Of a stretch of 64,000 nt of DNA, positions 1 through 64,000 are shown in pieces. Origin of the DNA: Chloroflexota bacterium. GTDB taxonomy: Bacteria; Chloroflexota; UBA11872. Location: the NCBI GenBank assembly GCA_022826485.1, contig JAJDUU010000014.1:1-64000 (forward strand), in the 5' to 3' direction. Position 1 is the first letter of the stretch. Each line of letters opens with the position of its first letter. Under the pieces are notes generated by a model. It did no database searches and was not told the origin of the DNA. It worked only from the letters and a program-made list of their open reading frames with translations. Made by a program: the position numbers and the translations under genes.

Positions 1-341
1 ACTGCCAAGCTAGCTAAGGATACGACCGTTAGAATGCCTAGAAACTTGGCTGCCTGAAAGAAAGTCCGCCATAAGTCCTTGCTCTTATCACTCTCTCTAA
101 GTACTCTAAGTCGTTTGCTAGAAAAGAAGCCAAGCACGACCGATGCAGTTGCAATTGTAAAACCTAACAATGTGCCTGAGACCGTAGCAGTAGATCTGTA
201 AATTATCTCGCGATTGTGAAGCATGAGCTTATTGGCCACTTGCGCGTCTCCGCACGCCACTAGCCAAAAGAGCAACGCAATCGCCGGTATAGCGGCTACC
301 AGTGACTCCATTAGCAGAAAGTTCCTGCGCCAAAAATGCAT
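1..341 (-). CDS. small polytopic membrane protein, partial (runs off left edge)
   Basis: The minus strand carries an open frame from an ATG at 341 to the window edge, giving 113 residues with no stop. Hydrophobic stretches lie at about residues 13-30, 50-73 and 94-113, so it is a multi-pass membrane protein whose C-terminus is missing here. The start lies 12 bp after the stop of the upstream gene (354-1289), so the two are probably co-transcribed. It resembles the 178-residue membrane protein at 26463-26999: an LLG motif opens the second helix in both, and S, L, L and L follow at matching spacings, with a Trp opening the third helix. Base composition is AT-richer than the window average. No known family is recognised; a pore-forming or membrane-perturbing effector is only an inference from context. 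Confidence 0.62.
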   Translation of the reverse strand, partial: MHFWRRNFLLMESLVAAIPAIALLFWLVACGDAQVANKLMLHNREIIYRSTATVSGTLLGFTIATASVVLGFFSSKRLRVLRESDKSKDLWRTFFQAAKFLGILTVVSLASLA

Positions 342-353
342 CACTGCATACTA

Positions 354-1289
354 TCAAGACATTCCAGGTGCAGAATAGATGTCATCGACAAGATCATCAT
401 ATGACTCAAAGATAGCCTGAAATGCTGAGTCTGGATCAAGGGCTCGGCCACGCGATGTCAGACGCAGGATCCTCTTTGTCGAAATGAGTTTGTCCTTCAA
501 TAAGTCGATAGTCTCGACGCGGTTTGTGTCAACGCATCGTCCGCGAACCTGCAAGCGGTCTGTCTTCTGAAAGAACTCCGCTTCAGCTGCCATGCTCTTG
601 AGTGGTCTAAGCAGCTTGTCCAACGCACGGCGTCTAGACCTGCGATTGGACTTAATGGTTAGTTGTACCGTCCTCGGCCTATCTATGACTTCCGCATTCG
701 CCGCAAGTGCGTCTCCCAGAGATCGATCGGCCCTTTTAACCTGTTCGACATAGGAAGGGCTGATGCTGATATCCAACACGCGTATCTCCCCAAGCCGGTC
801 TAGCTGACGCGCGGCGTCATTTCGGAGAAGAGCGTGGAATGTAACTTCGGGTATTGCACGGTTGGATTTGGAATGCAGGTAACGTGCGAACTGTGAAATC
901 CTAGGGCCAAAGTGGTTGTAGTCAACGCCTACGACATTGTCTGGAAAGGCAACGACGTGTATTGGCTCCGAAAGGCCTTCGTCTGCAGCAACACTGAGAT
1001 CTCGAATACGCCCAGCTTGCTCAATCTGGGGCAGGCCGCTGCGACGTATCCGGCCAAAGCGAATACATATGTCTCCTCGATCATGGTGATTGACTAAGCA
1101 AAGCGCATTCCCATTGCGGTCAGTCTGGTACCTGCCGCTGTCACCGTCGACGAACGGGAGTTGGTCGATGACCGCTAGCGCCGGTTTTGGATCAAAGGCC
1201 AGTGGAAGGCCTCCATCGTCAATCCCGACATCGGCTCTGAAGAAATAGATCTTTCGATCTACCGAGTATCTGGTTCGCCTACTAGGCAT
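354..1289 (-). CDS. uncharacterised soluble protein paired with a membrane protein, next to a DNA methyltransferase
   Basis: This 311-residue protein has no signal peptide or membrane segment. An AGGAG lies about ten bases before the ATG at 1289. It starts 32 bp after the methyltransferase gene ends and stops 12 bp before the membrane-protein gene, so the three look like one operon. By eye its layout matches the 277-residue protein at 25633-26466: an N-terminal IYFF/LFFL strand, a central strand pattern around IRFGRIRRSGLP versus KLGFERVGE, a segment ending in VLDISISP versus ATFKVSIRRP, and a late LQVRG versus VQAQG strand. I do not recognise the family. The coding sequence is AT-richer than the housekeeping genes, suggesting acquisition. 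A sensor or regulator for the membrane partner is an inference. Confidence 0.6.
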   Translation of the reverse strand: MPSRRTRYSVDRKIYFFRADVGIDDGGLPLAFDPKPALAVIDQLPFVDGDSGRYQTDRNGNALCLVNHHDRGDICIRFGRIRRSGLPQIEQAGRIRDLSVAADEGLSEPIHVVAFPDNVVGVDYNHFGPRISQFARYLHSKSNRAIPEVTFHALLRNDAARQLDRLGEIRVLDISISPSYVEQVKRADRSLGDALAANAEVIDRPRTVQLTIKSNRRSRRRALDKLLRPLKSMAAEAEFFQKTDRLQVRGRCVDTNRVETIDLLKDKLISTKRILRLTSRGRALDPDSAFQAIFESYDDLVDDIYSAPGMS

Positions 1290-1321
1290 ATGAACGTCTC
1301 CTAAAGGAGTGCATTAGCGGC

Positions 1322-4300
1322 TCATCCACTCCTCAAGCTCCTACGCTGAAACCAGTCATTGATAAGCTTGGTATCGCTACTGGAGAGGCCGTAGAGACTG
1401 TACACCATGTCGTTAAGTGTTTCGGTGTCCACTGATTCTCCGGCAACGCCAGTGCGGGCGATGCATTCGAGTTGGCGTAAGAGGCCAGGGTTCGGGGTTA
1501 CGATGGGGAGACGGGTCGTGCATTGAGTGAATAGCCGTAAGAAGCCGCCGCGTAACGCGTTCGTGATCTGGCACAGCAAGAACTCTGCGAGATCAGAATT
1601 CATGAACGCCATTAGCCACATCGAATTGATAGGCATGACGTAAGTCGTGTTGCCTAAGTGGCTGCCGTTCGGGTCAAAGGCGAATCGAAGATCGCGGGCA
1701 ATGTCGGGCCAGACAATCTTCGGGCGTTCGAACTCGGCAAAGATCCCCTCCTGTGGCTGTTGAAGCTCGTACCAGGGATGCAAGTGGGCGGTGGCACGCC
1801 GCTCAAGCTGCGGACGAAACCGCTCCAAGTGTTCGCGGACAGCGGGATAGCGGTCTATGTCCACGCCTCGATTCGTAAAGATGATATACAGCCCAGCCCA
1901 ATCCGGCGTCCAGCGCTTTATGTCGCGGCCGCGCAGCCACGGCTTGATGATCTCCGCGCTTATCGGGTCGGCGGCGATCAACGTGTCGCGTTTCGCTTGG
2001 TCGATCACAAAGGCTTGGTTGAGGCCAGTCACAACACCTCGATAGATGCGTCCATCGACAAACTCGCCAAGCGGTGTGCCCTTGTTCATTAGGCGCTCGA
2101 AGAGGCGAATGAGGGCCGGATCCTCCAGGACCCAGCCGGTCGGCCGGAAAGAGCTCTGGCGATAGTCCGCGTGGCCGTGGCGCGTCAAAATGTCGGGGAG
2201 GTGCTCCATCTCTCGGTTCATCTTTTCAGGGGTCACGCGGATCCCACGATCCGATAGCTCGCGCCGAATCGGCACGGCCAGATCGGCAATCTGCAGTTGA
2301 TGGCGTTCGTTGACCATCCCCTTCCGCCCAACCAGCACTGCCGGGTACGAGGTCGCCGTGAACACCGGCAAATCGCCGAAATCGATCACCTGAGAGATTG
2401 CCAATGCGCTTGCAAGAAATCCTCGAAGTTTCTTTCCATATCCCGCCCGCATGTACTTGTTGCTGGTTATGAACGCCAGTGTGCCGCCGTCCTTCAGCAC
2501 TTCGACGGCCCTAGCGTAAAAGTACACCAAGAGATCCGCACGCGAGGCGGCAACGACTCGGAAATTCGCCTTATATCGATCTTCGTCGCTCTTGTTGAGC
2601 TTTTCCATCCGCACATATGGCGGGTTAGCGAGCACGACATCAAAACCTTCACGCGCCGCGACCACTTCGGCGAATTCGATGCGCCAGTCAATGACTCCTT
2701 CAGGAACGGCTGTAACGCCAAGATCGAAACGAAGCTGCTCTTCGGCGGCCACGATCTCTCGTCGCAGAGCATCCTTCTGCGCTGTCTCACGCATGTAGCG
2801 GGTCTTGAGGGTTGGAAGTTCGGAGACTTCAATCTGATAGCGCGATTGATCCAGATGGCTTGGATCCGGCCCGAGCAGGCTATCGCCGCAAACGATCTTG
2901 AAGTCCAGGTTGGGCAAGGGCTCTGGCCTTTCGCCTTCGTACTCAATGGCCAGCGAGAGCCACAGGCGCAGCATGGCGATGTTGATGGCAAACGGTTCGA
3001 TATCGACGCCATAGAGATTTTGCTCGATGATGTGTAGCTTCAATTCGTAAAGGCTGCGGGAATCGGCCCTGACGTTATACAGGGCGGTCTGCAGGTCAAT
3101 GAGTTCTTGCAGCATGCCGAGCAGGTAGGCGCCGGAGCCACAGGCGGGATCGACCACAGTGATTTCGTCCAGCGCGCGGCTGATCTTGGGCGCGGCGTCG
3201 AGGGAGACGCTGGTGGTGTCGCGCTCGTCCACGAATCTCTGAATGGCCTCGGGACTCAGCCCGACGTCGCGGTTTTCAAGATGGCCCTTAACCGCTTCGC
3301 GGCACATGAAGGCGACGACGGGCCGGGGCGTGTAGTAGGCACCGGATTCGTGGCGGCCGGTGACGAGTTCCTCAAAGACCTTGCCGAGCATTTCGGGGTC
3401 GACGGCGACTTCGACGTCGAAGGGAGTGGACTCGAGGACGGTGAAGTTGAACTTATCGAACAGCTCGCTCAGCACGGGCTCAATTGCGCTGTCGGGCGCT
3501 ATGACGTCGTCGCGCCTGTCACATTCGGTCTGCTCGAAGAGGCCACCGTTGAGGAATGGGACGTCGCCAATGACCGACGCCAGATGTCTGCTCTTGAAGT
3601 TCAAGTCGCTCGACTGCGGGTTATTGAGCCCAAAGAAGAATAGGTGGTACAGCCGGTCCTGGTAGAAGCTGGTCTGATGTGGCGTGGCCTGGTAGTCTTC
3701 CCATAGGGCGTTGAGATAGTCGGTATTATCTCGGAACTTAAGCCAGCCCTTGCGCGAGAGGAAGTGGACGAACAAGAGCCGGTTAAAGAGGGTTTGGACG
3801 AACATCCGCCGGGCCTCAATCTCGTCCCTAGCTTCGTCCTCGTCGTCGGCGTCGGTGTTGAAACCTCGTACGAGTTGTTCCGCGGCCTCAAAAATGCGCT
3901 TGTATTCGGCGAAGAAGCTCTTGGTGACCGGTTCGACATCGAAGGCGGTTTCAAGCGCAGCACGAATGCTCCCGGAGTTGTCGTATTTCGAGTAGATGTT
4001 GGCGATCTGCTGGATGGCGGTGCGGTGGGGCAGGTCCCTCTCGACGACCATGCGGCGGAGGGTGGGTTGGGCGGTCTCGAACAGGGGGTGAACGAAGTGC
4101 AGCTGGCTTCGTGAGGTGTTGGTGAAGATGAGCAGCAGGTCGTCGCCGAGTTCGTTTGCCACCTGACGGGCTGCCGCGACGGCTTCCTGCTTTCGCACTC
4201 GGTCGGTATCCGAGGTATCGAGGGCGATGTAGCAGACGTGGACGCCGTCAAGGGTGGCGATGCGTTCGGCGGACGGCGGGAGCTTGACCCCAGCCGGAGT

Positions 4301-4459
4301 CGAGGTCAACGCCACCTGGCCGCGCTGGTCCCCAAAGTCCAGGACGTTTACGAAGAGCCGGCGGATTGCCTGGGCGCGTTCGTCCGGCTGGGCGGCGGCG
4401 AATATCTCTTTGATGTGCTCACGCACCTCGATCGCGTCCTGCACGTTCTTAATCGGCAC
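1322..4459 (-). CDS. Eco57I-type class I DNA adenine methyltransferase (restriction-modification or defence)
   Basis: This 1045-residue protein carries the N6-adenine methyltransferase signatures: the SAM-binding motif DPACGSGAY near residue 435 and the catalytic NPPY near residue 611. A long C-terminal region is typical of the TaqI-like target recognition domain. The N-terminal ~400 residues are helical with a short alpha/beta part (LDGVHVCYIALD, then DDLLLIFTN); I cannot see a complete PD-(D/E)XK set, so the protein may be methylase-only or have a divergent nuclease. It starts at GTG 4459 with GGAGG ten bases upstream. It heads a three-gene minus-strand unit with the soluble and membrane proteins at 354-1289 and 1-341. 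PglX-like or type IIG assignment is possible. Confidence 0.85.
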   Translation of the reverse strand: MPIKNVQDAIEVREHIKEIFAAAQPDERAQAIRRLFVNVLDFGDQRGQVALTSTPAGVKLPPSAERIATLDGVHVCYIALDTSDTDRVRKQEAVAAARQVANELGDDLLLIFTNTSRSQLHFVHPLFETAQPTLRRMVVERDLPHRTAIQQIANIYSKYDNSGSIRAALETAFDVEPVTKSFFAEYKRIFEAAEQLVRGFNTDADDEDEARDEIEARRMFVQTLFNRLLFVHFLSRKGWLKFRDNTDYLNALWEDYQATPHQTSFYQDRLYHLFFFGLNNPQSSDLNFKSRHLASVIGDVPFLNGGLFEQTECDRRDDVIAPDSAIEPVLSELFDKFNFTVLESTPFDVEVAVDPEMLGKVFEELVTGRHESGAYYTPRPVVAFMCREAVKGHLENRDVGLSPEAIQRFVDERDTTSVSLDAAPKISRALDEITVVDPACGSGAYLLGMLQELIDLQTALYNVRADSRSLYELKLHIIEQNLYGVDIEPFAINIAMLRLWLSLAIEYEGERPEPLPNLDFKIVCGDSLLGPDPSHLDQSRYQIEVSELPTLKTRYMRETAQKDALRREIVAAEEQLRFDLGVTAVPEGVIDWRIEFAEVVAAREGFDVVLANPPYVRMEKLNKSDEDRYKANFRVVAASRADLLVYFYARAVEVLKDGGTLAFITSNKYMRAGYGKKLRGFLASALAISQVIDFGDLPVFTATSYPAVLVGRKGMVNERHQLQIADLAVPIRRELSDRGIRVTPEKMNREMEHLPDILTRHGHADYRQSSFRPTGWVLEDPALIRLFERLMNKGTPLGEFVDGRIYRGVVTGLNQAFVIDQAKRDTLIAADPISAEIIKPWLRGRDIKRWTPDWAGLYIIFTNRGVDIDRYPAVREHLERFRPQLERRATAHLHPWYELQQPQEGIFAEFERPKIVWPDIARDLRFAFDPNGSHLGNTTYVMPINSMWLMAFMNSDLAEFLLCQITNALRGGFLRLFTQCTTRLPIVTPNPGLLRQLECIARTGVAGESVDTETLNDMVYSLYGLSSSDTKLINDWFQRRSLRSG

Positions 4460-4955
4460 GTCGTGGATGCCTCCCGCCCAAAGGCACGCGGATTATAGGG
4501 GTGAACGGAGTGGCGAGGCGTGGGTGAAGAGAAGTGCATAGGGAGAGGGGCGGGTTGGTGGATGTGGGTTGCCAGGGGGTGTGGTTCGACAGGCTCACCA
4601 GGGGCGCTGGGGTGCGGTTTGGTGGTTGGGTGCCCGGAAGAGGCCGGTTTGAGACCGGGCCGTACGAAAGATGGGGGCGGGATGCTGTCCGTGGGGAGTG
4701 TCTGGGCGGCGTGGCGGTGGCGACGGGGGCTGTGGAGGGGTTTGGGGGGTGTGGGGTTGAGGTGATTTATTCGGAGGGAAGCGGGTGAGCCGGCACCGTT
4801 CGCGCTCGGATTGGTGAGGGTTGGCGAGTTGCCGAGGAGTGAGAGGCAGCGCAAGCCGGATCAATACGGGAACGATGAGGGGAGACCTCAACCCTTGGTA
4901 GAATATCTCGGATATCTATTGGAATCGTCAACCACTGACGGCGGGGGAGGACGGG
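4460..4955. other. divergent intergenic region, G-rich on the plus strand
   Basis: This 496-bp spacer separates the methyltransferase (leftward) from the XRE-family antitoxin (rightward) and must hold both promoters. From about 4500 to 4760 the plus strand is strikingly G/T-rich with many runs of three to five G. The ORFs here lack family features and are rejected. Near 4588 sits a fragment of a dispersed repeat (gtggttcgacaggctcacc) whose relative occurs at 30447-30466. A palindrome at 4903-4915 is listed separately. Confidence 0.6.
4903..4915. promoter_or_regulatory. palindromic candidate operator for the XRE antitoxin
   Basis: The sequence ATATC-TCG-GATAT is a perfect inverted repeat with a 3-nt centre, embedded in the only AT-rich patch of the spacer, 41 bp before the GTG start of the XRE protein. 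Its position over a probable -10 region suggests negative autoregulation, as is usual for XRE-type antitoxins. No binding data exist here. Confidence 0.45.
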
Positions 4956-6344
4956 GTGTTTGGGCAGCGGTTGCGGTTGGCGCGGAAGAGGGCGGGACTG
5001 TCCATGCGCGAGCTTGCCACGCGGATGTCGCCGTCGGTCTCGGTGCAGGCGATCAGCAAGTACGAGGCCGGCAAGATGATGCCGAGTTCGCGAGTGCTGG
5101 TCGGCCTGGGCCAGGCGCTCGATGTGTCGCTGGACTTCCTTTTTGGAGGCCAGGTGGAGGGGCTGGAGGCGGTCGAGTTCCGCCGGCCCTCAGGTACGTC
5201 GGCCAAGGACCGCGCCCGCGCCGAGGTTCTGATCACCGAGCAGCTGGAGAACTACCTGGCCATTGAGAACATCCTGGACCTGGAGCCGGCGCCTGACCCG
5301 TTCGGCGGTCTGGGCTCCGTTCAGATCCGGAGCCTGGAGGACGTCGAGGGCCTGGCGAACCGCCTGCGCCGGGACTGGAATCTCGGCTCGGGTCCGATTC
5401 CCAGCATGACCGGCTTGCTGGAATCCAAGGGCATCAAGCTGGTTGAAGCCGACCTACCGGAGCGCTTCGATGGTCTGGTCTGCACCGTCAAGCTGGCTGG
5501 ATCCGGCCCAGATACCGAAGCCATCGTGGTCTCCAGCAGGGCCCAGATCGAAGGCCGGCGCCTGTCCCTGGCCCGTGAGCTGGCGGAGCGCGCAGTCGAT
5601 TCAGTTGCCGACTCGCGCATTCGGCGTGACAAGGCGATTGACCGATTCGCTCAGGCCCTGCTCGTCCCGGGAGAGCACCTGCGAGCGCAGGCGGGGAGCA
5701 ACCGGCATGGGTTTACTTATGGCGAACTGGTCCGCCTGAAGCACATGTACGGCGTTGCGGCGTCGGTGATGCTTACCCGGTTGCGCGAGGTCGGCGTGGT
5801 GTCTGCGGCCGCGCTGGATCGCGCGTTTCGCGGCTATATGCGGGCCTGGCGCCAGCGGGAGCCAGATCCGATCTCCCAAAACGAGGGCCTGGGCGCCTTC
5901 GAGAAGCCGCAACGGTTTGAGGACCTGGTGTGGCGCGGGCTGGGCGAGCAGTTGTTCGCACCTGTACGGGGCGCAGGCCTGCTGCGGCGACCATTGCAGG
6001 ACGTCGAAGCGGAAATCCGTGGGCCGAGCGCCGCTGCGTTTGAGGACAGCCCTGGAGTGTCCCGGAAGAACCAGCACGTGGTTCCTCACCCGGCTGGCTG
6101 GGCCGTCAAGAGCGAGGGCATTCGGCGAGCAACGTCGATCCACGCAACCCAAGCCGACGCAATTGCTGCAGCGCGAACCATCGCCATCAGCAACCGGTCG
6201 GAGTTGCTTATCCACAACCGGAAGGGCCGGATTGAGTCGCGCGACTACCCGGTCAAGCCCGGTACGCGCCACGAGGCTGAGTTTCCGGGCGAGCCCCAAG
6301 CTGAGGCGCCAATCCCTGAACTTGTCACTCGTCGTACGGCGTGA
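4956..6344 (+). CDS. XRE-family HTH / degenerate ImmA-IrrE / DUF2188 fusion antitoxin
   Basis: This 462-residue protein has three parts. Residues 1-65 form a Cro/C1-type helix-turn-helix (FGQRLRLARKRAGLSMRELA). The middle resembles the ImmA/IrrE (COG2856) domain, but the metalloprotease helix that should read HELGH is LARELAERAV, so zinc binding and catalysis are probably lost. Residues ~370-435 match the DUF2188 pattern (HVVPHPAGWAVKSEG and a SIHATQADAIAAA helix). The start is GTG 4956 with GGAGG eight bases upstream. It overlaps the PIN gene by 4 bp (GTGA), implying translational coupling. It is most likely the antitoxin and autoregulator of that toxin; the DUF2188 fusion is unusual. Confidence 0.8.
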   Translation: MFGQRLRLARKRAGLSMRELATRMSPSVSVQAISKYEAGKMMPSSRVLVGLGQALDVSLDFLFGGQVEGLEAVEFRRPSGTSAKDRARAEVLITEQLENYLAIENILDLEPAPDPFGGLGSVQIRSLEDVEGLANRLRRDWNLGSGPIPSMTGLLESKGIKLVEADLPERFDGLVCTVKLAGSGPDTEAIVVSSRAQIEGRRLSLARELAERAVDSVADSRIRRDKAIDRFAQALLVPGEHLRAQAGSNRHGFTYGELVRLKHMYGVAASVMLTRLREVGVVSAAALDRAFRGYMRAWRQREPDPISQNEGLGAFEKPQRFEDLVWRGLGEQLFAPVRGAGLLRRPLQDVEAEIRGPSAAAFEDSPGVSRKNQHVVPHPAGWAVKSEGIRRATSIHATQADAIAAARTIAISNRSELLIHNRKGRIESRDYPVKPGTRHEAEFPGEPQAEAPIPELVTRRTA

Positions 6345-6859
6345 CCGGACTCGTCGTCAGCGATGCCAGCTGCCTGATCGACCTGCACAAAGTTCAACTA
6401 TTATTCCTCGCCCTCGAGCTCCCGTATCGCTTTGTCCTGCCGCTACCAATCCGCGAGTCCGAGATGGCCAGTTTCACCGAGCTCGATTGGTCGCGATTGG
6501 ACACAGGCGGACTTGAGATGCTTGGCATTTCGCCCGAGCAAGCCGAAGCCGCGGAGCGCTTCGCGCAGGGTTCGTCGGGGCTGTCGGCCAATGACGGGCT
6601 CTGTTTACTCCTTGCCCAGGATCGCTCCAATAGCGTGCTGCTCACGGGCGACAAGCTTCTGCGCCGCGCAGCCGAGGCTGCCGGTGTGCGCGTGCACGGG
6701 GTGTTGTGGGTGGTTGACCAGTTGCAAGAGGCTGGAGTGTGTGGTGCTTCGCGCCTTATAACGGCGCTAGATGCATGGCGCACGGACCTCACGGTGTTCT
6801 TGCCTCCCGCGGAGATTGATCGGCGGCTGCGGCGGCTGCGGCGCTCGGCCGGCCTCTGA
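6341..6859 (+). CDS. PIN-domain toxin (VapC-like ribonuclease)
   Basis: This 172-residue PIN-like protein starts at GTG 6341 inside the stop of the upstream antitoxin. PIN acidic residues appear in order: the N-terminal SDASCLIDL aspartate, PIRESE glutamates near residue 40, a SANDGLCLL aspartate, and LLTGDKLLR. These are the expected Mg-binding positions of a PIN ribonuclease. The C-terminal extension after ~125 residues is longer than in compact VapC proteins. The pair with an XRE-ImmA antitoxin is a known arrangement for COG2856-linked PIN toxins. The RNA target is unknown. Confidence 0.82.
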   Translation: MTGLVVSDASCLIDLHKVQLLFLALELPYRFVLPLPIRESEMASFTELDWSRLDTGGLEMLGISPEQAEAAERFAQGSSGLSANDGLCLLLAQDRSNSVLLTGDKLLRRAAEAAGVRVHGVLWVVDQLQEAGVCGASRLITALDAWRTDLTVFLPPAEIDRRLRRLRRSAGL

Positions 6860-6972
6860 GGCACCGGTAGGCATTGACGACAAGCTGGACAACGAGTGTC
6901 ACGGCCGGGCTACTGAGATCGCGCAGGCGGAGTGCCGCGTGCCGACTGTCTGACGGGCGGGGGCCGATCCGC

Positions 6973-7074
6973 AATCTAGGAACGGCTATTCATGAGGTGT
7001 TCGGGCCGCTTGGGGGCGTGGACCTGGAGATTCCGCCACGGGAGCCGATGCGGGAGCCGCCGCGGTTCGACTGA
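6973..7074 (+). pseudogene. FitA/VapB-type antitoxin remnant (C-terminal part only)
   Basis: The last 33 codons before the TGA at 7074 read NLGTAIHEVFGPLGGVDLEI and a PPREPMREPP tail. This is the characteristic C-terminus of FitA-like antitoxins that wraps the PIN toxin. The N-terminal ribbon-helix-helix part is absent: upstream codons in this frame have no family resemblance. It lies 12 bp before a truncated PIN frame, so both halves of an old toxin-antitoxin pair decayed together. Confidence 0.6.
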
Positions 7075-7086
7075 GGTGAGCGGCGG

Positions 7087-7263
7087 ATGATCGTCCTGGA
7101 TGCGAACGTGCTGTCGAAACTCATGCGGGCACGTCCGGCGCCGGAAGTGCTGGCCATTGATGCGGCGGGCGCCCAGGCGTATGCCGAGATTGCGGCGGGG
7201 GTGCGCTCGGGGGCGGATTTGGTGGCTTGGATTAATGACTTGCGCGGAGCTTTCTGGATGTGA
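7087..7263 (+). pseudogene. truncated VapC/FitB-type PIN toxin
   Basis: A 58-codon frame opens with MIVLDANVLSKLMRARP, the textbook start of FitB/VapC toxins including the first catalytic aspartate. It then jumps to AQAYAEIAAGVRSGADL, which in intact proteins follows a segment that is missing here. It lacks the C-terminal acidic cluster. An internal deletion and loss of the 3' half would explain this. It is preceded by the antitoxin remnant at 6973-7074. The frame is too short to be active as a nuclease. Confidence 0.6.
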
Positions 7264-7321
7264 CACGCTGCGCGGTCTATTGAGACAAGGTATCAATAGC
7301 AGCATGGAGGGCGAGTAGGAG

Positions 7322-9091
7322 ATGTTTCGACGAATGGCGCTTGCGCTGGTGGCGGCTGTGGCATTGCCCATGGCCGTGGCTTGCGGGGAGCAAGACGACA
7401 GCCCGGCCGCGGCTTCAACGCCCGCGCCTGTGACAGCAGCGGCGCCGGTGACAACCGCCGCGCCCGCGACTGCCGCGGCCATGGCGCCGACCGAAGCGCC
7501 GCCGCCAGCACCCACGGCTGCACCCCAGACTCCGCAAGCGGCCGAAACACCCGCACCGACGGCAGCTCCGACCGCCACGGCCGAAGCAGCTCCGCGGGCC
7601 GCGACCGCCGAGGCGGCACGTCCCACGCTGAAGGCAGGCGTTGTCTGGCTTGACAGCCCGCTGGACCCGGTGCAGGGCGGTTGGGTTGCCAGTCAATCAG
7701 GAATGTCCGAGAACCTGTTCCGCCTGTCGCCCACGGATTTCAGCCCGACGCCATGGCTGGCGATGGAAGCTATTGACGTGGACCCGTTGACCTGGACGAT
7801 CAAGCTTCGATCAGGCGTGACGTTCCACAACGGCGCGGTGATGGACGCGGAAGCGGTGAAGGCGTCGCTGGAACGCACGATCCGGTTGTCAGAAGCGTCG
7901 GCGAGTGCGCTGGGGATCGATAGCATCGCGGTGAATGACGAACAGACCATCACCATCACCACGTTGGAACCTCGACCCACGCTGCCGGGCCTGTTGACCA
8001 ATCCGGCAGTGGCTATCACCGATGCCGCGGCTGCCGACGCCGCCGGCGAGGGCAACTTTCTGCAGGCACGCGCCCTGACGGGACCCTACATTCCCACCGA
8101 GTACATCCAGAAGGAGCGCCTCAGCAGCGTCGCCAATGACGATTACTGGGGCGGCGCTCCGCCGCTGGCGGGCATCGAGCACTTCGCCATTCCGGACACC
8201 AACGCCAGGGAGCTGGCCCTGCAGGCCGGCGACATCGACGTTGCCGTCAACATTTCCCCGGAAGGGGCCCAGACCATAGACGCCCATCCCGAATTGGAGA
8301 GTCGCACCGCCGGCATAGGCACCGCGGCGGTGATCTGGTGGGTCAATTTCGAGCGGCCGGCATTGTCCGATCCGCTGGTGCGCCGGGCGGTGAGCCTGGC
8401 CATTGATCGCGAGAGCATCGCGGGGCTAATTGCGCCAGCCGGCTCCGGATCGTTTGCCGATTTCCTGTTGCCCGAAGCCCTCGTGTCCTGTCCCGGCGTC
8501 ACCACTCCGGGATTCGACCCCGCGCAGGCCCGCGAGCTCTTGACCGAGGCCGGCTACGTTGACAGCGACGACGACGGGTTCGTGGACAAGGACGGCGATC
8601 CTCTCGAGATCGTCATCGGCGGTTACCCCGAGCGCTTCCAGCTGCCCATCATGGCCGAGGCCGCGCAGGCCATGCTGGCCGACGTGGGCATCAAGGCGCA
8701 GGTGCTCATCACCGAATGGTCGGTGGTCAAGGAGCCCGGCTGGGATCTCTTCGGTTGGTACAACAACGTGGTCGAGGCCGGAGACGCCATCCAGAACATC
8801 GGGAAGTTTGTCGGGGTCAGCGCCGATGCCTCCGGCAGCGGCGCCAACAACTACGGCCACTACCACAGCGCCGAGCTGGAGAGCGTCATCAGCAGCGCAT
8901 CGGACGTTGCCGACACCCAGCAACGCCAGGAAATCGCCTGCCGGGCACTGGACATCGTGGCATCCGAAACCGCGCTCCTGCCGGTGGCGCACGCCTACCT
9001 GATCTACGGTGTCAACGAGCGGGTCACCGGTTTCGAGCCGCACCCGGCCAATCTCTATTTCTTCGACCACCGCATCGGTCTGAAAGCGTGA
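7322..9091 (+). CDS. ABC transporter substrate-binding lipoprotein, peptide/nickel (SBP_bac_5) type
   Basis: This 589-residue protein starts with a lipoprotein signal (RRMALALVAAVALP, lipobox AVAC with Cys at about 21). An Ala/Pro/Thr-rich linker to about residue 105 would tether it to the membrane. The body fits family 5 binding proteins, with WTIKLRSGVTFHNG, RRAVSLAIDRESIAGL and the late QQRQEIACRALDIVASE helix. An acidic DSDDDGFVDKDGD loop resembles a calcium-binding loop. GGAG-rich sequence lies just before ATG 7322. Two permease genes follow in the same direction. The ligand cannot be read from sequence; peptides, nickel chelates or other small molecules are all possible. Confidence 0.88.
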   Translation: MFRRMALALVAAVALPMAVACGEQDDSPAAASTPAPVTAAAPVTTAAPATAAAMAPTEAPPPAPTAAPQTPQAAETPAPTAAPTATAEAAPRAATAEAARPTLKAGVVWLDSPLDPVQGGWVASQSGMSENLFRLSPTDFSPTPWLAMEAIDVDPLTWTIKLRSGVTFHNGAVMDAEAVKASLERTIRLSEASASALGIDSIAVNDEQTITITTLEPRPTLPGLLTNPAVAITDAAAADAAGEGNFLQARALTGPYIPTEYIQKERLSSVANDDYWGGAPPLAGIEHFAIPDTNARELALQAGDIDVAVNISPEGAQTIDAHPELESRTAGIGTAAVIWWVNFERPALSDPLVRRAVSLAIDRESIAGLIAPAGSGSFADFLLPEALVSCPGVTTPGFDPAQARELLTEAGYVDSDDDGFVDKDGDPLEIVIGGYPERFQLPIMAEAAQAMLADVGIKAQVLITEWSVVKEPGWDLFGWYNNVVEAGDAIQNIGKFVGVSADASGSGANNYGHYHSAELESVISSASDVADTQQRQEIACRALDIVASETALLPVAHAYLIYGVNERVTGFEPHPANLYFFDHRIGLKA

Positions 9092-9133
9092 GCGAGCTAG
9101 CGGGATAGCGGGTGCGGAGCGAGGCTCTCCGGC

Positions 9134-10081
9134 ATGGGGGCATACGTAGCCCGACGGTTGGCCACGCTGCCGCTGTTGCTCCTGGGAATCTCAGCGGTCA
9201 GCTTTGCGCTGCTAAGCCTCGCGCCGGGCGATCCTGCGGAGACCATCCTGCGCCAGCGCAACCCCGGCCAGATGCCCAGCCCGGCCGCAGTGGCTGCCTT
9301 GCGCGCCGAGATGGGCTTGGACGCTCCCCTTCCGGCGCAATACGTTCGCTGGATGTCCCGGGCGCTTGGGGGCGACATGGGCCGCTCCTACCTGACGGAG
9401 CAGCCCGTGGCCGCCCAGTTGGCGCGCCGCACCGTCCCAACGGCCATGCTCACTGCGGCTGCGCTGGGCCTGGCGCTGCTGCTCGCCGTGCCCATGGGCA
9501 TCCTGTCCGCCCGGCGACGGGGCGGCGCCGTGGACGCCGTCGTACGTGTGGTGGCGCTGGTGGGTGCGTCGGCTTCGTCCTACGCCTTGGCCTTCGGACT
9601 GATCATTCTGTTCGCGGTGAAACTGTCCTGGTTGCCCGCCGTGGGCTACGGCTCGGCTGCCCAGATCGTGCTTCCGGCCATCGCCCTGTCGCTCGCGCCG
9701 ATGGCTCAGCTGACGCGGCTGATACGCGGCAGCATCCTGGATGTGCTGGGGCAGGACTATATCCGCACGGCGCGGGCCAAGGGGCTGACCGAAAAGGCCG
9801 TTCTCATGGGGCACGCCCTGCGCAACGCGCTGCTGCCTGCCATAGGCGCCACTGGCGTGTTCCTGGCGCACCTCCTCGGCGGCGCCGTCATCATTGAGAC
9901 CATCTTCACCTGGCCGGGTTTGGGTCAGTTGATCGTGGGCGCGGCCCTGACCCGGGACTACCCCGTGGTACAGGGGTTCGTCACCTACCTTGCGGTAGTG
10001 GTTCTGCTGGTCAACCTTGCGACCGACATTGCCCTGCGCGTCGCGAACCCGCGCCTGCGCTACGAACGGGGCCAGGTGTAG
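9134..10081 (+). CDS. ABC transporter permease, DppB/NikB type
   Basis: This 315-residue inner-membrane protein has about six membrane helices. Its N-terminus matches DppB-like permeases (RRLATLPLLLLGISAVSFAL, LAPGDPA). The EAA loop that contacts the ATPase is visible as DYIRTARAKGLTEKAVLMGH, followed by HALRNALLPAIG. It lies 42 bp after the binding-protein gene and 6 bp before the second permease, so the three form an operon. It would form the channel as a heterodimer with the next protein. Confidence 0.9.
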   Translation: MGAYVARRLATLPLLLLGISAVSFALLSLAPGDPAETILRQRNPGQMPSPAAVAALRAEMGLDAPLPAQYVRWMSRALGGDMGRSYLTEQPVAAQLARRTVPTAMLTAAALGLALLLAVPMGILSARRRGGAVDAVVRVVALVGASASSYALAFGLIILFAVKLSWLPAVGYGSAAQIVLPAIALSLAPMAQLTRLIRGSILDVLGQDYIRTARAKGLTEKAVLMGHALRNALLPAIGATGVFLAHLLGGAVIIETIFTWPGLGQLIVGAALTRDYPVVQGFVTYLAVVVLLVNLATDIALRVANPRLRYERGQV

Positions 10082-10087
10082 CGGCCC

Positions 10088-10993
10088 ATGAGGAGCCATG
10101 CCGAACGCGCTGGGGAACGACTGACCGGCGGGCCGGCCACCGCCGGTCCGCGCTGCCGCCGTCAGTGGAATGCGCTGCTGCGGGAGCCGGGAACCGCCTT
10201 GGGACTGTTTCTGGTGGTGACCCTGCTGACAGCGGGATTGTTGGCGCCCTGGATTCCGCTGGCTGATCCCACCGAGATTAATCTGCCCGAACGATTGCTC
10301 TCGCCGTCACTGGAGCACCCATTGGGCACCGACCATTTGGGTCGGGACACCTTGAGCCGGATCATCCACGGAACGCGCACGACGCTGCTGGCCGCCGCGG
10401 CAACCCTGCTCCTCAGCATGACCATTGCCGTGACTGTGGGCATGCTATCCGGCTACTACGGCGGCTGGCCGGACACGGCGCTGATGGGGGTCGTGGACCT
10501 GCTGTTGGCCTTTCCTTCACTGATCTTGGCGCTGGCCGTGGCCGGAGCATTGGGCCCCGGTCTGCTCAACGTGCTGCTGGCAGTCGGCGCCGTGTGGTGG
10601 GTGGGCCACGCCCGCATCATTCGCGGGATCACCCTGGGGGAGCGACAGATGGGGTATGTGACGGCGGCGCGGGCCGCTGGGGCCGGCGACCTGCGCATCA
10701 TCCTCCGGCACATCGCGCCAAACATCCTCGGCCAGATCGTCGTGCTCGCCTCCCTGGACGTCGGCTGGATCATCCTGGGCGTCGCCGGTCTCAGCTTCCT
10801 GGGGCTGGGCGCGCAGCCGCCCACACCGGAGTGGGGCGCCATGCTCAACGACGCCCGCCCGCACCTGCAAACCGCGCCGCATCTCCTGCTGCTTCCGGGA
10901 GCGGCCATCTTCGTCGCGGTGTTGGGGTTCAACCTCGTGGGTGACGGCCTGCGGGACCTGCTGGACCCGCGTCTCCGGCGACTAGGGGATTGA
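10088..10993 (+). CDS. ABC transporter permease, DppC/NikC type
   Basis: This 301-residue membrane protein carries the DppC-type N-terminal signature (HPLGTDHLGRDTLSRIIHGT) and the EAA loop (GYVTAARAAGAGDLRIILRH), with about six helices. It is the second permease of the importer. No ATP-binding subunit follows: the next 217 bp hold no gene and the next gene is on the other strand. The ATPases must be encoded elsewhere or shared with another system. Confidence 0.9.
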   Translation: MRSHAERAGERLTGGPATAGPRCRRQWNALLREPGTALGLFLVVTLLTAGLLAPWIPLADPTEINLPERLLSPSLEHPLGTDHLGRDTLSRIIHGTRTTLLAAAATLLLSMTIAVTVGMLSGYYGGWPDTALMGVVDLLLAFPSLILALAVAGALGPGLLNVLLAVGAVWWVGHARIIRGITLGERQMGYVTAARAAGAGDLRIILRHIAPNILGQIVVLASLDVGWIILGVAGLSFLGLGAQPPTPEWGAMLNDARPHLQTAPHLLLLPGAAIFVAVLGFNLVGDGLRDLLDPRLRRLGD

Positions 10994-11210
10994 CCGACGA
11001 GGACGAACGATCGTAAGCGCCGGCCTCCGTGGGGGGCGCCGGCATGGAGCCCGGACTGCCTGCTGGCCTGATGGTCGCGCCATCGGTCCTCGAATTCGTT
11101 CTGCCCGGCCTACTGATCGCCACGCGGATCGATTCAGGCTGGCAACCCGCGATGCGCCTCTCCAATGTTCGCGTGATACGGAATGCTTGAGGCGGCGGTC
11201 TACGAGCTGC

Positions 11211-11732
11211 CTATGTCCGTGTCGAGTCAAAGTTGAGGCATTCCTCGCAGACCGACTTCGGCACCAACCCCCAGCGAATCATGTAGTTGAACACGAAGCA
11301 TCCGGCGCAGAAACCCAGAAACGACTCAAGCGCGGCAAAGACGGTCAGCACCGCCAATACGACGCCGGCTGCCACCGACAATCCTGCGACGAAGTGCAAC
11401 ACCAGGGCGGTCACCGAGAAGACGAGTCCCACGGTTTGCGCAAAGCGCTTGGGCGGTCCGGGGACGAGATGCTCCTTGGCGATCCGCGGCGCGATCACCC
11501 TGGTCGCCAGCAGGCCCATCGGGCTTAACGTAGGTCCGGTGGCTACTCTGGCCAGAAAGCCATACGCAAGGAGAAACATCAACCACCACTGACCGGTTAC
11601 TAATACAACAATGGAAAGGATGACTACCATTCCGGCTACGATTCTTGCAGCCACTTCGTTGACCGGATTAGGAAAGGCAAAGATATTGCGAAGCCAAGGT
11701 GGAATCCGTCCGACAAGTGGTTGTGTAGTCAC
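11211..11732 (-). CDS. DUF4395 family integral membrane protein
   Basis: This 173-residue protein fits the DUF4395 pattern: FPNPVNEVAARIVAGMVVIL at the start, a VPGPPKRFAQTVGLVFS segment in the middle, and ESFLGFCAGCFVFNYM near the end, with about four membrane helices. The C-terminal tail has a CEEC motif and the last helix has paired cysteines (FCAGC), suggesting a redox or metal role. In other bacteria DUF4395 genes often neighbour thioredoxin-like or rhodanese genes, but none is adjacent here. It is a single-gene unit. Confidence 0.85.
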   Translation of the reverse strand: MTTQPLVGRIPPWLRNIFAFPNPVNEVAARIVAGMVVILSIVVLVTGQWWLMFLLAYGFLARVATGPTLSPMGLLATRVIAPRIAKEHLVPGPPKRFAQTVGLVFSVTALVLHFVAGLSVAAGVVLAVLTVFAALESFLGFCAGCFVFNYMIRWGLVPKSVCEECLNFDSTRT

Positions 11733-11994
11733 TAGGCTAACCTTGCATCCCCCGCATATGACCCGAAATCATACAACGATTGACCATCGGCGCCCCGGCA
11801 AAGCTGTAGGTGGACCACACCACAGGCAGGCCGTTCGGTCAGAGGGTGGCAGCAACAGATTGCGGCTTCGATCACCGAGAACTTCTGCGGTATGTGAGAC
11901 GCGGAGGGGATCACGAGCGGGATCCGCGAGCGGCTAGTGACGAGTACCGGGAAGCCTAAAGGTGTAAACCGGCACCCACGTTAGTGCAGGCAAG

Positions 11995-12534
11995 CTAAAC
12001 GTCGTCCCGCCCGCGCCACTGCGGGTCCTCGGTGCCTGCGGCGGCGTTGGTTGCGCGGGCCATCTCGAAGAGCACGTCCGACAGCCGGTTGAGGAACGCC
12101 GGCGAGCCTTCGGGCGCGGGATCCGTCACCACGCGCCACACGCCGCGCTCGGCGCGGCGGCACACCGAGCGGGAAACTTGCAGCGCGGCGGCGAGCAGGT
12201 GCCCACCGGGCAAAATGAAATGCCGCAGCGGCGGCAACGCGTCTCGATATTCGGCAAGCCAGGTATCCAACGTCGCTAGAGATCCCGGCGCCAGCGAGGT
12301 GCTGCGGGCGCGACCGCCCGGATTGGCCAGGTCGGCGCCGACCTCCAGGAGCCGCTCCTGGACCCATCGCAGCCGATCGCCCACGCCGGCGACGTCCGGC
12401 TGCGCCGCGGCGAATCCCAGCCACGAGTTGAGCTCGTCCACCGCGCCCAGCGCCTCGATGCGCTCGTCCACTTTTTCCACGCGGGTGCCGTCAAACAGGC
12501 TCGTCTCGCCGTGGTCACCGTGGTGCGTGGTCAC
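11995..12534 (-). CDS. PduO-type corrinoid adenosyltransferase
   Basis: This 179-residue protein should transfer the adenosyl group of ATP to cob(I)alamin to make coenzyme B12. The N-terminal ATP-loop region reads GDHGETSLFDGTRVEKVD, followed by ALGAVDELNSWLGFA and later a FILPGG...RSVCRRAER helix and NRLSDVLFEMAR, all PduO hallmarks. I chose GTG 12534, because it overlaps the stop of the hydrolase gene by 4 bp (GTGA) and gives the usual family length; a longer frame running upstream is a shadow of the hydrolase. Cobalamin supply would serve B12-dependent enzymes such as the radical SAM protein at 51322, but no direct link is seen. Confidence 0.88.
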   Translation of the reverse strand: MTTHHGDHGETSLFDGTRVEKVDERIEALGAVDELNSWLGFAAAQPDVAGVGDRLRWVQERLLEVGADLANPGGRARSTSLAPGSLATLDTWLAEYRDALPPLRHFILPGGHLLAAALQVSRSVCRRAERGVWRVVTDPAPEGSPAFLNRLSDVLFEMARATNAAAGTEDPQWRGRDDV

Positions 12535-13520
12535 TGGCGAGTCCCGATCAGCTCGCGCTCGAAGAAGTCCGCCGTTGCCGTCACCGCCCGGCGCGCGTTC
12601 AGGGTCAGATAGTGGCCCACGCCGGGGTGAATCGTCAGCTCGCTCGGCACACCGGCCGCTTCGAGGGCCGCGTGAAGCCGCGATGCCCATTGGGGCTTCA
12701 CCGCAAGGTCGGCCGAGCCCTGGTGAATCGTCACCGGTCCTACCAGGTATTCCAGGAAGTTGCCCGGCGATATGGCGTGGCGCAGGTCCTTCGACGACGA
12801 CAGCGTCGGGAGCCGGTAATAGTCGACCAGGTCCTCGGCCCACGCGCTCAGCGGCGCCCACATGCCCACCGGCTGCACCCGTGCGTCAACCTCGGCGGCG
12901 CGCAGCGCCAGGTCGCATCCCAGGCTATGGCCCCACATGCCCACGCGCTCGTGCTGGGCGTCCGGCAGTGAGGGGATCGAGGCGACGAGATTGAGCACGT
13001 CGATGGCGAAGTCGAGCCGCGCGCCGGTGTTGAGCCGCGTGTCGTCCTCGGATCCGCCCAGTCCTCGATAGTCACTGGCCAGCGTGATGAACCCTCGGGG
13101 CGAAAGCTCCGTAGCCATGGCGCGCGTGCCGTCCCCGCTGCGGAATTGCACCGGCAGCGTAAACCCGTGATTGAGCACCACGACGGGATGCGGTCCGGCG
13201 CTCTTCGGAATCGTGGCCACGCCCGTGAGCAGCAGACCGTCGGATCGGTACGTCATGGCATAGGTCGAATAGCTCGGGCGCTGGTTGAGCATGCGGTGCA
13301 GCCGAATGTCGCCGGCTCGATAGGCTCGGGCTCGCAGCGCCTCGATGGCGAACGGCGATCCGCCCGGATAGCGGTCGTCGGCCTTGCCGACCACGGACCA
13401 GGCGTCGCAGGCCTGTGCGGCGCCCGCCGCCAGGGCCAGTCCGCCGCCCTGGAGCAGCCGGCGTCGTGAAAATCGGTCCGGCGACCGGCGCTGGCTAGGT
13501 GCGTGAGTCATCGATCTCAT
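12531..13520 (-). CDS. Tat-exported alpha/beta hydrolase (prolyl-oligopeptidase-like)
   Basis: This 329-residue protein has a twin-arginine signal (SRRRLLQGGGLALAAGAAQA), so it is probably folded before export. The hydrolase core shows the nucleophile elbow GHSLG near residue 198, a DYRGLGGSED oxyanion-side segment, the acid region HQGSADLAV and the histidine in HPGVGHYL. The substrate is unknown; esterase or peptidase activity on small substrates is likely. Its stop overlaps the start of the adenosyltransferase gene, so the two share a transcript although their functions look unrelated. Confidence 0.83.
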   Translation of the reverse strand: MRSMTHAPSQRRSPDRFSRRRLLQGGGLALAAGAAQACDAWSVVGKADDRYPGGSPFAIEALRARAYRAGDIRLHRMLNQRPSYSTYAMTYRSDGLLLTGVATIPKSAGPHPVVVLNHGFTLPVQFRSGDGTRAMATELSPRGFITLASDYRGLGGSEDDTRLNTGARLDFAIDVLNLVASIPSLPDAQHERVGMWGHSLGCDLALRAAEVDARVQPVGMWAPLSAWAEDLVDYYRLPTLSSSKDLRHAISPGNFLEYLVGPVTIHQGSADLAVKPQWASRLHAALEAAGVPSELTIHPGVGHYLTLNARRAVTATADFFERELIGTRQ

Positions 13521-13710
13521 TCAACGCCGGCCGCGGGCCGCCGTGACGGCGACCGGCGCCGACGGGCGGCGTGTCCGTGGGAAGTAACCGGCGCATGGGC
13601 GATGTCCATGGTGGCATGCGATCGACGCCGTCGCCGTGGGCAACGCGACACATCACGCCGCATCGCCACACGCTGCGCGCGGGACGAGCACGGACTGTCG
13701 TCAAGCGTCG

Positions 13711-14712
13711 CTAGATCGTTGCGGCGTCCAATCCGGAGGCGATGGTGGGCACCAGCTGCGCCCGCACCGCGCGGTCGGCCGCCAGCAGCGCGTTGGTCAC
13801 GGCGGGCGCCTTGGAGCGGCCGTGGCCGATCAGGAGCAGGCCCCTGATCCCTAGCAACGGCGTCGCGCCAATCTCGGCATAGTCGATCCGCCGCCGCAGG
13901 GCGCGAAACGCGGGCCGCAGGCCAAGCGCCGCCAGCTTGGCGACCGGGCGCTTCACCACCTCGGCCCGCAACTCGCCAAACGCGTACTCGGCCGTGGCTT
14001 CCGCCGTCTTGATCACGACGTTGCCGGTGAACCCGTCGCAGACGATCACGTCGGCCTCATTGTGAAAGATATGGGCCGGATCCACGTGGCCGACGTAGTT
14101 CAGGCTGCCCGACGCCAGCATGGCCGCCGCCTCATGCACCAGCGTGTTCCCCTTGGACTCCTCCTCGCCGATGCTGAGCAGCCCCACGCGGGGATTCGTG
14201 AGGCCCTGCAGCCGCTCCTGATAGACGCGACCCATCACGGCGAATTGCGCCAGGTGCCCTGGCCGCGCCTCGGCGTTGGCGCCCACGTCGATTAGGAGCG
14301 GGCGCGGATCGGGCGCCGGCAGCAGCACGCCCAGACCCGGGCGTTCGACGTCCGGCAGGCGCCCGACGATGAGCACGCCGGCCGCCACGGCAGCTCCCGT
14401 GTGGCCCATGGTGACGACTGCGTCGACCTCTTCGGCCTTGAGCATCTCGGCCGCCTTGCGAATCGACGTCGGCCGCCGCGAGCGCACGGCCTCGACGGCA
14501 TGCTCGTCCATGGCCACGGCTTCGGGGACGTGCACGATCTGCCAGGGCGCCGCCTCGACGCCTTCGGCGTCCAACTGCGCGCGCAGCGCGGCCTCGTCGC
14601 CGACCAGGAGTGGCGTGACGCCGGCGTCGCGTTGCGCGGCCAGGGCGCCGCGCACGGTCTCCGCCGGCGCATAGTCGCCGCCCATCGCGTCAAGCGCGAT
14701 GCGGGGAGCCAC
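13711..14712 (-). CDS. plsX: phosphate acyltransferase PlsX
   Basis: PlsX makes acyl-phosphate from acyl-ACP, the first committed step of bacterial phospholipid synthesis. The protein (333 residues from GTG 14712) begins APRIALDAMGGDYAP and contains MGHTGAAVAAG, LLIDVGANAEARPGHLAQFA, GLLSIGEEESKGN and VCDGFTGNVVIKTAE, all diagnostic. A GGAGG lies 16 bases before this GTG; a CTG nine bases further upstream is closer to ideal spacing and cannot be excluded. A longer frame upstream is a shadow of gyrB. It follows gyrB by 23 bp on the same strand. The usual fabH/fabD partners are not adjacent. Confidence 0.92.
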   Translation of the reverse strand: MAPRIALDAMGGDYAPAETVRGALAAQRDAGVTPLLVGDEAALRAQLDAEGVEAAPWQIVHVPEAVAMDEHAVEAVRSRRPTSIRKAAEMLKAEEVDAVVTMGHTGAAVAAGVLIVGRLPDVERPGLGVLLPAPDPRPLLIDVGANAEARPGHLAQFAVMGRVYQERLQGLTNPRVGLLSIGEEESKGNTLVHEAAAMLASGSLNYVGHVDPAHIFHNEADVIVCDGFTGNVVIKTAEATAEYAFGELRAEVVKRPVAKLAALGLRPAFRALRRRIDYAEIGATPLLGIRGLLLIGHGRSKAPAVTNALLAADRAVRAQLVPTIASGLDAATI

Positions 14713-14735
14713 AAGATGCAGGGCGCAACCTCCGC

Positions 14736-17203
<2,468 letters not shown>

Positions 17204-18274
17204 CTAGATCAAGAACCGCCCATCCTGTTGGATCAGCTCGCCGTCGAGATACAACGCGCCGTCTTGCCGCAAGTCCTTGATCATGTCCCAGTGCACGGCG
17301 GACTCATTGCGGCCCCCCGTGAACTCGTAGGCCCGTCCGATGGCCAGGTGGACGGTGCCGCCCATCTTCTCGTCGAACAGGATGTTCTTCGTGTGGCGCT
17401 GGATGCCGAAGTTGGTGCCGATGCCGATTTCGCCCAACCGCCGCGCGCCCGGATCGGTGTCGAGAATGTCGGTGAGGAATTCTTCGCCCTTATCGGCGGT
17501 CGCCGTGACGATCTTCCCGCCGGCGAACTCGAGCCGAATGCCCTGCACCTCACGCCCCTGATAGATGGCCGGGAACTCGTAGCGAATATGGCCCTCGGTG
17601 GCGTCCTCGATCGGCGCGGTGAAGATCTCCCCGTCCGGCATGTTGTGCGTGCCCGCCGCCGGCTCCCAGATTCGCCCCTCGACGCGCAGCGTCAGATCCG
17701 TCTCCGGCCCCACGATGCGGATTTCACTGCCGGCTTCCAGCCGCGCCTTGATGCGAGTCAACTCGGCCTCCATCGCCGTCCAGTCGATGTTGGTGGCGCC
17801 GAACAGGAAGTCGGCATATTCGTCCAGCGCCATCTCGGCCTCTTGAGCGAAGGCGTTGGTGGGGTAGTCGCAGAGCACCCAGCGCACGTTCTCGATGATC
17901 TGATTCATCACCGGCCGCGAGGCGGTCATGACCTTCCCGATCTTGCTGGTATCGCTGCTGGTGAGCGCGCGCGTGTTGCTGGCGGCCCGGAGCCGAATGG
18001 CGGCGTCGATGGTGTCGGCCTCGAATTTGCGCACCGGGTCGAGGTGACTCAGCTGCTCGTCGGACGCGTGGCGCAGGAAGAGCCCCTCGGTCTCCTCGAA
18101 CGTCACGCTCATGCGCGGATGGGCGCCGGCCTCGAGCGCGAGGCGGTAGCAGGACAGCATCAGCGGCTTGGCCTCGGCGGGACCCATGATGGCCACCAGC
18201 TCGCCGGCCTGCAGCTTGGTCGAATGATGCACCAGGATCTCGGCCAGACGGTCGATTCGCGGATCGTTGAGCAT
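17204..18274 (-). CDS. M29-family (AmpS-type) metallo-aminopeptidase
   Basis: This 356-residue protein fits the M29 aminopeptidases of Thermus and Bacillus, which use two metal ions to cut N-terminal residues from peptides. The metal-binding C-terminal half is visible: PDGEIFTAP, the GEIGIGTN strand, FDEKMGGTVHLAIG and ESAVHWDMI with the expected Glu, His and Asp ligands. It lacks a signal peptide and should be cytoplasmic. The M20 hydrolase on the same strand lies 96 bp upstream, so the two peptidase-like genes may be co-expressed for peptide or amino-acid salvage. Confidence 0.9.
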   Translation of the reverse strand: MLNDPRIDRLAEILVHHSTKLQAGELVAIMGPAEAKPLMLSCYRLALEAGAHPRMSVTFEETEGLFLRHASDEQLSHLDPVRKFEADTIDAAIRLRAASNTRALTSSDTSKIGKVMTASRPVMNQIIENVRWVLCDYPTNAFAQEAEMALDEYADFLFGATNIDWTAMEAELTRIKARLEAGSEIRIVGPETDLTLRVEGRIWEPAAGTHNMPDGEIFTAPIEDATEGHIRYEFPAIYQGREVQGIRLEFAGGKIVTATADKGEEFLTDILDTDPGARRLGEIGIGTNFGIQRHTKNILFDEKMGGTVHLAIGRAYEFTGGRNESAVHWDMIKDLRQDGALYLDGELIQQDGRFLI

Positions 18275-18370
18275 GTCGCCTCAGTCCGGGCGCGGAATGG
18301 GTCAGACTAGCACCGGCCGTGGTCGCCCCGGCACCTCGAATTCCGCGGGCGAGGGGTTCTTGAGGGGCCG

Positions 18371-19558
18371 CTAGCTCGTGGGTCCGTTCGCCTCGATGTC
18401 GGCGAATTGACGCCAGGCGGCGTAGTACACCTCGGACGCCTGCACGACCTCGGCGACCGGCACCCACTCATCCTCGCTGTGCGCCACGGCGATGTCGCCC
18501 GGTCCGCACAGCACGCTGGGAATGCCAACGGCCGCCAGCGACGCCGCGTCCGAGCCGTAGGGCGCCCCGGCGATGGCTGCTCGGCCCGTCACGCGCTCGC
18601 AGGCCGCCATGAGCGCCTGCACCACGCCGGCGTCCTCGGGCGTGTCCAACGAGCCCGCGACGACCTCCGGCGCGGCCTTCACCCGCAGATCGGGGAACCG
18701 CCGACGGGCGATGTCGAGCACCTCGGCGAGCTCGGCGTCCACGTCTTCGAGCGACTCATCCGGCAGGAAGCGCCGGTCGAACACCATCTCGCAGTGGTCC
18801 GGCACCACGTTGAACGAGGTGCCCGCGCGAATCCTGCCCGCTGAAAACGTGGAATCCCCGCACAGCGGATGCCAGCGCCCGGCCAGGCGCCGCGTGAACT
18901 CCTCGCGCAGCACCTGGATTACATCGGACATGTGGTAGATGGCGTTCACGCCCAGGTCCGGACGTGAGCTGTGCGCCGATTTGCCGGCGGTGCTGATATT
19001 CCAGAAGCGCCCGCCGCGATGCGCGCGCACGATCTCCAGGCTTGTCGGTTCGCCCACGACCGCGCCGTCCGCGGTCACGGCGGAGGCGGCCAGCGTGTCG
19101 GCGCCGGTGCTGCCCGTCTCTTCGTCCACGGTCGCCGCCAACACCAGCGTGCAAGGCCGCACCGACTCACGCGATGCGCGGCGCAGCGTGAGCATCATGG
19201 CCGCCAGCGAGCCCTTGGTGTCGCAAGAGCCGCGGCCATGCAGCAGACCCGCATCGTCGAGCCACGGCTCATGCCCGCGCGTCATGGCGCCCAGGGCCAC
19301 CGTGTCCATGTGCGCTTCCAGCATCAGGGTCGGCGCGCCGGCGTCCCCTTCGAGCGTGCCCACCACATTCGCCCGGCCGGGCAGCGCCTCCTGGAAGATG
19401 ACCTCCGCGCCGCACGCCTCGGCATAGGCCGCGACCTTGGCCGCCACCGCCGCCTCGCCCGTGCCCCCCGGAATCTCGGGCGACACGCTCGGCGTGCTGA
19501 CCAAATCGGTCAGAAGCTCGATCGCGTCCTGTTCACTGACGGCCGACTCTCCGCGCAT
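18371..19558 (-). CDS. M20-family deacylase/peptidase (ArgE/DapE-like)
   Basis: This 395-residue protein has the dinuclear zinc centre of the M20 family: EAHMDTV (first His and the catalytic-assist Asp), GRGSCDTKG (bridging Asp), and DEETGSTGA (general-base Glu pair). The dimerisation lid domain follows, with HRGGRFWNI and SAHSSRPDLG. Members hydrolyse N-acyl amino acids or small peptides; acetylornithine or succinyl-diaminopimelate activity cannot be separated by eye, and no arginine or lysine biosynthesis genes are adjacent. The ATG at 19558 may be preceded by the true start a few codons later (MRGESAVSEQD). Confidence 0.88.
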   Translation of the reverse strand: MRGESAVSEQDAIELLTDLVSTPSVSPEIPGGTGEAAVAAKVAAYAEACGAEVIFQEALPGRANVVGTLEGDAGAPTLMLEAHMDTVALGAMTRGHEPWLDDAGLLHGRGSCDTKGSLAAMMLTLRRASRESVRPCTLVLAATVDEETGSTGADTLAASAVTADGAVVGEPTSLEIVRAHRGGRFWNISTAGKSAHSSRPDLGVNAIYHMSDVIQVLREEFTRRLAGRWHPLCGDSTFSAGRIRAGTSFNVVPDHCEMVFDRRFLPDESLEDVDAELAEVLDIARRRFPDLRVKAAPEVVAGSLDTPEDAGVVQALMAACERVTGRAAIAGAPYGSDAASLAAVGIPSVLCGPGDIAVAHSEDEWVPVAEVVQASEVYYAAWRQFADIEANGPTS

Positions 19559-19896
19559 GGCCGCATGATAGGCCCGCGCGCCGCGCCATGTGTAACTGGA
19601 TCGCAGGCCGCAGCTGGTCCGTCATTCCGGCGGAAGCCGGAATCCAGTCCCCGGTGGCCCACGCTGCCCGGTGGCCCGCGCTGCGTGCAGCGTGGGACCC
19701 GGCACCGACGGTTCGCGCAGCCGGTCCGTCATTCCCGCGGGGCCTGTCCCCGCGAAGGGAGACGCTTGCAAAACCCTCCGTCATTCCGGCGAAAGCCGGA
19801 ATCCAGTTCGGTCGAATCTGGAGGCAACCTCGTTACGTATCGTAGGGGCAGGTCTCAGACCCGCCCGGAACCGATGGCCTCTGGAGTCGGGCTCCC
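19559..19896. other. repeat-rich intergenic region
   Basis: This 338-bp spacer has no credible gene. It holds two copies of the dispersed hairpin ATTCCGGC-N4-GCCGGAAT (19624-19643 and 19783-19802) and a decayed relative of the MITE beginning GGAGACGCTTGC at 19758, whose right end is not recognisable. A stretch near 19840-19870 (taggggcaggtctcagac) matches the inner part of the intact MITEs in altered form. Confidence 0.6.
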
Positions 19897-20199
19897 TCAG
19901 ATCCCCGCGGCCAGCTCCGCCCACTGCGACTCGGGGAACGCTTCCATCGTCTGCGTGCCGCCGCCGAAGCGCTCGCGGAACGCCATCATCGCCTGCGCGC
20001 AGGCCACGGTGTTCGGAAACTCCATGACCGCCACGCCGTCGAACTGTCCCATGGTCAGATAGATGGAAAGCAGCTTGCCGCCATGCGCTTCCAGCACCTT
20101 GCGCGTTTCGGGTGCGCCTTCTTCCAGCTTGTGGGCGAGGGAGCCGGGCTCGGCGGAATCGTCGTTGGGCAGGGTCAGCAGCGCAATGAATGTGGCCAT
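19897..20199 (-). CDS. GYD-domain protein
   Basis: This 100-residue protein fits the GYD family: MATFIALLTLPNDD at the start, a KVLEAHGGKLLSIYLTMGQFDGVAVMEFPN core and an FRERFGGGTQTMEAFPE end. Such proteins are small ferredoxin-like alpha/beta folds of unknown function. I place the start at ATG 20199, with AGGAG seven bases upstream; the longer frame reaching 20307 lacks family similarity in its extra part. The divergent TfoX-type gene starts 107 bp away, so the two may share a promoter region. Confidence 0.8.
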   Translation of the reverse strand: MATFIALLTLPNDDSAEPGSLAHKLEEGAPETRKVLEAHGGKLLSIYLTMGQFDGVAVMEFPNTVACAQAMMAFRERFGGGTQTMEAFPESQWAELAAGI

Positions 20200-20305
20200 G
20201 GGATCTCCTGGTCGGCAGTACGATCGACCCTTGGAGTATCGCACCAGCCATGGCGCCCGCCGGGATGCAGAATGACGCAGCGCTTGAGTCAAAGGACGAG
20301 GACCC

Positions 20306-20635
20306 ATGGCCTACGACGAAGGACTGGCCCAGCGACTGCGTGACGCTCTGGCGGACGAGACTGGGCTCACCGAGCGACGCATGTTCGGCGGCGTCGCCTA
20401 CATGCTGGACGGCAACATGGCCGTGGGCGTCTCGGGCGATGAGCTGATGGTGCGCGCAGGACCGGATCGCTTCGACGAGGCGTTGGCCCGCCCGCACGCC
20501 CGCATCTTCGACCTGAGCCGGCGGTCCATGAACGGCTGGGTGCTGGTGGCGCCGGAAGGCACGGCGGACGACGCAATCCTCGCCGACTGGCTAGAGCTGG
20601 GCGTGTCGTTCGCCCGCTCGCTGCCGCCCAAGTAG
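20306..20635 (+). CDS. TfoX/Sxy N-terminal domain protein
   Basis: This 109-residue protein consists of the TfoX N-terminal domain only: LAQRLRDALADETGLTERRMFGG at the start, then AYMLDGNMAVGVSGDELMVR and a MNGWVLVAP strand. In gamma-proteobacteria TfoX promotes competence gene expression, but stand-alone N-terminal domain proteins in other phyla have no proven role, so a competence function is not claimed. It is monocistronic and followed by repeats. Confidence 0.82.
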   Translation: MAYDEGLAQRLRDALADETGLTERRMFGGVAYMLDGNMAVGVSGDELMVRAGPDRFDEALARPHARIFDLSRRSMNGWVLVAPEGTADDAILADWLELGVSFARSLPPK

Positions 20636-20992
20636 CGACCCTTGGCAACCCCTCCGTCAATCCCGCGAAGGGAGACCGTTGCGCACCCCCTCCGTCATTC
20701 CGGCGGAGCCTGTCCCCGCGAAGGGAGACCTCTGCGTAAACCCCTCCGTCATTCCGGCGGAGGCCGGAATCCAGTCCGGTCGAAACTGGAAGCGCGCCAG
20801 ATGCTTCGCGTCGGGCGAGTCTGAGACACGCCCTTACAGATTTATGCAAAGGTCTCCGGAGGCGGGGAGCCGGAATCCAGTCCGGCCAAACCTGAACGCA
20901 CACCTGGCGTAGAGCCTGCCGCGTACTTGACGAGGATCGGGTCGCAGCCCCGCTCCCCTCAGGGCTACGCTAAGGACGAAACTCGCGCCCGG
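20636..20992. other. repeat-rich intergenic region
   Basis: These 357 bp contain no gene. They hold one intact MITE (20724-20857), preceded by two partial left ends (GGAGACC near 20670 and the cctccgtcattccggcgg block at 20690-20707). Tandem left ends suggest nested or repeated insertion at the same site. Confidence 0.6.
20724..20857. repeat. MITE, 134 bp, copy A
   Basis: The left end GGAGACCTCTGCGTAAA and right end TTTATGCAAAGGTCTCC form imperfect 17-bp terminal inverted repeats. The element has exactly the same length as the copy at 27070-27203 and differs at only about six positions by eye. It contains the ATTCCGGC/GCCGGAAT hairpin at 20751-20770. Flanking 4-mers are GAAG and GGAG, one mismatch from a target duplication. 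It encodes no transposase. Confidence 0.7.
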
Positions 20993-21358
20993 CTACATCG
21001 GGATGTTCTTGACCAGGCCGATCACGTGGCCCTCGGGGTCGGCGAAGATCCCGATCACCACGTCCTCCATAACTTCCATCTCGGGCATGATGACGCTGCC
21101 GCCCATGCTCGCGGCCTTCTCCAGGTACTCGGTCACGTCGTCCACACCCACGTAGAACGTCACTCGGGTTGGCGGCACGACGTCCCCCATGCCCATGATC
21201 CCGCCGCCGATGCCGGGACCGTCGCTCGGGGCGCTCACCACGCCGTAGCCCATGGGGTTGTCGGCGGTGATCTCCCAATCGAAGAGGTCGCCGTAGAACT
21301 TGTGCATCGCCGGCCCGTCCTTGGCGTTGATTTCCCAATGCACCACGCTGTTTGCCAT
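20993..21358 (-). CDS. VOC-family (glyoxalase/bleomycin-resistance fold) protein
   Basis: This 121-residue protein starts MANSVVHWEINAKD, which is the usual opening of PhnB/glyoxalase-like proteins, and ends FADPEGHVIGLVKN. The two beta-alpha-beta-beta-beta halves are recognisable (FYGDLFDWEI, then TFYVGVDDVTEYLEKA). I chose ATG 21358 with AGGAG eight bases upstream; a longer frame to 21475 has no similarity. The metal-ligand set and substrate cannot be assigned. It lies alone between repeat-bearing spacers. Confidence 0.85.
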   Translation of the reverse strand: MANSVVHWEINAKDGPAMHKFYGDLFDWEITADNPMGYGVVSAPSDGPGIGGGIMGMGDVVPPTRVTFYVGVDDVTEYLEKAASMGGSVIMPEMEVMEDVVIGIFADPEGHVIGLVKNIPM

Positions 21359-21749
21359 CTGCTTGCTCCTATTCCGCGCGCCCGCGGTCAATGTCAATTC
21401 GGCCCGTGTGGCCGGCTTGCCCTTGTGCGCCGTTCCACGGCGGCGCGCCCACCCTAAAGGGTCAACGCGCGCCAAGTGGTCGGCACGACACGCACGATGC
21501 GGACCGTAAATCGGTAGGCTGACCCATTCAGCAGGTAAACCTACGGAGCCGGCATGAGCGGACGCGGTCCGGTTCCCTCTCCCTCAGGGAGAGGGCAAGG
21601 GTGAGGGGGCGTCCGTCTTTCATTCCCACCCCCTCCGCCATTCCCACTCCCTCCACCATTCCCGCCCCCTCCGTCATTCCCGCGGAGGCGGGAATCCACG
21701 CCCCATGACCGGCAACCCCCCGCACCGACCCCGGAACCGGACCCCCTAA
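21359..21749. other. intergenic region with dispersed palindromes
   Basis: This 391-bp spacer lacks a gene. It contains the near-perfect hairpin at 21575-21595 and a second hairpin ATTCCCGC-GGAG-GCGGGAAT at 21676-21695, plus a short run of ccctcc-attccc units between about 21625 and 21680 that looks like slippage or nested repeats. Confidence 0.55.
21575..21595. repeat. dispersed short palindrome (CCCTCTCCCT/AGGGAGAGGG)
   Basis: The two 10-base arms are perfectly complementary around a single C. The sequence is a widespread type of bacterial extragenic palindrome. A related sequence (ccttccccccaagggagaagg) occurs at 30019-30039. It could act as a weak bidirectional terminator but has no U-tract. 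Confidence 0.5.
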
Positions 21750-22334
21750 GTGGAGTTCCTCCAAGCGCCCGTCCTCGGCGTGGCGGCGGGCCTCAATCCC
21801 TACGTCACCGTCGCGCTCACCGCGCTCTTCGCCTGGCGCTCGGACTTCCTCACGCCCAACCCCGCCTTTGAATTCGTGGGCACCAGCGCCGTATTCCTCA
21901 TCGCCCTGCTGCTCCTGCCCATCGATCTCTTCGCCGACAAGTTTCCCGGCAGCGGCGGGCTCATGGACCGCGTGGGCTGGGTGCTGCGTCCCGTGGCCGG
22001 CGGACTGGCTGGCGCCGCGGTCATGCCCGACCACCCGGCCGCCATCGTCGGCGGGCTCGCGCTCGGCGCCGTGGCGGCCGCCGCCATCCACGGCCTGCGC
22101 CTCCACCTGCGACGCCGCCTGCAGTGGCGCATGCTCGGCTTCGGCCGCCTGGTCCTGGGCGCCTACAGCGACCTCACCAGCGGCATCGTCGCCGCCGTCG
22201 TCCTCCTCACCGCCCCCGCCGGCGCCGTCATCGCCGCCCTAGCCCTGGCCGGCGCCCTCCTCGCCGACCGCCGCTGGGGGGCGCCGGAGCCCGTACCAGA
22301 CTTACCCTCTACACAGGACACGGACGAAGCCTGA
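21750..22334 (+). CDS. DUF4126 family membrane protein
   Basis: This 194-residue protein fits DUF4126: it opens EFLQAPVLGVAAGLNPYVTVALTAL and has about five hydrophobic helices with small-residue-rich turns (GGLAGAAVMPDHPAAIVGGLALG). The function of the family is unknown. It starts at GTG 21750. Its stop lies 3 bp before the restriction-methylation gene, so both are probably on one transcript even though DUF4126 is not a known defence gene. Confidence 0.75.
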   Translation: MEFLQAPVLGVAAGLNPYVTVALTALFAWRSDFLTPNPAFEFVGTSAVFLIALLLLPIDLFADKFPGSGGLMDRVGWVLRPVAGGLAGAAVMPDHPAAIVGGLALGAVAAAAIHGLRLHLRRRLQWRMLGFGRLVLGAYSDLTSGIVAAVVLLTAPAGAVIAALALAGALLADRRWGAPEPVPDLPSTQDTDEA

Positions 22335-22337
22335 GCC

Positions 22338-25300
22338 ATGCCGCTGCCGCCTGATCAGCTCGCGTCCATCGTCCAGCACTTGGCGATGCGCCCGGGACAC
22401 GAGGCCGTGCGTGCCGATGTCCGGCAGCTGCTCGTCGACGGACTCGGCGTGCCGCGCTCCGATGTTCAGTTGGAAAAGCAAATCCCGGAGGTTCGCGGTC
22501 GGATCGACGCGCTCTTGGGGCGCACGGTTGTCGAGTTCAAGAGCAGCCTTCGCCGTGAGCGGGACGACGCCGAATTGCAACTTAGGCGATACATATCCCA
22601 GCGTGAAACGGAGAGCGGTGAGCGCTACGTCGGCATCGCCACCGACGGCGCCGACTTCGTCTCCTACGAGTTGCGCCAAGACACGCTGCGCGAGCTGGCC
22701 GCCTTCCGCACCAACCCGGAAGATTCGCGCGGAATCCTCGTCTGGCTCAGCGCGGCCGTCGCGGCCGGTGAGGAGCTCGATCCCGACCCGGAGACGGTGG
22801 TCCAAGAGCTCGGCCGTCTCAGCCCGGCGTGGCAGCGCTCCCTGGGTGACCTGCGTGAGGCCTGGGCCGAAAGCCGGGGGAACCCCGAGGTGCTCCTCAA
22901 GCGGCAGCTTTGGGCGCAGCGTCTCGAACAGGTCTACGGCTCGCCGGTGGATGCCGACGATCTCTTCTTTCAGCACACCTATCTCGCCGTGGTCGCCAAG
23001 ACCATTGCCGTGCACGTGCTGGGCGTTCCGATGCCCGCGCCGCGCGACCTGCTGGCGGGCCGCCCGTTCGAGCAGGCCGGCATCAGCGGCGTCGTCGAGT
23101 CCGACTTCTTCGACTGGCTGCTCGATGCCGCCGCGGACGACCTTGTGCGCCGCATCGCCCTCCACGCCAGCCGCTTCCGCCTGCGCGAGGTCCAGACCGA
23201 CGTGCTCAAGGGCCTCTACGAGTCGCTCATCGATCCGGAAGACCGCCACGAGTTGGGCGAGTACTACACCCCCGACTGGCTGGCGGCGAGCATCTGCGCG
23301 GAGGCCATTGACGAGCCGCTGGAGCAGCGCGTGCTGGACCCCGCCTGCGGCTCCGGCGCGTTCCTGTTTCACGCCATTCGCCGGCTGCTGGCCGCCGCTG
23401 ACGCACGGGAGTTGGGCACGCGAGAGGCGCTCGCGCGCTGCATCGAGAAGGTCGTCGGCATCGACATACATCCCGTCGCCGTGCAAATCGCCCGCGTCAC
23501 TTATCTGCTGGCGCTGGGCGAGGAGCGGTTGCGTGATACCTCTCGACCTGAGTTGGCCATTCCCGTCTATTTGGGCGACGCGTTGCAATGGAATGTCCAA
23601 GGGTTCCTGGCCGAGCGGGACGTATTGATCGAAGTGCCCGATGGCCCGGTGCTGCAATTCCCCTTCGGCGTCACGCGCTCCCCGGCGGACTTCGACGCCG
23701 TGATCGAATTGATGCTGAAATCGAGCGACCTTGGCTTTGAATCCGCGAGCTTCGACGCGGCGCTGGCGCGACGGCTGCCGGACGTGGACGCATTTGCCCG
23801 TGACACGCTCCGTGCCACCTACGACAGCCTGCACGCCCTGCGTACCGCCGGCCGCAACCACATCTGGGGCTTCGTGGCGCGTAACCTCGTGCGGCCGGTC
23901 TGGCTCTCTTCGGCCGAGCAGCGCGTCGATGTCCTGATCGGCAATCCGCCCTGGCTGTCCTACCGCTTCATGTCGCGCGCCGCCCAGTCGCGCTTCCGCG
24001 ACGATTCGGAGCGGCTGAGCGTCTGGCAGGGTGGCAGGGTTGCCACGCATCAGGACCTCTCGGCCTACTTCTTCGCCCGCTGCTGCGAGCTCTACTTAAA
24101 ACCCAACGCGCGCATCGCTTTCGTCATGCCTTATGCCGCCATGAGCCGGCGCCAATTCGAGGGCTTCCGCTCGGGGGTCTTTATTGGCTATGGCAGCCCC
24201 AGCGAGACTCAGAGTTCCTTGCTGGTGCGCTTCACCCAGGCCTGGGGCTTCAGTGACGATGTGCAGCCGCTATTCCCCGTACCGTCCTGCGTGCTGTTTG
24301 CCAGCGTTGTGGGTGACGAGAGCTCGCTGCCGGAAACCATCCGCCAAGCGTCCGGCGAGTTGCCGCAGCGCAACGCAACGGTGACGGAAGCCGAAAGCCA
24401 CCTGGTCTGGCGGGACGTCCCCTGGCCGGCCGTTGGCGACGATGACGCAGCGGCATCGCCCTATAGAGAAGCGTTTCGCCAGGGCGCCACGTTGGTGCCG
24501 CGGTTCCTGTGTTTGGTGGAATCGGCCCCGGCCGGTCCGCTCGGCGGCAATCTCGATGCCCCGCAGGTCGCCAGCCGCCGCAGTCGCCAAGAAAAGGCGC
24601 CCTGGAAATTCCTAGACCCGCTGCGGGGTAACGTCGAGCGCCGCTTCCTGCGACCGGTCTATCTGGGCGAGTCCGTCACGCCCTTCCGGCTGCTCGACCC
24701 CGTGCAATCGGTGATCCCGTGGGATACGGAGTCTGAGCGGTTGCTGGACGCGGCCGCCGCGGCCCGCGCGGGCTATCCTCATCTGGCGGCGTGGCTGGCG
24801 CAAGCGGAAGAAGTATGGGACGCGCACCGCAGCAGCGACCGGCTCAGCTTCGCCGAGCGCGTTGACTATCACCGGGAGCTGTCCGCCCAATTCCCGCCGC
24901 CGACCTTGCGGGTCGTCTACAGCAAGGCGGGAACGCTCATGGTGGCGGCGTTGGTTACGGATGCCACGGCGATGATCGACCACACGCTCTACTGGGCAGC
25001 GGTGCACAGCCGGGTAGAGGCGTACTACCTGATCGCCGTGCTTACCAGTGAAACTTCCCGCCGCCGCATCGCTCCACTGCAAGCACGTGGCCAGTGGGGA
25101 CCGCGCCACTTTGACAAGCTACCGGTCAATACGATTCCACACTTTGACGCCACCAACCCAGTCCACGCTGCCATTGCCAAAGCCGGCAGCCGCGCCGAAT
25201 CCGTCGCCGCCGCGGTCCCGCTCAGAGATGGCGCCTACTTCATCACCGCCCGCCGTCAAATCCGTGAGGCCCTCGCCGAAGACGGCGTGGCGGGGGAGAT

Positions 25301-25346
25301 CGACAGGCTGGCTGCCAATCTCTTAGGCGCAAATTCACGGAGTTAA
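22338..25346 (+). CDS. type IIG-like restriction-methylation protein (PD-(D/E)XK plus N6-adenine methyltransferase)
   Basis: This 1002-residue protein joins two activities. Near the N-terminus RIDALLGRTVVEFKS gives a nuclease triad D57, E66, K68 in PD-(D/E)XK order. The methyltransferase core has DPACGSGAF at 334 and NPPW at 536, typical of Eco57I-type adenine methylases, and a GEYYTP segment precedes motif I. The C-terminal ~350 residues should recognise the target DNA. A single protein would therefore both cut and methylate its site. The start ATG 22338 lies 3 bp after DUF4126. It is followed by the soluble and 4-TM proteins at 25633-26999, mirroring the left-edge locus, although its N-terminal domain differs from the methylase there. 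Confidence 0.88.
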   Translation: MPLPPDQLASIVQHLAMRPGHEAVRADVRQLLVDGLGVPRSDVQLEKQIPEVRGRIDALLGRTVVEFKSSLRRERDDAELQLRRYISQRETESGERYVGIATDGADFVSYELRQDTLRELAAFRTNPEDSRGILVWLSAAVAAGEELDPDPETVVQELGRLSPAWQRSLGDLREAWAESRGNPEVLLKRQLWAQRLEQVYGSPVDADDLFFQHTYLAVVAKTIAVHVLGVPMPAPRDLLAGRPFEQAGISGVVESDFFDWLLDAAADDLVRRIALHASRFRLREVQTDVLKGLYESLIDPEDRHELGEYYTPDWLAASICAEAIDEPLEQRVLDPACGSGAFLFHAIRRLLAAADARELGTREALARCIEKVVGIDIHPVAVQIARVTYLLALGEERLRDTSRPELAIPVYLGDALQWNVQGFLAERDVLIEVPDGPVLQFPFGVTRSPADFDAVIELMLKSSDLGFESASFDAALARRLPDVDAFARDTLRATYDSLHALRTAGRNHIWGFVARNLVRPVWLSSAEQRVDVLIGNPPWLSYRFMSRAAQSRFRDDSERLSVWQGGRVATHQDLSAYFFARCCELYLKPNARIAFVMPYAAMSRRQFEGFRSGVFIGYGSPSETQSSLLVRFTQAWGFSDDVQPLFPVPSCVLFASVVGDESSLPETIRQASGELPQRNATVTEAESHLVWRDVPWPAVGDDDAAASPYREAFRQGATLVPRFLCLVESAPAGPLGGNLDAPQVASRRSRQEKAPWKFLDPLRGNVERRFLRPVYLGESVTPFRLLDPVQSVIPWDTESERLLDAAAAARAGYPHLAAWLAQAEEVWDAHRSSDRLSFAERVDYHRELSAQFPPPTLRVVYSKAGTLMVAALVTDATAMIDHTLYWAAVHSRVEAYYLIAVLTSETSRRRIAPLQARGQWGPRHFDKLPVNTIPHFDATNPVHAAIAKAGSRAESVAAAVPLRDGAYFITARRQIREALAEDGVAGEIDRLAANLLGANSRS

Positions 25347-25632
25347 GTCAGCTATGCGAAGCACGCTGCTCTGCAGAACAGACGTGGTACCCAGCGTAGA
25401 AGCGAAAGCGGCTCTGTCGGCACGCCACGCAAGGGGGACTCTCAAGCAATTGATAGTCCGGCAGCCACGGCGGCGTGCCCCCTATATACTTGGTGCTCGG
25501 CAGCCGGCTGGCGGATGGTGCAACCGGAGAAGTGCGGCTTCTAGGTGTCTTTGACCAGAGACTTCGCGGTTCCGCAATGAATGGAAAGAGACCGATGCAT
25601 TCTTTCAACACCGAACGTGACCTCGTCTAGAT
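25347..25632. other. spacer between restriction gene and its downstream pair
   Basis: This 286-bp stretch marks a drop in GC content. A minus-strand frame (25348-25611) encodes a cysteine-bearing segment ESPPCVACRQSRFRFYAGYHVC that could be a tiny zinc-ribbon remnant, but it has no clear start signal and I do not call it a gene. Promoter sequence for the downstream pair may lie here. Confidence 0.4.
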
Positions 25633-26466
25633 ATGGCTAGGAGACACCTCTTTTTTCTTCGCATCCTCCGTGACGCTGAGTTGCCGATGACTATCTTTGA
25701 ATCAGGCGACTTTGCCGCAGATATCAAACAGGTATTAGTGGCAACAAGTTCTGTTGAGAGATTTGGTAGAAGCTGGCGGCTTTCGAGGCCGGTGGAACAG
25801 GCCGACGGCACTGTGCTCACTGGAAAGCTAGGCTTTGAACGTGTAGGCGAGACAGAGTCAGTCATTTATGACGAAGCCAGCCAAGATTTCATCTCCCGTG
25901 AGGAGCGATCACAAGAGGGTGCATTTGTCCACTATGCGCTGCACTATGAAAGCCAGTACATGGTGGTGGAGATCGATCCGCCAGATATAAGGCCCGAGTC
26001 GGTGCGTGGTGCACTTCGAGATTTGATTCAAGAGAATCCGTATGGCCACAGGTTTGAAGTAGATTTTGTTTCAAACGGACAGGCCTTTGTCGACTGGTTG
26101 AGTGACGTGACAGAGGTTGCAACATTCAAGGTATCTATACGACGCCCCAACCCTGACTTTGGTCGTTCACGCGAAATCAGAGAGTTGCTTGAAGAATCCA
26201 ATGCGGCTCGCGTATCAATCGATGCAAGAGCTGCTAAGAATGAGTCTCTGGAGATTGAGAAATCTCCTTTTGGTGCATATGCCGAGTATGCGACTGATGA
26301 GCATGGGCGCGTACAGGCGCAGGGATATCGTGACGAGTCTCCTAGTTCTTACGACTCTGATCAGCACCGTCTGAGTCAGACCATAGAGGCAGAAACCAGA
26401 GAACCTTCTGAGACTTTGTTCGATAAGTTGATCGATGCACTGCGCTGGGTGATATCTCAGAAATGA
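25633..26466 (+). CDS. uncharacterised soluble protein, partner of a 4-TM protein, downstream of a restriction enzyme
   Basis: This 277-residue protein lacks a signal peptide and membrane segments. Its predicted strands (RRHLFFLRIL, GTVLTGKLGFERVGE, YESQYMVVEIDPP, ATFKVSIRRPNPDF, GRVQAQGYRDE) follow the same order as those of the 311-residue protein at 354-1289, so I regard the two as distant homologues. It ends with an amphipathic helix (LFDKLIDALRWVISQK). The next gene starts inside its stop codon (ATGA), so the pair is translationally coupled. The coding sequence is clearly AT-richer than its neighbours. I do not recognise a named family; a role in sensing or restraining the membrane partner is inferred. 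Confidence 0.65.
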   Translation: MARRHLFFLRILRDAELPMTIFESGDFAADIKQVLVATSSVERFGRSWRLSRPVEQADGTVLTGKLGFERVGETESVIYDEASQDFISREERSQEGAFVHYALHYESQYMVVEIDPPDIRPESVRGALRDLIQENPYGHRFEVDFVSNGQAFVDWLSDVTEVATFKVSIRRPNPDFGRSREIRELLEESNAARVSIDARAAKNESLEIEKSPFGAYAEYATDEHGRVQAQGYRDESPSSYDSDQHRLSQTIEAETREPSETLFDKLIDALRWVISQK

Positions 26467-26999
26467 TGCTGTTGAACATCACTCGGTCGCGGTGGAGAGA
26501 ATTACTCTGGTGGGATACTCTCGTCGCCACGGCTGTAGCCGTGTTGCTAGGTGTACTTCCAAACTACGAATCTGTTGACTGGCTCTATCGACGTCTTATT
26601 TGGATGGAGGTTGCGGCTGCTAGCGCACTTCTCGGGCTGCTCCTTACAGGGATTTCAATTACCCTTTCTGCTATGCGTGATGATTTGCTTTCGTATCTGA
26701 ACAAACGAGGACGCGGTCTGTATGAAGAAATATGGCCGTTTTGGATTACCGCTATACTAGCAATGGTGAGTATCGTTATGGGGATAGTATTTGTGGCTCT
26801 GTTTGGTGCGTCGACGTGCGCTCCATTGGTACGGGCGACTATATCCTTAGTGTCGTTTTTTACGATTTGGGCAGTGCTCAGTGTTTTAGCGATAATACGG
26901 TTGCTGGTGGAATATGCACAGATCAGAGGATTGTATCACGACTTCAGGCAGGCGAATGCGCAAGAGGAAGGTGTTGATAAATCGGAAGATCTTGGCTGA
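26463..26999 (+). CDS. four-helix membrane protein, partner of the preceding gene
   Basis: This 178-residue protein has four hydrophobic helices at about residues 17-35, 48-70, 92-116 and 122-150, with short charged loops and a hydrophilic C-terminal tail. It has no signal peptide and no catalytic motif. Helix 2 (ALLGLLLTGISITLSAM) and the following loop align almost gaplessly with residues 57-91 of the partial protein at 1-341. Its ATG overlaps the stop of the preceding gene by 4 bp. In defence systems, small polytopic proteins coupled to a soluble partner are often membrane-damaging effectors; here that is an inference from context only. Confidence 0.68.
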   Translation: MMLLNITRSRWRELLWWDTLVATAVAVLLGVLPNYESVDWLYRRLIWMEVAAASALLGLLLTGISITLSAMRDDLLSYLNKRGRGLYEEIWPFWITAILAMVSIVMGIVFVALFGASTCAPLVRATISLVSFFTIWAVLSVLAIIRLLVEYAQIRGLYHDFRQANAQEEGVDKSEDLG

Positions 27000-27069
27000 A
27001 GCGGCCTTGGGCACGCGGCGCGCCGTATCTGGTGGATGGCGATTGGATCGTGTCTGTCCTCAGGCGAAT

Positions 27070-27203
27070 GGAGACCTTTGCATAAACCCCTCCGTCATTC
27101 CGGCGGAGGCCGGAATCTAGTCCGGTCGAACCTGGAAGCGCTCCAGATGCTTCGCGTCGGGCGAGTCTGAGACACGCCCCTACAGATTTATGCAAAGGTC
27201 TCC
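27070..27203. mobile_element. MITE, 134 bp, copy B with target-site duplication
   Basis: The ends GGAGACCTTTGCATAAA (27070-27086) and TTTATGCAAAGGTCTCC (27187-27203) are perfect 17-bp inverted repeats. A 4-bp direct repeat GAAT flanks the element (27066-27069, 27204-27207), as expected for a target-site duplication. It shares about 128 of 134 bases with the copy at 20724. It has no coding capacity and would need a transposase in trans. It lies just after the restriction-linked gene pair, marking that boundary as mobile. Confidence 0.78.
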
Positions 27204-27297
27204 GAATGCGGGAAAATGCGTTTGGGGGCTTATGGAACACCCGAGCGGTAGCTACGCCCGCCAGGGGCAAGCCGCCCAGAAGAGGGTGCATCGCAGA

Positions 27298-27576
27298 ATG
27301 CCGTTCACACGTGATTTCGACGAAACAGTCAAGGCCCGCGCCCGGCGCGATCCGGAATTCCGCGAAGGTCTGTTGAACGAGGCTGTCGGCGCGCTGGTGG
27401 ACAGCGATGCGGAGATTTGCAAGGCGCTCGCGGCTGAATCCTCCGGGACCGAGGCCGAGCTAATCGAGCACCTCGAAGATCAAGCCGACGCCTCCATCCT
27501 GCGCGAACGGCTTGCGGATGGCGACGTGTCCGCGTACATCCCGCATGACCAGGTAGTCGCCGACGTAGGCGGGTAG
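27298..27576 (+). CDS. probable antitoxin-like or small regulatory protein
   Basis: This 92-residue acidic protein begins MPFTRDFDETVKARARRDPEFREGLLNEAV, which is like the N-terminus of small addiction-module antidote proteins. It ends ILRERLADGDVSAYIPHDQVV, a tail style seen in RelB/Phd-type antitoxins. The canonical helix-turn-helix middle is short or missing, so it may be a hybrid or trimmed protein. I chose ATG 27298; upstream sequence in the frame derives from the MITE edge. It converges on the PIN gene at 27624, but that gene has its own partner. No matching toxin is adjacent. Confidence 0.5.
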   Translation: MPFTRDFDETVKARARRDPEFREGLLNEAVGALVDSDAEICKALAAESSGTEAELIEHLEDQADASILRERLADGDVSAYIPHDQVVADVGG

Positions 27577-27623
27577 CCGACGGCTCCGCCCGTATCGAAA
27601 ACCAGCTCGCTCGGTGGACTGGA

Positions 27624-28139
27624 CTATGCCCTTGTGCTGTCTTCGCCGCCGTTTGAGATTCCGGCCTCTGACGCACCCGGACGCATTTCGGACGATCCGA
27701 CCAGATACGGCCGGCGGCATGCAAGCTTCCCGATGTCCCTGTAGGAGAGACGGTCGTCCCACGACAGGAACACGTCGGCGCCGGCCTCGATCGCTGTGGC
27801 AACGTGAACCGCATCGGCCGGTTTCAAGCCATGTTCTCGCGCAATGCGCCTGGCGCGAATGGCTATAGCCACGTCCAGTTCGACAAGCTCGGTCCAGCCG
27901 TTCAGAAACCGCCGTTCGATGGCTTCGTCTTGCGCTGGCGTGACAAGCACTGGACGGCCTGATGCGTGGACCAACTCCGCAATGACGAGCGTCGAGGCCA
28001 CGATCGTCAGGTCGCCGAGCTCAGCCGCGCGAAGGATTTGGGCCGACACCTCGCGGCCAGCCTCATTCTGGATGTCCGCGACGTGGACCGACGTATCGAG
28101 GTAGGGCCTGCGGTAGCCGGCGTCGGTCTCAGACTCCAT
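27624..28139 (-). CDS. PIN-domain toxin (VapC-like)
   Basis: This 171-residue PIN protein has the expected acidic residues: YLDTSVHV near residue 15, VIAELVHA near 54, LKPADAVHVATAIEAG near 108 and FLSWDDRL near 127. These make a Mg-dependent ribonuclease site. It starts inside the end of the upstream gene (28129-28575), overlapping by 11 bp, which is typical antitoxin-then-toxin coupling. The C-terminal 30 residues are polar and may be unstructured. Confidence 0.8.
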   Translation of the reverse strand: MESETDAGYRRPYLDTSVHVADIQNEAGREVSAQILRAAELGDLTIVASTLVIAELVHASGRPVLVTPAQDEAIERRFLNGWTELVELDVAIAIRARRIAREHGLKPADAVHVATAIEAGADVFLSWDDRLSYRDIGKLACRRPYLVGSSEMRPGASEAGISNGGEDSTRA

Positions 28140-28575
28140 CCCGAAGCTGTCTCACGTATTCCTCGGAGCTCAGGCCTCCCGTGAAGTTCGGCGCGATTCC
28201 AGAGACATCCGCGACCGATGGAAGATCGTCCTGGTCGATGACCCGCAGCCCCGTAAGCTCCAGCCGTTGCGGCTTGCCGTGCTCGTCGCGCCAGAGCTCC
28301 CCGGCGGCGATCACGGTTTCACCCAGCGCCGCGGCCAGCGCGCCCCGGCGTTCGGCGTCGCACGTCACCACGGTGGCCCATCCGGTGTGTCGGTCGTAGA
28401 GGCGAAACTCAGGCCCGTTGCGGACATCGACCTGTCCCAACCTGCCGATCAGCGAGCCTCGCGCGCGATGGTCCGGCCGTGGCGTCTTGACTGCCCGCTC
28501 GCGGCGAACAGTGGGACGGGGCGTGGCCGTCTCCTCGCCAAGTCGGCTATCGAGCGTGGATCGGAAAGGTCTCAT
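28129..28575 (-). CDS. antitoxin-like protein with a small beta-barrel domain, partner of the PIN toxin
   Basis: This protein (148 residues from ATG 28575) is encoded directly upstream of, and overlaps, the PIN toxin. A basic disordered N-terminus precedes a beta-rich domain (RGSLIGRLGQVDVRNGPEFR, then YDRHTGWATVVTCDAE and an ALGETVIAAGELWRDE segment) that looks OB-like. The C-terminus contains FTGGLSSEEYVRQLRD, a possible toxin-wrapping helix. A TTG at 28611 would add 12 residues; neither start has a clear ribosome-binding site. The antitoxin role rests on position. Confidence 0.6.
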   Translation of the reverse strand: MRPFRSTLDSRLGEETATPRPTVRRERAVKTPRPDHRARGSLIGRLGQVDVRNGPEFRLYDRHTGWATVVTCDAERRGALAAALGETVIAAGELWRDEHGKPQRLELTGLRVIDQDDLPSVADVSGIAPNFTGGLSSEEYVRQLRDGV

Positions 28576-28657
28576 GGAAACGGGCCGGGCCTGGGGGAAC
28601 TGAGCGCTCAATTATCGTACAACCGTCGCCGCGGCGGACGGCGTTGCTATTTGGGCT

Positions 28658-28772
28658 GACGCGGCCTTTCGGGCCTTGAATGCGGCGAGGGCGTGGAGTC
28701 GCGGGGCGACCTACCAGGCTCTGTGCCATTGAGCTGGCTTGGGCAAGCGTTGCCCAATACGCGTCAGTGCGG
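28658..28772. repeat. 115-bp direct repeat, copy 1
   Basis: The stretch from GACGCGGCCTTTCGGG to GCGTCAGTGCGG recurs at 29597-29712 in the same orientation with about three base differences and one single-base gap. It contains a perfect small hairpin TGGGCAA-GCG-TTGCCCA. The two copies bracket the NYN gene and lie about 0.94 kb apart. Confidence 0.8.
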
Positions 28773-28831
28773 TGCGACTCGCAAGACTTCGGCGTCGGCA
28801 TGGGTATTCGTGGGCGCACCGACCCTCCTGC

Positions 28832-29464
28832 TTACCAGCCGGCGGGCTTGGTGATGCCGCCTTGCTCGCCAGTGGGCGTGTCAGGGAACAGACTGGCGCT
28901 CAACGGACCTTGACGAAGTGGCCGGTACCAAGAGGCCGCATTGTGAAGCTCAAAGCTCCGTCTACGGCTGGGATCGAAGACCCCGACTTCCTTTCCCAGC
29001 TTTTCTCGCACCATCCTGATAGGGAGTTCAAGGTCGGAGTCGTTGGAAATCACCACAGCCAATTCGTACTCGTCGTCGAAGCCGTCCACTAGCAGATAGG
29101 ACGCGAGGTTGACGTCGGAGCCCTTCTCCTCGGTGTCGAGAATCTCGACGGTCCGCGGGCCGATTTCCGGCGGCCGCGATAACGGTCGCCGCTTCTTTTT
29201 TGCGAGAAGGTGTCCGTAGTGGATCGTCAGGTCTGGGATGGTCTGTAGTGCCCGAAGGTACGCCTGCTGCCGTTGCGGCTGCATCGGGTCGCTGGGACGG
29301 GCGATGACTAGGGCCGTGAAATAGCGAATCCGGTTTATCTCGTTTCGAGGCAGCAGAAGTCGCGCCAGCTTGCCAATGTCCAACCAGCGAAACGGCGTGT
29401 CGCGCAGCGCTCGATAGTAGAGATTCAAGCCGTCCACGTAGACGTTGGTGCGGATGACGGCCAT
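28832..29464 (-). CDS. NYN-domain (LabA/DUF88-like) putative ribonuclease
   Basis: This 210-residue protein has the NYN fold signatures of the PIN superfamily: NVYVDGLNLYYRAL at the start with the first catalytic Asp, KGSDVNLASYLLVDGF in the middle, and AVVISNDSDLELPIRMVRE, giving a D...D...D set. NYN proteins cut or bind RNA. It starts at ATG 29464 and is alone on its strand. It sits exactly between two 115-bp direct repeats, which suggests the whole gene has moved or can be lost by recombination. The tail (TPTGEQGGITKPAGW) is low in similarity. Confidence 0.85.
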   Translation of the reverse strand: MAVIRTNVYVDGLNLYYRALRDTPFRWLDIGKLARLLLPRNEINRIRYFTALVIARPSDPMQPQRQQAYLRALQTIPDLTIHYGHLLAKKKRRPLSRPPEIGPRTVEILDTEEKGSDVNLASYLLVDGFDDEYELAVVISNDSDLELPIRMVREKLGKEVGVFDPSRRRSFELHNAASWYRPLRQGPLSASLFPDTPTGEQGGITKPAGW

Positions 29465-29596
29465 CCCCGAAAAAGCTAAGGCTGCCTTGCGGCAGCCTTG
29501 CGCCCTGCCGCCGAAGCATGCAGGGGGTGTACATCCTGAGCGTGCGCAATATGCCGGCAGTTGTCAACCGGTGGTGTGATTTCTTGTGAGCCAGTC

Positions 29597-29712
29597 GACG
29601 CGGCCTTTTTGGGCCTTGAATGCGGCGAGGGCGTGGAGTCGCGGGGCGACCTACCAGGCTCTGTGCCATCGAGCTGGCTTGGGCAAGCGTTGCCCAATGC
29701 GCGTCAGTGCGG
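29597..29712. repeat. 115-bp direct repeat, copy 2
   Basis: This is the second copy of the repeat at 28658-28772, in the same orientation, starting GACGCGGCCTTTTTGGG. It carries the same internal TGGGCAA-GCG-TTGCCCA hairpin. It lies upstream of the NYN gene start on the minus strand and could carry regulatory sequence for it. Confidence 0.8.
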
Positions 29713-29744
29713 CGCCTGCTTCTACGGGGAAGTGCCCGGTTCGG

Positions 29745-29840
29745 CTATCGCTTTCGGATTTGGGCCGGAACTACGGCCCACATCAGGAAGAGGCCTAGAA
29801 AGGCTACTAGACCAAGAATGGCTTCGACTGCCAACGGCAT
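29745..29840 (-). CDS. 31-residue single-pass membrane peptide
   Basis: A frame too short for routine gene finding runs from ATG 29840 to TAG 29745. It has a perfect AGGAGG four to five bases before the ATG. The product is acidic or neutral at the start (MPLAVEA), has one strong hydrophobic helix (ILGLVAFLGLFLMWAVV) and ends with a basic tail (QIRKR), the classic positive-inside layout. Such peptides can be membrane regulators, subunits or type I-like toxins; no antisense RNA is visible. It lies next to the direct repeat. Confidence 0.55.
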   Translation of the reverse strand: MPLAVEAILGLVAFLGLFLMWAVVPAQIRKR

Positions 29841-30067
29841 GCCTCCTACGCTCCGCCGGTTTCCCGGATGAGCAACTACGGCCACCGCTGCAACTCCAAG
29901 CCCTTCGCCGCTATTCGGCGCGCAGTGTACCGGAGCGTCGGCCGTCGCGCGGGCGCCGTCCCCTCTAGGGAAGCTCTGAATAAATCTGTAGGCCGCGCTT
30001 CAATCCCCCCATCCTCACCTTCCCCCCAAGGGAGAAGGGACCGGAAGGAGGCTTAATCAGAGGTTTC

Positions 30068-30358
30068 CTAGAGGCGAACGATCTCGCGGGCGTCGCTCAC
30101 CACTTCCAGCGGCAGGTGCAGGGCCTCGACGAAGTTGACGATGGCGGTGAGCTGACCGTCCACGTACCGGCTGTCGTTGGCGACGCAGGCCACGCCCACC
30201 CGGGCCGAATGCGGCGCGGGGTCCTGCTCCAGGTCGGCCACCGCCGCGTTGAACTTGTTGCGTAACCGCGCGGTGAGCGCCCGCACCACGCGGCGCCGGT
30301 CCTTGAGGGATTCCGCGCCGTGGATGCGCAGCACCAGCTCCAGGGTTCCCACGTGCAC
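30068..30358 (-). CDS. DUF503 (YlxP-like) protein
   Basis: This 96-residue protein matches DUF503: it opens VHVGTLELVLRIHGAESLKD, has RRVVRALTARLRNKFNAAVADLE with the conserved helix, and VACVANDSRYVDGQL. Family members are small ferredoxin-like proteins found near translation-factor and ribosome-assembly genes in Firmicutes, but here the neighbours are unrelated. I chose GTG 30358; a second GTG two codons later is possible. A longer frame upstream is repeat-derived. Confidence 0.82.
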   Translation of the reverse strand: MHVGTLELVLRIHGAESLKDRRRVVRALTARLRNKFNAAVADLEQDPAPHSARVGVACVANDSRYVDGQLTAIVNFVEALHLPLEVVSDAREIVRL

Positions 30359-30419
30359 GGGGCAAGTGTAGGCGGCTGGCTCCGGTGCGCCCGCGAACCG
30401 TTCGCCCCCGTATCGAGTG

Positions 30420-30482
30420 CGGGGCAAGCACTGAGCTTGTCGAAGGGCGTGGTTCGACGGGCTCACCACGAACGGAGTGAGC
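30420..30482. repeat. dispersed intergenic repeat (TTCGACAAGCTCAG type)
   Basis: The sequence ggggcaagcactgagcttg, followed by tcgaagggcgtggttcgacg and ggctcaccacgaac, belongs to a repeat type common between genes in many bacteria, with the core TTCGAC(A/G)(A/G)GCTCA on both strands. A related fragment lies at about 4585-4605. Its function is unknown. Confidence 0.5.
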
Positions 30483-30597
30483 CATCCCGCCGGGGCGCTC
30501 GTATCACGGAGGCTCGCGGGTGTTACGGCTAGGCTCCCGCCTTCGCGGGAGCGACGGACGGGGGCGCGGGAGCAGCGGTGACGGAACGGCGCTTCCC

Positions 30598-31350
30598 CTA
30601 CCCGGCCTTGGAGACCTCCAGCACGTGCGCCCGCGCGTCTCGCACGCTGGCCTCCACCTCTTCGGGCGGCAGATCGTCCGTGCCGTCCCAGCTGAAGGTG
30701 AACATGCCGTAGTAGTTGCGCTCTTCGAGCTGGTCGAGCATGGCGGCCAGGGCGTCAGCGTTCCCCGGATCCGCATTGGCCAGGTGCACGTGGCCGATGC
30801 GCGTGCCGGCGGCGTCGGCCAGCGCCTCGAACGTGAGGCCGTTTCGCGCGGCCTGCGCGGGATCCAGGCTCAGCTGAACGCGTGGATGGCCCACGTCGTC
30901 CAGGAACGAGGCCACTTCCTCGGCCGTGTCCATCCAGGTATCCGCCTGGTGCGCCAGACAGAGGGTGACGCCGGCTTCCTGCGCCGTGCGGCCGTAGGCG
31001 CGCACGTCGTCGGCGGCTTCTCGGCGGTCGTATTCGCGGGGCGGCGCGGTGGCGATGACCACGCGCGCTCCCAGCTCCGCGGCAAAGCCGATGCGCTGCA
31101 GCATGTCGTCGCCGGACGTGGCAATGGCCGTCACCGACGAGGCGCGCAGCCCGCGCGCCTCGAGGGCGGCCTGGACATCCGCCGCGCTTTCGGCCGCCGG
31201 GTCCACGTGCGCCAGCACCGTTGGCGCCGCCCAGAGGTCGACGTGGTCGATGCCAGCCGCCTTCACCCCGTCCAGCGCCCGGTCCAGCGACTGGGCGCGG
31301 AACAAGAGCGTCGAGCACGCGAGCCGGGTGGAAATGTCGTAGACGAACAT
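30598..31350 (-). CDS. sugar phosphate isomerase/epimerase-like TIM-barrel protein
   Basis: This 250-residue protein fits the AP-endonuclease-2/xylose-isomerase-like superfamily. It begins with a first strand (DISTRLACSTLLF), and has the typical motifs AAGIDHVDLWA, GARVVIATAPPRE, VTLCLAHQADTWMDT, VQLSLDPAQAARNG and IGHVHLANADPG in barrel order. The Glu/Asp/His residues after these strands would bind a divalent metal. Substrate is unknown. A second member lies at 36346. It is monocistronic. Confidence 0.85.
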   Translation of the reverse strand: MFVYDISTRLACSTLLFRAQSLDRALDGVKAAGIDHVDLWAAPTVLAHVDPAAESAADVQAALEARGLRASSVTAIATSGDDMLQRIGFAAELGARVVIATAPPREYDRREAADDVRAYGRTAQEAGVTLCLAHQADTWMDTAEEVASFLDDVGHPRVQLSLDPAQAARNGLTFEALADAAGTRIGHVHLANADPGNADALAAMLDQLEERNYYGMFTFSWDGTDDLPPEEVEASVRDARAHVLEVSKAG

Positions 31351-31435
31351 CGATTCCCGTTGTGAAGCGCGCCGTAGCGGCAGGCTGCCGCCCTATTGTC
31401 GCGCATCCGCCCAGATTGGCCTACAGGCCCGTCGC

Positions 31436-32296
31436 TTAGGCCAAGAACGGGTTGTGGAGCTTCTCCTCGCCCACGGTCGTGGGCGGTCCGTGTCCGGGAA
31501 AGAACTTGGTTGCGTCGTCGCGGGTCAGCAGCTTGGCGCGGATCGTGGCCAGTTGCTCGGCATACTCGAGATTGCCCGTGCGCGTGCCGCCGATCGATCC
31601 GGCAAACACCGTGTCGCCCACCAGCACCCCGTCGCGCAGCGCGTAGGCCGTGTGGCCGGGTGCGTGGCCGGGCGTCTCCAGCGATTCAAGGGCAAAGGGC
31701 CCCACCGTGAACGGTCCGTCGGCGGTCAGAATGTTCAGATTCGCCTCGTCGACGCCGTGGACGAGTGACCGCGCGCCCTGGTGGACCCACACGGGCGCGG
31801 GCGCCTGGGCGTAGACCGCGGCCAGCGCGTCGATGTGGTCGGCGTCGCCGTGCGTGATCAGATATGCCGTCACGCGCCAGCCGGACTCGCGCACCGTTTC
31901 CAGCACGGTTTCCGGCAGCGCCCCCGGGTCCACCACCAGCGCGTCGCCGGTTGCCGGGTCGCCCACGATATACATCGTCACCCGCATGGGCGGATGGGGA
32001 ATCATGCGCACCTGCAAGCCGCCCGCGAGCGTGGGCGCCTGCGCCTGCGGTCGCCACGCCTCGGTGGCGACGTCCCAGAGACTCGGCGCGTGAAGCTCCA
32101 ACGTCGCCGCCAGCCGGTCGCTCTCGGCCTGTGTCGGCTGGCGCTCACAGTCCTCCATGCTCTGTAACGTGGCCTCGTCGAGATCCGCCCGCCGGGCAAC
32201 GTCCGCCGGCTCCAGCCCGAGCCCGCGGCGCGCCTTGCCGATGACGTCACCGAACTCGTCCTCCAGCGGAATGGTCGTCATCCCCGCCTGGCTCAT
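31436..32296 (-). CDS. HTH-XRE fused to metallo-beta-lactamase-fold hydrolase
   Basis: This 286-residue protein (ATG 32296) has an N-terminal helix-turn-helix-like region (DVIGKARRGLGLEPADVARRADLDEATL...CERQP) and a C-terminal metallo-beta-lactamase domain. The metal motif reads THGDADHID, with Asp replacing the second His of HXHXDH, then ETPGHAPGHTAYAL, VLVGDTVFAGSIG and FPGHGPPT. This set fits glyoxalase II or persulfide-dioxygenase-like hydrolases. The start overlaps the stop of the glyoxalase I-like gene by 4 bp, so a glyoxalase I and II partnership is plausible: methylglyoxal conjugate formed, then hydrolysed. The HTH fusion is unusual and hints at self-regulation. Confidence 0.82.
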   Translation of the reverse strand: MSQAGMTTIPLEDEFGDVIGKARRGLGLEPADVARRADLDEATLQSMEDCERQPTQAESDRLAATLELHAPSLWDVATEAWRPQAQAPTLAGGLQVRMIPHPPMRVTMYIVGDPATGDALVVDPGALPETVLETVRESGWRVTAYLITHGDADHIDALAAVYAQAPAPVWVHQGARSLVHGVDEANLNILTADGPFTVGPFALESLETPGHAPGHTAYALRDGVLVGDTVFAGSIGGTRTGNLEYAEQLATIRAKLLTRDDATKFFPGHGPPTTVGEEKLHNPFLA

Positions 32297-32676
32297 TCCG
32301 CGCGCTCCAGCAGCTCGATCTCGTAGCCGTCCGGATCGTCGATGAAGGCCATCTTCCGCCCCAGCGGGAATTTCTCTCGCCAGCCGTCGGGCCAGATTTC
32401 GATTCCGCGGCGCTCCAGGTCGTCGCAAAACGCAATCAGGTCCGGCACGCCGATGGCGAAGTGCATGAGGTCCTCGGGAACGTTGAGCTCATAGTCCTCG
32501 GACCAGGTGAACTCGATCGTGTGCTCATTGCCCGGCAACTCCAGGTGCACGATGTGGTTGCCGGAGGGCGATCGGTCCGTCCGACTGATGACTCTGAAGC
32601 CCAGATAGTCCTCGTAGAACCGAATCGAACGTTCAAGGTCGCTGACGCGGATGCGCGTATGCAGCAGTTGAGCCAT
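32293..32676 (-). CDS. glyoxalase I-like (lactoylglutathione lyase-type) VOC protein
   Basis: This 127-residue protein begins MAQLLHTRIRVSDLERSIRFYEDYLGF, the hallmark of GloA, and has HTIEFTWSEDYE, LMHFAIGVPD and DPDGYEIELLE, giving the His, Glu, His, Glu metal set. It should isomerise the hemithioacetal of methylglyoxal with a thiol cofactor. The downstream metallo-hydrolase overlaps it by 4 bp, consistent with a two-step detoxification unit. Confidence 0.87.
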   Translation of the reverse strand: MAQLLHTRIRVSDLERSIRFYEDYLGFRVISRTDRSPSGNHIVHLELPGNEHTIEFTWSEDYELNVPEDLMHFAIGVPDLIAFCDDLERRGIEIWPDGWREKFPLGRKMAFIDDPDGYEIELLERAE

Positions 32677-32742
32677 CAGTCCGATCTCCTCACGCAGCGC
32701 CGGTTCATAGTCGCACGCCCCGTCCGACGATGCGTCCGGCGG

Positions 32743-33471
32743 CTAGCCCGGCGCATTGTCCTTGGCTGACGGACGGGCCCAGAACGGCAGCACGGGCCGT
32801 CCGCGCCATCGCGCCAGCAGTATGTACAGCCCCGGACCGGCGAATGCCGCCAGCCACGGGATGACGTGCTCGATGACAAAGCTCAGCGCCTCCCGATCCG
32901 CCACGATCAGCCGGTCGTGCAGCGCCGGGTCCTCGATGATCAGCACCACCGCGATGCGGAAGATCAGCGCGCTGCCCGCGTAGATGATCAGCGGCACCCG
33001 CTCGGTGGCGAAGGCGATCAGACCCGAGCCCACGAACAGCAGCGGGATCGAGAGCGCCAGCCCGATGACCAGCAGCAGAATGTCGCCGTGGGCCGCGCCG
33101 GCGATGGTCAGCACGTTGTCCAGACTCATCACCACGTCTGCGAGGATGATCAGCCGCAGCGCCTGCCAGAAGGTGGTGGCCGCCTCGTGGTGCTCGTCGT
33201 CCCCGTGGGGCGCGAGCAAACGCCAGCCCACCCAGAACAGCGCCAGCCCGCCGACCAGCGAGATAATCGGAATCTGCAGCAGCAGCGTGGCGATGGACGC
33301 GAACGCAATCCGCAGCACCACCGCGCCGCCCGCGCCGAACAGAATGGCCAGTCGCCGCTGCCGCCCATGCAGCCGGCTCGCCACCACCCCGATCACCACG
33401 GCGTTGTCGCCGCTGAGGATCAGGTCGAACAGAATGATCTGTCCCAGTCCAGCCGCGAACTGCGTCTCCAC
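32743..33471 (-). CDS. TerC-family integral membrane protein (YjbE-like)
   Basis: This 242-residue protein has about seven membrane helices and the paired TerC motifs ILSGDNAVVIG (helix 1) and VVMSLDNVLTIAGAA (central), each with the conserved Asp-Asn. An acidic/His-rich loop (HGDDEHHE) sits between. The family exports manganese or protects against metal and tellurite stress. No yybP-ykoY type leader was recognisable upstream. It is a single-gene unit. Confidence 0.87.
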   Translation of the reverse strand: METQFAAGLGQIILFDLILSGDNAVVIGVVASRLHGRQRRLAILFGAGGAVVLRIAFASIATLLLQIPIISLVGGLALFWVGWRLLAPHGDDEHHEAATTFWQALRLIILADVVMSLDNVLTIAGAAHGDILLLVIGLALSIPLLFVGSGLIAFATERVPLIIYAGSALIFRIAVVLIIEDPALHDRLIVADREALSFVIEHVIPWLAAFAGPGLYILLARWRGRPVLPFWARPSAKDNAPG

Positions 33472-33677
33472 GCGGACTCCTTGCCCTACACCCTCGCCGC
33501 CGCGAACGCACGGCGAACTTCTTGGCGGCCTAGCCTACACGCCTGGGCGAATGCGCCAACGGGAGAGCGGCTGATTGGCCCCTTGCTGAACGTCGGCGCT
33601 TTGGCGAAAGACCCCACCGTCGACGTACGCGAAGTCGGCGATAGAATCCCCGGCAGGCGCGGCGCGCCGGTGGGCAT

Positions 33678-34097
33678 ATGCGACGGTCGACGATTCGACG
33701 GCTAGTCCAGCTGCTGGTGTTTCCGCTCTGGCTCCCGCTGGCGATCCTGGTGGTGGCGGCCATCCGCTTCGCCATGCTAGTGCCGGGCGAGGGAGCGGGC
33801 GGGATTCCGAACGCGGTCGCGATGATTGCGCAGATGGTCCTCTTTACGTGGATTGCCGCTTTTCCGCTGACCCTGGCGGTGACCTTCTTACACCGGCGTG
33901 TTCGCGTGGTGGCCTATGTGTGCGCGGCGGTGCTGGCGCCGCTGACGGTCTATGGGGCGGTGATCGGCGGGCTGTTCGGTCCGGTTGGCATCGTGCTCTA
34001 CCCGCTGGTCCTTTCACTCCCGGCCTGGATCGCGCTGGGAATCACCATCCTCGTCCAGCGAAGGCGCTCCAACATGCGCCCGGCGGAGAGCGCCTAG
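33678..34097 (+). CDS. small membrane protein of unknown family
   Basis: This 139-residue protein has four hydrophobic helices at about residues 9-34, 45-70, 74-96 and 97-125, separated by short basic loops (HRRVR, QRRRSNMR). I recognise no family. A TAGAAT at 33650-33655 upstream may be its -10 box. Its 3' end overlaps the convergent pseudouridine synthase gene by 4 bp. Confidence 0.6.
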   Translation: MRRSTIRRLVQLLVFPLWLPLAILVVAAIRFAMLVPGEGAGGIPNAVAMIAQMVLFTWIAAFPLTLAVTFLHRRVRVVAYVCAAVLAPLTVYGAVIGGLFGPVGIVLYPLVLSLPAWIALGITILVQRRRSNMRPAESA

Positions 34098-34918
34098 AGG
34101 ATCTGACCGGGGCCGTCCGTGCTGTGACTTTCGGCCACTCGAGGGACTCCTTTACGGAGTTCCGACACCTCCTCGGCTCCGAGCTTCCTCGCCGCCCTGG
34201 GCGCCAGGTCTCCAAGCCTCACCGAGGCAATGCGCACCCGCCGCAGCCGGGTGACGCGCATTCCCACCGCCTCGAACATGCGCCGCACCTGGCGCTTGCG
34301 GCCCTCGGTCAGCACGAGTTGCCACTCTTGCCGCACTCGCGTCGCCCGTAGGGCGCGCGCCGGACGTCGGTCGCCGATGTCGACGCCTTCCGTGAGCCGT
34401 CGGGCCAGATCGGGCGGCTCAGGTCCGCGCACCGTCACCAGGTATTCGCGCTCGTGGCCGAATCGCGGGTGCATGAGCTGGAACGCCAGTTCGCCGTCGT
34501 TGGTCAAGAGCACCAGGCCCTCGGAGGCGAAGTCGAGCCGCCCAACCGGATACAACCGCTCGCGCCGCAGCGCCGTGGGCAGCAGGTGGAGGACCGTCGG
34601 GCGACCCTGCGGGTCGTGCGTGGTGGTGAGCACGTGCGGCGGCTTGTGCAGGGCAATCACGGTCGGGGGGCGCGGCGCCGGCTCAATCCGCTTCCCGTCC
34701 AGCTCGACCTGCCGAACCCGTGGGTCGACACGAACGCCGAGCGTCGTCACGACCTGCCCGTCGACCGCCACGCGTCCGGCGCGGATCGCCTGTTCCATGG
34801 TCCGCCGCGACCCGCGTCCCGCCCGAGCCAGGAATACCTGAAGCCGCAGCCCGCGGTCGTCCGATCCTCGCTCGCGATCAGCGTCGGTCGTAGGCGTGTA
34901 TCCGTCGCGCGGTGACAA
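34094..34918 (-). CDS. RsuA/RluB-family pseudouridine synthase
   Basis: This 274-residue protein has an N-terminal S4 RNA-binding domain (LQVFLARAGRGSRRTMEQAIRAGRV) and a catalytic domain with the invariant Asp in GRLDFASEGLVLLTNDG. It also has the ALHKPPHVLTT strand and the LTEGRKRQVRRMFEAVG motif, both diagnostic of the RsuA/RluB/E/F group. It isomerises a uridine in rRNA. The N-terminal 20 residues are polar and may reflect a start slightly too early. RluB-like action on 23S rRNA is more likely than RsuA, based on general resemblance only. Confidence 0.9.
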   Translation of the reverse strand: MSPRDGYTPTTDADRERGSDDRGLRLQVFLARAGRGSRRTMEQAIRAGRVAVDGQVVTTLGVRVDPRVRQVELDGKRIEPAPRPPTVIALHKPPHVLTTTHDPQGRPTVLHLLPTALRRERLYPVGRLDFASEGLVLLTNDGELAFQLMHPRFGHEREYLVTVRGPEPPDLARRLTEGVDIGDRRPARALRATRVRQEWQLVLTEGRKRQVRRMFEAVGMRVTRLRRVRIASVRLGDLAPRAARKLGAEEVSELRKGVPRVAESHSTDGPGQIL

Positions 34919-34975
34919 ACGTGGCCTCCAGGCTTAGAGTGACCTGCGGAGCATACGCGCGACGAGGACTCTGCC

Positions 34976-35515
34976 ATGCAACGCCGGCTCACTCGCAGCG
35001 AGCATGACCGCCTGCTCACCGGAGTCGCGGGCGGCATGGCGGACTACTTCCAGGTCGATCCCACGGTCATGCGCCTGCTCTGGGTGCTGCTCGCAATCTT
35101 CACCGGCGGGGTCGCCATCGTGGCCTACGTGGTGATGGCGGTGGTCGTGCCCGTCGCCCCGGCGCCCGCGCCCGGGATCGAACCCGGTGCGGTTGGAGCT
35201 GATGACGAATCCGCCGACGCGGGCGAGGCGCCGGACCAGGACGAAGAATCCGAAGGCATGGAAGGCGCGCCCCAACGGCAATCGGAGCCAACGGCTCCCG
35301 ACGCCGCGCGGACGTATCAGCCCTATGAGTCCGGAAGACCGGACGGTGGTCGCAGCACCATGCGCGGAGCGGCATTCGTCGGGCTGGCGTTGGTGGTCAT
35401 CGGCATCCTGGCGCTGCTCGATTCCTTCGGACTCTTCGCGCAGTTCGATTCGTGGCGGCTGTGGCCGCTGATCCTAATTGCCTTCGGTGCGTTCCTTGTC
35501 CTGAGGCGCCGCTAA
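34976..35515 (+). CDS. PspC-domain membrane protein with LiaF-like C-terminus
   Basis: This 179-residue protein opens with a PspC domain: RLTRSEHDRLLTGVAGGMADYFQVDPTVMRLLWVLLAIF, then a membrane helix. A Pro/Glu/Asp-rich linker (residues ~62-120) leads to two further helices (GAAFVGLALVVIGILALLDSF and LWPLILIAFGAFLVLRRR), as in LiaF/DUF5668 proteins. The family senses or responds to cell-envelope stress. It has its own promoter region of about 57 bp shared with the divergent pseudouridine synthase. Confidence 0.85.
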   Translation: MQRRLTRSEHDRLLTGVAGGMADYFQVDPTVMRLLWVLLAIFTGGVAIVAYVVMAVVVPVAPAPAPGIEPGAVGADDESADAGEAPDQDEESEGMEGAPQRQSEPTAPDAARTYQPYESGRPDGGRSTMRGAAFVGLALVVIGILALLDSFGLFAQFDSWRLWPLILIAFGAFLVLRRR

Positions 35516-35550
35516 GGGCCGGACGTCCGGCGGCGACCGCGCGGGCTCCG

Positions 35551-36252
35551 TTAGACCTCGAACGCAGCCTCCGGATCCACCTCGAGCGGCGACCAGCTTT
35601 CGCCCGCCAGGATGCGCAGCGTGATCTCGCTCACCTGCCGGATGTAGGGCTCTTCCCCCGGAATGAGCTCGCGCCCGGCGGCGCATCCAGCCTCCAGGCG
35701 GGGCGCGCCGGGTCGCCGCACGAGCGCCGGAATCTGCTGGGCCTCGCCGGCGGCAAGACGCCGTAGGTCGTCCGGGACGACGGCCAACAGCGCTCCCACC
35801 TCGGGATAGGGGGGCTGAAGGTCGAGCAAGTGGTGGGGGCAGCGCCACAGCCACAGCTCCTGGATCTCGAGATCGATTTGGCCGTTGGGGAGCCGGCATC
35901 CGCTCTGCCGCCTGCCCAGCGGCAGCACCTCGCCGGCGTCCGGGCGCCGGCCCAGCTCCTCCTCGGCCTCGCGCCATGGGTCGGGGTCGCCCACGCGCAG
36001 GTGCCCGGCCGAGCTCGCGTCGAGTCGGTTCGGCCAGGATGCCTTGAACGGCCCCCGCTGCTGCAGCACGAGCGCCGGTCCGGCGTCTCCCGCCGCCGGC
36101 AGCAGCGCCCACACGGTGCGCGTGCAATGCCAGTCGCCGTCCACGTGTACGGCGGCGCGCGACTTGATGATGCCGGTCGGCGTCCCGTCGGGATTGACTA
36201 CGGCGAGTTGCTCGTCGTCCTCCGACGCGTCGGCCGTGTGATTCGACGCCAT
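35551..36252 (-). CDS. Nudix-like hydrolase (IDI/YfcD type) with an irregular Nudix box
   Basis: This 233-residue protein resembles the isopentenyl-diphosphate-isomerase-like Nudix group: DEQLAVVNPDGTPTGIIKSRAAVH and DWHCTRTVWALL at the start, then LVLQQRG and LDASSAGHL. The Nudix box itself reads GHLRVGDPDPWREAEEELG: the REAEEELG end is conserved but the first acidic residue is Asp and the box is about three residues short. Catalysis may be altered or lost. I chose ATG 36252; the frame extending to 36936 is a shadow of the opposite gene. It is divergent from the isomerase at 36346. Confidence 0.75.
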   Translation of the reverse strand: MASNHTADASEDDEQLAVVNPDGTPTGIIKSRAAVHVDGDWHCTRTVWALLPAAGDAGPALVLQQRGPFKASWPNRLDASSAGHLRVGDPDPWREAEEELGRRPDAGEVLPLGRRQSGCRLPNGQIDLEIQELWLWRCPHHLLDLQPPYPEVGALLAVVPDDLRRLAAGEAQQIPALVRRPGAPRLEAGCAAGRELIPGEEPYIRQVSEITLRILAGESWSPLEVDPEAAFEV

Positions 36253-36345
36253 GCGGCAACTCCGAGCAGTAGCGGCCTGTTGGGGTCGTGGCACTCTAGC
36301 GTGTGCGAACGGGAAGCGTTCGCGCTGTCGTGAGGCGGTGGTGGC

Positions 36346-37128
36346 ATGCGGCTGGGATGCTGCGCGTCGCTTGACGTGCTGGATGCGGTGCGGCGAGCGG
36401 GTTTCGCCTACGTCGAGCCCCGCGTCGTGGACCTGGTGCCCGACGACGACGAGACGGTCTACGCGCCGATCCGCCGGCGCATCGAAAATGCGGGATTGCC
36501 CGCCGAGGCCTTCAACGTCTTCGTGCCGGCGCACCATCCGGTCGTCGGGCCCAAGCGCGATCTCCCGGCGCTGCGCGCCTACGTGGACACCGCGATGGGA
36601 CGCATGTCCGAGTTGGGCGCCCGTCAGGTGATCTTCGGCAGCGGGTCGGCCCGAGCCACGCCGCGCGGATTCGATCGGCACCAGGTACCGAGCCAGATTC
36701 TCGACTTCCTGGCGCTGGCCGCCGACGCCGCCGCGCCCTACGACCTGGAAATCGTTATCGAGCCGCTCTGGCGCGGGGTCTGCGACAACATCAACACCGT
36801 GCTCGAGGCCGCGGTCGTCGCCCGCCAATCCGGAAGCTCGCGGGTGGCGGCGCTGGCCGATTGGTGGCACATGGCGCACGAGCGCGAGCCCCTGACCAAC
36901 CTGGCCGAGTCGCGCGATCGACTGCGCCACGTCCATGTGCCGGTCCCTCCGCTCCCCGGCTCTCCGCCGCAGTCAACGGATTCCGGACTGCCCGATTTCC
37001 TGCGCGCGCTGACCGCGGTGAACTACACCGGCCGCGTGAGCATCGAAGACAACGGCAAGCGGTTTGACAACTTCAGCCGCCAGGCGCCGCAGGCGCTGGC
37101 CTATCTTCGCGCGCACCTCCGACGGTGA
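36346..37128 (+). CDS. sugar phosphate isomerase/epimerase-like TIM-barrel protein
   Basis: This 260-residue protein follows the superfamily strand order: RLGCCASLDVLDAVRRAGFAYVE, PAEAFNVFVPAHHPVVG, ARQVIFGSGSARA, YDLEIVIEPLWRG with a catalytic-type Glu, VAALADWWHMAH, LRHVHVPVP and GRVSIEDNG. Its metal ligands should be the Glu, Asp, His and Glu at those strands. The alpha/beta hydrolase that follows overlaps it by 4 bp. Together they suggest a carbohydrate-ester or related catabolic step; the substrate is unknown. Confidence 0.85.
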   Translation: MRLGCCASLDVLDAVRRAGFAYVEPRVVDLVPDDDETVYAPIRRRIENAGLPAEAFNVFVPAHHPVVGPKRDLPALRAYVDTAMGRMSELGARQVIFGSGSARATPRGFDRHQVPSQILDFLALAADAAAPYDLEIVIEPLWRGVCDNINTVLEAAVVARQSGSSRVAALADWWHMAHEREPLTNLAESRDRLRHVHVPVPPLPGSPPQSTDSGLPDFLRALTAVNYTGRVSIEDNGKRFDNFSRQAPQALAYLRAHLRR

Positions 37129-38141
37129 GTGCGTCAGCGCCGCGAGCGTGGCAGTTCGCGTTCGACGATCAAGTCACGCGGCTGGATGCTGCGCATCGGC
37201 CGAGCCACGCCTTCCGGCCGGGTCTGGCATTCGATTCATGGCGCCGCAACCTGTGGGAGGCCATGACGGAGCTGCTTGGTCCGTTGCCGACGCCCATCGA
37301 TCCCGAGCCCGTGGCCGTGGAGCGCACCGTCGGCCCCGGCTACGTGCAAACCAAGCTCGTGTTTCGCACCGCGTCCGACGTCGACGTGCCGGCCTATCTG
37401 CTCGTGCCCGACGGCGTCGACGCCGACCATCCGGCGCCGGCCATCCTGGCGTTGCACGGTCATGGTGGGGGAAAGGGCGATCTCGTCACACCGGGCATCT
37501 ACCACGCCTTCGCCCAGCGCTTCGCCCAGCGTGGCTACGTGGTCCTGGCTCCCGACGCTCCCGGATTCGGCGAGCGCGGTGAGCGATTCCGCCGCTACGG
37601 CGGCCGCGACGGCTGCAACATCAACTTTCTCAAGCTGGCCCTATTCGGGCGCAACATCATGGCGCTCGCCCTGTGGGACGACCTGCGCGCGCTCGACCTC
37701 CTCCAGGCCCGGCTCGAGGTGGATGCCAGCCGCATCGGCGTTGCCGGGCTCTCCTTCGGCGGCACCCGCGCGATGTATCTGGCGGCGCTCGACGACCGCC
37801 CGACAGCCGTGGTTGTGAGCGGCTACCTCACCACCTTCCGCTCGTATGCGCTCGACGCCGGCAATTTCTGTGGCGCCCAGTTTCTACCCGGGATTTACGC
37901 CATCGCCGACGTACCCGATATCCACGGCTGCATCGCCCCGCGGCCGCTCCTGATTCAGGCGGGGCGGTCCGATCGCGGCTTCGCCATCGAGGCATCGCGG
38001 CAGGCCCACGCCCATCTTGCGGACATCTACGCGGCGGCGGGTGCGCCCGATCGCCTGGCCCGCGACGAGTTCGACGGAGGCCACGAGTTTCTGCCCGAGG
38101 CGCCGCTGGACTTCATGGATCGATGGCTGCGCACGCGGTGA
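37125..38141 (+). CDS. alpha/beta hydrolase (dienelactone hydrolase/acetyl-esterase-like)
   Basis: This 338-residue protein starts at GTG 37125 within the stop of the isomerase gene. It has the oxyanion segment ILALHGHGGGKGD, PDAPGFGERGERF, the nucleophile elbow GLSFGGT near residue 210, the acid-bearing QAGRSDRGFAIE and the histidine in DEFDGGHEFLPE. The whole is typical of large abhydrolase-7 type acetyl-esterases or dienelactone hydrolase relatives. There is no signal peptide, so it is cytoplasmic. Coupling to a sugar isomerase points to deacylation of a sugar ester. Confidence 0.85.
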   Translation: MSASAPRAWQFAFDDQVTRLDAAHRPSHAFRPGLAFDSWRRNLWEAMTELLGPLPTPIDPEPVAVERTVGPGYVQTKLVFRTASDVDVPAYLLVPDGVDADHPAPAILALHGHGGGKGDLVTPGIYHAFAQRFAQRGYVVLAPDAPGFGERGERFRRYGGRDGCNINFLKLALFGRNIMALALWDDLRALDLLQARLEVDASRIGVAGLSFGGTRAMYLAALDDRPTAVVVSGYLTTFRSYALDAGNFCGAQFLPGIYAIADVPDIHGCIAPRPLLIQAGRSDRGFAIEASRQAHAHLADIYAAAGAPDRLARDEFDGGHEFLPEAPLDFMDRWLRTR

Positions 38142-38233
38142 GGCACGGCATCCACGCGGCCGCCCACTCCGGCGGAGGCTAGGTGCAGGCTGACGTCAGC
38201 GCGACGGCCTGACCACCCACGGTGATTGTGGGG

Positions 38234-39505
38234 CTAGCCGAACCGTAGGAACTGGCCCTGGACCCAGTTCCCGCCCTCAATCTCCCACCAGGTCACGCCA
38301 TCGACGACCGTGTTTTCGCCGGTCAGTTGCAGCCGCTCCCCCGCGGGCGCGACGCGCGCCACATCGGCGTCGGCACGCGGTTCCGTGCGCACGTTCAGCC
38401 CGCCTTCAGGCACGACCACGGCAGTGAGCTCGTCATCGCTCGGAGGTTCGGTGGTAGCCGCCGTCGCGTCGGCGGTTGGCGCTGGCGTGGCAGTCTCCGT
38501 CTGTGCCGGCGTGGGCGCGGGAGCAGCCGAACCACCCAGCTCGAGGTACTGGCCCTGGACCCAGTTTCCGTCGGCGACCTCGTGCCAGCGGATACCGTTG
38601 ATTTCCTGGACGACGCCGGTCAGATCGAGCTGCTGCCCGCCGGCTGCGACGTACTGCACGGTGCTGGTGGTGGTGTTGGGTTGGTCGCGAACGTTCAGTC
38701 CATCGCTCGGAATCACCACGCCCGTCTGCGCCGCGCCGGTCCCCGTGCCGGTGCCGGTGGCCGGCGCGTCGGGTGCGGGCGCCGCCGTGGCGCCGAGCTC
38801 CAGGTATTGACTCTGCACCCAATTGCCGTCCTCGACCTCGTGCCAGCGGATGCCGTCAATGTCCTCGAAAACGCCCGTCAGGTTGAGCTGCGACCCGGCG
38901 CGCGCGACGTACTGCACCGTGCTGGTGGCGGTGTTGGGTTGGTCGCGAACGTTCAGTCCATCGCTCGGAATCACCACGCCCGTCAGTGCGACCGGTTGCG
39001 CGTCGAGCCGCTCGGCGAGCTGGCTCGGATCCGTCGGGATCTCAATGATCTGTCCCACGAAGATCTCTTCGGCGTTGGGCAGCTCGTTGAACGCGACGAT
39101 GTCTTCCATCGACACGCCATACGCATCGGCGATTCCCGAAAGCGTTTCGTCGGCCTGAACCGTGTGCTCGATGGGTCCCGTGGGCGTCGGCGTCGCGGTT
39201 GGCGTTGGCGTTTCGGTGGGCTCGGCCGGCACGGTCGGGGTCGGCGTGTCCACGATCACGGGTGTCTGGGTTGGGAGCACCTGCAGCGTTGACGGGGTGG
39301 TCGCCGCGGGCGGCACGCCGCCGCCGGCTCCTGGTGAGGTCACGACTGTTGGCGTCGCGGTGGCCTCGGCGGTGGTATCCGTCTCGCCGTCGCCGCCGAA
39401 CAAGGTGATGATCAGAACCACAATGATGGCGATGACAAGCGCCGGACCGACAAGCAACGTGAGGAACAGCCGATACCTACGCAAGCTGCTCAAGGAGGCC
39501 CCCAT
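38234..39505 (-). CDS. membrane-anchored LysM and triple SH3b cell-envelope protein
   Basis: This 423-residue protein has one N-terminal membrane helix (residues ~12-36), a long Thr/Pro-rich linker with TPTPT repeats, a LysM domain (HTVQADETLSGIADAYGV...VGQIIEIP) and three bacterial SH3 repeats. Each repeat has VVIPSDGLNVRDQPN or a variant, and ends WHEVEDGNWVQSQYLELG-like. The layout fits an extracellular peptidoglycan-binding protein anchored in the membrane. Repeats 1 and 2 are almost identical in DNA over ~55 bp (38672-38727 and 38930-38985), showing recent internal duplication. A catalytic domain is absent. Confidence 0.9.
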   Translation of the reverse strand: MGASLSSLRRYRLFLTLLVGPALVIAIIVVLIITLFGGDGETDTTAEATATPTVVTSPGAGGGVPPAATTPSTLQVLPTQTPVIVDTPTPTVPAEPTETPTPTATPTPTGPIEHTVQADETLSGIADAYGVSMEDIVAFNELPNAEEIFVGQIIEIPTDPSQLAERLDAQPVALTGVVIPSDGLNVRDQPNTATSTVQYVARAGSQLNLTGVFEDIDGIRWHEVEDGNWVQSQYLELGATAAPAPDAPATGTGTGTGAAQTGVVIPSDGLNVRDQPNTTTSTVQYVAAGGQQLDLTGVVQEINGIRWHEVADGNWVQGQYLELGGSAAPAPTPAQTETATPAPTADATAATTEPPSDDELTAVVVPEGGLNVRTEPRADADVARVAPAGERLQLTGENTVVDGVTWWEIEGGNWVQGQFLRFG

Positions 39506-39707
39506 TCATGGGCGAGCGAACGCTACCCTAACGCCTCCCCCCGTCCGGTGGCCCCGCACGCCCGGCAGGATACGTGCGTCCGAAGGTCGACTAGACGCCG
39601 CCGACATTCTACACGCGCCCCGAGGCCGGGCGACACTGTAACAGTTTCGCCCGGCGCTGCGCATCGTCCCCCCGCCCGTCCGTGGCAAGGGGCCGCCCGC
39701 GCAGCGT

Positions 39708-39980
39708 ATGGTTGGGCGGAATAGGGGCGAGCCGCCGGTGCGCGCCCTCTACCTATTGGGGAGGAAGGTTCATTTGGCCACACGACGTCGGGTATCGCTG
39801 AGTGATCTCTACGCCGACGCATGTCGCCGCGTCGATGTCACACCCGAGGAGGCCGTGGGATGTGAGCGGGTCGGTGATCGGCTGCGGCTGATGGTCACCA
39901 GAGAGATGACGGTCGAGTTTCTGCTCGTCGATGATCCCGAAAGCGATCGCCTGGTCCTCGGACCGGCCATCGAGCAGTAG
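39708..39980 (+). CDS. small hypothetical protein
   Basis: This 90-residue frame encodes a protein with two short strands and helices (SLSDLYADACRRVDVTPEEAVG, then RLRLMVTREMTVEFLLVDD). It has high-GC codon usage like its neighbours and no rival frame, but I recognise no family. A GTG at 39738 gives an 80-residue version. It has no obvious partner gene. Confidence 0.45.
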   Translation: MVGRNRGEPPVRALYLLGRKVHLATRRRVSLSDLYADACRRVDVTPEEAVGCERVGDRLRLMVTREMTVEFLLVDDPESDRLVLGPAIEQ

Positions 39981-40109
39981 CCCGCCGCCCCGCGCGGCCG
40001 GCGATCGGTGAACGCGCCCAGTCTCGGTCGTGCGTAGCTCGAAGGTGCGGGTGCGCGCGCACCCGAGCCATGGCGGATCGATTCACGATCTCTGCTGACC
40101 CGCGGGCGG

Positions 40110-40853
40110 CTACGACTCTCCCGCGCGACGATCGAGCGCCGCGTTGGCCAGCCGCACCACCAGCCCAAAGACCGCCAGCAGCGCCAGCAAGGTCGCGGCG
40201 GGTCCCCAGGCGTTGAAGGTGATGGCCCACGTTCCGAGCATGAACACGCCCCACGCGCCGCTGGCCAAGCCGAGCACGATGAGCGGAAACACCAGCAGGA
40301 TCGCTATCGCGGTGTAGCCGGTGGAATGCCGCACGCCGGGGATGCGGCTAACGCCAAACGTTCGGCGACTCTCGCGGTCGAGGTGATACGCCGCGGCGAA
40401 CCAAAACGCGCTCACGACCAGCGGCGCTCCCACCCAGGCCGCCATCACGACACTCAGGTCGGCGCCGAGGCGCGGGTCATCCGGGGTTGGCAGCGGCGCC
40501 CAGCCAACGTCCATGGCCAGCACCCGCTGCACGGTGCCCAGGATTCCTTCCGGCCAGGGCACGACCACGGAGACGATCGCCCACGTCAGGGCGCCCGCGA
40601 CGACGAGCGCCGCGGCGGCGATCGGCCGCTGCCAGCGCGTGCGGCCCATCCAGCTCGCAAAGTCGTCCCACGTCTCGCGCAATGTCAACGGGCGGTCGGC
40701 ATCCGCCGGTGACGGCGCCGCCCACGACGGCTCACCCGCCTCTGGCCCGGCGTCGGCAAAGCGCTCCATGGATTCCGGCTCGTTGACCGGCCCCACGCCG
40801 TCGCCGGCGGAGTGCGGGGCTTCGGCCGGCCGGCGCGGATCGTCGGCCGTCAT
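40110..40853 (-). CDS. membrane protein of unknown family
   Basis: This 247-residue protein has a disordered, acidic N-terminal ~70 residues followed by five hydrophobic helices at about residues 79-100, 134-155, 173-195, 197-218 and 222-240. The spacing resembles YIP1-like proteins, but no signature is decisive. It ends 129 bp from the small hypothetical gene on the other strand. Function cannot be assigned. Confidence 0.65.
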   Translation of the reverse strand: MTADDPRRPAEAPHSAGDGVGPVNEPESMERFADAGPEAGEPSWAAPSPADADRPLTLRETWDDFASWMGRTRWQRPIAAAALVVAGALTWAIVSVVVPWPEGILGTVQRVLAMDVGWAPLPTPDDPRLGADLSVVMAAWVGAPLVVSAFWFAAAYHLDRESRRTFGVSRIPGVRHSTGYTAIAILLVFPLIVLGLASGAWGVFMLGTWAITFNAWGPAATLLALLAVFGLVVRLANAALDRRAGES

Positions 40854-40928
40854 CGCTGCGTCGATGCCAATCTGCCCATGTCGAGCATTCTACGCAGCCC
40901 GAAGGCGGCCACCGGCGGCGAGCAACGG

Positions 40929-40957
40929 TTGACAGCCGCGGCTCGGGGGCGTAAGTA
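40929..40957 (+). promoter_or_regulatory. sigma-70-type promoter candidate for the T-box/cysE transcript
   Basis: A perfect -35 box TTGACA (40929-40934) is followed after exactly 17 bp by TAAGTA (40952-40957), a weak -10. The predicted start near 40964 lies about 12 bases before the base of T-box stem I, the expected geometry. The weak -10 keeps confidence moderate. Confidence 0.5.
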
Positions 40958-40975
40958 CGGGGAACAAACAACTGT

Positions 40976-41228
40976 GCGGCGTTGAGCGAGACCAGTAGCC
41001 GTCCCTCACGCGGACAGCGAGCCGGCGGTGGTGCGAGGCCGGTGCGCGGTGGACGGCGAATTGCCCTCGGGAGCCGCTCGGCCGAAGCGTTGGCGTGCGT
41101 AGGTCGAGCCGGCTGGCCCCCGTTAGCGGGCCAGGGTGCCTTGGCACCCGCTGAGGTTGCGCGTCGCGAGGCCGCAACGCAGGAAGGTGGAATCACGGGA
41201 GCGCCCGTCCTTCGGGATGGGCGCTCCC
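40976..41228 (+). promoter_or_regulatory. T-box riboswitch, probably tRNA-Cys specific
   Basis: Stem I can be folded by hand: basal helix GCGGC/GCCGC (40976-40980 with 41073-41077), a kink-turn-like internal loop (GTTGAG against GGA), helix CGAG/CTCG (40987-40990 with 41066-41069), a specifier loop, and helix GCCGTCC/GGACGGC (40998-41004 with 41051-41057). The 3' side of the specifier loop reads GAATTGCC and includes TGC (41062-41064), a Cys codon. Downstream, GGTGGAATCACGGG (41186-41199) matches the T-box; its UGGA would pair with a tRNA ending UCCA, as tRNA-Cys does. Uncharged tRNA-Cys should stabilise the antiterminator and switch on cysE. Confidence 0.8.
41197..41228 (+). terminator. T-box-controlled intrinsic terminator
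   Basis: The arms GGGAGCGCCCGTCC and GGATGGGCGCTCCC pair over 14 bp (one G-U) around a TTCG loop, followed by the weakly T-rich CTTGTGTTTG. The left arm overlaps the T-box sequence, so antiterminator and terminator are mutually exclusive, as expected. Confidence 0.75.
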
Positions 41229-41323
41229 CTTGTGTTTGAGGGGGTTGGAGAATCGACGCGAGGAACGGCGACGCGCCCGATACGCCGGAAGCCGCGGCCA
41301 AGAAGCGCCGCGGGCCGGAGTGG

Positions 41324-41902
41324 ATGTGCGTGGTGCTCGACAAGGACCCAGCCGCCAGGAACGTGCTGGAGGTCTTGCTCTATCCCAGCGTGCACGCGCT
41401 CTTCTTTCATCGGATCGCCCATTGGCTCTATGGGCGTGGTGTGCCCGTGCTGCCCCGCGCCATCAGTCAGTTCGCGCGGCTTGCAACCGGCGGCATTGAG
41501 ATCCATCCGGGCGCGGTGATCGGTCGGCGCTTCTTCATCGACCACGGCTCGGGCGTGGTGATCGGCGAGACCGCGCGCGTAGGCAACGACGTCATGCTCT
41601 ATCACCAGGTGACCCTGGGGGCCACGGGGTGGTGGCGCGACGACGGCCTCGGCGGCAGGCGGCGTCACCCGATCGTCGAGGACGGCGTGACCATCGGCGT
41701 CGGCGCCAGCATCCTCGGCCCCGTCACCGTCGGTGCCGGCAGCCGCATTGGCGCGCTGGCCATCGTCACCGAGGACGTGCCGTCCGGCTCCACGGTCGTC
41801 GGGCCTCGCGCCAGCTACGTGGAGCGCCGGGGCGAGCCGGTGCGACGGCAACCGATCCGGCAGCTCGGCGAGCGGCACGACCCACCCGACTACGTGATCT
41901 GA
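41324..41902 (+). CDS. cysE: serine O-acetyltransferase
   Basis: CysE acetylates serine, the entry to cysteine synthesis. This 192-residue short form has a small helical N-terminus ([20 protein letters not shown]) and a left-handed beta-helix of hexapeptide repeats with the active-site His and Asp ([29 protein letters not shown]) and the inserted loop before [11 protein letters not shown]. The ATG at 41324 makes the N-terminus some 13 residues shorter than usual; GGAG lies four bases upstream. The T-box in the leader ties expression to tRNA-Cys charging. proS follows after 57 bp in the same direction. Confidence 0.93.
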
Positions 41903-41959
41903 GCTGGCCGATACACTGAGCGACCGCCGTTGGTCGTCGTGAGGCCGCCCGTGCAACGC

Positions 41960-43687
41960 ATGTCCTCGCTGTTTGCTCGCACCCTGCGTGAAGACCCCTC
42001 CGACGCCACCATCGCGTCCCACCGGCTCATGGTGCGCGGCGCGTACATCCGCCCCCTGGGCGCCGGCATCTTCAGCTATCTCCCGCTGGGATGGCGCACC
42101 CTGCGGCGCATCGAGCAAATCGTGCGTGAGGAAATGGACGCCATCGGCTGCCAGGAGCTCCTGATGCCCGTGGTGCACCCGTCCACGCTGTGGGAGCGCA
42201 CCGGCCGCTTCGGCTCGCTCGGGCCCGAGTTGGTGCGTTTCAAGGATCGCGCCGATCGGAACATGGTGCTGGCCCTCACCCACGAGGAGATCGCCCTCGA
42301 CCTGGCCGCGCGACTGGTGGGCTCCTATCGCCAACTCCCGGCGAGCGTCTACCACTTTCAGACGAAGTTTCGGGACGAGCCCCGCCCGCGCGGCGGTCTG
42401 CTGCGCACCCGCGAGTTCACCATGAAGGACGCCTACACCTTCGACCCGTCGCCGGAGAGTCTCGACGCCACCTATCGGCACTTCGTCAGGGCCTACGTGC
42501 GCGCCTTTCGCCGCTGCGGGATCGAGCCCCTGGTCGTCGAGTCGGACGCGAGCGCGATGGGAGGTTCGGACGCGGACGAGTTTCACGCGATGACCTCCGC
42601 CGGCGAGGACACGATCGTCGTGTGCACCAGCTGCGACTATGGGGCCAACCAGGAAGTGGCGACCACGCGGCCGCCCGACCCTGACAACGCCGAGCCGCTC
42701 CCCATGGAAAAGGTCGAAACCCCTGGGCATGAGACCATCACCGCCGTGGCCGGCTTTCTCGGTTTGCCGGCTCACCGCACGCTAAAGGCCGTCTTTTACT
42801 GGACTGGCGACCAGATAGCGTTTGTGGCCATTCGCGGCGATCTGGAGGTGAATGAGGCCAAGCTGCGCGGGACGCTGGGCGCCCCCGACCTCCGCCTCGC
42901 GGCCGATCAAGAACTGACCGCCGCCGGTCTCGTGCCGGGCTATGCCTCGCCGGTGGGGATCGATCAGGTGACGGTCGTCGTGGATCGTTCTGTGGAATGC
43001 ACGTCCAATCTGGTCGCGGGGGCCAACATGCCTGGCTTTCACCTGTTGAACGTCAACTTTCCGCGTGACTTTGCTGCCGATCACGTCGCCGATATCGCCG
43101 CCGTTGCGGCCGGAGATCCGTGCCCGAAGTGCGGCGCGGCGCTCGAGCTGCGGACCGGTATCGAAATCGGGAACACATTCAAATTCGGCGCCTACTACAG
43201 CGACAAGCTCGACGCCTCCTTTCTTTCTGAAGGCGGATCGCCCCAGCCCATCGTGATGGGCTCCTACGGCATTGGGATCACGCGGCTGGCCGCGGCCATT
43301 GTGGAGCTCCACCACGACGATCACGGCATCATCTGGCCCGCCAGCGTGGCGCCCTACGACGTGCACCTGGTGCAGCTGGGAAAGGCCGAGGTGCAGGAAG
43401 CCGCCGAACGCCTGGCCGACGATCTCGAAGCCGCCGGCCTCACGGTGCTGGTTGACGATCGCGATGAAAGCGCCGGGGTCAAGTTCAACGACGCCGACCT
43501 GTTGGGGATTCCCATTCGCTGCACCGTCAGCCGCCGCACCGTGCGGGCAGACGCCGTCGAGATCAAGCTGCGGCACCAGGACGAGCGGGGCCAAGTGGCG
43601 GCGGCGGACGCCGTGGCGCGCATCCGCGCCGAGCACGACGCGCTGGTGGCGGCGCTCAGCCCCGACGCGCCGCTGCCTGACGCCTGA
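41960..43687 (+). CDS. proS: prolyl-tRNA synthetase
   Basis: This class IIa synthetase (575 residues from ATG 41960) has the bacterial ProS layout. Motif 1 region: GAGIFSYLPLGWRTLRRIEQIVREEMDAIG. Motif 2: FRDEPRPRGGLLRTREFTMKDAYTF. An editing (INS/YbaK-like) insertion lies between, with LPAHRTLKAVFYW and GDLEVNEAKL. Motif 3 is MGSYGIGITRLAAAIVE, and an anticodon-binding domain ends the protein. A zinc-ribbon-like CPKCG lies before motif 3. GTG starts at 41930 and 41951 are in frame; I prefer the ATG because the family begins MSSLFARTLRE. It shares the cysE transcript, so its expression may also answer to tRNA-Cys. Confidence 0.93.
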   Translation: MSSLFARTLREDPSDATIASHRLMVRGAYIRPLGAGIFSYLPLGWRTLRRIEQIVREEMDAIGCQELLMPVVHPSTLWERTGRFGSLGPELVRFKDRADRNMVLALTHEEIALDLAARLVGSYRQLPASVYHFQTKFRDEPRPRGGLLRTREFTMKDAYTFDPSPESLDATYRHFVRAYVRAFRRCGIEPLVVESDASAMGGSDADEFHAMTSAGEDTIVVCTSCDYGANQEVATTRPPDPDNAEPLPMEKVETPGHETITAVAGFLGLPAHRTLKAVFYWTGDQIAFVAIRGDLEVNEAKLRGTLGAPDLRLAADQELTAAGLVPGYASPVGIDQVTVVVDRSVECTSNLVAGANMPGFHLLNVNFPRDFAADHVADIAAVAAGDPCPKCGAALELRTGIEIGNTFKFGAYYSDKLDASFLSEGGSPQPIVMGSYGIGITRLAAAIVELHHDDHGIIWPASVAPYDVHLVQLGKAEVQEAAERLADDLEAAGLTVLVDDRDESAGVKFNDADLLGIPIRCTVSRRTVRADAVEIKLRHQDERGQVAAADAVARIRAEHDALVAALSPDAPLPDA

Positions 43688-43735
43688 CCTCGTCCGAGCC
43701 CGAGGACTAGGGGATCGTGTTTCTTGCCCTGCAGA

Positions 43736-44326
43736 TCATTGCTCGGGCCACTCGACCTTCCGCTGTAAGTCCGAATGCCAGAGCAGTTCCTGGCCTATCG
43801 TCTGCCTTGGGAGCTTGACCATCACGACCTGAAGGCCCGCAGTGCGAGCGAGCTTCATCGCCGGCAGGCAATCAGTGTCGCCGGTTAGCAGGATGATGCG
43901 GTCGACGGACCGTGTCGCGGCATAACTGGCGATATCGAGGCCGAGCCGCATGTCGACGCCCTTCTGCACGAAGCGGGGGTTGAAGTCGTCGTCCGTCAGC
44001 TCCTGCGGGTCAATCGGCACCTTCTTGGGCTCGAAGCCCCGAAACTTCAGCGTGCCTAGCCGAACGGCGACTTGAGGCTTGGCCGCAAGGACAGCTAACC
44101 ACTCGGCTGAACCCGTGAAGTCGGTGCTGCGGCCAGAAACCGGCAGCTTAAGCTTGCCGTTATAGGGTGCACAGTCATAGTAGAGGGCGCGAAGCAGGCT
44201 CTCATCGTCCGCGACGCAGGCATGCGCCACTTTCTCGATGTAGTCGGGGTTGAATCGGTAGCCAGCTTGTCTGACGAGAACTCGGAGATAGCCGCCATCG
44301 ATGAAGACTGCGGCCCGGCTACGCAA
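43736..44326 (-). CDS. NYN-domain (LabA/DUF88-like) putative ribonuclease
   Basis: This protein (196 residues from TTG 44326) is of the NYN family: AAVFIDGGYLRVLVRQAG with the first Asp, QKGVDMRLGLDIASYAATRSVD with the second, and IILLTGDTDCLPAMKLARTAG with the third acidic cluster. The ending VVMVKLPRQTIGQELLWHSDL is typical. The longer frame to 44395 would place a perfect 13-bp hairpin inside the coding start, so I favour the TTG; the true start is uncertain. It converges on proS. Confidence 0.82.
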   Translation of the reverse strand: MRSRAAVFIDGGYLRVLVRQAGYRFNPDYIEKVAHACVADDESLLRALYYDCAPYNGKLKLPVSGRSTDFTGSAEWLAVLAAKPQVAVRLGTLKFRGFEPKKVPIDPQELTDDDFNPRFVQKGVDMRLGLDIASYAATRSVDRIILLTGDTDCLPAMKLARTAGLQVVMVKLPRQTIGQELLWHSDLQRKVEWPEQ

Positions 44327-44357
44327 AGACCCCTCGCGGACGAGCCGCGAGGGGTCT
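44327..44357. other. perfect hairpin next to the NYN gene start
   Basis: AGACCCCTCGCGG (44327-44339) pairs exactly with CCGCGAGGGGTCT (44345-44357) around a 5-nt loop. It abuts the TTG start on the minus strand. It could be a leader hairpin limiting translation or a protein-binding site; no T-run follows on either side, so a simple terminator is unlikely. Confidence 0.55.
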
Positions 44358-44738
44358 CCAGATACGTGCCCGCCTACGGGCGTACCGGATACCACATTCG
44401 AATCCTAGAGTGGGCAGCCTCGGGCCGTCAATACTGGCTTTAAGGTGCTCCGCGAGAGCTGTCTCTAGGCCGAAACTGCCCGGCCGATGCGCCCCGAAAT
44501 CTGGCCGCGATTGCTGAACTGCGGATCCGCTCTTTGTCCGACGAGGCAGTACGGCCGCAATCGAGGGGATCTCGGTCACCATGTGCCACGAGCACCAGTG
44601 CAATCGACCATTGGTACGCTTGATTAGGCTGGTCTTGTTGCACTGCTCACCTAGGCAGCCCCTTCCCATGCGCGCAACCATCTGCCCGTCTCGCCCGCCG
44701 TCGGCAGTCGACCCGTCGGCGCGAGCCTGCCCCTCACC
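44358..44738. other. intergenic region before pepF
   Basis: This stretch has no gene. It contains a second small inverted repeat (about 44365-44388, tacgtgcccg paired with cgggcgta). It should hold the pepF promoter, but no confident boxes were seen. The frames listed on either strand have no recognisable product. Confidence 0.5.
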
Positions 44739-46541
44739 ATGACAGTCGCGCCTTCCAGCACCGCCAACGGCGTGGTGTGGGACCTGTCCGCGCTCTACGC
44801 CGGGCTCGACGATCCCCGCATCGAGCGCGACCAGGACGATGCCGACGCCCGCGCCCAGGACTTCGCCACGCGCTATCGCGGACGGCTCGGTGAGCTGTCG
44901 GCGTCCGGCCTGTGCGAAGCCCTCCACGAGCTGCAAGACATCTACGAGCTCATGGACGCGCCGGTGATCTTTGCGCATCTGCGGCACGCGGCGCACAGCG
45001 ACGATCCCGCCGCCGGCCGGCTGCTCAATAGCACCCAGGCGCGCAGCACCGAAATCCGCCGGCACCTGATCTTCTTCGACTTGGAGTGGGTGCATCTGGA
45101 TGACGAACGCGCCGCCGAGTTGATGGCGGACCCGCAACTGGCGGCGTTCGCCTATCTGCTCGAGCGCGAGCGGCGCACCAAGCCGCACCGCCTCGCCGAG
45201 GGCGAAGAGCAGGTGATGGATGAGAAGGCCAACACCGGCGCGCGCTCGTGGTCGCGGCTGTTCGACGAGATCACCAGCCGCATCACCTGCGAGGTCGAGA
45301 TCGACGGCGAGCAGCGCACGCTCACCGAAGCCGAGACCCTGGCCCAGATGTACAACCCCGACCGCGCCACCCGGCGCAGCGCCGCCGCGGGCCTCACCGC
45401 CGCCCTTGCGACGCACCAGCATCCGCTGACCTATGTCTTCAACGTCCGCCTGCAGGACCATGCGATCGACGACCGGCTGCGGCACTATCCGACGCCCATC
45501 GCCTCCCGCAACCTGGCCAACGAGATCGAGCCGGCGGCGGTCGAAGCGCTCGTGGCCGCCTGCGAGGACGGCTTCGGCATCGTGCAGCGGTACTACCGCC
45601 TCAAGCGGCGCCTGCTTGGCCTCGACGAGCTATTCGACTACGACCGCTATGCCCCAATCAAGGCCGACGACACCGTCTACTCCTGGGACCGGTGCCGCGA
45701 AATCGTGATCGAAAGCTACGCCGCGTTTTCGGACACGCTCGGCGGCATCGCATCGCGGGCGTTCGAGGAACACTGGATCGATGCGGAGCTGCGCCTCGGC
45801 AAGCGCGGCGGCGCCTTCAGTGCCGGGTCGACGACGAAGACGCACCCCTACGTGCTCTGCAACTACACCGACCGCATCCGTGACGTCATGACCGTGGCCC
45901 ACGAGCTGGGCCACGCGGCGCACCAGTTTCTGTCGCGCGGGGTGGGCTACCTGCAATCGCACACGCCCTTGACCACGGCCGAGACCGCGTCAGTGTTTGG
46001 CGAGATGCTGGTCTTCCGGCGGTTGCTGGAGGCCCAGCCGTCGGATGCAGCGCGCCTGTCGCTGTTGGCCAGCAAGATCGAGGACAGCTTTGCCACCGTG
46101 TTCCGGCAGATCGTCATGCACCGCTTCGAGGAGTCGGCGCACGCGGCCCGCCGCGCCGAGGGCGAGTTGCCGGCCGAGCGCCTGAGCGAGCTGTGGATCG
46201 AAGCCAACGCGCCGATGCACGGCGACGCCGTCACCCTCACTGATGACTACCGGACCTGGTGGAGCTATATCCCGCACTTCGTGCACTCGCCGTTCTACGT
46301 CTACGCCTACGCCTTCGGCGAGCTGCTGGTCCTTGCGTTGCTCCAGGTCTACGACGCGCGGGGCACGGCCTTTGCGCCGGCCTATACCGAGATGCTCAGT
46401 CGCGGGGGCTCCGTCTCGCCCGAGGAGCTGGTCCGCCCGGTGGGCATCGATCTGAACGATCCCAGCTTCTGGTCGGGAGGAGTGGCGATTCTGGGCGACA
46501 TGGTGTCGCAGGCCGAGGCTCTGGCCTCCGGAATCGAATGA
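44739..46541 (+). CDS. pepF: oligoendopeptidase F (M3B metallopeptidase)
   Basis: This 600-residue protein has the zinc site HELGH (H388, E389, H392) in VAHELGHAAHQFLSRGV and the third ligand Glu in TTAETASVFGEMLVF. The helical N-terminal half (LDDPRIERDQDDADARAQDF...) and FHSPFYVYAYAFGELLVLAL-like C-terminus are typical of PepF. It degrades oligopeptides in the cytoplasm. There is no signal peptide. The lactate-racemase-like gene starts inside its stop codon (ATGA). Confidence 0.92.
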   Translation: MTVAPSSTANGVVWDLSALYAGLDDPRIERDQDDADARAQDFATRYRGRLGELSASGLCEALHELQDIYELMDAPVIFAHLRHAAHSDDPAAGRLLNSTQARSTEIRRHLIFFDLEWVHLDDERAAELMADPQLAAFAYLLERERRTKPHRLAEGEEQVMDEKANTGARSWSRLFDEITSRITCEVEIDGEQRTLTEAETLAQMYNPDRATRRSAAAGLTAALATHQHPLTYVFNVRLQDHAIDDRLRHYPTPIASRNLANEIEPAAVEALVAACEDGFGIVQRYYRLKRRLLGLDELFDYDRYAPIKADDTVYSWDRCREIVIESYAAFSDTLGGIASRAFEEHWIDAELRLGKRGGAFSAGSTTKTHPYVLCNYTDRIRDVMTVAHELGHAAHQFLSRGVGYLQSHTPLTTAETASVFGEMLVFRRLLEAQPSDAARLSLLASKIEDSFATVFRQIVMHRFEESAHAARRAEGELPAERLSELWIEANAPMHGDAVTLTDDYRTWWSYIPHFVHSPFYVYAYAFGELLVLALLQVYDARGTAFAPAYTEMLSRGGSVSPEELVRPVGIDLNDPSFWSGGVAILGDMVSQAEALASGIE

Positions 46542-47875
46542 CCGTCCGATCTCAGGTGCTCCAGGCCACGGCCCCGGCCGCCGTGACGGCGGCGGACGCG
46601 GCGGCTGTGATCGCGGACGGGCTGGCCGAGCTTCCGCGCGATGCCTCGCGAGTTCTCGTGCTGGTTCCCGACGACACCCGCAAGCTGCCGGTCAGCGAGA
46701 CCTTTCAAGCCGTATGGCAGGCGCTCCGGGGGCGCGTCGCCGCGCTTGACGTCATGATCGCCCAGGGCACCCACGCGTCGATGCCCGCGGCAGCCAAGCG
46801 GCAGTGGGTCTTCGGAGCCGACGCCTATCCCGAGGTCGCCATCCACGACCACGACTGGGCGCGAGCGGACGCCCTGGTTGAGATCGGCTCGGTGCCGCTG
46901 GCCGAGCAGTTGGATCGCTTCGGTGAGTACGGGGACCTTGCGCCGGGCCTGGGCTTTGACCGCGATATGCCGGTGCGGATCAATCGCCGGCTGCTCGACG
47001 TTGACCGGGTCGTGCTGATCACGCGCGTCCAGCCGCACGAGGGCGCGGGATTCGCGGGCGGGGCCAAGCAGATCTTCCCCGGGGTCTCCGGCCCGGAAAT
47101 GATCAATCTCCTGCACACCATTGGCAGTCTGCGCGGCGCGCGCGCCATTCAAGGCGTGCTCGACAACCCGGTGCGCGACTTGATCGACGACATGACCCGC
47201 CAAGTGCCCGTGCCGCTCACCACCATTGCCCTGGTGGTCGACGACGCGTCGGGAGCCACGCGGGGCGTCTTCGTGCAGCCCGACGGTTGGCGCGAGGGCA
47301 CCCGCGCCGCGGCCGCCCTGAGCGCCGAGGTCAACATCCGCTACACCGCCCACCAGGTCTCACGCGCCGTCGCGGCGACGCCCCGCCTACCCGACGGTTC
47401 GTGGATGTATCCCGAGCTTTGGACGGGCGCCAAGGGCGTGTTCCGCGGCGACGACACGGTGGCCGACGGCGGCGAGCTTGTCCTCTACGCCCCCGGCGTG
47501 CGGGAGATATCCGCGACCCACGGCCGCGCGATCCGACAGGTGGGACTTCACGGTTGGCCGTATCTCCTGGCCCATCCGGAGGTCTGGCAGCCTCACGGCG
47601 TCAGTCCCCTGGCGCTCACGCTTGGCGTCTTGATCAAGGGCGACGCGCCCCTGGTGGACGGGTGCGAGACGCCTCGCATCGACGTTCGCCTGGCCACGGC
47701 AATCCCGCCGGACGAATGCCGGGCGCTTGCCGTTGGCTATGAGAGCCCCGAAGAGGTGGCGCGCGAGATCGAAGCGGCGCCGGCCGACACGATCCACGAA
47801 GACCGTCTGGTCATGCACAACGCCGGCAGCGTCCTTTGGCGACATCGGTCTCCCAACGGCGAGTCAGCGTCGTAG
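46538..47875 (+). CDS. larA: LarA-like nickel-dependent lactate racemase family protein
   Basis: This 445-residue protein matches LarA/DUF2088: PDDTRKLPVSET, MIAQGTHASMPAAAKR, the HEGAGFAGGAKQIFPGVSG loop and HPEVW near the end. LarA enzymes racemise or epimerise hydroxy-acids using a nickel-pincer nucleotide made by LarB, LarC and LarE; none of those genes is in the window. It is translationally coupled to pepF. Only the overall family is certain; the substrate of this branch may be another 2-hydroxyacid. The importer at 7322-10993 belongs to a family that includes nickel carriers, but a link is speculative. Confidence 0.85.
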   Translation: MTVRSQVLQATAPAAVTAADAAAVIADGLAELPRDASRVLVLVPDDTRKLPVSETFQAVWQALRGRVAALDVMIAQGTHASMPAAAKRQWVFGADAYPEVAIHDHDWARADALVEIGSVPLAEQLDRFGEYGDLAPGLGFDRDMPVRINRRLLDVDRVVLITRVQPHEGAGFAGGAKQIFPGVSGPEMINLLHTIGSLRGARAIQGVLDNPVRDLIDDMTRQVPVPLTTIALVVDDASGATRGVFVQPDGWREGTRAAAALSAEVNIRYTAHQVSRAVAATPRLPDGSWMYPELWTGAKGVFRGDDTVADGGELVLYAPGVREISATHGRAIRQVGLHGWPYLLAHPEVWQPHGVSPLALTLGVLIKGDAPLVDGCETPRIDVRLATAIPPDECRALAVGYESPEEVAREIEAAPADTIHEDRLVMHNAGSVLWRHRSPNGESAS

Positions 47876-48078
47876 CGTCGGGGATCTCGGATGGGGCGGG
47901 CGAGATCGCTACGCGCGACCGGTCGCCGCGCGTCGGTGGGCGCACGAGGCGTTGTCCGCCGCGCTAGCGACCGTTGCGTATCATCCGACGAATTGCGGCC
48001 GGCCCCGCGCCTGGGGGCATTGGTCTTGGTTGAGCAGCGCCCCTTGCCGACCCGGGCGCGCCGGCCGGGCCAGGAGAC

Positions 48079-48852
48079 GTGATGGCGGCTGAACCGATCG
48101 TCCAACCATCCGAGCAAGTCGATAGTCCGACCGGAGAGACTCCCGATCTCTCCGTCGTCATTCCGACCTACCGTCAAGCGGATGTGATCGGTCGCCAGGT
48201 CACCGAGGTGCTTCGCGCGCTGGATGACCTGGGTTGTGCGTACGAAGTCCTGGTGGTCGTCGACGGCGACGAGGACTGCACGGCTGCCGCGCTGGCAACC
48301 ATTGAGCACGAGCGGCTTCGCGTTGCCGTGCAGGAGCGAAACTCGGGCAAGGGAGAGGCTGTGCGCCGTGGGCTGCTGGCGGTCGGCGGGCGCGCGCGCG
48401 CCTTTCTCGACGGTGGCGGGGACATTCCCCCGCAGTGCCTCGTGGACGCCTATCGTCTCCACGTCGAGTCGGGCTCGGACATCGTGGTCGGGTCCAAGCT
48501 GCACGCTCGGTCGGTGGTCGAGTATCCGCTGGCGCGCCGGATCTATAGCTGGGGCTATCGCCAGTTGACGCGGCTGCTCTTCGGGCTCACCGTGCGCGAT
48601 ACGCAGGTCGGACTCAAAATCTACGCCGCGCCGGTCGTCGAGCGGGTGTTTCCCCACGTGCGCACGGCGGGATTCGCCTTTGACATCGAGGCGCTGGCGA
48701 TGGCCATCCGGCTCGGCTTCCGCACCATTGTCGAGGCGCCCGTGATCGTGCGGGACCGCTATCCGAGCACCATCCGACCGTCCACCGCCGCCACGATGTT
48801 CATCGAGACGCTCATGGTCGCCGGGCGCTTGCGCAGGTTCGACCCTGAGTGA
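48079..48852 (+). CDS. family 2 glycosyltransferase (dolichyl-phosphate-sugar synthase-like)
   Basis: This 257-residue enzyme has the GT-A opening DLSVVIPTYRQADVIGRQV, EVLVVVDGDED, the RNSGKGEAVRRGLL segment and ARAFLDGGGDIPP in place of the usual DADL. The C-terminus has GLTVRDTQVGLKIYAA and an FDIEALAMA helix, as in polyprenyl-phosphate mannose/glucose synthases. No membrane helix is present. It would charge a lipid carrier for the surface-glycan genes at 50-61 kb. ATG 48082 is an alternative start. Confidence 0.85.
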   Translation: MMAAEPIVQPSEQVDSPTGETPDLSVVIPTYRQADVIGRQVTEVLRALDDLGCAYEVLVVVDGDEDCTAAALATIEHERLRVAVQERNSGKGEAVRRGLLAVGGRARAFLDGGGDIPPQCLVDAYRLHVESGSDIVVGSKLHARSVVEYPLARRIYSWGYRQLTRLLFGLTVRDTQVGLKIYAAPVVERVFPHVRTAGFAFDIEALAMAIRLGFRTIVEAPVIVRDRYPSTIRPSTAATMFIETLMVAGRLRRFDPE

Positions 48853-48981
48853 GGCCGTGGCCGGGCCGGCGTCGCCAGGCTCTCGCCGGCGCCGTCACGG
48901 GCTGCTCTGGGCAGGTAGAGGGTATGCGATGAGGTCCACCGCAACGCTGTCGACAGCGACGGCTAGGACCGGATCGGGCTA

Positions 48982-50133
48982 GTGGCGCCGGACGGCCTGG
49001 CGATCACGCTCGGCGTCGAGGAGGAGTTCTTTCTCGTCGACCCCGCGTCGCGCGATCTGCTGGTGGATCCCGACGTTCGTATTTTCGAGACTGCCGAGGA
49101 GCGCTGCGGGCCGCACAAGATTTCGCGGGAGCTGCTGCGCACGCAGATCGAGGCGATCTCCCGGGTGTGCGCGACGGTGGCCGAGGTCCGCGCCGCACTG
49201 CTGGAGACTCGCCGGAACGTCACCCAAGCGGCGGAGGCCTATGGGGCGGCGGTGATGGCCGCCTCCACGCATCCGTTTGCGGAATGGCGGGCGCAGGCCA
49301 CCACCCCGCGCGAGCGTTACGAGCGCTTCACCACGACCTATCAGGAGAGCGTTCGTCGGTTCCTGATCGGCGGCATGCACATCCACGCGGGATTTGGCGA
49401 CCCGGATGAGCGCATTCGCGTGATGACCGCCATGCGGCGCTACCTGCCGTTGCTCCACGCGCTCTCCACCAACTCGCCGTTCAACGGGGGTCAGGACACT
49501 GGCTTCAAGTCCTACCGCCTGAACGTGGTGGGCAACTTGCCGCGGACCAGCCTGCCCGGCCCCCTTGGGTCGCGTGCCGAGTATGACCGGCTGGTGGCCG
49601 ACTATCAGCGCATGGACTTCATCACCGACGGCAGCGAGCTGTGGTGGGACATTCGCCCTTCCCAGGCCCATCCGACAATCGAAATGCGCATCTGCGATGT
49701 CTGCACCCGCATTGACGACGCCATGTGCATCGTGGCTGTCTACGCGTCGCTCGTCCGGCGGTTGCTCCGCCAGCACCGGGACGGCGCCCTGCCTCCGGAG
49801 CCGCCGACCGAGATCATCGCCGAAAACCGCTGGCTGGCCCAACGCTATGGCGTGCTGGCCCAGCTTGGCGATGAGCGCGGCGGTGGGCGGAAGGACATCG
49901 GCGATTTCACCGACGAGCTCGTGGAGGACTTGACCGATGACGCCCGCGCGCTCGGCTGCGAGGCGGAGCTGCGCCACGCGCTCACGATCATCCGCGAAGG
50001 GACAGGCGCCGACCGGCAGCTCGACCTGTATCGCCTGCGGCGGCTGGAAGGGGATACGCGGGAGGAAGCCTTGCGCCGAGTGGTCGATCTGGTGCTTGCG
50101 GAAACCCGTGCAAACGTAGGGGACGCGACCTGA
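48982..50133 (+). CDS. YbdK/GCS2-family carboxylate-amine ligase
   Basis: This 383-residue protein fits the glutamate-cysteine ligase 2 family: ITLGVEEEFFLVDPAS at the start, HKISRELLRTQIEAIS, FLIGGMHIHAGFGDPDERI with catalytic-type residues, ALSTNSPFNGG and HPTIEMRICDVC. YbdK-like proteins form an amide between a carboxylate (often glutamate) and an amine using ATP. Without the other glutathione or ergothioneine genes nearby, the exact product is open. The start is GTG 48982. Confidence 0.87.
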   Translation: MAPDGLAITLGVEEEFFLVDPASRDLLVDPDVRIFETAEERCGPHKISRELLRTQIEAISRVCATVAEVRAALLETRRNVTQAAEAYGAAVMAASTHPFAEWRAQATTPRERYERFTTTYQESVRRFLIGGMHIHAGFGDPDERIRVMTAMRRYLPLLHALSTNSPFNGGQDTGFKSYRLNVVGNLPRTSLPGPLGSRAEYDRLVADYQRMDFITDGSELWWDIRPSQAHPTIEMRICDVCTRIDDAMCIVAVYASLVRRLLRQHRDGALPPEPPTEIIAENRWLAQRYGVLAQLGDERGGGRKDIGDFTDELVEDLTDDARALGCEAELRHALTIIREGTGADRQLDLYRLRRLEGDTREEALRRVVDLVLAETRANVGDAT

Positions 50134-50188
50134 GGCCGCGACCGCCGAGATACGCCCTGCCGTCCCCCAAGCTCGGCGGAAGCAACGG

Positions 50189-51220
50189 CTAGGAAGGCGG
50201 CGGCCGCGAGCGCACCAGGCCGCCCACGAAGTGCCAGCCGTAGCACAGGTGGCTGGCGACGATCGTGGGGATTACGGCCGCTCCGATCCCCACGCTGCGC
50301 GAACCCCACGTCGCCAGCAACGCGCTTCCCGCCACCGAGCCGCCGTAAATGGCCAGGCTGACAAGGAGCAGGACGCGCAGCGGCTCCACCCAGACCGACG
50401 CCACGGCGCCGGTGACGAGCCACAGCAGCCACAGGCTGGGGACGAAGTATGGGAGTCGACGCGAGGTTTCTGGAAACACGCGCGCGAAGTAGCCGCGATG
50501 CCGCCCGTAGTGCGCGATCTGACCCAGGTGGCCGCGCATCGCGGGCCGGCGATGGTGATACACCAGCGCGCCGGGCTCGTAGAGGATCACGCCGCCCCGG
50601 CGCACGATCTCCAGGCATAGCTTGGTGTCCTCCCCGGGATAGAAGGCGCTGTCGAATCCGCCGACAGCCTCGAACACCGACCGGCGCACCATCAGGTTCA
50701 TCGACGGATAGTCGTCCACGGTCCGACGACGGCCCGCAACGTAGCGGAAGCGAGCGGGGCCGGACACGATCCACGAGGCGTAAGTCCACCCGGAAACCTG
50801 GGCGCGAAATCCGTCGTCTGGCGGGGTGACGCCCGGCCCGCCGATCGCCGCAACCGCCGGGTTTTCGAAGTGGGTTTGGGCCGAATCCAGCCAACCGCGA
50901 GCGGGATACGCGTCGTCGTCGAGGAAGGCCAGCCAGGCTCCGCGGGCCGCCGCCGCCCCCATGTCGCGTTTCTGCGCCGGTCCACTCGGTCCGCTGACGA
51001 TGCAGTGCGCCCCGTCCAGGCTGCCCGGCGGCGCCTCGTCCAGAACCACGATCGTCTCTCGCGGCGGCCGGGGCAGGGTCGCAATCGCCGCCAGCGCCTC
51101 GACGAGATATGCGGTCTCGCGCGTCGCGACGATGATGATCGACGCGTCCACGAGTGGTGCGTCGCGCGGGGCCTTGCGCGCGTTACGATCGGCGGCGGGC
51201 GGTGGTTCGGAATCACCCAT
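50189..51220 (-). CDS. family 2 glycosyltransferase with C-terminal membrane helices
   Basis: This 343-residue protein has ASIIIVATRETAYLVEAL, GPAQKRDMGAAAARGAWLAFLDDDAYP with the metal-binding DDD, and GEDTKLCLEIVRRGG as in GT2 enzymes that transfer rhamnose or related sugars. Three hydrophobic segments follow near 255-330, so it is membrane-bound. It lies divergent to the radical SAM gene at 51322 and opens the surface-polysaccharide region. Confidence 0.87.
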   Translation of the reverse strand: MGDSEPPPAADRNARKAPRDAPLVDASIIIVATRETAYLVEALAAIATLPRPPRETIVVLDEAPPGSLDGAHCIVSGPSGPAQKRDMGAAAARGAWLAFLDDDAYPARGWLDSAQTHFENPAVAAIGGPGVTPPDDGFRAQVSGWTYASWIVSGPARFRYVAGRRRTVDDYPSMNLMVRRSVFEAVGGFDSAFYPGEDTKLCLEIVRRGGVILYEPGALVYHHRRPAMRGHLGQIAHYGRHRGYFARVFPETSRRLPYFVPSLWLLWLVTGAVASVWVEPLRVLLLVSLAIYGGSVAGSALLATWGSRSVGIGAAVIPTIVASHLCYGWHFVGGLVRSRPPPS

Positions 51221-51321
51221 GGTGTTCTAGAATCATAGAGCCGGCGTGTTGCGCGGCGGCACGGGTCTGACGCCAGTCCATCGATGCTGCGGCTTCACCA
51301 CTTCTGGAACGATACCCCCGC

Positions 51322-53046
51322 GTGAGAGTTGCAATCAGCTTTCCGCCCTTCGAGAGCGCCAAGGGTATCCCGCTCCTCAGTCAGAACCGGCAATACCAGG
51401 TCTTTTCCACGGGTCGCAGCGAGGGCCGCGGGATCGTCGGCGCGCTGAACCGGTTTGTCGGCGACAACGCCACCGTCATCTTTCCGGTGTTGCCGGCGTT
51501 GGCGGCCACGCTGCTGGAGCGGCACGGCCACGAGGCGGTTTGGCTCGACGGGATCGCCGAAGGCTGGGACTGGGAAACCTACTGCCGGGAGATCGAGCTG
51601 GCCCGGCCCGAGCTGATGATGATCGAGACCAAGACGCCCAGCGCGCCACCGCTCTACCACGCCATCACCGACCTCAAGTCGCGGTTTCCGGCAATGACCA
51701 TCGCGCTCGTCGGCGACCACGTCACCGCGTTTCCCGAAGAGCCGTTCCTCTTCTGTCCCGTCGACTACGTGATCCGGGGTGGCCAGTTCGACTTCGCCAT
51801 CTTGAATCTCGCCGACTTCCTCGAGGGACGCGACGACCTCGGGAGCGGCGTGTTCTGGCGCCACGACGAGACCGAGATCGTCAACTCCGGCGAAGAGCCG
51901 GACCCGCCGGTGCGCGAGGCCGTGCGGCCGCACATCGACCGCCAACTGGCGAAGTGGGAGCTCTACGCCTATCGCAACGGGAACTTCCTCAAGAAAGGCA
52001 CCTATGGCTGGGCCACCGGTGCGACCAGCGCCGACTGCTGGTGGCGGCGACGCGTGCCCGGCGGGCCGCGTCGCGGCGGCGGCGGGTGCACCTTTTGCTC
52101 TTGGACCAGCATGCTCCCGACCTGGTCGGTGCGGCCGGTCGACGACTACCTGGATGAGCTGGAACAGCTCGTCGATCTCGGCGTCGAGGAGGTGTTCGAC
52201 GACACGGGCACGTTCCCCGCGGGGCGCTGGCTCACCGACTTCTGCACCGGGTTTCGCGAGCGGGGCCTGCACAAGGTCCTGATGATGGGCTGCAACATGC
52301 GGGCCGACGCCCTGTCCCAGGCCGAGTACGAGATGCTGGGTGAGAGCAACTTCCGCTTCATCCTCTACGGCATCGAGTCGGCCAATCAGCGCAGCCTCGA
52401 CCTCCTCAACAAGGGCACCACGGTTCGCCAGCAATGGGAATCGGTGAAATGGGCCAGCGAGGCCGGGCTGGAACCCCACGTCACGTGCATGGTCGGCTAC
52501 CCGTGGGAGACGTTCGACGAAGCCAAGCGGACCATTGACTTCACGCGCGAGACCTTCGACCGCGGCTGGATCAACACCCTGCAGGGCACCATCGTCATTC
52601 CCTATCCGGGCACCCAGCTCTACGCGCAGGCGCGCGAGCACGACTGGCTGCGGTTCGACGGCCCGGAGCACTGGGAGCGCTACGACATGCGGGAACCCGT
52701 GCTGCGGTCGCCAATTCCGACGGCGGAGATCATGGGATTGGTGCAGTCGCTCTACACCAGCTTCCTCACGCCGCGCTACGTGACCCGCAAGCTGCTGCAC
52801 GCGGGCAAGAGCCGCGACCACTTCCGCTATTACGTGGTTCGCGGGTCGCGCTACATCGTGGGCCACATGCTCGACTTCCGGAAGGGCCAGTTGGAGGCGG
52901 CTGAGAACGGCGCGGAATCGGCCGATACCGGCGTGGCCGAGCTTCCCGCCAGGCTATTCACCGCGGGCGGGTCAACCGCGCCGATCGACGCCAGCCTGCT
53001 GGAACCCGCCGCGCCCGAGGCGGAACCGGCCGTAGCGGTCGGCTAA
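51322..53046 (+). CDS. B12-binding radical SAM protein with an expanded iron-sulfur motif
   Basis: This 574-residue protein has an N-terminal cobalamin-binding-like domain (FPVLPALAATLLERHGHEAVW, ALVGDHVTAFPE) and a radical SAM barrel ending in FILYGIESANQRSLDLLNKG and HVTCMVGYPWET. The cluster motif is odd: the usual CX3CX2C is stretched to DCWWRR...GCTFCSW, with 16 residues between the first two cysteines, including a Gly/Arg-rich insert. Known homologues modify lipids, sugars or antibiotics, often methylating unactivated carbons. The gene lies in the glycan region. GTG or ATG choice at 51322 is fixed by MRVAISFPPFES. Confidence 0.85.
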   Translation: MRVAISFPPFESAKGIPLLSQNRQYQVFSTGRSEGRGIVGALNRFVGDNATVIFPVLPALAATLLERHGHEAVWLDGIAEGWDWETYCREIELARPELMMIETKTPSAPPLYHAITDLKSRFPAMTIALVGDHVTAFPEEPFLFCPVDYVIRGGQFDFAILNLADFLEGRDDLGSGVFWRHDETEIVNSGEEPDPPVREAVRPHIDRQLAKWELYAYRNGNFLKKGTYGWATGATSADCWWRRRVPGGPRRGGGGCTFCSWTSMLPTWSVRPVDDYLDELEQLVDLGVEEVFDDTGTFPAGRWLTDFCTGFRERGLHKVLMMGCNMRADALSQAEYEMLGESNFRFILYGIESANQRSLDLLNKGTTVRQQWESVKWASEAGLEPHVTCMVGYPWETFDEAKRTIDFTRETFDRGWINTLQGTIVIPYPGTQLYAQAREHDWLRFDGPEHWERYDMREPVLRSPIPTAEIMGLVQSLYTSFLTPRYVTRKLLHAGKSRDHFRYYVVRGSRYIVGHMLDFRKGQLEAAENGAESADTGVAELPARLFTAGGSTAPIDASLLEPAAPEAEPAVAVG

Positions 53047-53083
53047 CGGGTTGACGGTAGGCCCAGCGACCGCTCCCGCCACC

Positions 53084-53113
53084 GGCGTCGGTGGTAGCAT
53101 CCCGCGCTCGCTG
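53084..53113. repeat. 30-bp direct repeat, copy 1
   Basis: The sequence from ggcgtcggtggtagcatccc to cgctcgctg matches 54478-54507 with a single mismatch. It contains TAGCAT, a possible -10 box. The two copies bracket the TylF-like methyltransferase. Confidence 0.65.
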
Positions 53114-53122
53114 TGTTGACTC

Positions 53123-53926
53123 TCACTCCTTGTACAGGATCCCGAGGCCCGCCTTGTATGTCGTCGGCAAGCCGCTCTCGGCACGGAATCGCTCATAGCC
53201 GAGGCGCGCCTTCCAGATTGACTCTTCGCAACAGTCGTCGACATAGATCGCACCGCCGGAACACACCCGCGGCCAGAACATCTTCAGTGCGAGATAGGTC
53301 GGCTCGCTGAGATCGATGTCCAACAGGATGGCCGAATAGGACGGCGACAAGTCTTGCGGCGATGTCGCTGTCACGTCGCCCTTGACCAGCTTCACGTCTT
53401 CACAGCCGTGAAAGCGCAGCAGGGTACGCGCGAGAGCGACAGAGTTGGCAGCGAACATTCGCGACCGATTGCGGGGGGTTCCGAGCCCGGCATCGACGTC
53501 GAACTGATCCTGCACGAACCCGCTGAAGGTGTCGTAGCAGATGTAGGTTCCGGTCCAGCCCATGTGCCGCAAGGCGGTGCTGGCGAGGACGGCCGTGCCG
53601 CCAATATTGCAGCCGATCTCGGCGACGTCGCCCGAAAGATGCGCGCGATCGACGAGCCCGTTCAGATAGACGCCGAGCCGCTCCGGCTCCAGCCCGGCCG
53701 GCGGAAATCGGTAGAACAAGTGAACGAGCGGCCGCTTCAGCGCCGCCATGAGGCGGTACATCATGCACTCCTCCCGGACCAAGTCGATGGACGTGGGATT
53801 TGGAGAGTCCGACTTCCATTTGAGCAGCCATCGCCTCACTGGGCAAGTCCTCCACTCTGGATTCTTCGACTGAATCGCGGCTCGTGTCATTGCTTTGAAG
53901 CACTCGGCTAGGAAATGTACGCCCAT
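53123..53926 (-). CDS. TylF/macrocin-type O-methyltransferase
   Basis: This 267-residue protein has the class I SAM-binding motif VAEIGCNIGGTAVLAS, TGTYICYDTFSGFV, DVKLVKGDV and the SAILLDIDLSEPTYLALKMFWPRV plus IYVDDCC ending of TylF-like sugar O-methyltransferases. I chose ATG 53926, GVHFLAECFKAM; ATG 53890 is also possible, and the longer frame to 54052 looks non-coding. It methylates a sugar or other hydroxyl, fitting the glycan region. Its GC content is lower than its neighbours, and a 30-bp direct repeat flanks it, suggesting insertion. Confidence 0.8.
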   Translation of the reverse strand: MGVHFLAECFKAMTRAAIQSKNPEWRTCPVRRWLLKWKSDSPNPTSIDLVREECMMYRLMAALKRPLVHLFYRFPPAGLEPERLGVYLNGLVDRAHLSGDVAEIGCNIGGTAVLASTALRHMGWTGTYICYDTFSGFVQDQFDVDAGLGTPRNRSRMFAANSVALARTLLRFHGCEDVKLVKGDVTATSPQDLSPSYSAILLDIDLSEPTYLALKMFWPRVCSGGAIYVDDCCEESIWKARLGYERFRAESGLPTTYKAGLGILYKE

Positions 53927-54509
53927 GTCGGCCGAACCCAAGGCACCGGGAATGGGCTCGCCACGGCCGACCGACGACGCAGGGCCTGCGGCTGCGCGAA
54001 CGGACGATCGCGAACGCGACCATCCTCGACGCGCCGGCGTAAGCGGAGGCATTGCGCCTCACGCAGGGCAGATTGCGGCCCCACGCACCGCAAGACGGGC
54101 GGATCGAGCCGGCACGTTGCCCCACGCGACGATCCCGGACCCGCACGAGGCCCCTAGCGCTCAGATGCCCCGGTTGCTCAGAGATTCGCTAGGGCAATAT
54201 GTAGCGAGTGTGGCATGCCAAATCAGACTTAACACTAGAATGCAATTCGCATGTAGGCATATCAAACGCATTCTTGATTTTCGAGAGTACTGTGCGAGTG
54301 AGACTGAACAGTGCATGTGAGAAATAAACAACGGTGTGGCTTCCACAATACATCGTCAATTCTCGGGAAACCTTGCCGATGGAAGGCGTCAACGCGAGTG
54401 GAGGTTGGTCGTGATCGTCATTCTGCCGATCGCGGAGATTGCACTGGCATTGCCTCGGCGGATACTGGCGATGGAAGGGCGTTGGTGGTAGCATCCCGCG
54501 CTCGCTGCC
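53927..54509. other. AT-richer intergenic region
   Basis: This 583-bp spacer has no credible gene. The part at 54190-54400 is clearly AT-richer than its surroundings, with stretches such as aatcagacttaacac and ttgattttcgagag. The right edge holds the second copy of the 30-bp repeat (54478-54507), directly before the glycosyltransferase start. It looks like imported or decayed DNA. Confidence 0.5.
54478..54507. repeat. 30-bp direct repeat, copy 2
   Basis: This copy matches 53084-53113 at 29 of 30 positions and ends 2 bp before the TTG start of the family 4 glycosyltransferase. Its TAGCAT is well placed for a promoter only if the start codon lies further downstream. Confidence 0.65.
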
Positions 54510-55781
54510 TTGGTGGTCACCCCGTTGCGAATCCTGCTGATCATGAACGGATTGGTTCGCGAGCAGATTGACGGCGGCTGCGTCAGGATCATCGAGATCG
54601 CGAGGCAGTGGCAACGAGCCGGGCATGACATTCACCTGATGGGCAGCGCCCAGGCCGGAATCACCTGTCAGCAATGGGGTCTCACACCGACGACACACAT
54701 CACTCGGTGGCGAGTAGGCGAGGGCCGCTGGTGGATCGTGTTGCACTCGCTTGCCGTGTGCTTGTTCGCCCCGCTGTCGCTGTGGCGACTGAAGCCGAGC
54801 CTGATCGTAACCGCGCACGATCAGCCCTACGATGTCTTACCTGGCGCCATGCTCAAGCTGCAAAACTGGAAGCGCGCGCGCTTGGGCGTGGTTGTGCACT
54901 TGGTGCCGGTTTGGCGGTTTTGGCGCCGGCAGGGACCGCGCTGGTACCACGCGCTTGCTTTTCTCCTTGCGCACCGGCTGTCCTTGCTCTGCGCGGCCCT
55001 CTTCGCCAACTGCACGCTCGCAGTCTCCCGCGCGACCGCGCGCCAGCTTCGGCGCACTGGATTTCCGATGCGCCGTGTCGCCGCAGTGGCCTGCGGCGTG
55101 GATTTAGCCGCCATGGGCGCAGTCACGCCGAACCAACGGCAACCGCGGTGTGACGCAACATCCGTTGGTCGTACGGCCGCCTCAAAGGGCGTCTTTGACC
55201 TCATCGACGCATGGGCACTGGTGGTTTCTCAGAGGCCAGGTGCCAAGCTCGCGATGATTGGTGACGGACCCGACCAAGATGGGGTGAGCGATCGCATTCG
55301 ATACTGGGGGCTCGAAGAGAACGTCGATCTCTTGGGGTCGACGACAAACGCCGAGAAGGATCAATGCGTTGGCGCTTGCCGAGTCTTCGTGCTCCCCTCG
55401 CACGAGGAGAACTGGTCAATTGCCATGGCCGAAGCCATGGCGCTCGGCGTACCGGTGGTCGCTTACGACTTGCCGGAACTCCTCGAGGTCTGGGGCGATG
55501 CCTACCAGGCTGTTCCCGAAGGCGACATTCCTGCGCTTGCCGGCGCTATTCTGTCCCTGCTGGACGACGAGCCTCGTCGTCACGAGCTCGCCGGGCGGGG
55601 CTTGGCCCGTGTGAGCGAGCTCGACTGGTCCGTGATCGCGGAGCGCGAGCTTGAACTGCTAATGGGAGACCTTGCTGATGAAGACCCGCTCGGCGGGGAC
55701 CCGTGGCTGGTGGCGTCGCCGGAGTCGCGCGCCTCGGCCGACCCGTCGCCTCCCAGGCCTCCGACGATCGCGTCCAGCTAG
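54510..55781 (+). CDS. family 4 (GT-B fold) glycosyltransferase
   Basis: This 423-residue protein has an N-terminal Rossmann half (LRILLIMNGLVREQIDGGCVRIIEIARQW), RLKPSLIVTAHDQP, and a C-terminal half with SVGRTAASKGVFDLIDAW, AMIGDGPDQDG, LPSHEENWSIAMAEAMALGVPVVAYD, which is the E-x7-E nucleotide-sugar-binding motif. It probably adds a sugar to a lipid-linked glycan. The first start is TTG 54510, followed by GTG 54513; the ATG at 54543 is also in frame. Confidence 0.87.
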   Translation: MVVTPLRILLIMNGLVREQIDGGCVRIIEIARQWQRAGHDIHLMGSAQAGITCQQWGLTPTTHITRWRVGEGRWWIVLHSLAVCLFAPLSLWRLKPSLIVTAHDQPYDVLPGAMLKLQNWKRARLGVVVHLVPVWRFWRRQGPRWYHALAFLLAHRLSLLCAALFANCTLAVSRATARQLRRTGFPMRRVAAVACGVDLAAMGAVTPNQRQPRCDATSVGRTAASKGVFDLIDAWALVVSQRPGAKLAMIGDGPDQDGVSDRIRYWGLEENVDLLGSTTNAEKDQCVGACRVFVLPSHEENWSIAMAEAMALGVPVVAYDLPELLEVWGDAYQAVPEGDIPALAGAILSLLDDEPRRHELAGRGLARVSELDWSVIAERELELLMGDLADEDPLGGDPWLVASPESRASADPSPPRPPTIASS

Positions 55782-55852
55782 GTGCTCGCCTCCAACGTCG
55801 ACGGCTCGGCGTTGGTCCGCCTGGCCGAACGCTGAGCCGGTCACCGCCTGAG

Positions 55853-57235
55853 GTGCGCCAGACCGCGGCAGCGCCATCCGGTTCCGACGCCGGCGGGGCT
55901 TCGGGCGAAACGGGCGAGCCGGCAGACGTGGCCGAAGCCAGACCCTCGGGGCCGCGCGTCGTCGCCCGCGACACGGTGGTGCTCGGCGGCCTGAACTTTC
56001 TCGCCAGCCTGACGTCCTTTGGGTTTCAGTGGGCCATGGCGCGCCTGCTGGCGCCCGGTGACTACGCCGATTTGTTCGCGGTGCTGGCGCTGTTCGCCGT
56101 GCTGTCCGTGCCTTCGCAGCTGCTGCTGCCGATTGGCACCCGCATCACAAGTCTGGCCGTGGTTGCACGCGGAAGATCGGCTGCCCTCGAGGTCTTGCGG
56201 CGAGCGATTGTCCGGGGCGGGCTGGTTGGCCTGGTCGCGTGGATCGTCGTCGCCGCGACGAGCGGCGCCATCGAGTTCCTGCTTGGGACCGACAACCGTC
56301 CGGCGATCATCTGGCTGGGTTGTGCGGTGGCGATCGCCTTCGTGGTGCCGTACACCAAGGCCCTGCTGACCGGGCTGCGGGCTTTCCTCTTGCTCGGGGC
56401 CTCCAATCTGGTGGACGGCGCGCTTCGCGCGGGGATTGGCGTCGGATTGGTGGCGCTTGGCTTCGGCGTGGCGGGAGGCATGGCCGCTTCCGCGCTGTCC
56501 GGAATCGTCGGGGTCCTCGTCGTGGTGATCGCCGCGCCGTACATCGCCCGGGCGACCACCGAAGCGCCGGTTGAAACTCCGCCGGATGCGAGCGGAATGT
56601 CCGCCCACGTGCGGGTTGGGCTGTTGAGCCTGTCGCTGGCGATCCTGATGAACGTGGACGTCCTGGTCGTGCGGCACTTCTTTGACGATGCCAACGCGTC
56701 GCTCTACGCCGCCTCCGCGCTCGTCGGACGCATCGTCCTCTTTGCCTCGGCGCCCGCGGCGCAGGTGGTGCTCCCGCACATCATTCGGCAGGTGGCTGCT
56801 CGCGAGCCGTTTACGCGCACCTTCGCCGTTACGGCCGCCTTCACGATGCTCATCAGCGGCGGCGCGGCGCTGATAATCGTGGTCGCCCCCGAGTTCGTGT
56901 TTCAGATCATCTTCGCGGACCGCTACGTTCCTGATCCCCCGCTGGTCTGGGCATACACCCTCGTCGGTTCACTGCTCGCACTGCTGACCCTGCTGACGTA
57001 TTTCCACATTGGGGCCGGTACGCTTCGGGTATGGCTTGTGCTCGTCCCGCTGAGCATTGCGTGCGCCGTGACGCTTTGGCTTCAGCACGAAACCCTGACC
57101 GCGGTAGCGTGGACGCTGGATGCGTTCCTGGGCGCCGGCGTCATCGCGATGCTTGGCTGGGCCGTCATGGTGCTCCGGCGCGACCGTGCCGGCGGAGGGC
57201 GTCAGCCGGCGGAGGCAGGCACGCGCCGTTCGTGA
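55853..57235 (+). CDS. Wzx-like polysaccharide flippase
   Basis: This 460-residue protein begins at GTG 55853 after a polar ~40-residue leader. It has about 12 to 14 membrane helices in the MATE/Wzx style: VLGGLNFLASLTSFGFQWAMARLLAPGDYADLF, FVVPYTKALLTGLRAFLLLGASN, SLAILMNVDVLVVRHFFD, ASALVGRIVLFASAPAAQVVLPHI. It should flip lipid-linked oligosaccharide across the membrane. The frame upstream to 55703 overlaps the glycosyltransferase and is not coding. It sits between the glycosyltransferase and the giant membrane protein. Confidence 0.82.
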   Translation: MRQTAAAPSGSDAGGASGETGEPADVAEARPSGPRVVARDTVVLGGLNFLASLTSFGFQWAMARLLAPGDYADLFAVLALFAVLSVPSQLLLPIGTRITSLAVVARGRSAALEVLRRAIVRGGLVGLVAWIVVAATSGAIEFLLGTDNRPAIIWLGCAVAIAFVVPYTKALLTGLRAFLLLGASNLVDGALRAGIGVGLVALGFGVAGGMAASALSGIVGVLVVVIAAPYIARATTEAPVETPPDASGMSAHVRVGLLSLSLAILMNVDVLVVRHFFDDANASLYAASALVGRIVLFASAPAAQVVLPHIIRQVAAREPFTRTFAVTAAFTMLISGGAALIIVVAPEFVFQIIFADRYVPDPPLVWAYTLVGSLLALLTLLTYFHIGAGTLRVWLVLVPLSIACAVTLWLQHETLTAVAWTLDAFLGAGVIAMLGWAVMVLRRDRAGGGRQPAEAGTRRS

Positions 57236-57325
57236 GGTGGCCCTCGATGCCGTCTGGTCAGCCGGAGCGTTCACGCCGGTGACCGGCGGACCGCTTGAGA
57301 TACGGGCAATGAGTTCCGGGGCCGC

Positions 57326-60300
57326 ATGAGCGCCAGCGCCATGCCGGCCGCGGCGCAACGCGGTCCTTCGGTCGTGTCAGATGTGCTGCGGCGGTCATTT
57401 GCCTGGGTTCGGCGGCTGATCGCCCGCCACCCGGACGCGGCGGCCTACGCGGCCATTGTGTTGCTGGTGGTGATCTGGCACCGCGGCTTGATCTTCGACC
57501 CGGGCTACCTCGGGCTGCGCGACGACTGGACCACTCCGTTCGCCGCCTGGCAGAACACCGACTTTGCCCTCGACCGGCTCTCGGCGTGGCAGACGAACTA
57601 CTTCGGGTCGTCCGAGGAAGAACGAGCGATGAGCCAGTACCTCCAGCTTGCGTTGGGGACCCTGACGCTCATTCCCGGTGTCGACGGTTGGTTCACCTCG
57701 CGGGTCTCCATCATCTTTCTCGCGCTGGCCGGCGTCTTCATGTACCAGGCCGCCAAACGCTTCGAGTTCGGCAGGCCCGCGGCCTTCACGGCCGCGGTCG
57801 TGTACATGACGACGCCGTTCTTCTTGGACGCCTTCATCACCGGCTATGCCGCCATGCTCATCAGCGTGGCGCTGCTGCCCAAGGCCCTTCAGGTTGCGCA
57901 TGAGACCTTCGACCGCGCGCCGGGCGCTCGTGGATTCGTGCGCGGCAGCCTGTGGATTGGATTGGCTGCCAGCTCAATCCACATGACCTTCATCACCACC
58001 GCCGTGGTTGGCGGCTATGCGCTGTTTCGGGCCTTCACCGCGGAGGGACCACGGGGTCAGCGCCTGCGGCGACTGGGACTCGTCGCCGCCATGGGGCTCA
58101 GCGTCATCCTGTTGCACCCGGCCATCGCCTTTATCTCATGGCAGATCATCGTGGTGCCCTCGGCAAATCAGGTCATGTCGGCCTGGAGCATCGAGGCCGC
58201 CGCTCAGTGGATCAAAGGCGCCGCGCCGACCCTGACCGAGGCGCTGACCCTCACCGGTCCTCCCTACAACTACTCCCAGAATCCGGAGGGGCCGCTGGCC
58301 GCTGGCAGTGGCGTCCGGCTCGTGGCGCGCGGCCTCATGACGGGACTGGCCCTGGTTGCGCCGGTGCTGCTAACTGGGCGCGCCCGGCAGCGCGCCCTGC
58401 TGGGCGTGGTCGGGTTTCTTGCCCTGGTGCTGATCGGGAAGGGATTCAACGAACCGTTCGCGGTCATCCAGGATGCGATTGACGGCACGGTGGTGGGCGC
58501 AATCTTCAGGAACATTCGCTATCTCACCGTTGGGGCGGGGCTGCTGCTGGCGTTCCTGGTGGGGCAGAGCGTCGCCCATCTCGCGGCCCGGCCGCCCGAC
58601 GCGTGGCGACGCGCGGGCGGCGTTCTCGTCGGCGTGGTGGTCGCGGCCAGCACGCTGCCCTTCTGGAACGGGAACCTCGCGGGCCATCTGCCGCCCTACA
58701 CGATCGACGACGACACCGTCGCCGCGATCGAAAACCTGCGCGCGTTGCCTCACAACGACCGCATGGTCCACTTGCCGATGTTCTGGCCGAGCAGCTATCA
58801 GAGCAGCACCGGTCGGTTCTCAACCCAGGGAAATCCCCCCTCCGTCGTGCAGCCGCCGAAGCGATCGATCTGGGGCTCGGCGGCCTCCACGCTCAACGGC
58901 CCGTGGACCGCCACACTCAATCAGGGGCTCTACGGTCCGAACCGGTATCCCGTCGACCGGCTCCTGGCCTACGGGCGCTTTCGCAACGTCATGCTCGATC
59001 CGCATTGGGAGAGCACCCACGCTGGATTCATCGTGCCGACCGGCGAGCCGTGGCTGGAATGGCAGGAGCGACGCCCCCGCCCGCAGCTCGCGCTGGCGGC
59101 GCAGCCGGGCCTCGACCATATGGATGAGCTGTCCGTGGGTGAGGTCGAAATCTATGAGGTGACGACGCCGCCGGGATCACGTCTGGGATCTCCTGGGCGC
59201 ATCATCGTCGGCTCCCCGTCCCTCCGACCGCTCGTAACCGCTTGGCATATGTTCGATGACGCGAGCGCCGTGGCCATCGCCAGCGGCGAGCTGGGAGTGC
59301 GCGGGATCGACGGCGCGCCCGGCGGCGCGGTCCGAGCCGCCACGGAAATCTGGTTGGGCGCCGACCCGCAGGACCTGACGGCCAACTATCTGCCCGAGGG
59401 CGCGTTGGTGAGCCCCGCGGACCAGGTCTGGCCGCAAGTCCCTGACGCCACCCGGGAATGGGTGGCCCCCTACAAGAACGCCTGGTGGTACGCCGATCCC
59501 GAGATCGCGGATATGACACGCGGCCTGCTCACCCGAGCCGGCGACGTGGCCTTCACCGTTGCGATCGATACCACCGGCGCGACCGACGAGCTTTGGATTC
59601 GCCACTTCGTGAGCCCCGAGGGCAGCGCGCTGGAGATCGTGTTGGACGGGCGATCCGTGGCTCGCATCAACACCCGCGAGGCTGCCGGCTACGGCTACCG
59701 CTGGACGCGGGTCGAGGCGCCAACCGACCGCGCCGGCCCGCATGACGTCCTGGTGCGAACCGATGGACCCGGACTCAACGCCGTTTCGCAGCTGGCTTTG
59801 CTGTCGTCGTCGGAGACTCAGGCAGCCGAGCGGGCGGCCGAGCAAGCGCTGGCCCGGCTTCCCGTCTTTACCGTGTTGCCGGACCTCGGGACAACGGATG
59901 GCGACCGCACGTTTCAGCTGACGCGCGCCGGCGCGTATACCGTGCGGCTCGCCGCCCTGCCGGGCCTGCAGCCCACGCTCAGCATCGATGGGTCGCCGAT
60001 CCCACTGGAGCGCAGCGGCACCGAGCTGGGCTACGACATTCTGGAAGGAGTGGTAGAGCTCGACGCCGGACCGCACCGCCTGACCCTGCGCGCGCCGCCG
60101 CCGCCGGAGCCTGTGGTCAGCGTGAGCCACCAGCTTCCTGAGGCCACGGCATTTCAGCCCTGTGAAACCGTCGTGTGCGCCGGCGCCGTCCGCGTTGAAG
60201 CGTCAGTGCCGTCCGATGGTCGAATCGTCTCCTTCACCGGTCGAGTCACCACCGGCGCAGACGGCGTCAACGTGACAGGCGCTCAGGCGCACCCCTACGT

Positions 60301-60853
60301 CGCGCACCAGATTCACCGTGAGCTGGCCAATGAGCACGACAGACTCGTGCGGGTCGAGGTGCCGCTCGACGCCGGATCGCCCGTCGCGACCCTCGACGTG
60401 CAACATCTGCGCGAAGGACTACCCGGCTTGGAGTTCGAGTTGCTGGAGGTTGGGGTCTCCCCACTGCCGCACAGCCTCACCGTCGTCCTCGCGCATGCGC
60501 CGCAATCGCAGCCTGCCGGAGGCGGCGGGCTCTCGCTGACGGGCGAGGGGCTGGGCTGGGCAGCCGCGGAGTACCACGGCGAGTCGCGTGAGCGGCTCGT
60601 TCGGCTAGACGAGCGATTCGATCCGCGCTGGGTGCTCCACGTCAATGGCCGCGAGGTGAGCTCGGAGCGCCATGTGGTCGTCGACGGGCACTTCAATGGG
60701 TGGTTCGCGAACCTGGCGCCCGGCGACGAGGTGACGGCGACGTTCACGCCGAACTACGGGTACTTCTGGATTCTGATGGTGAATCTGGGGTTCCTCTTCG
60801 GCATGCTGCTCTTTGGCTGGGCGCCGCTGCCGCGCCGGTGGTGGCGGCGGTGA
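57326..60853 (+). CDS. giant GT-C-type membrane protein with large extracytoplasmic domain
   Basis: This 1175-residue protein has about ten membrane helices in its first ~440 residues and one near the C-terminus (YFWILMVNLGFLFGMLLF). The loop after helix 1 (GYLGLRDDWTTPFAAWQN) has the acidic pair typical of GT-C glycosyltransferases; this and HLPMFWPSSYQSS resemble the AftD/DUF3367 arabinofuranosyltransferase-like family. The ~600-residue middle domain is beta-rich (VDIT-style strands) and probably extracytoplasmic. It should use a lipid-phosphate sugar donor, for example from the enzyme at 48079. The next gene overlaps its stop (GTGA). Confidence 0.75.
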   Translation: MSASAMPAAAQRGPSVVSDVLRRSFAWVRRLIARHPDAAAYAAIVLLVVIWHRGLIFDPGYLGLRDDWTTPFAAWQNTDFALDRLSAWQTNYFGSSEEERAMSQYLQLALGTLTLIPGVDGWFTSRVSIIFLALAGVFMYQAAKRFEFGRPAAFTAAVVYMTTPFFLDAFITGYAAMLISVALLPKALQVAHETFDRAPGARGFVRGSLWIGLAASSIHMTFITTAVVGGYALFRAFTAEGPRGQRLRRLGLVAAMGLSVILLHPAIAFISWQIIVVPSANQVMSAWSIEAAAQWIKGAAPTLTEALTLTGPPYNYSQNPEGPLAAGSGVRLVARGLMTGLALVAPVLLTGRARQRALLGVVGFLALVLIGKGFNEPFAVIQDAIDGTVVGAIFRNIRYLTVGAGLLLAFLVGQSVAHLAARPPDAWRRAGGVLVGVVVAASTLPFWNGNLAGHLPPYTIDDDTVAAIENLRALPHNDRMVHLPMFWPSSYQSSTGRFSTQGNPPSVVQPPKRSIWGSAASTLNGPWTATLNQGLYGPNRYPVDRLLAYGRFRNVMLDPHWESTHAGFIVPTGEPWLEWQERRPRPQLALAAQPGLDHMDELSVGEVEIYEVTTPPGSRLGSPGRIIVGSPSLRPLVTAWHMFDDASAVAIASGELGVRGIDGAPGGAVRAATEIWLGADPQDLTANYLPEGALVSPADQVWPQVPDATREWVAPYKNAWWYADPEIADMTRGLLTRAGDVAFTVAIDTTGATDELWIRHFVSPEGSALEIVLDGRSVARINTREAAGYGYRWTRVEAPTDRAGPHDVLVRTDGPGLNAVSQLALLSSSETQAAERAAEQALARLPVFTVLPDLGTTDGDRTFQLTRAGAYTVRLAALPGLQPTLSIDGSPIPLERSGTELGYDILEGVVELDAGPHRLTLRAPPPPEPVVSVSHQLPEATAFQPCETVVCAGAVRVEASVPSDGRIVSFTGRVTTGADGVNVTGAQAHPYVAHQIHRELANEHDRLVRVEVPLDAGSPVATLDVQHLREGLPGLEFELLEVGVSPLPHSLTVVLAHAPQSQPAGGGGLSLTGEGLGWAAAEYHGESRERLVRLDERFDPRWVLHVNGREVSSERHVVVDGHFNGWFANLAPGDEVTATFTPNYGYFWILMVNLGFLFGMLLFGWAPLPRRWWRR

Positions 60854-62013
60854 CCGCGAGTCGCCGCTGGCCCGTCGTCCCGGCGATTTGGATCGTCGCC
60901 GTGGTCCTGAGTGTCGCCGCCGCCATAGGCTGGCCCGCTGGCCCCCTGGTCGTCGGCGGCGTGACGGGCGATCCCTTTGAGATCGGCCCACTGCTCCCGG
61001 GCTGGAGCTTGCGGCAGACGCTGAGCCCCGAGCGCGGACCTGAGCTCTTCGTCGGGTTTCAGGCGCGTCCAACGGCGTCCATCGAATCGTCGCCCTCGCT
61101 GGAGGTGCGACTCGAGCGGGACGACACGGTGCTCTGGGCCGACCGATTGCGCCTCACGCGCCAGGGCATGACCGAGTACGTCGCCACGTTCCCGGTACCC
61201 ATCGACCGCGAGGGGTACGCCCTGGCGGTGCGTGTGCTCGAGGCGCCCGGCGGCGGTGTCGTGTTGCGCGGCGTCGACATCGGCGATCCCGACGCCCGAA
61301 CACAGCTCGCCATCATGGGACAGCCGCTGCGCGGATTCCTGGCCTTGGGCCACCGGATGTTTCAGCGCCTGCCGCCCGTCCTCCACCTGGAGCCCATTGC
61401 GGCGGCTCTCGAAGGATGGACCGTCGCGGTCGCCGCCGGCGTCGCCGTCATCGCCGGGCTGGTTGGCGCGGCGGCGGCCCTACTGGTGGCGCGCGTTTAC
61501 GGGCGCCTCATGGCCATTGTCATCACCCTTGCAGGTGTAGTGGCTCTCCCGATCTGGCTATTCGTGGCGGCAGCGCACCTTGGCGTGCCTCGCATGGCGG
61601 GAACCCACATCGGGATTCTGGAGGGTCTGACGCCGACGGGCATCGCCGCGCTGCTGGCGTTCCCGCTCGTGGTGATTGCTGGTTTCGTCGCCATCGTCAA
61701 TAAGGCGCCCCGAGCCGCGGTCGACAGCGCCGGTAGCGTCGCTCGGGGCCTGCGGCTCGCAGCCATCACGGCGATCCGGCACTGGTATCTCGCTCCAATT
61801 CCCCTCGGGGGCGCGGCTGCCGCGGCCTTCATGCAGGAGGCTCATGACGTGGCGACGGCCTTGGCATTTCTGACCGGCGCCTGGGCGCTGTTCGGCGTGG
61901 TGGCAACGGCCGCCGTTTTCCGTCGAGGCGGGGGGCGTTCCGAGGAGGGAGCCCCCGAGGCGCCGGCGAGCGAAGTTTCGGTCGAGCGGGGTGCGCCGCG
62001 CGTCACCCGGTGA
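60850..62013 (+). CDS. membrane protein coupled to the GT-C protein
   Basis: This 387-residue protein starts at GTG 60850 in the stop of the preceding gene. It has an N-terminal helix (WIVAVVLSVAAAIGWP), a beta-rich extracytoplasmic segment of about 190 residues (PLLPGWSLRQTLSPERGP...VVLRGVDIGDPDAR), and four or five C-terminal helices. The beta segment is reminiscent of domains in the previous protein. I know no named family. The last ~12 codons overlap, in antisense, a scar of the carbamoyltransferase gene, so the C-terminus may have been altered. Confidence 0.65.
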   Translation: MTASRRWPVVPAIWIVAVVLSVAAAIGWPAGPLVVGGVTGDPFEIGPLLPGWSLRQTLSPERGPELFVGFQARPTASIESSPSLEVRLERDDTVLWADRLRLTRQGMTEYVATFPVPIDREGYALAVRVLEAPGGGVVLRGVDIGDPDARTQLAIMGQPLRGFLALGHRMFQRLPPVLHLEPIAAALEGWTVAVAAGVAVIAGLVGAAAALLVARVYGRLMAIVITLAGVVALPIWLFVAAAHLGVPRMAGTHIGILEGLTPTGIAALLAFPLVVIAGFVAIVNKAPRAAVDSAGSVARGLRLAAITAIRHWYLAPIPLGGAAAAAFMQEAHDVATALAFLTGAWALFGVVATAAVFRRGGGRSEEGAPEAPASEVSVERGAPRVTR

Positions 62014-62025
62014 GTTCACCATCGG
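61981..62025 (-). pseudogene. carbamoyltransferase gene fragment (antisense scar)
   Basis: The 45 bp here match 63321-63365 at about 37 positions (31 of the last 35). On the minus strand they encode MVNSPGDARRTPLDR, against MVNSPDDALRTLLNS in the intact carbamoyltransferase. The match stops abruptly at 62025. It is best read as a leftover of a second or earlier copy of that gene. Confidence 0.55.
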
Positions 62026-62369
62026 ACAGGCAGAATCACGAACTCCGCCTGCCGACGACTCGAGCCCTCGCGCGGCATTCCCAAGCCCAAATCCGCAGTG
62101 GCGAACGCCCATCTCGAGATCTTGCGATTGCGCTAAACTGGGTGCCGCCAAATCTCTCGGTTGCGTCACGAGCAACACTGTCGCTCCAATCGAAAGAACG
62201 CAACCAATTCACACGGCGCCTGCCTCTGTCGGACGTACGGGACATGCCGGCGATTACCAATTGGCCGGCGAACTGAAAGCAGTTCAATCACAAAGTTGCC
62301 GTGGTGTCAGAAAGCTAATTTCCCGGTGCAAATGATGGGCCGGCCGCCGGAATCTCAGGGTCAAAGATA
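62014..62369. other. intergenic region, probable insertion junction
   Basis: This 356-bp spacer has no gene. It starts within the carbamoyltransferase scar and becomes AT-richer toward 62280-62340. The small inverted repeat around 62251-62274 (gccggcgattaccaattggccggc) could be a hairpin. The frame covering it on both strands has no recognisable product. Confidence 0.5.
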
Positions 62370-63125
62370 GTGGCGAACTATAGAGCGGATACTATTCCAA
62401 ACGAAGACGAGATCGAAGCGACAAAGGACATCAGCTTCGTCATTCATCCTTCGACGTGGGAGTTCATTCGTGACCGGCTGGACAGAGGTGGGCGCGTTCT
62501 CGATGTAGGTTGTGGCAACGGAACGCTCCTATGGAATGTCGAATACCGCACTCCTTCGAGTGGATATGGCCTCGACCTCTCCGACACCAGGACAAGAGTC
62601 GCGGCAAAGACGATTTGCAACGGACGGATTGCTACGGCGGACGGAGCAAGGTCGCCGTTCCCGTCAGAGTCCTTCGATGTGATCGTGTGCCTGCAGATCA
62701 TCGAGCATATCGTGGATCGCCAAGGTTTCATCGCTGGGCTATACGAGATGCTCAAGCCTGGGGGAATACTGGTGATCTCATCGATTCGGCGCGGCAAGTA
62801 TCGCTGGTACTATTTGCGCGACGAACACGGCGAAATCGTCCTGGACAAGGGGCATGTGTACGAGTTTAGTTCACTAGATGAGTTCAATCGCCTTATTCTG
62901 TCCGCAAATACCATTCATCCGTTCGTTATCATTCGGTCCTTTGAGTATCAGGTGCGCTTTTCCGCTCTAGACTTTATTTTCAAACGCCTGCATCGACTAT
63001 TTCGAACGTCCTTCACGCGTTCGATGCCTGCCAGCCGAATCGGGATTGCCTCGCGGAAAGTGAGCATGGTTCCCATTCCTGGATACTTCTGTACGGATGT
63101 CGTGGCGGAGCGGCGCGAGCTGTGA
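62370..63125 (+). CDS. class I SAM-dependent methyltransferase
   Basis: This 251-residue protein has GRVLDVGCGNGTLLWNVEYR as the SAM-binding motif, SFDVIVCLQIIEHIVDR, and LKPGGILVISSIRRGKY, all of the Methyltransf_11/25 type. The start is GTG 62370. Its composition is AT-richer than the surrounding operon, matching the idea of an inserted cargo gene between the carbamoyltransferase scar and the intact gene. The substrate is probably a sugar or lipid in the same glycan. Confidence 0.85.
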   Translation: MANYRADTIPNEDEIEATKDISFVIHPSTWEFIRDRLDRGGRVLDVGCGNGTLLWNVEYRTPSSGYGLDLSDTRTRVAAKTICNGRIATADGARSPFPSESFDVIVCLQIIEHIVDRQGFIAGLYEMLKPGGILVISSIRRGKYRWYYLRDEHGEIVLDKGHVYEFSSLDEFNRLILSANTIHPFVIIRSFEYQVRFSALDFIFKRLHRLFRTSFTRSMPASRIGIASRKVSMVPIPGYFCTDVVAERREL

Positions 63126-63254
63126 GCGGCCAGGACGCAGGCGTGCATGGGGGTTGGAGCTCGCCGTCATCGGAGGAATCGCAGGGACGGCGGTTAGTCC
63201 CTAGAAGGTGGCGTCTGCGTGTGGCGCTGTCGCAGCCTCAGGGAAGCGAAATGG

Positions 63255-64000
63255 TCACACGCGCTGCGAAATCGGCTTGCTGATGAAGTAGTCCCCGAGC
63301 GTCAGGAAGGCCAGGTCGCTGTTGAGAAGCGTACGCAGCGCGTCGTCCGGTGAGTTCACCATCGGGTCGCCGTGCAGGTTCAGGCTGGTGTTGAGCACGG
63401 CGCCGATCCCGGTGCGGTCCCGAAAGCGCTCGATCACGCGGTAGTAGTCGGGATTTGCCTGGCGCTCGAGGATCTGGGCGCGGCAGGTGCGGTCGTAGGG
63501 ATGCGTCCCGGCGGCGATTTCGTGCCAGCGGTCCGGCACGGTGTCGAAGGCGAGCATCATGTATGGCGACCTCGGGGCCGGGGGCGTCTGCAAATAGGTG
63601 GTCGCCGCCTCGTCGAGAATCGTGGCGGCGAAGGGCATCCAGAAGTCGCGGCTCTTGATGCGGGAGTTGATCTCACGCACGACGTCGTGCCGGGACGGGT
63701 CCGCCAGGATGGAGCGGTTGCCCAGGGCGCGGGCGCCCCACTCCATGCGTCCGTGGAAACGGGCGACCACATGGCCGTCGGCCAGCAGGCCGGCGGTGTG
63801 GTCGGCGATGTCCGCGGGACGCTCCACGCGAAGCCCGTGCTCTGTGGCCGCTCGATCAATGGTCTGCCTGATGTCGGCGTCGCTCCAATGCGGTCCAAGA
63901 TAGATGTGATCGGTGCGCTTGATTTCGGCCGGACGTCCGGCGGCTGCGCAGGCATCCAGATATCCAAGGTAGGCGGCGCCCACGGCGCATGACTCGTCGC
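63255..64000 (-). CDS. NodU/CmcH-type carbamoyltransferase, C-terminal part (partial)
   Basis: The frame continues to the right edge: codons before the GTG at 63983 still read DESCAV, matching family sequence, so the 5' part is outside the window. The visible 248 residues include the carbamoyltransferase C-terminal domain: VVARFHGRMEWGARALGNRSILADP, NSRIKSRDFWMPFAA, CRAQILERQANPDYYRVIERF and VLNTSLNLHGDPMVNSPDDAL. Such enzymes use carbamoyl-phosphate to decorate sugars or antibiotics with a carbamate. It ends the surface-glycan cluster, and a fragment of the same gene lies at 61981-62025. Confidence 0.87.
   Translation of the reverse strand, partial: DESCAVGAAYLGYLDACAAAGRPAEIKRTDHIYLGPHWSDADIRQTIDRAATEHGLRVERPADIADHTAGLLADGHVVARFHGRMEWGARALGNRSILADPSRHDVVREINSRIKSRDFWMPFAATILDEAATTYLQTPPAPRSPYMMLAFDTVPDRWHEIAAGTHPYDRTCRAQILERQANPDYYRVIERFRDRTGIGAVLNTSLNLHGDPMVNSPDDALRTLLNSDLAFLTLGDYFISKPISQRV

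Follow-up and report, generated by a model that had tools for sequence, protein, structure and literature searches.

A radical SAM protein of Chloroflexota with a CX16CX2C cluster motif and a probable role in glycan modification

The locus and its radical SAM gene

The window (the whole stretch of DNA that was analysed, 64,000 nucleotides of a Chloroflexota contig) carries a gene for a radical SAM protein, with genes for glycosyltransferases and a membrane protein nearby. The features are listed below, with residue numbers referring to the radical SAM protein.

48079 to 48852, plus strand: second GT2 glycosyltransferase (Pfam), a recurrent neighbour with matches in 12/14 loci
50189 to 51220, minus strand: divergent GT2 glycosyltransferase (Pfam), a recurrent neighbour with matches in 12/14 loci
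51322 to 53046, plus strand: radical SAM gene, GTG start, 574 aa; passes the gathering score of the superfamily profile PF04055 (50.2 against 29.5 bits)
51322 to 51951, plus strand: N-terminal B12-binding-like Rossmann domain, residues 1-210 (approximate), suggested by a weak PF02310 score and the fold match
51409 to 51465, plus strand: N-terminal insertion, residues 30-48, missing in the aligned shorter-loop relatives; pN/pS 0.337
52036 to 52038, plus strand: Cys239, putative first cluster ligand, in 46/46 aligned rows
52039 to 52086, plus strand: 16-residue Gly/Arg-rich Cys1-Cys2 loop WWRRRVPGGPRRGGGG, in 11/11 order sequences; pN/pS 0.140
52081 to 52542, plus strand: radical SAM core (Pfam match)
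52087 to 52098, plus strand: Cys256-X2-Cys259 (CTFC), putative second and third cluster ligands, in 46/46 aligned rows
52102 to 52104, plus strand: Trp261, two residues past the last Cys, at the position of TokK Trp215 (alignment rows; passages of PMC9692996)
52882 to 53043, plus strand: C-terminal tail, residues 521-574, missing in the aligned shorter-loop relatives
54510 to 55781, plus strand: GT4-type glycosyltransferase, with matches in 3/14 loci
55703 to 57235, plus strand: polytopic membrane protein with about 11 hydrophobic segments and no Pfam match, a recurrent neighbour with matches in 7/14 loci

The open reading frame reads Cys239-X16-Cys256-X2-Cys259, exactly the CX16CX2C motif that a sequence-only reading of the window had announced, and the Gly/Arg-rich insert and intact CTFCSW described there are both present. 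Cys256 and Cys259 lie at 52087-52089 and 52096-52098, and Ser-Trp261 follows. The same reading took CX3CX2C as the reference spacing. This is correct for the rest of the genome, where the other 12 of the 13 PF04055 matches (E up to 0.001) carry CX3CX2C, but not within the protein's own family, where CX4CX2C is the commonest form in the sample. The C-terminal tail changes fast (pN/pS of 0.413 for the whole, 0.201 for residues 538-554) and contains a conserved AELP..L.TAGG.TAP stretch.

The long loop is conserved in the order and under purifying selection

A search of 101 genomes, the window's own and those around it, gave matches to the protein in 12, of which 11 belong to the same order. The sequence-only reading had proposed looking for the insert in close homologues. 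It is conserved there: all 11 order sequences (the window and 10 others; L001 and L003-L012) have the X16 spacing with nearly the same insert, and none shows the CX3CX2C that would have pointed to a sequencing error. The letters of the loop are those of the window, exactly or nearly, in 7 of the 11, and in the most diverged sequence (L012, 75% identity overall) the loop reads WWRKRIDGGPKSGGGG. The loop codons vary at many synonymous positions among these sequences. The loop has a pairwise pN/pS (Nei-Gojobori proportions uncorrected for multiple hits) of 0.140; the figures are 0.106 over residues 256-440 and 0.197 over residues 1-210. These values indicate purifying selection on the loop. Of the two explanations offered initially, an in-frame insertion that the fold accommodates is supported by the conservation across the order, by the shorter loops found at the same site, and by the predicted B12-type radical SAM fold, although "tolerated" is too weak a word for an insert that selection maintains.

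The gene is present in 5/5 other genomes of the genus, in 2/13 of a second genus of the family, and in 3/5 elsewhere in the order. This uneven distribution, with a match in each of the 6 genomes of the window's genus but in 2/13 of the sister genus, suggests gene loss or lateral movement.

Loop length varies within a family of Chloroflexota and viral proteins

Relatives were collected from 400 genomes of the phylum, 197 genomes of one class, and profile scans of viral contigs. Since the genome searches covered the window's phylum and a single wider scan of genome contigs used the window protein alone, the spread of the family among bacteria is under-sampled. Two further scans of one set of 29 genomes revealed nothing new. 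The profiles matched viral contigs, whereas the window protein as sole query did not, and GenBank phage records gave no relative with either the window protein (1e-5) or the viral relative L040 (1e-3). Plasmid relatives were distant, with less than 30% identity among the matches listed (20 of 36; 10 of 107 records). Membership of a known named family was considered and rejected: the window protein and four relatives scored below every curated NCBIfam cut-off listed. A literature search, in which CX16CX2C was entered under one spelling, found no description of the X16 spacing or of the family.

The alignment comprised 46 rows, i.e., 20 rows plus 26 viral rows from 31 viral loci. Three duplicate contigs were dropped (L077, L079, and L080, equal to L041, L053, and L040), and a fragment (L104) and a distant viral match (L106, 26% identity) were left out. 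L005 and L011, both X16, are absent from the 20-row alignment. Four near-copies, judged by match figures and motif (L083, L086, L097, and L105, of L076, L084, L095, and L103), count in the 46 rows and in the 42 family rows but were removed from the tree and from the GT2 test described below. L089 was kept despite four stops within its matched stretch in the frame that was read, and may be broken. All three cysteines are present in 46/46 rows, and the family, found in Chloroflexota and viral contigs, shows Cys1-Cys2 spacings of 4, 5, 7, 9, and 16. The X4 form is the commonest in this sample, most of it viral (26/42 family rows: L013, L050, and 24/29 viral rows). The X5 spacing occurs in L081 and L082, X7 in L040, L041, and L098, and X9 in L022 and L023. 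The X3 spacing is seen in four distant outgroups (L014, L036, L038, and L039) and in L106, outside the alignment.

In a maximum-likelihood tree of 42 rows, built with the loop columns excluded, the X16 sequences form a single clade (100/100) whose sister is a viral X7 pair (95/90; a 20-row tree agrees, 94/96). The X9 pair branches first and the X4 rows next. On this tree the six spacings require six changes, and X7 arose twice. The series of loops, CWWGKC, CWWAGAKGC, CWWRHQGGC, and CWWRRRVPGGPRRGGGGC, suggests that the loop grew between the WW and the G preceding Cys2.

Fold, cluster ligands, and cofactor

The AlphaFold2 model of the window protein (20 rows) had a mean pLDDT of 85.2 and a pTM of 0.86, with the loop at low confidence (residues 248-253 below 50). 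That of the X4 relative L050 reached 90.8 and has the same order of elements round the motif (strand, cluster loop, short helix). The best solved folds were AprD4 (Z 27.6, rmsd 3.2 over 423 residues), MgmA (23.8), OxsB (22.9), and TsrM (22.8). Foldseek ranked AprD4, MgmA, TsrM, and OxsB at the top, and a sequence profile searched against the PDB placed AprD4 (2.7e-33) and then MgmA first. The alignment with MgmA, OxsB, and TsrM over most of the model supports an N-terminal Rossmann domain ahead of the radical SAM domain, a feature that is unspecific. MiaB and RimO, too, align with the greater part of the model (Z about 19), and the fold match is therefore not diagnostic of cobalamin enzymes. 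Nor does the fold favour methylation over dehydration, since AprD4, which matches best, is itself a diol dehydratase.

Evidence on the cobalamin domain comes from profiles and from one tryptophan. The window protein scores 17.8 bits with PF02310, below the cut-off of 32.1, and L040 is the only one of six family members scanned to pass (33.4). Passages of a study of TokK (PMC9692996) describe Trp215, which comes two residues past the last cysteine of the cluster motif, as contacting both SAM and cobalamin, and report a Glu at this position in TsrM. Among the family rows, a Trp two residues after the last cysteine occurs in 21/21 of those that retain the central part of the Rossmann domain and in 2/21 of those in which this part is missing. 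The latter rows, of 294-374 residues, form one viral clade (100/100, 18 tree rows), so the loss of the Trp amounts in essence to one event and not 21. These short IMG/VR proteins (L084-L103 and L105) are without most of the B12-type Rossmann domain, usually without the Trp, and nearly all CX4CX2C; L098 has X7 instead. The short viral clade may be cobalamin-free, and because of it cobalamin is probably not used by every member of the family.

The unusual spacing could have explanations other than a longer loop with its ligands in place. The stretch from 52050 to 52086 is G+C-rich and repetitive, as might be expected of a sequencing, assembly, or frameshift artefact, but the loop has an identical length in 11 assemblies whose synonymous codons differ, and its pN/pS is that of a constrained sequence. 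An artefact is thus barely conceivable, and sequencing error in particular is excluded by the 11 independent assemblies that share X16. The sequence-only reading had also raised the use of a different third ligand; in that case another residue would replace Cys239 and leave the stretched first cysteine idle. A spacing so far from the canonical one lends this idea some appeal, as do cysteines that the X16 clade conserves as its own (Cys88, Cys389, and Cys145, each in 9/9 rows but in 0, 1, and 4 of the 33 non-X16 family rows) and two that are frequent in the family (Cys308, 25/33; Cys324, 27/33), yet shared beyond the long-loop members. Among the 8 cysteines of the window protein, however, only Cys239, Cys256, and Cys259 occur in all 46 rows, Cys239 being retained in the shorter-loop relatives and in the four CX3CX2C outgroups. 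No compensating cysteine nearby, nor any other in the protein, is universal, which makes a ligand swap very improbable. We infer with high confidence that the SAM-binding [4Fe-4S] cluster is held by Cys239, Cys256, and Cys259.

The cofactor leaves more room for disagreement. The protein could be an AprD4-type radical SAM dehydratase that converts a sugar without cobalamin and keeps its Rossmann fold as a scaffold only. AprD4, which we take to work without cobalamin, heads both the fold matches and the profile matches among solved structures, the central part of the Rossmann domain is gone from the short viral relatives, and the window protein falls short of the PF02310 cut-off. The distribution of the bridging Trp, found in all rows with the middle of that domain and missing from nearly all rows without it, argues against this reading, as does the score of L040 above the cut-off. 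We consider a cobalamin-free dehydratase unlikely, though a serious contender. It is with moderate confidence that we predict the use of cobalamin by the full-length forms, the window's included.

Glycosyltransferase genes accompany the family in bacteria and viruses

The 14 bacterial loci represent 13 places (L019 and L059 lie on one contig), and their neighbour counts are raw figures, the comparison with random loci given below being confined to viral contigs. In the X4 relative L054, four genes follow one another on one strand, namely that for the membrane protein, the two GT2 genes, and the radical SAM gene, and the short contig L057 has none of the recurrent neighbours. For the GT2 protein at 50189-51220, the nearest NCBIfam model is the mycofactocin glycosyltransferase MftF (121.4 bits, cut-off 280). 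Further along the window, 57326-60853 and 60700-62013 encode two proteins without Pfam match (1175 and 437 residues) that are putatively membrane-bound and that some relatives also keep beside the cluster.

A GT2 gene lies near the radical SAM gene in 21/25 distinct viral loci (281 kb) and in 0/30 random viral loci (276 kb; Fisher test, P = 1.5e-11). The GT2 profile used was built only from the bacterial GT2 neighbours; the control loci were drawn by an arbitrary 16-mer and are unmatched for habitat or length of contigs. An earlier count, with a profile including viral GT2 rows, gave 25/29. The viral status of the contigs follows from their place in the IMG/VR collection and from phage-type genes in two scanned contigs (L041 and L053). 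L053 encodes exonuclease, Bet-like, and SbcC-like genes, and its radical SAM gene (9974-11389) stands beside a GT2-like gene; by reading of its open reading frames, the flanks also hold another radical SAM gene and further genes of sugar pathways. On the L040 contig, a radical SAM/SPASM protein (10174-11061) is encoded a few kb from the B12-type one. A distant plasmid relative from Solidesulfovibrio (24% identity) adjoins a glycosyltransferase, an acyltransferase, and an epimerase. These glycosyltransferase neighbours name no specific substrate, and we propose with moderate confidence that the substrate is a glycan.

Proposed function and its implications

We favour the view that the window encodes a radical SAM enzyme, probably cobalamin-dependent, that modifies a glycan intermediate and has a lengthened cluster loop; the assignments of cluster, cobalamin, substrate, and reaction are predictions from sequence, fold, and gene context. 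In this enzyme, the Cys1-Cys2 loop would have been lengthened in frame to 16 residues with all ligands staying in place, and the insert would sit after the Trp-Trp and before the Gly-Gly-Cys. The length of this loop would have changed several times in the family, giving X5, X7 twice, X9, and X16. The substrate would most likely be a sugar or a lipid-linked glycan formed as an intermediate on the way to a surface polysaccharide, and SAM, probably together with cobalamin, would be used for its C-methylation or for a radical reaction of a related type. The insert, rich in Arg and Gly, probably covers the mouth of the barrel as a flexible lid.

A bolder proposal, which we put forward tentatively and judge rather unlikely to hold in full, is that these proteins constitute a family, so far undescribed, of radical SAM enzymes that modify glycans in Chloroflexota and phages, with an evolvable loop, a phosphate-binding insert, and a cobalamin-free phage branch. 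The Cys1-Cys2 loop might then be a substrate-recognition element that was independently lengthened several times with the SAM chemistry fixed. The Arg-rich X16 insert might bind the phosphate of a nucleotide-sugar or of a polyprenyl-linked glycan, and the phage branch, having shed most of the cobalamin domain together with the bridging Trp, might represent a natural conversion to a cobalamin-free enzyme.

Motif searches restricted to CX3CX2C would miss or misread the family. Within it, one loop occurs naturally with spacings of 4, 5, 7, 9, and 16 (3 in distant relatives), which makes it possible to test in a single family how the Cys1-Cys2 distance affects the assembly of the cluster and the choice of substrate. 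The viral branch that is missing most of the B12-type domain allows a further test, namely whether these enzymes require cobalamin. The link with glycosyltransferases extends to viral contigs and points to a radical chemistry that acts on surface sugars.

Comparison with known systems

The principle of a lengthened or odd Cys1-Cys2 loop is already known from QueE, PoyC, and GenD1. Elp3 and YtqA/MnmL were considered as further precedents for a long loop and set aside; the passages on Elp3 (PMC13315578) give no spacing. By fold, the closest system is AprD4, a 1,2-diol dehydratase acting on paromamine and thus on a sugar, whose motif is also odd (CX3CX3C as read from the profile alignment). It differs from the window protein in sequence (15% identity), and its model NF033070 gives 27.8 bits against a cut-off of 500. 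The best NCBIfam profile is that of the hopanoid-associated HpnJ (TIGR03471, 103.5 bits, 1.3e-29), with the cut-off of 577.6 missed. The cut-off of TIGR03975 (rSAM_ocin_1), the family to which PoyC presumably belongs, is also missed (32.3 against 281.85 bits), and the genes around the window protein are glycosyltransferases. Passages of PMC5682303 describe PoyC and related RiPP C-methyltransferases as radical SAM enzymes that use cobalamin and have the unconventional motif CX7CX2C.

QueE and GenD1 offer the nearest parallels in the motif itself, the comparison being one of motifs and not of sequences. QueE, the 7-carboxy-7-deazaguanine synthase, has CX14CX2C, presented in passages of PMC4389238 as a canonical motif with one extended loop, and so resembles the window protein in its lengthened Cys1-Cys2 loop; it differs in its small beta6/alpha3 core (same source) and in a spacing of 14 instead of 16. 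GenD1 and GenK, both cobalamin radical SAM C-methylases, act in an antibiotic pathway (gentamicin biosynthesis) and, in the passages describing them, have no X16 loop, unlike the window protein. GenD1 is nevertheless a SAM- and cobalamin-dependent C-methylase of gentamicin A with CX4CX2C (passages of PMC4340712), the spacing that is also the commonest in the family reported here.
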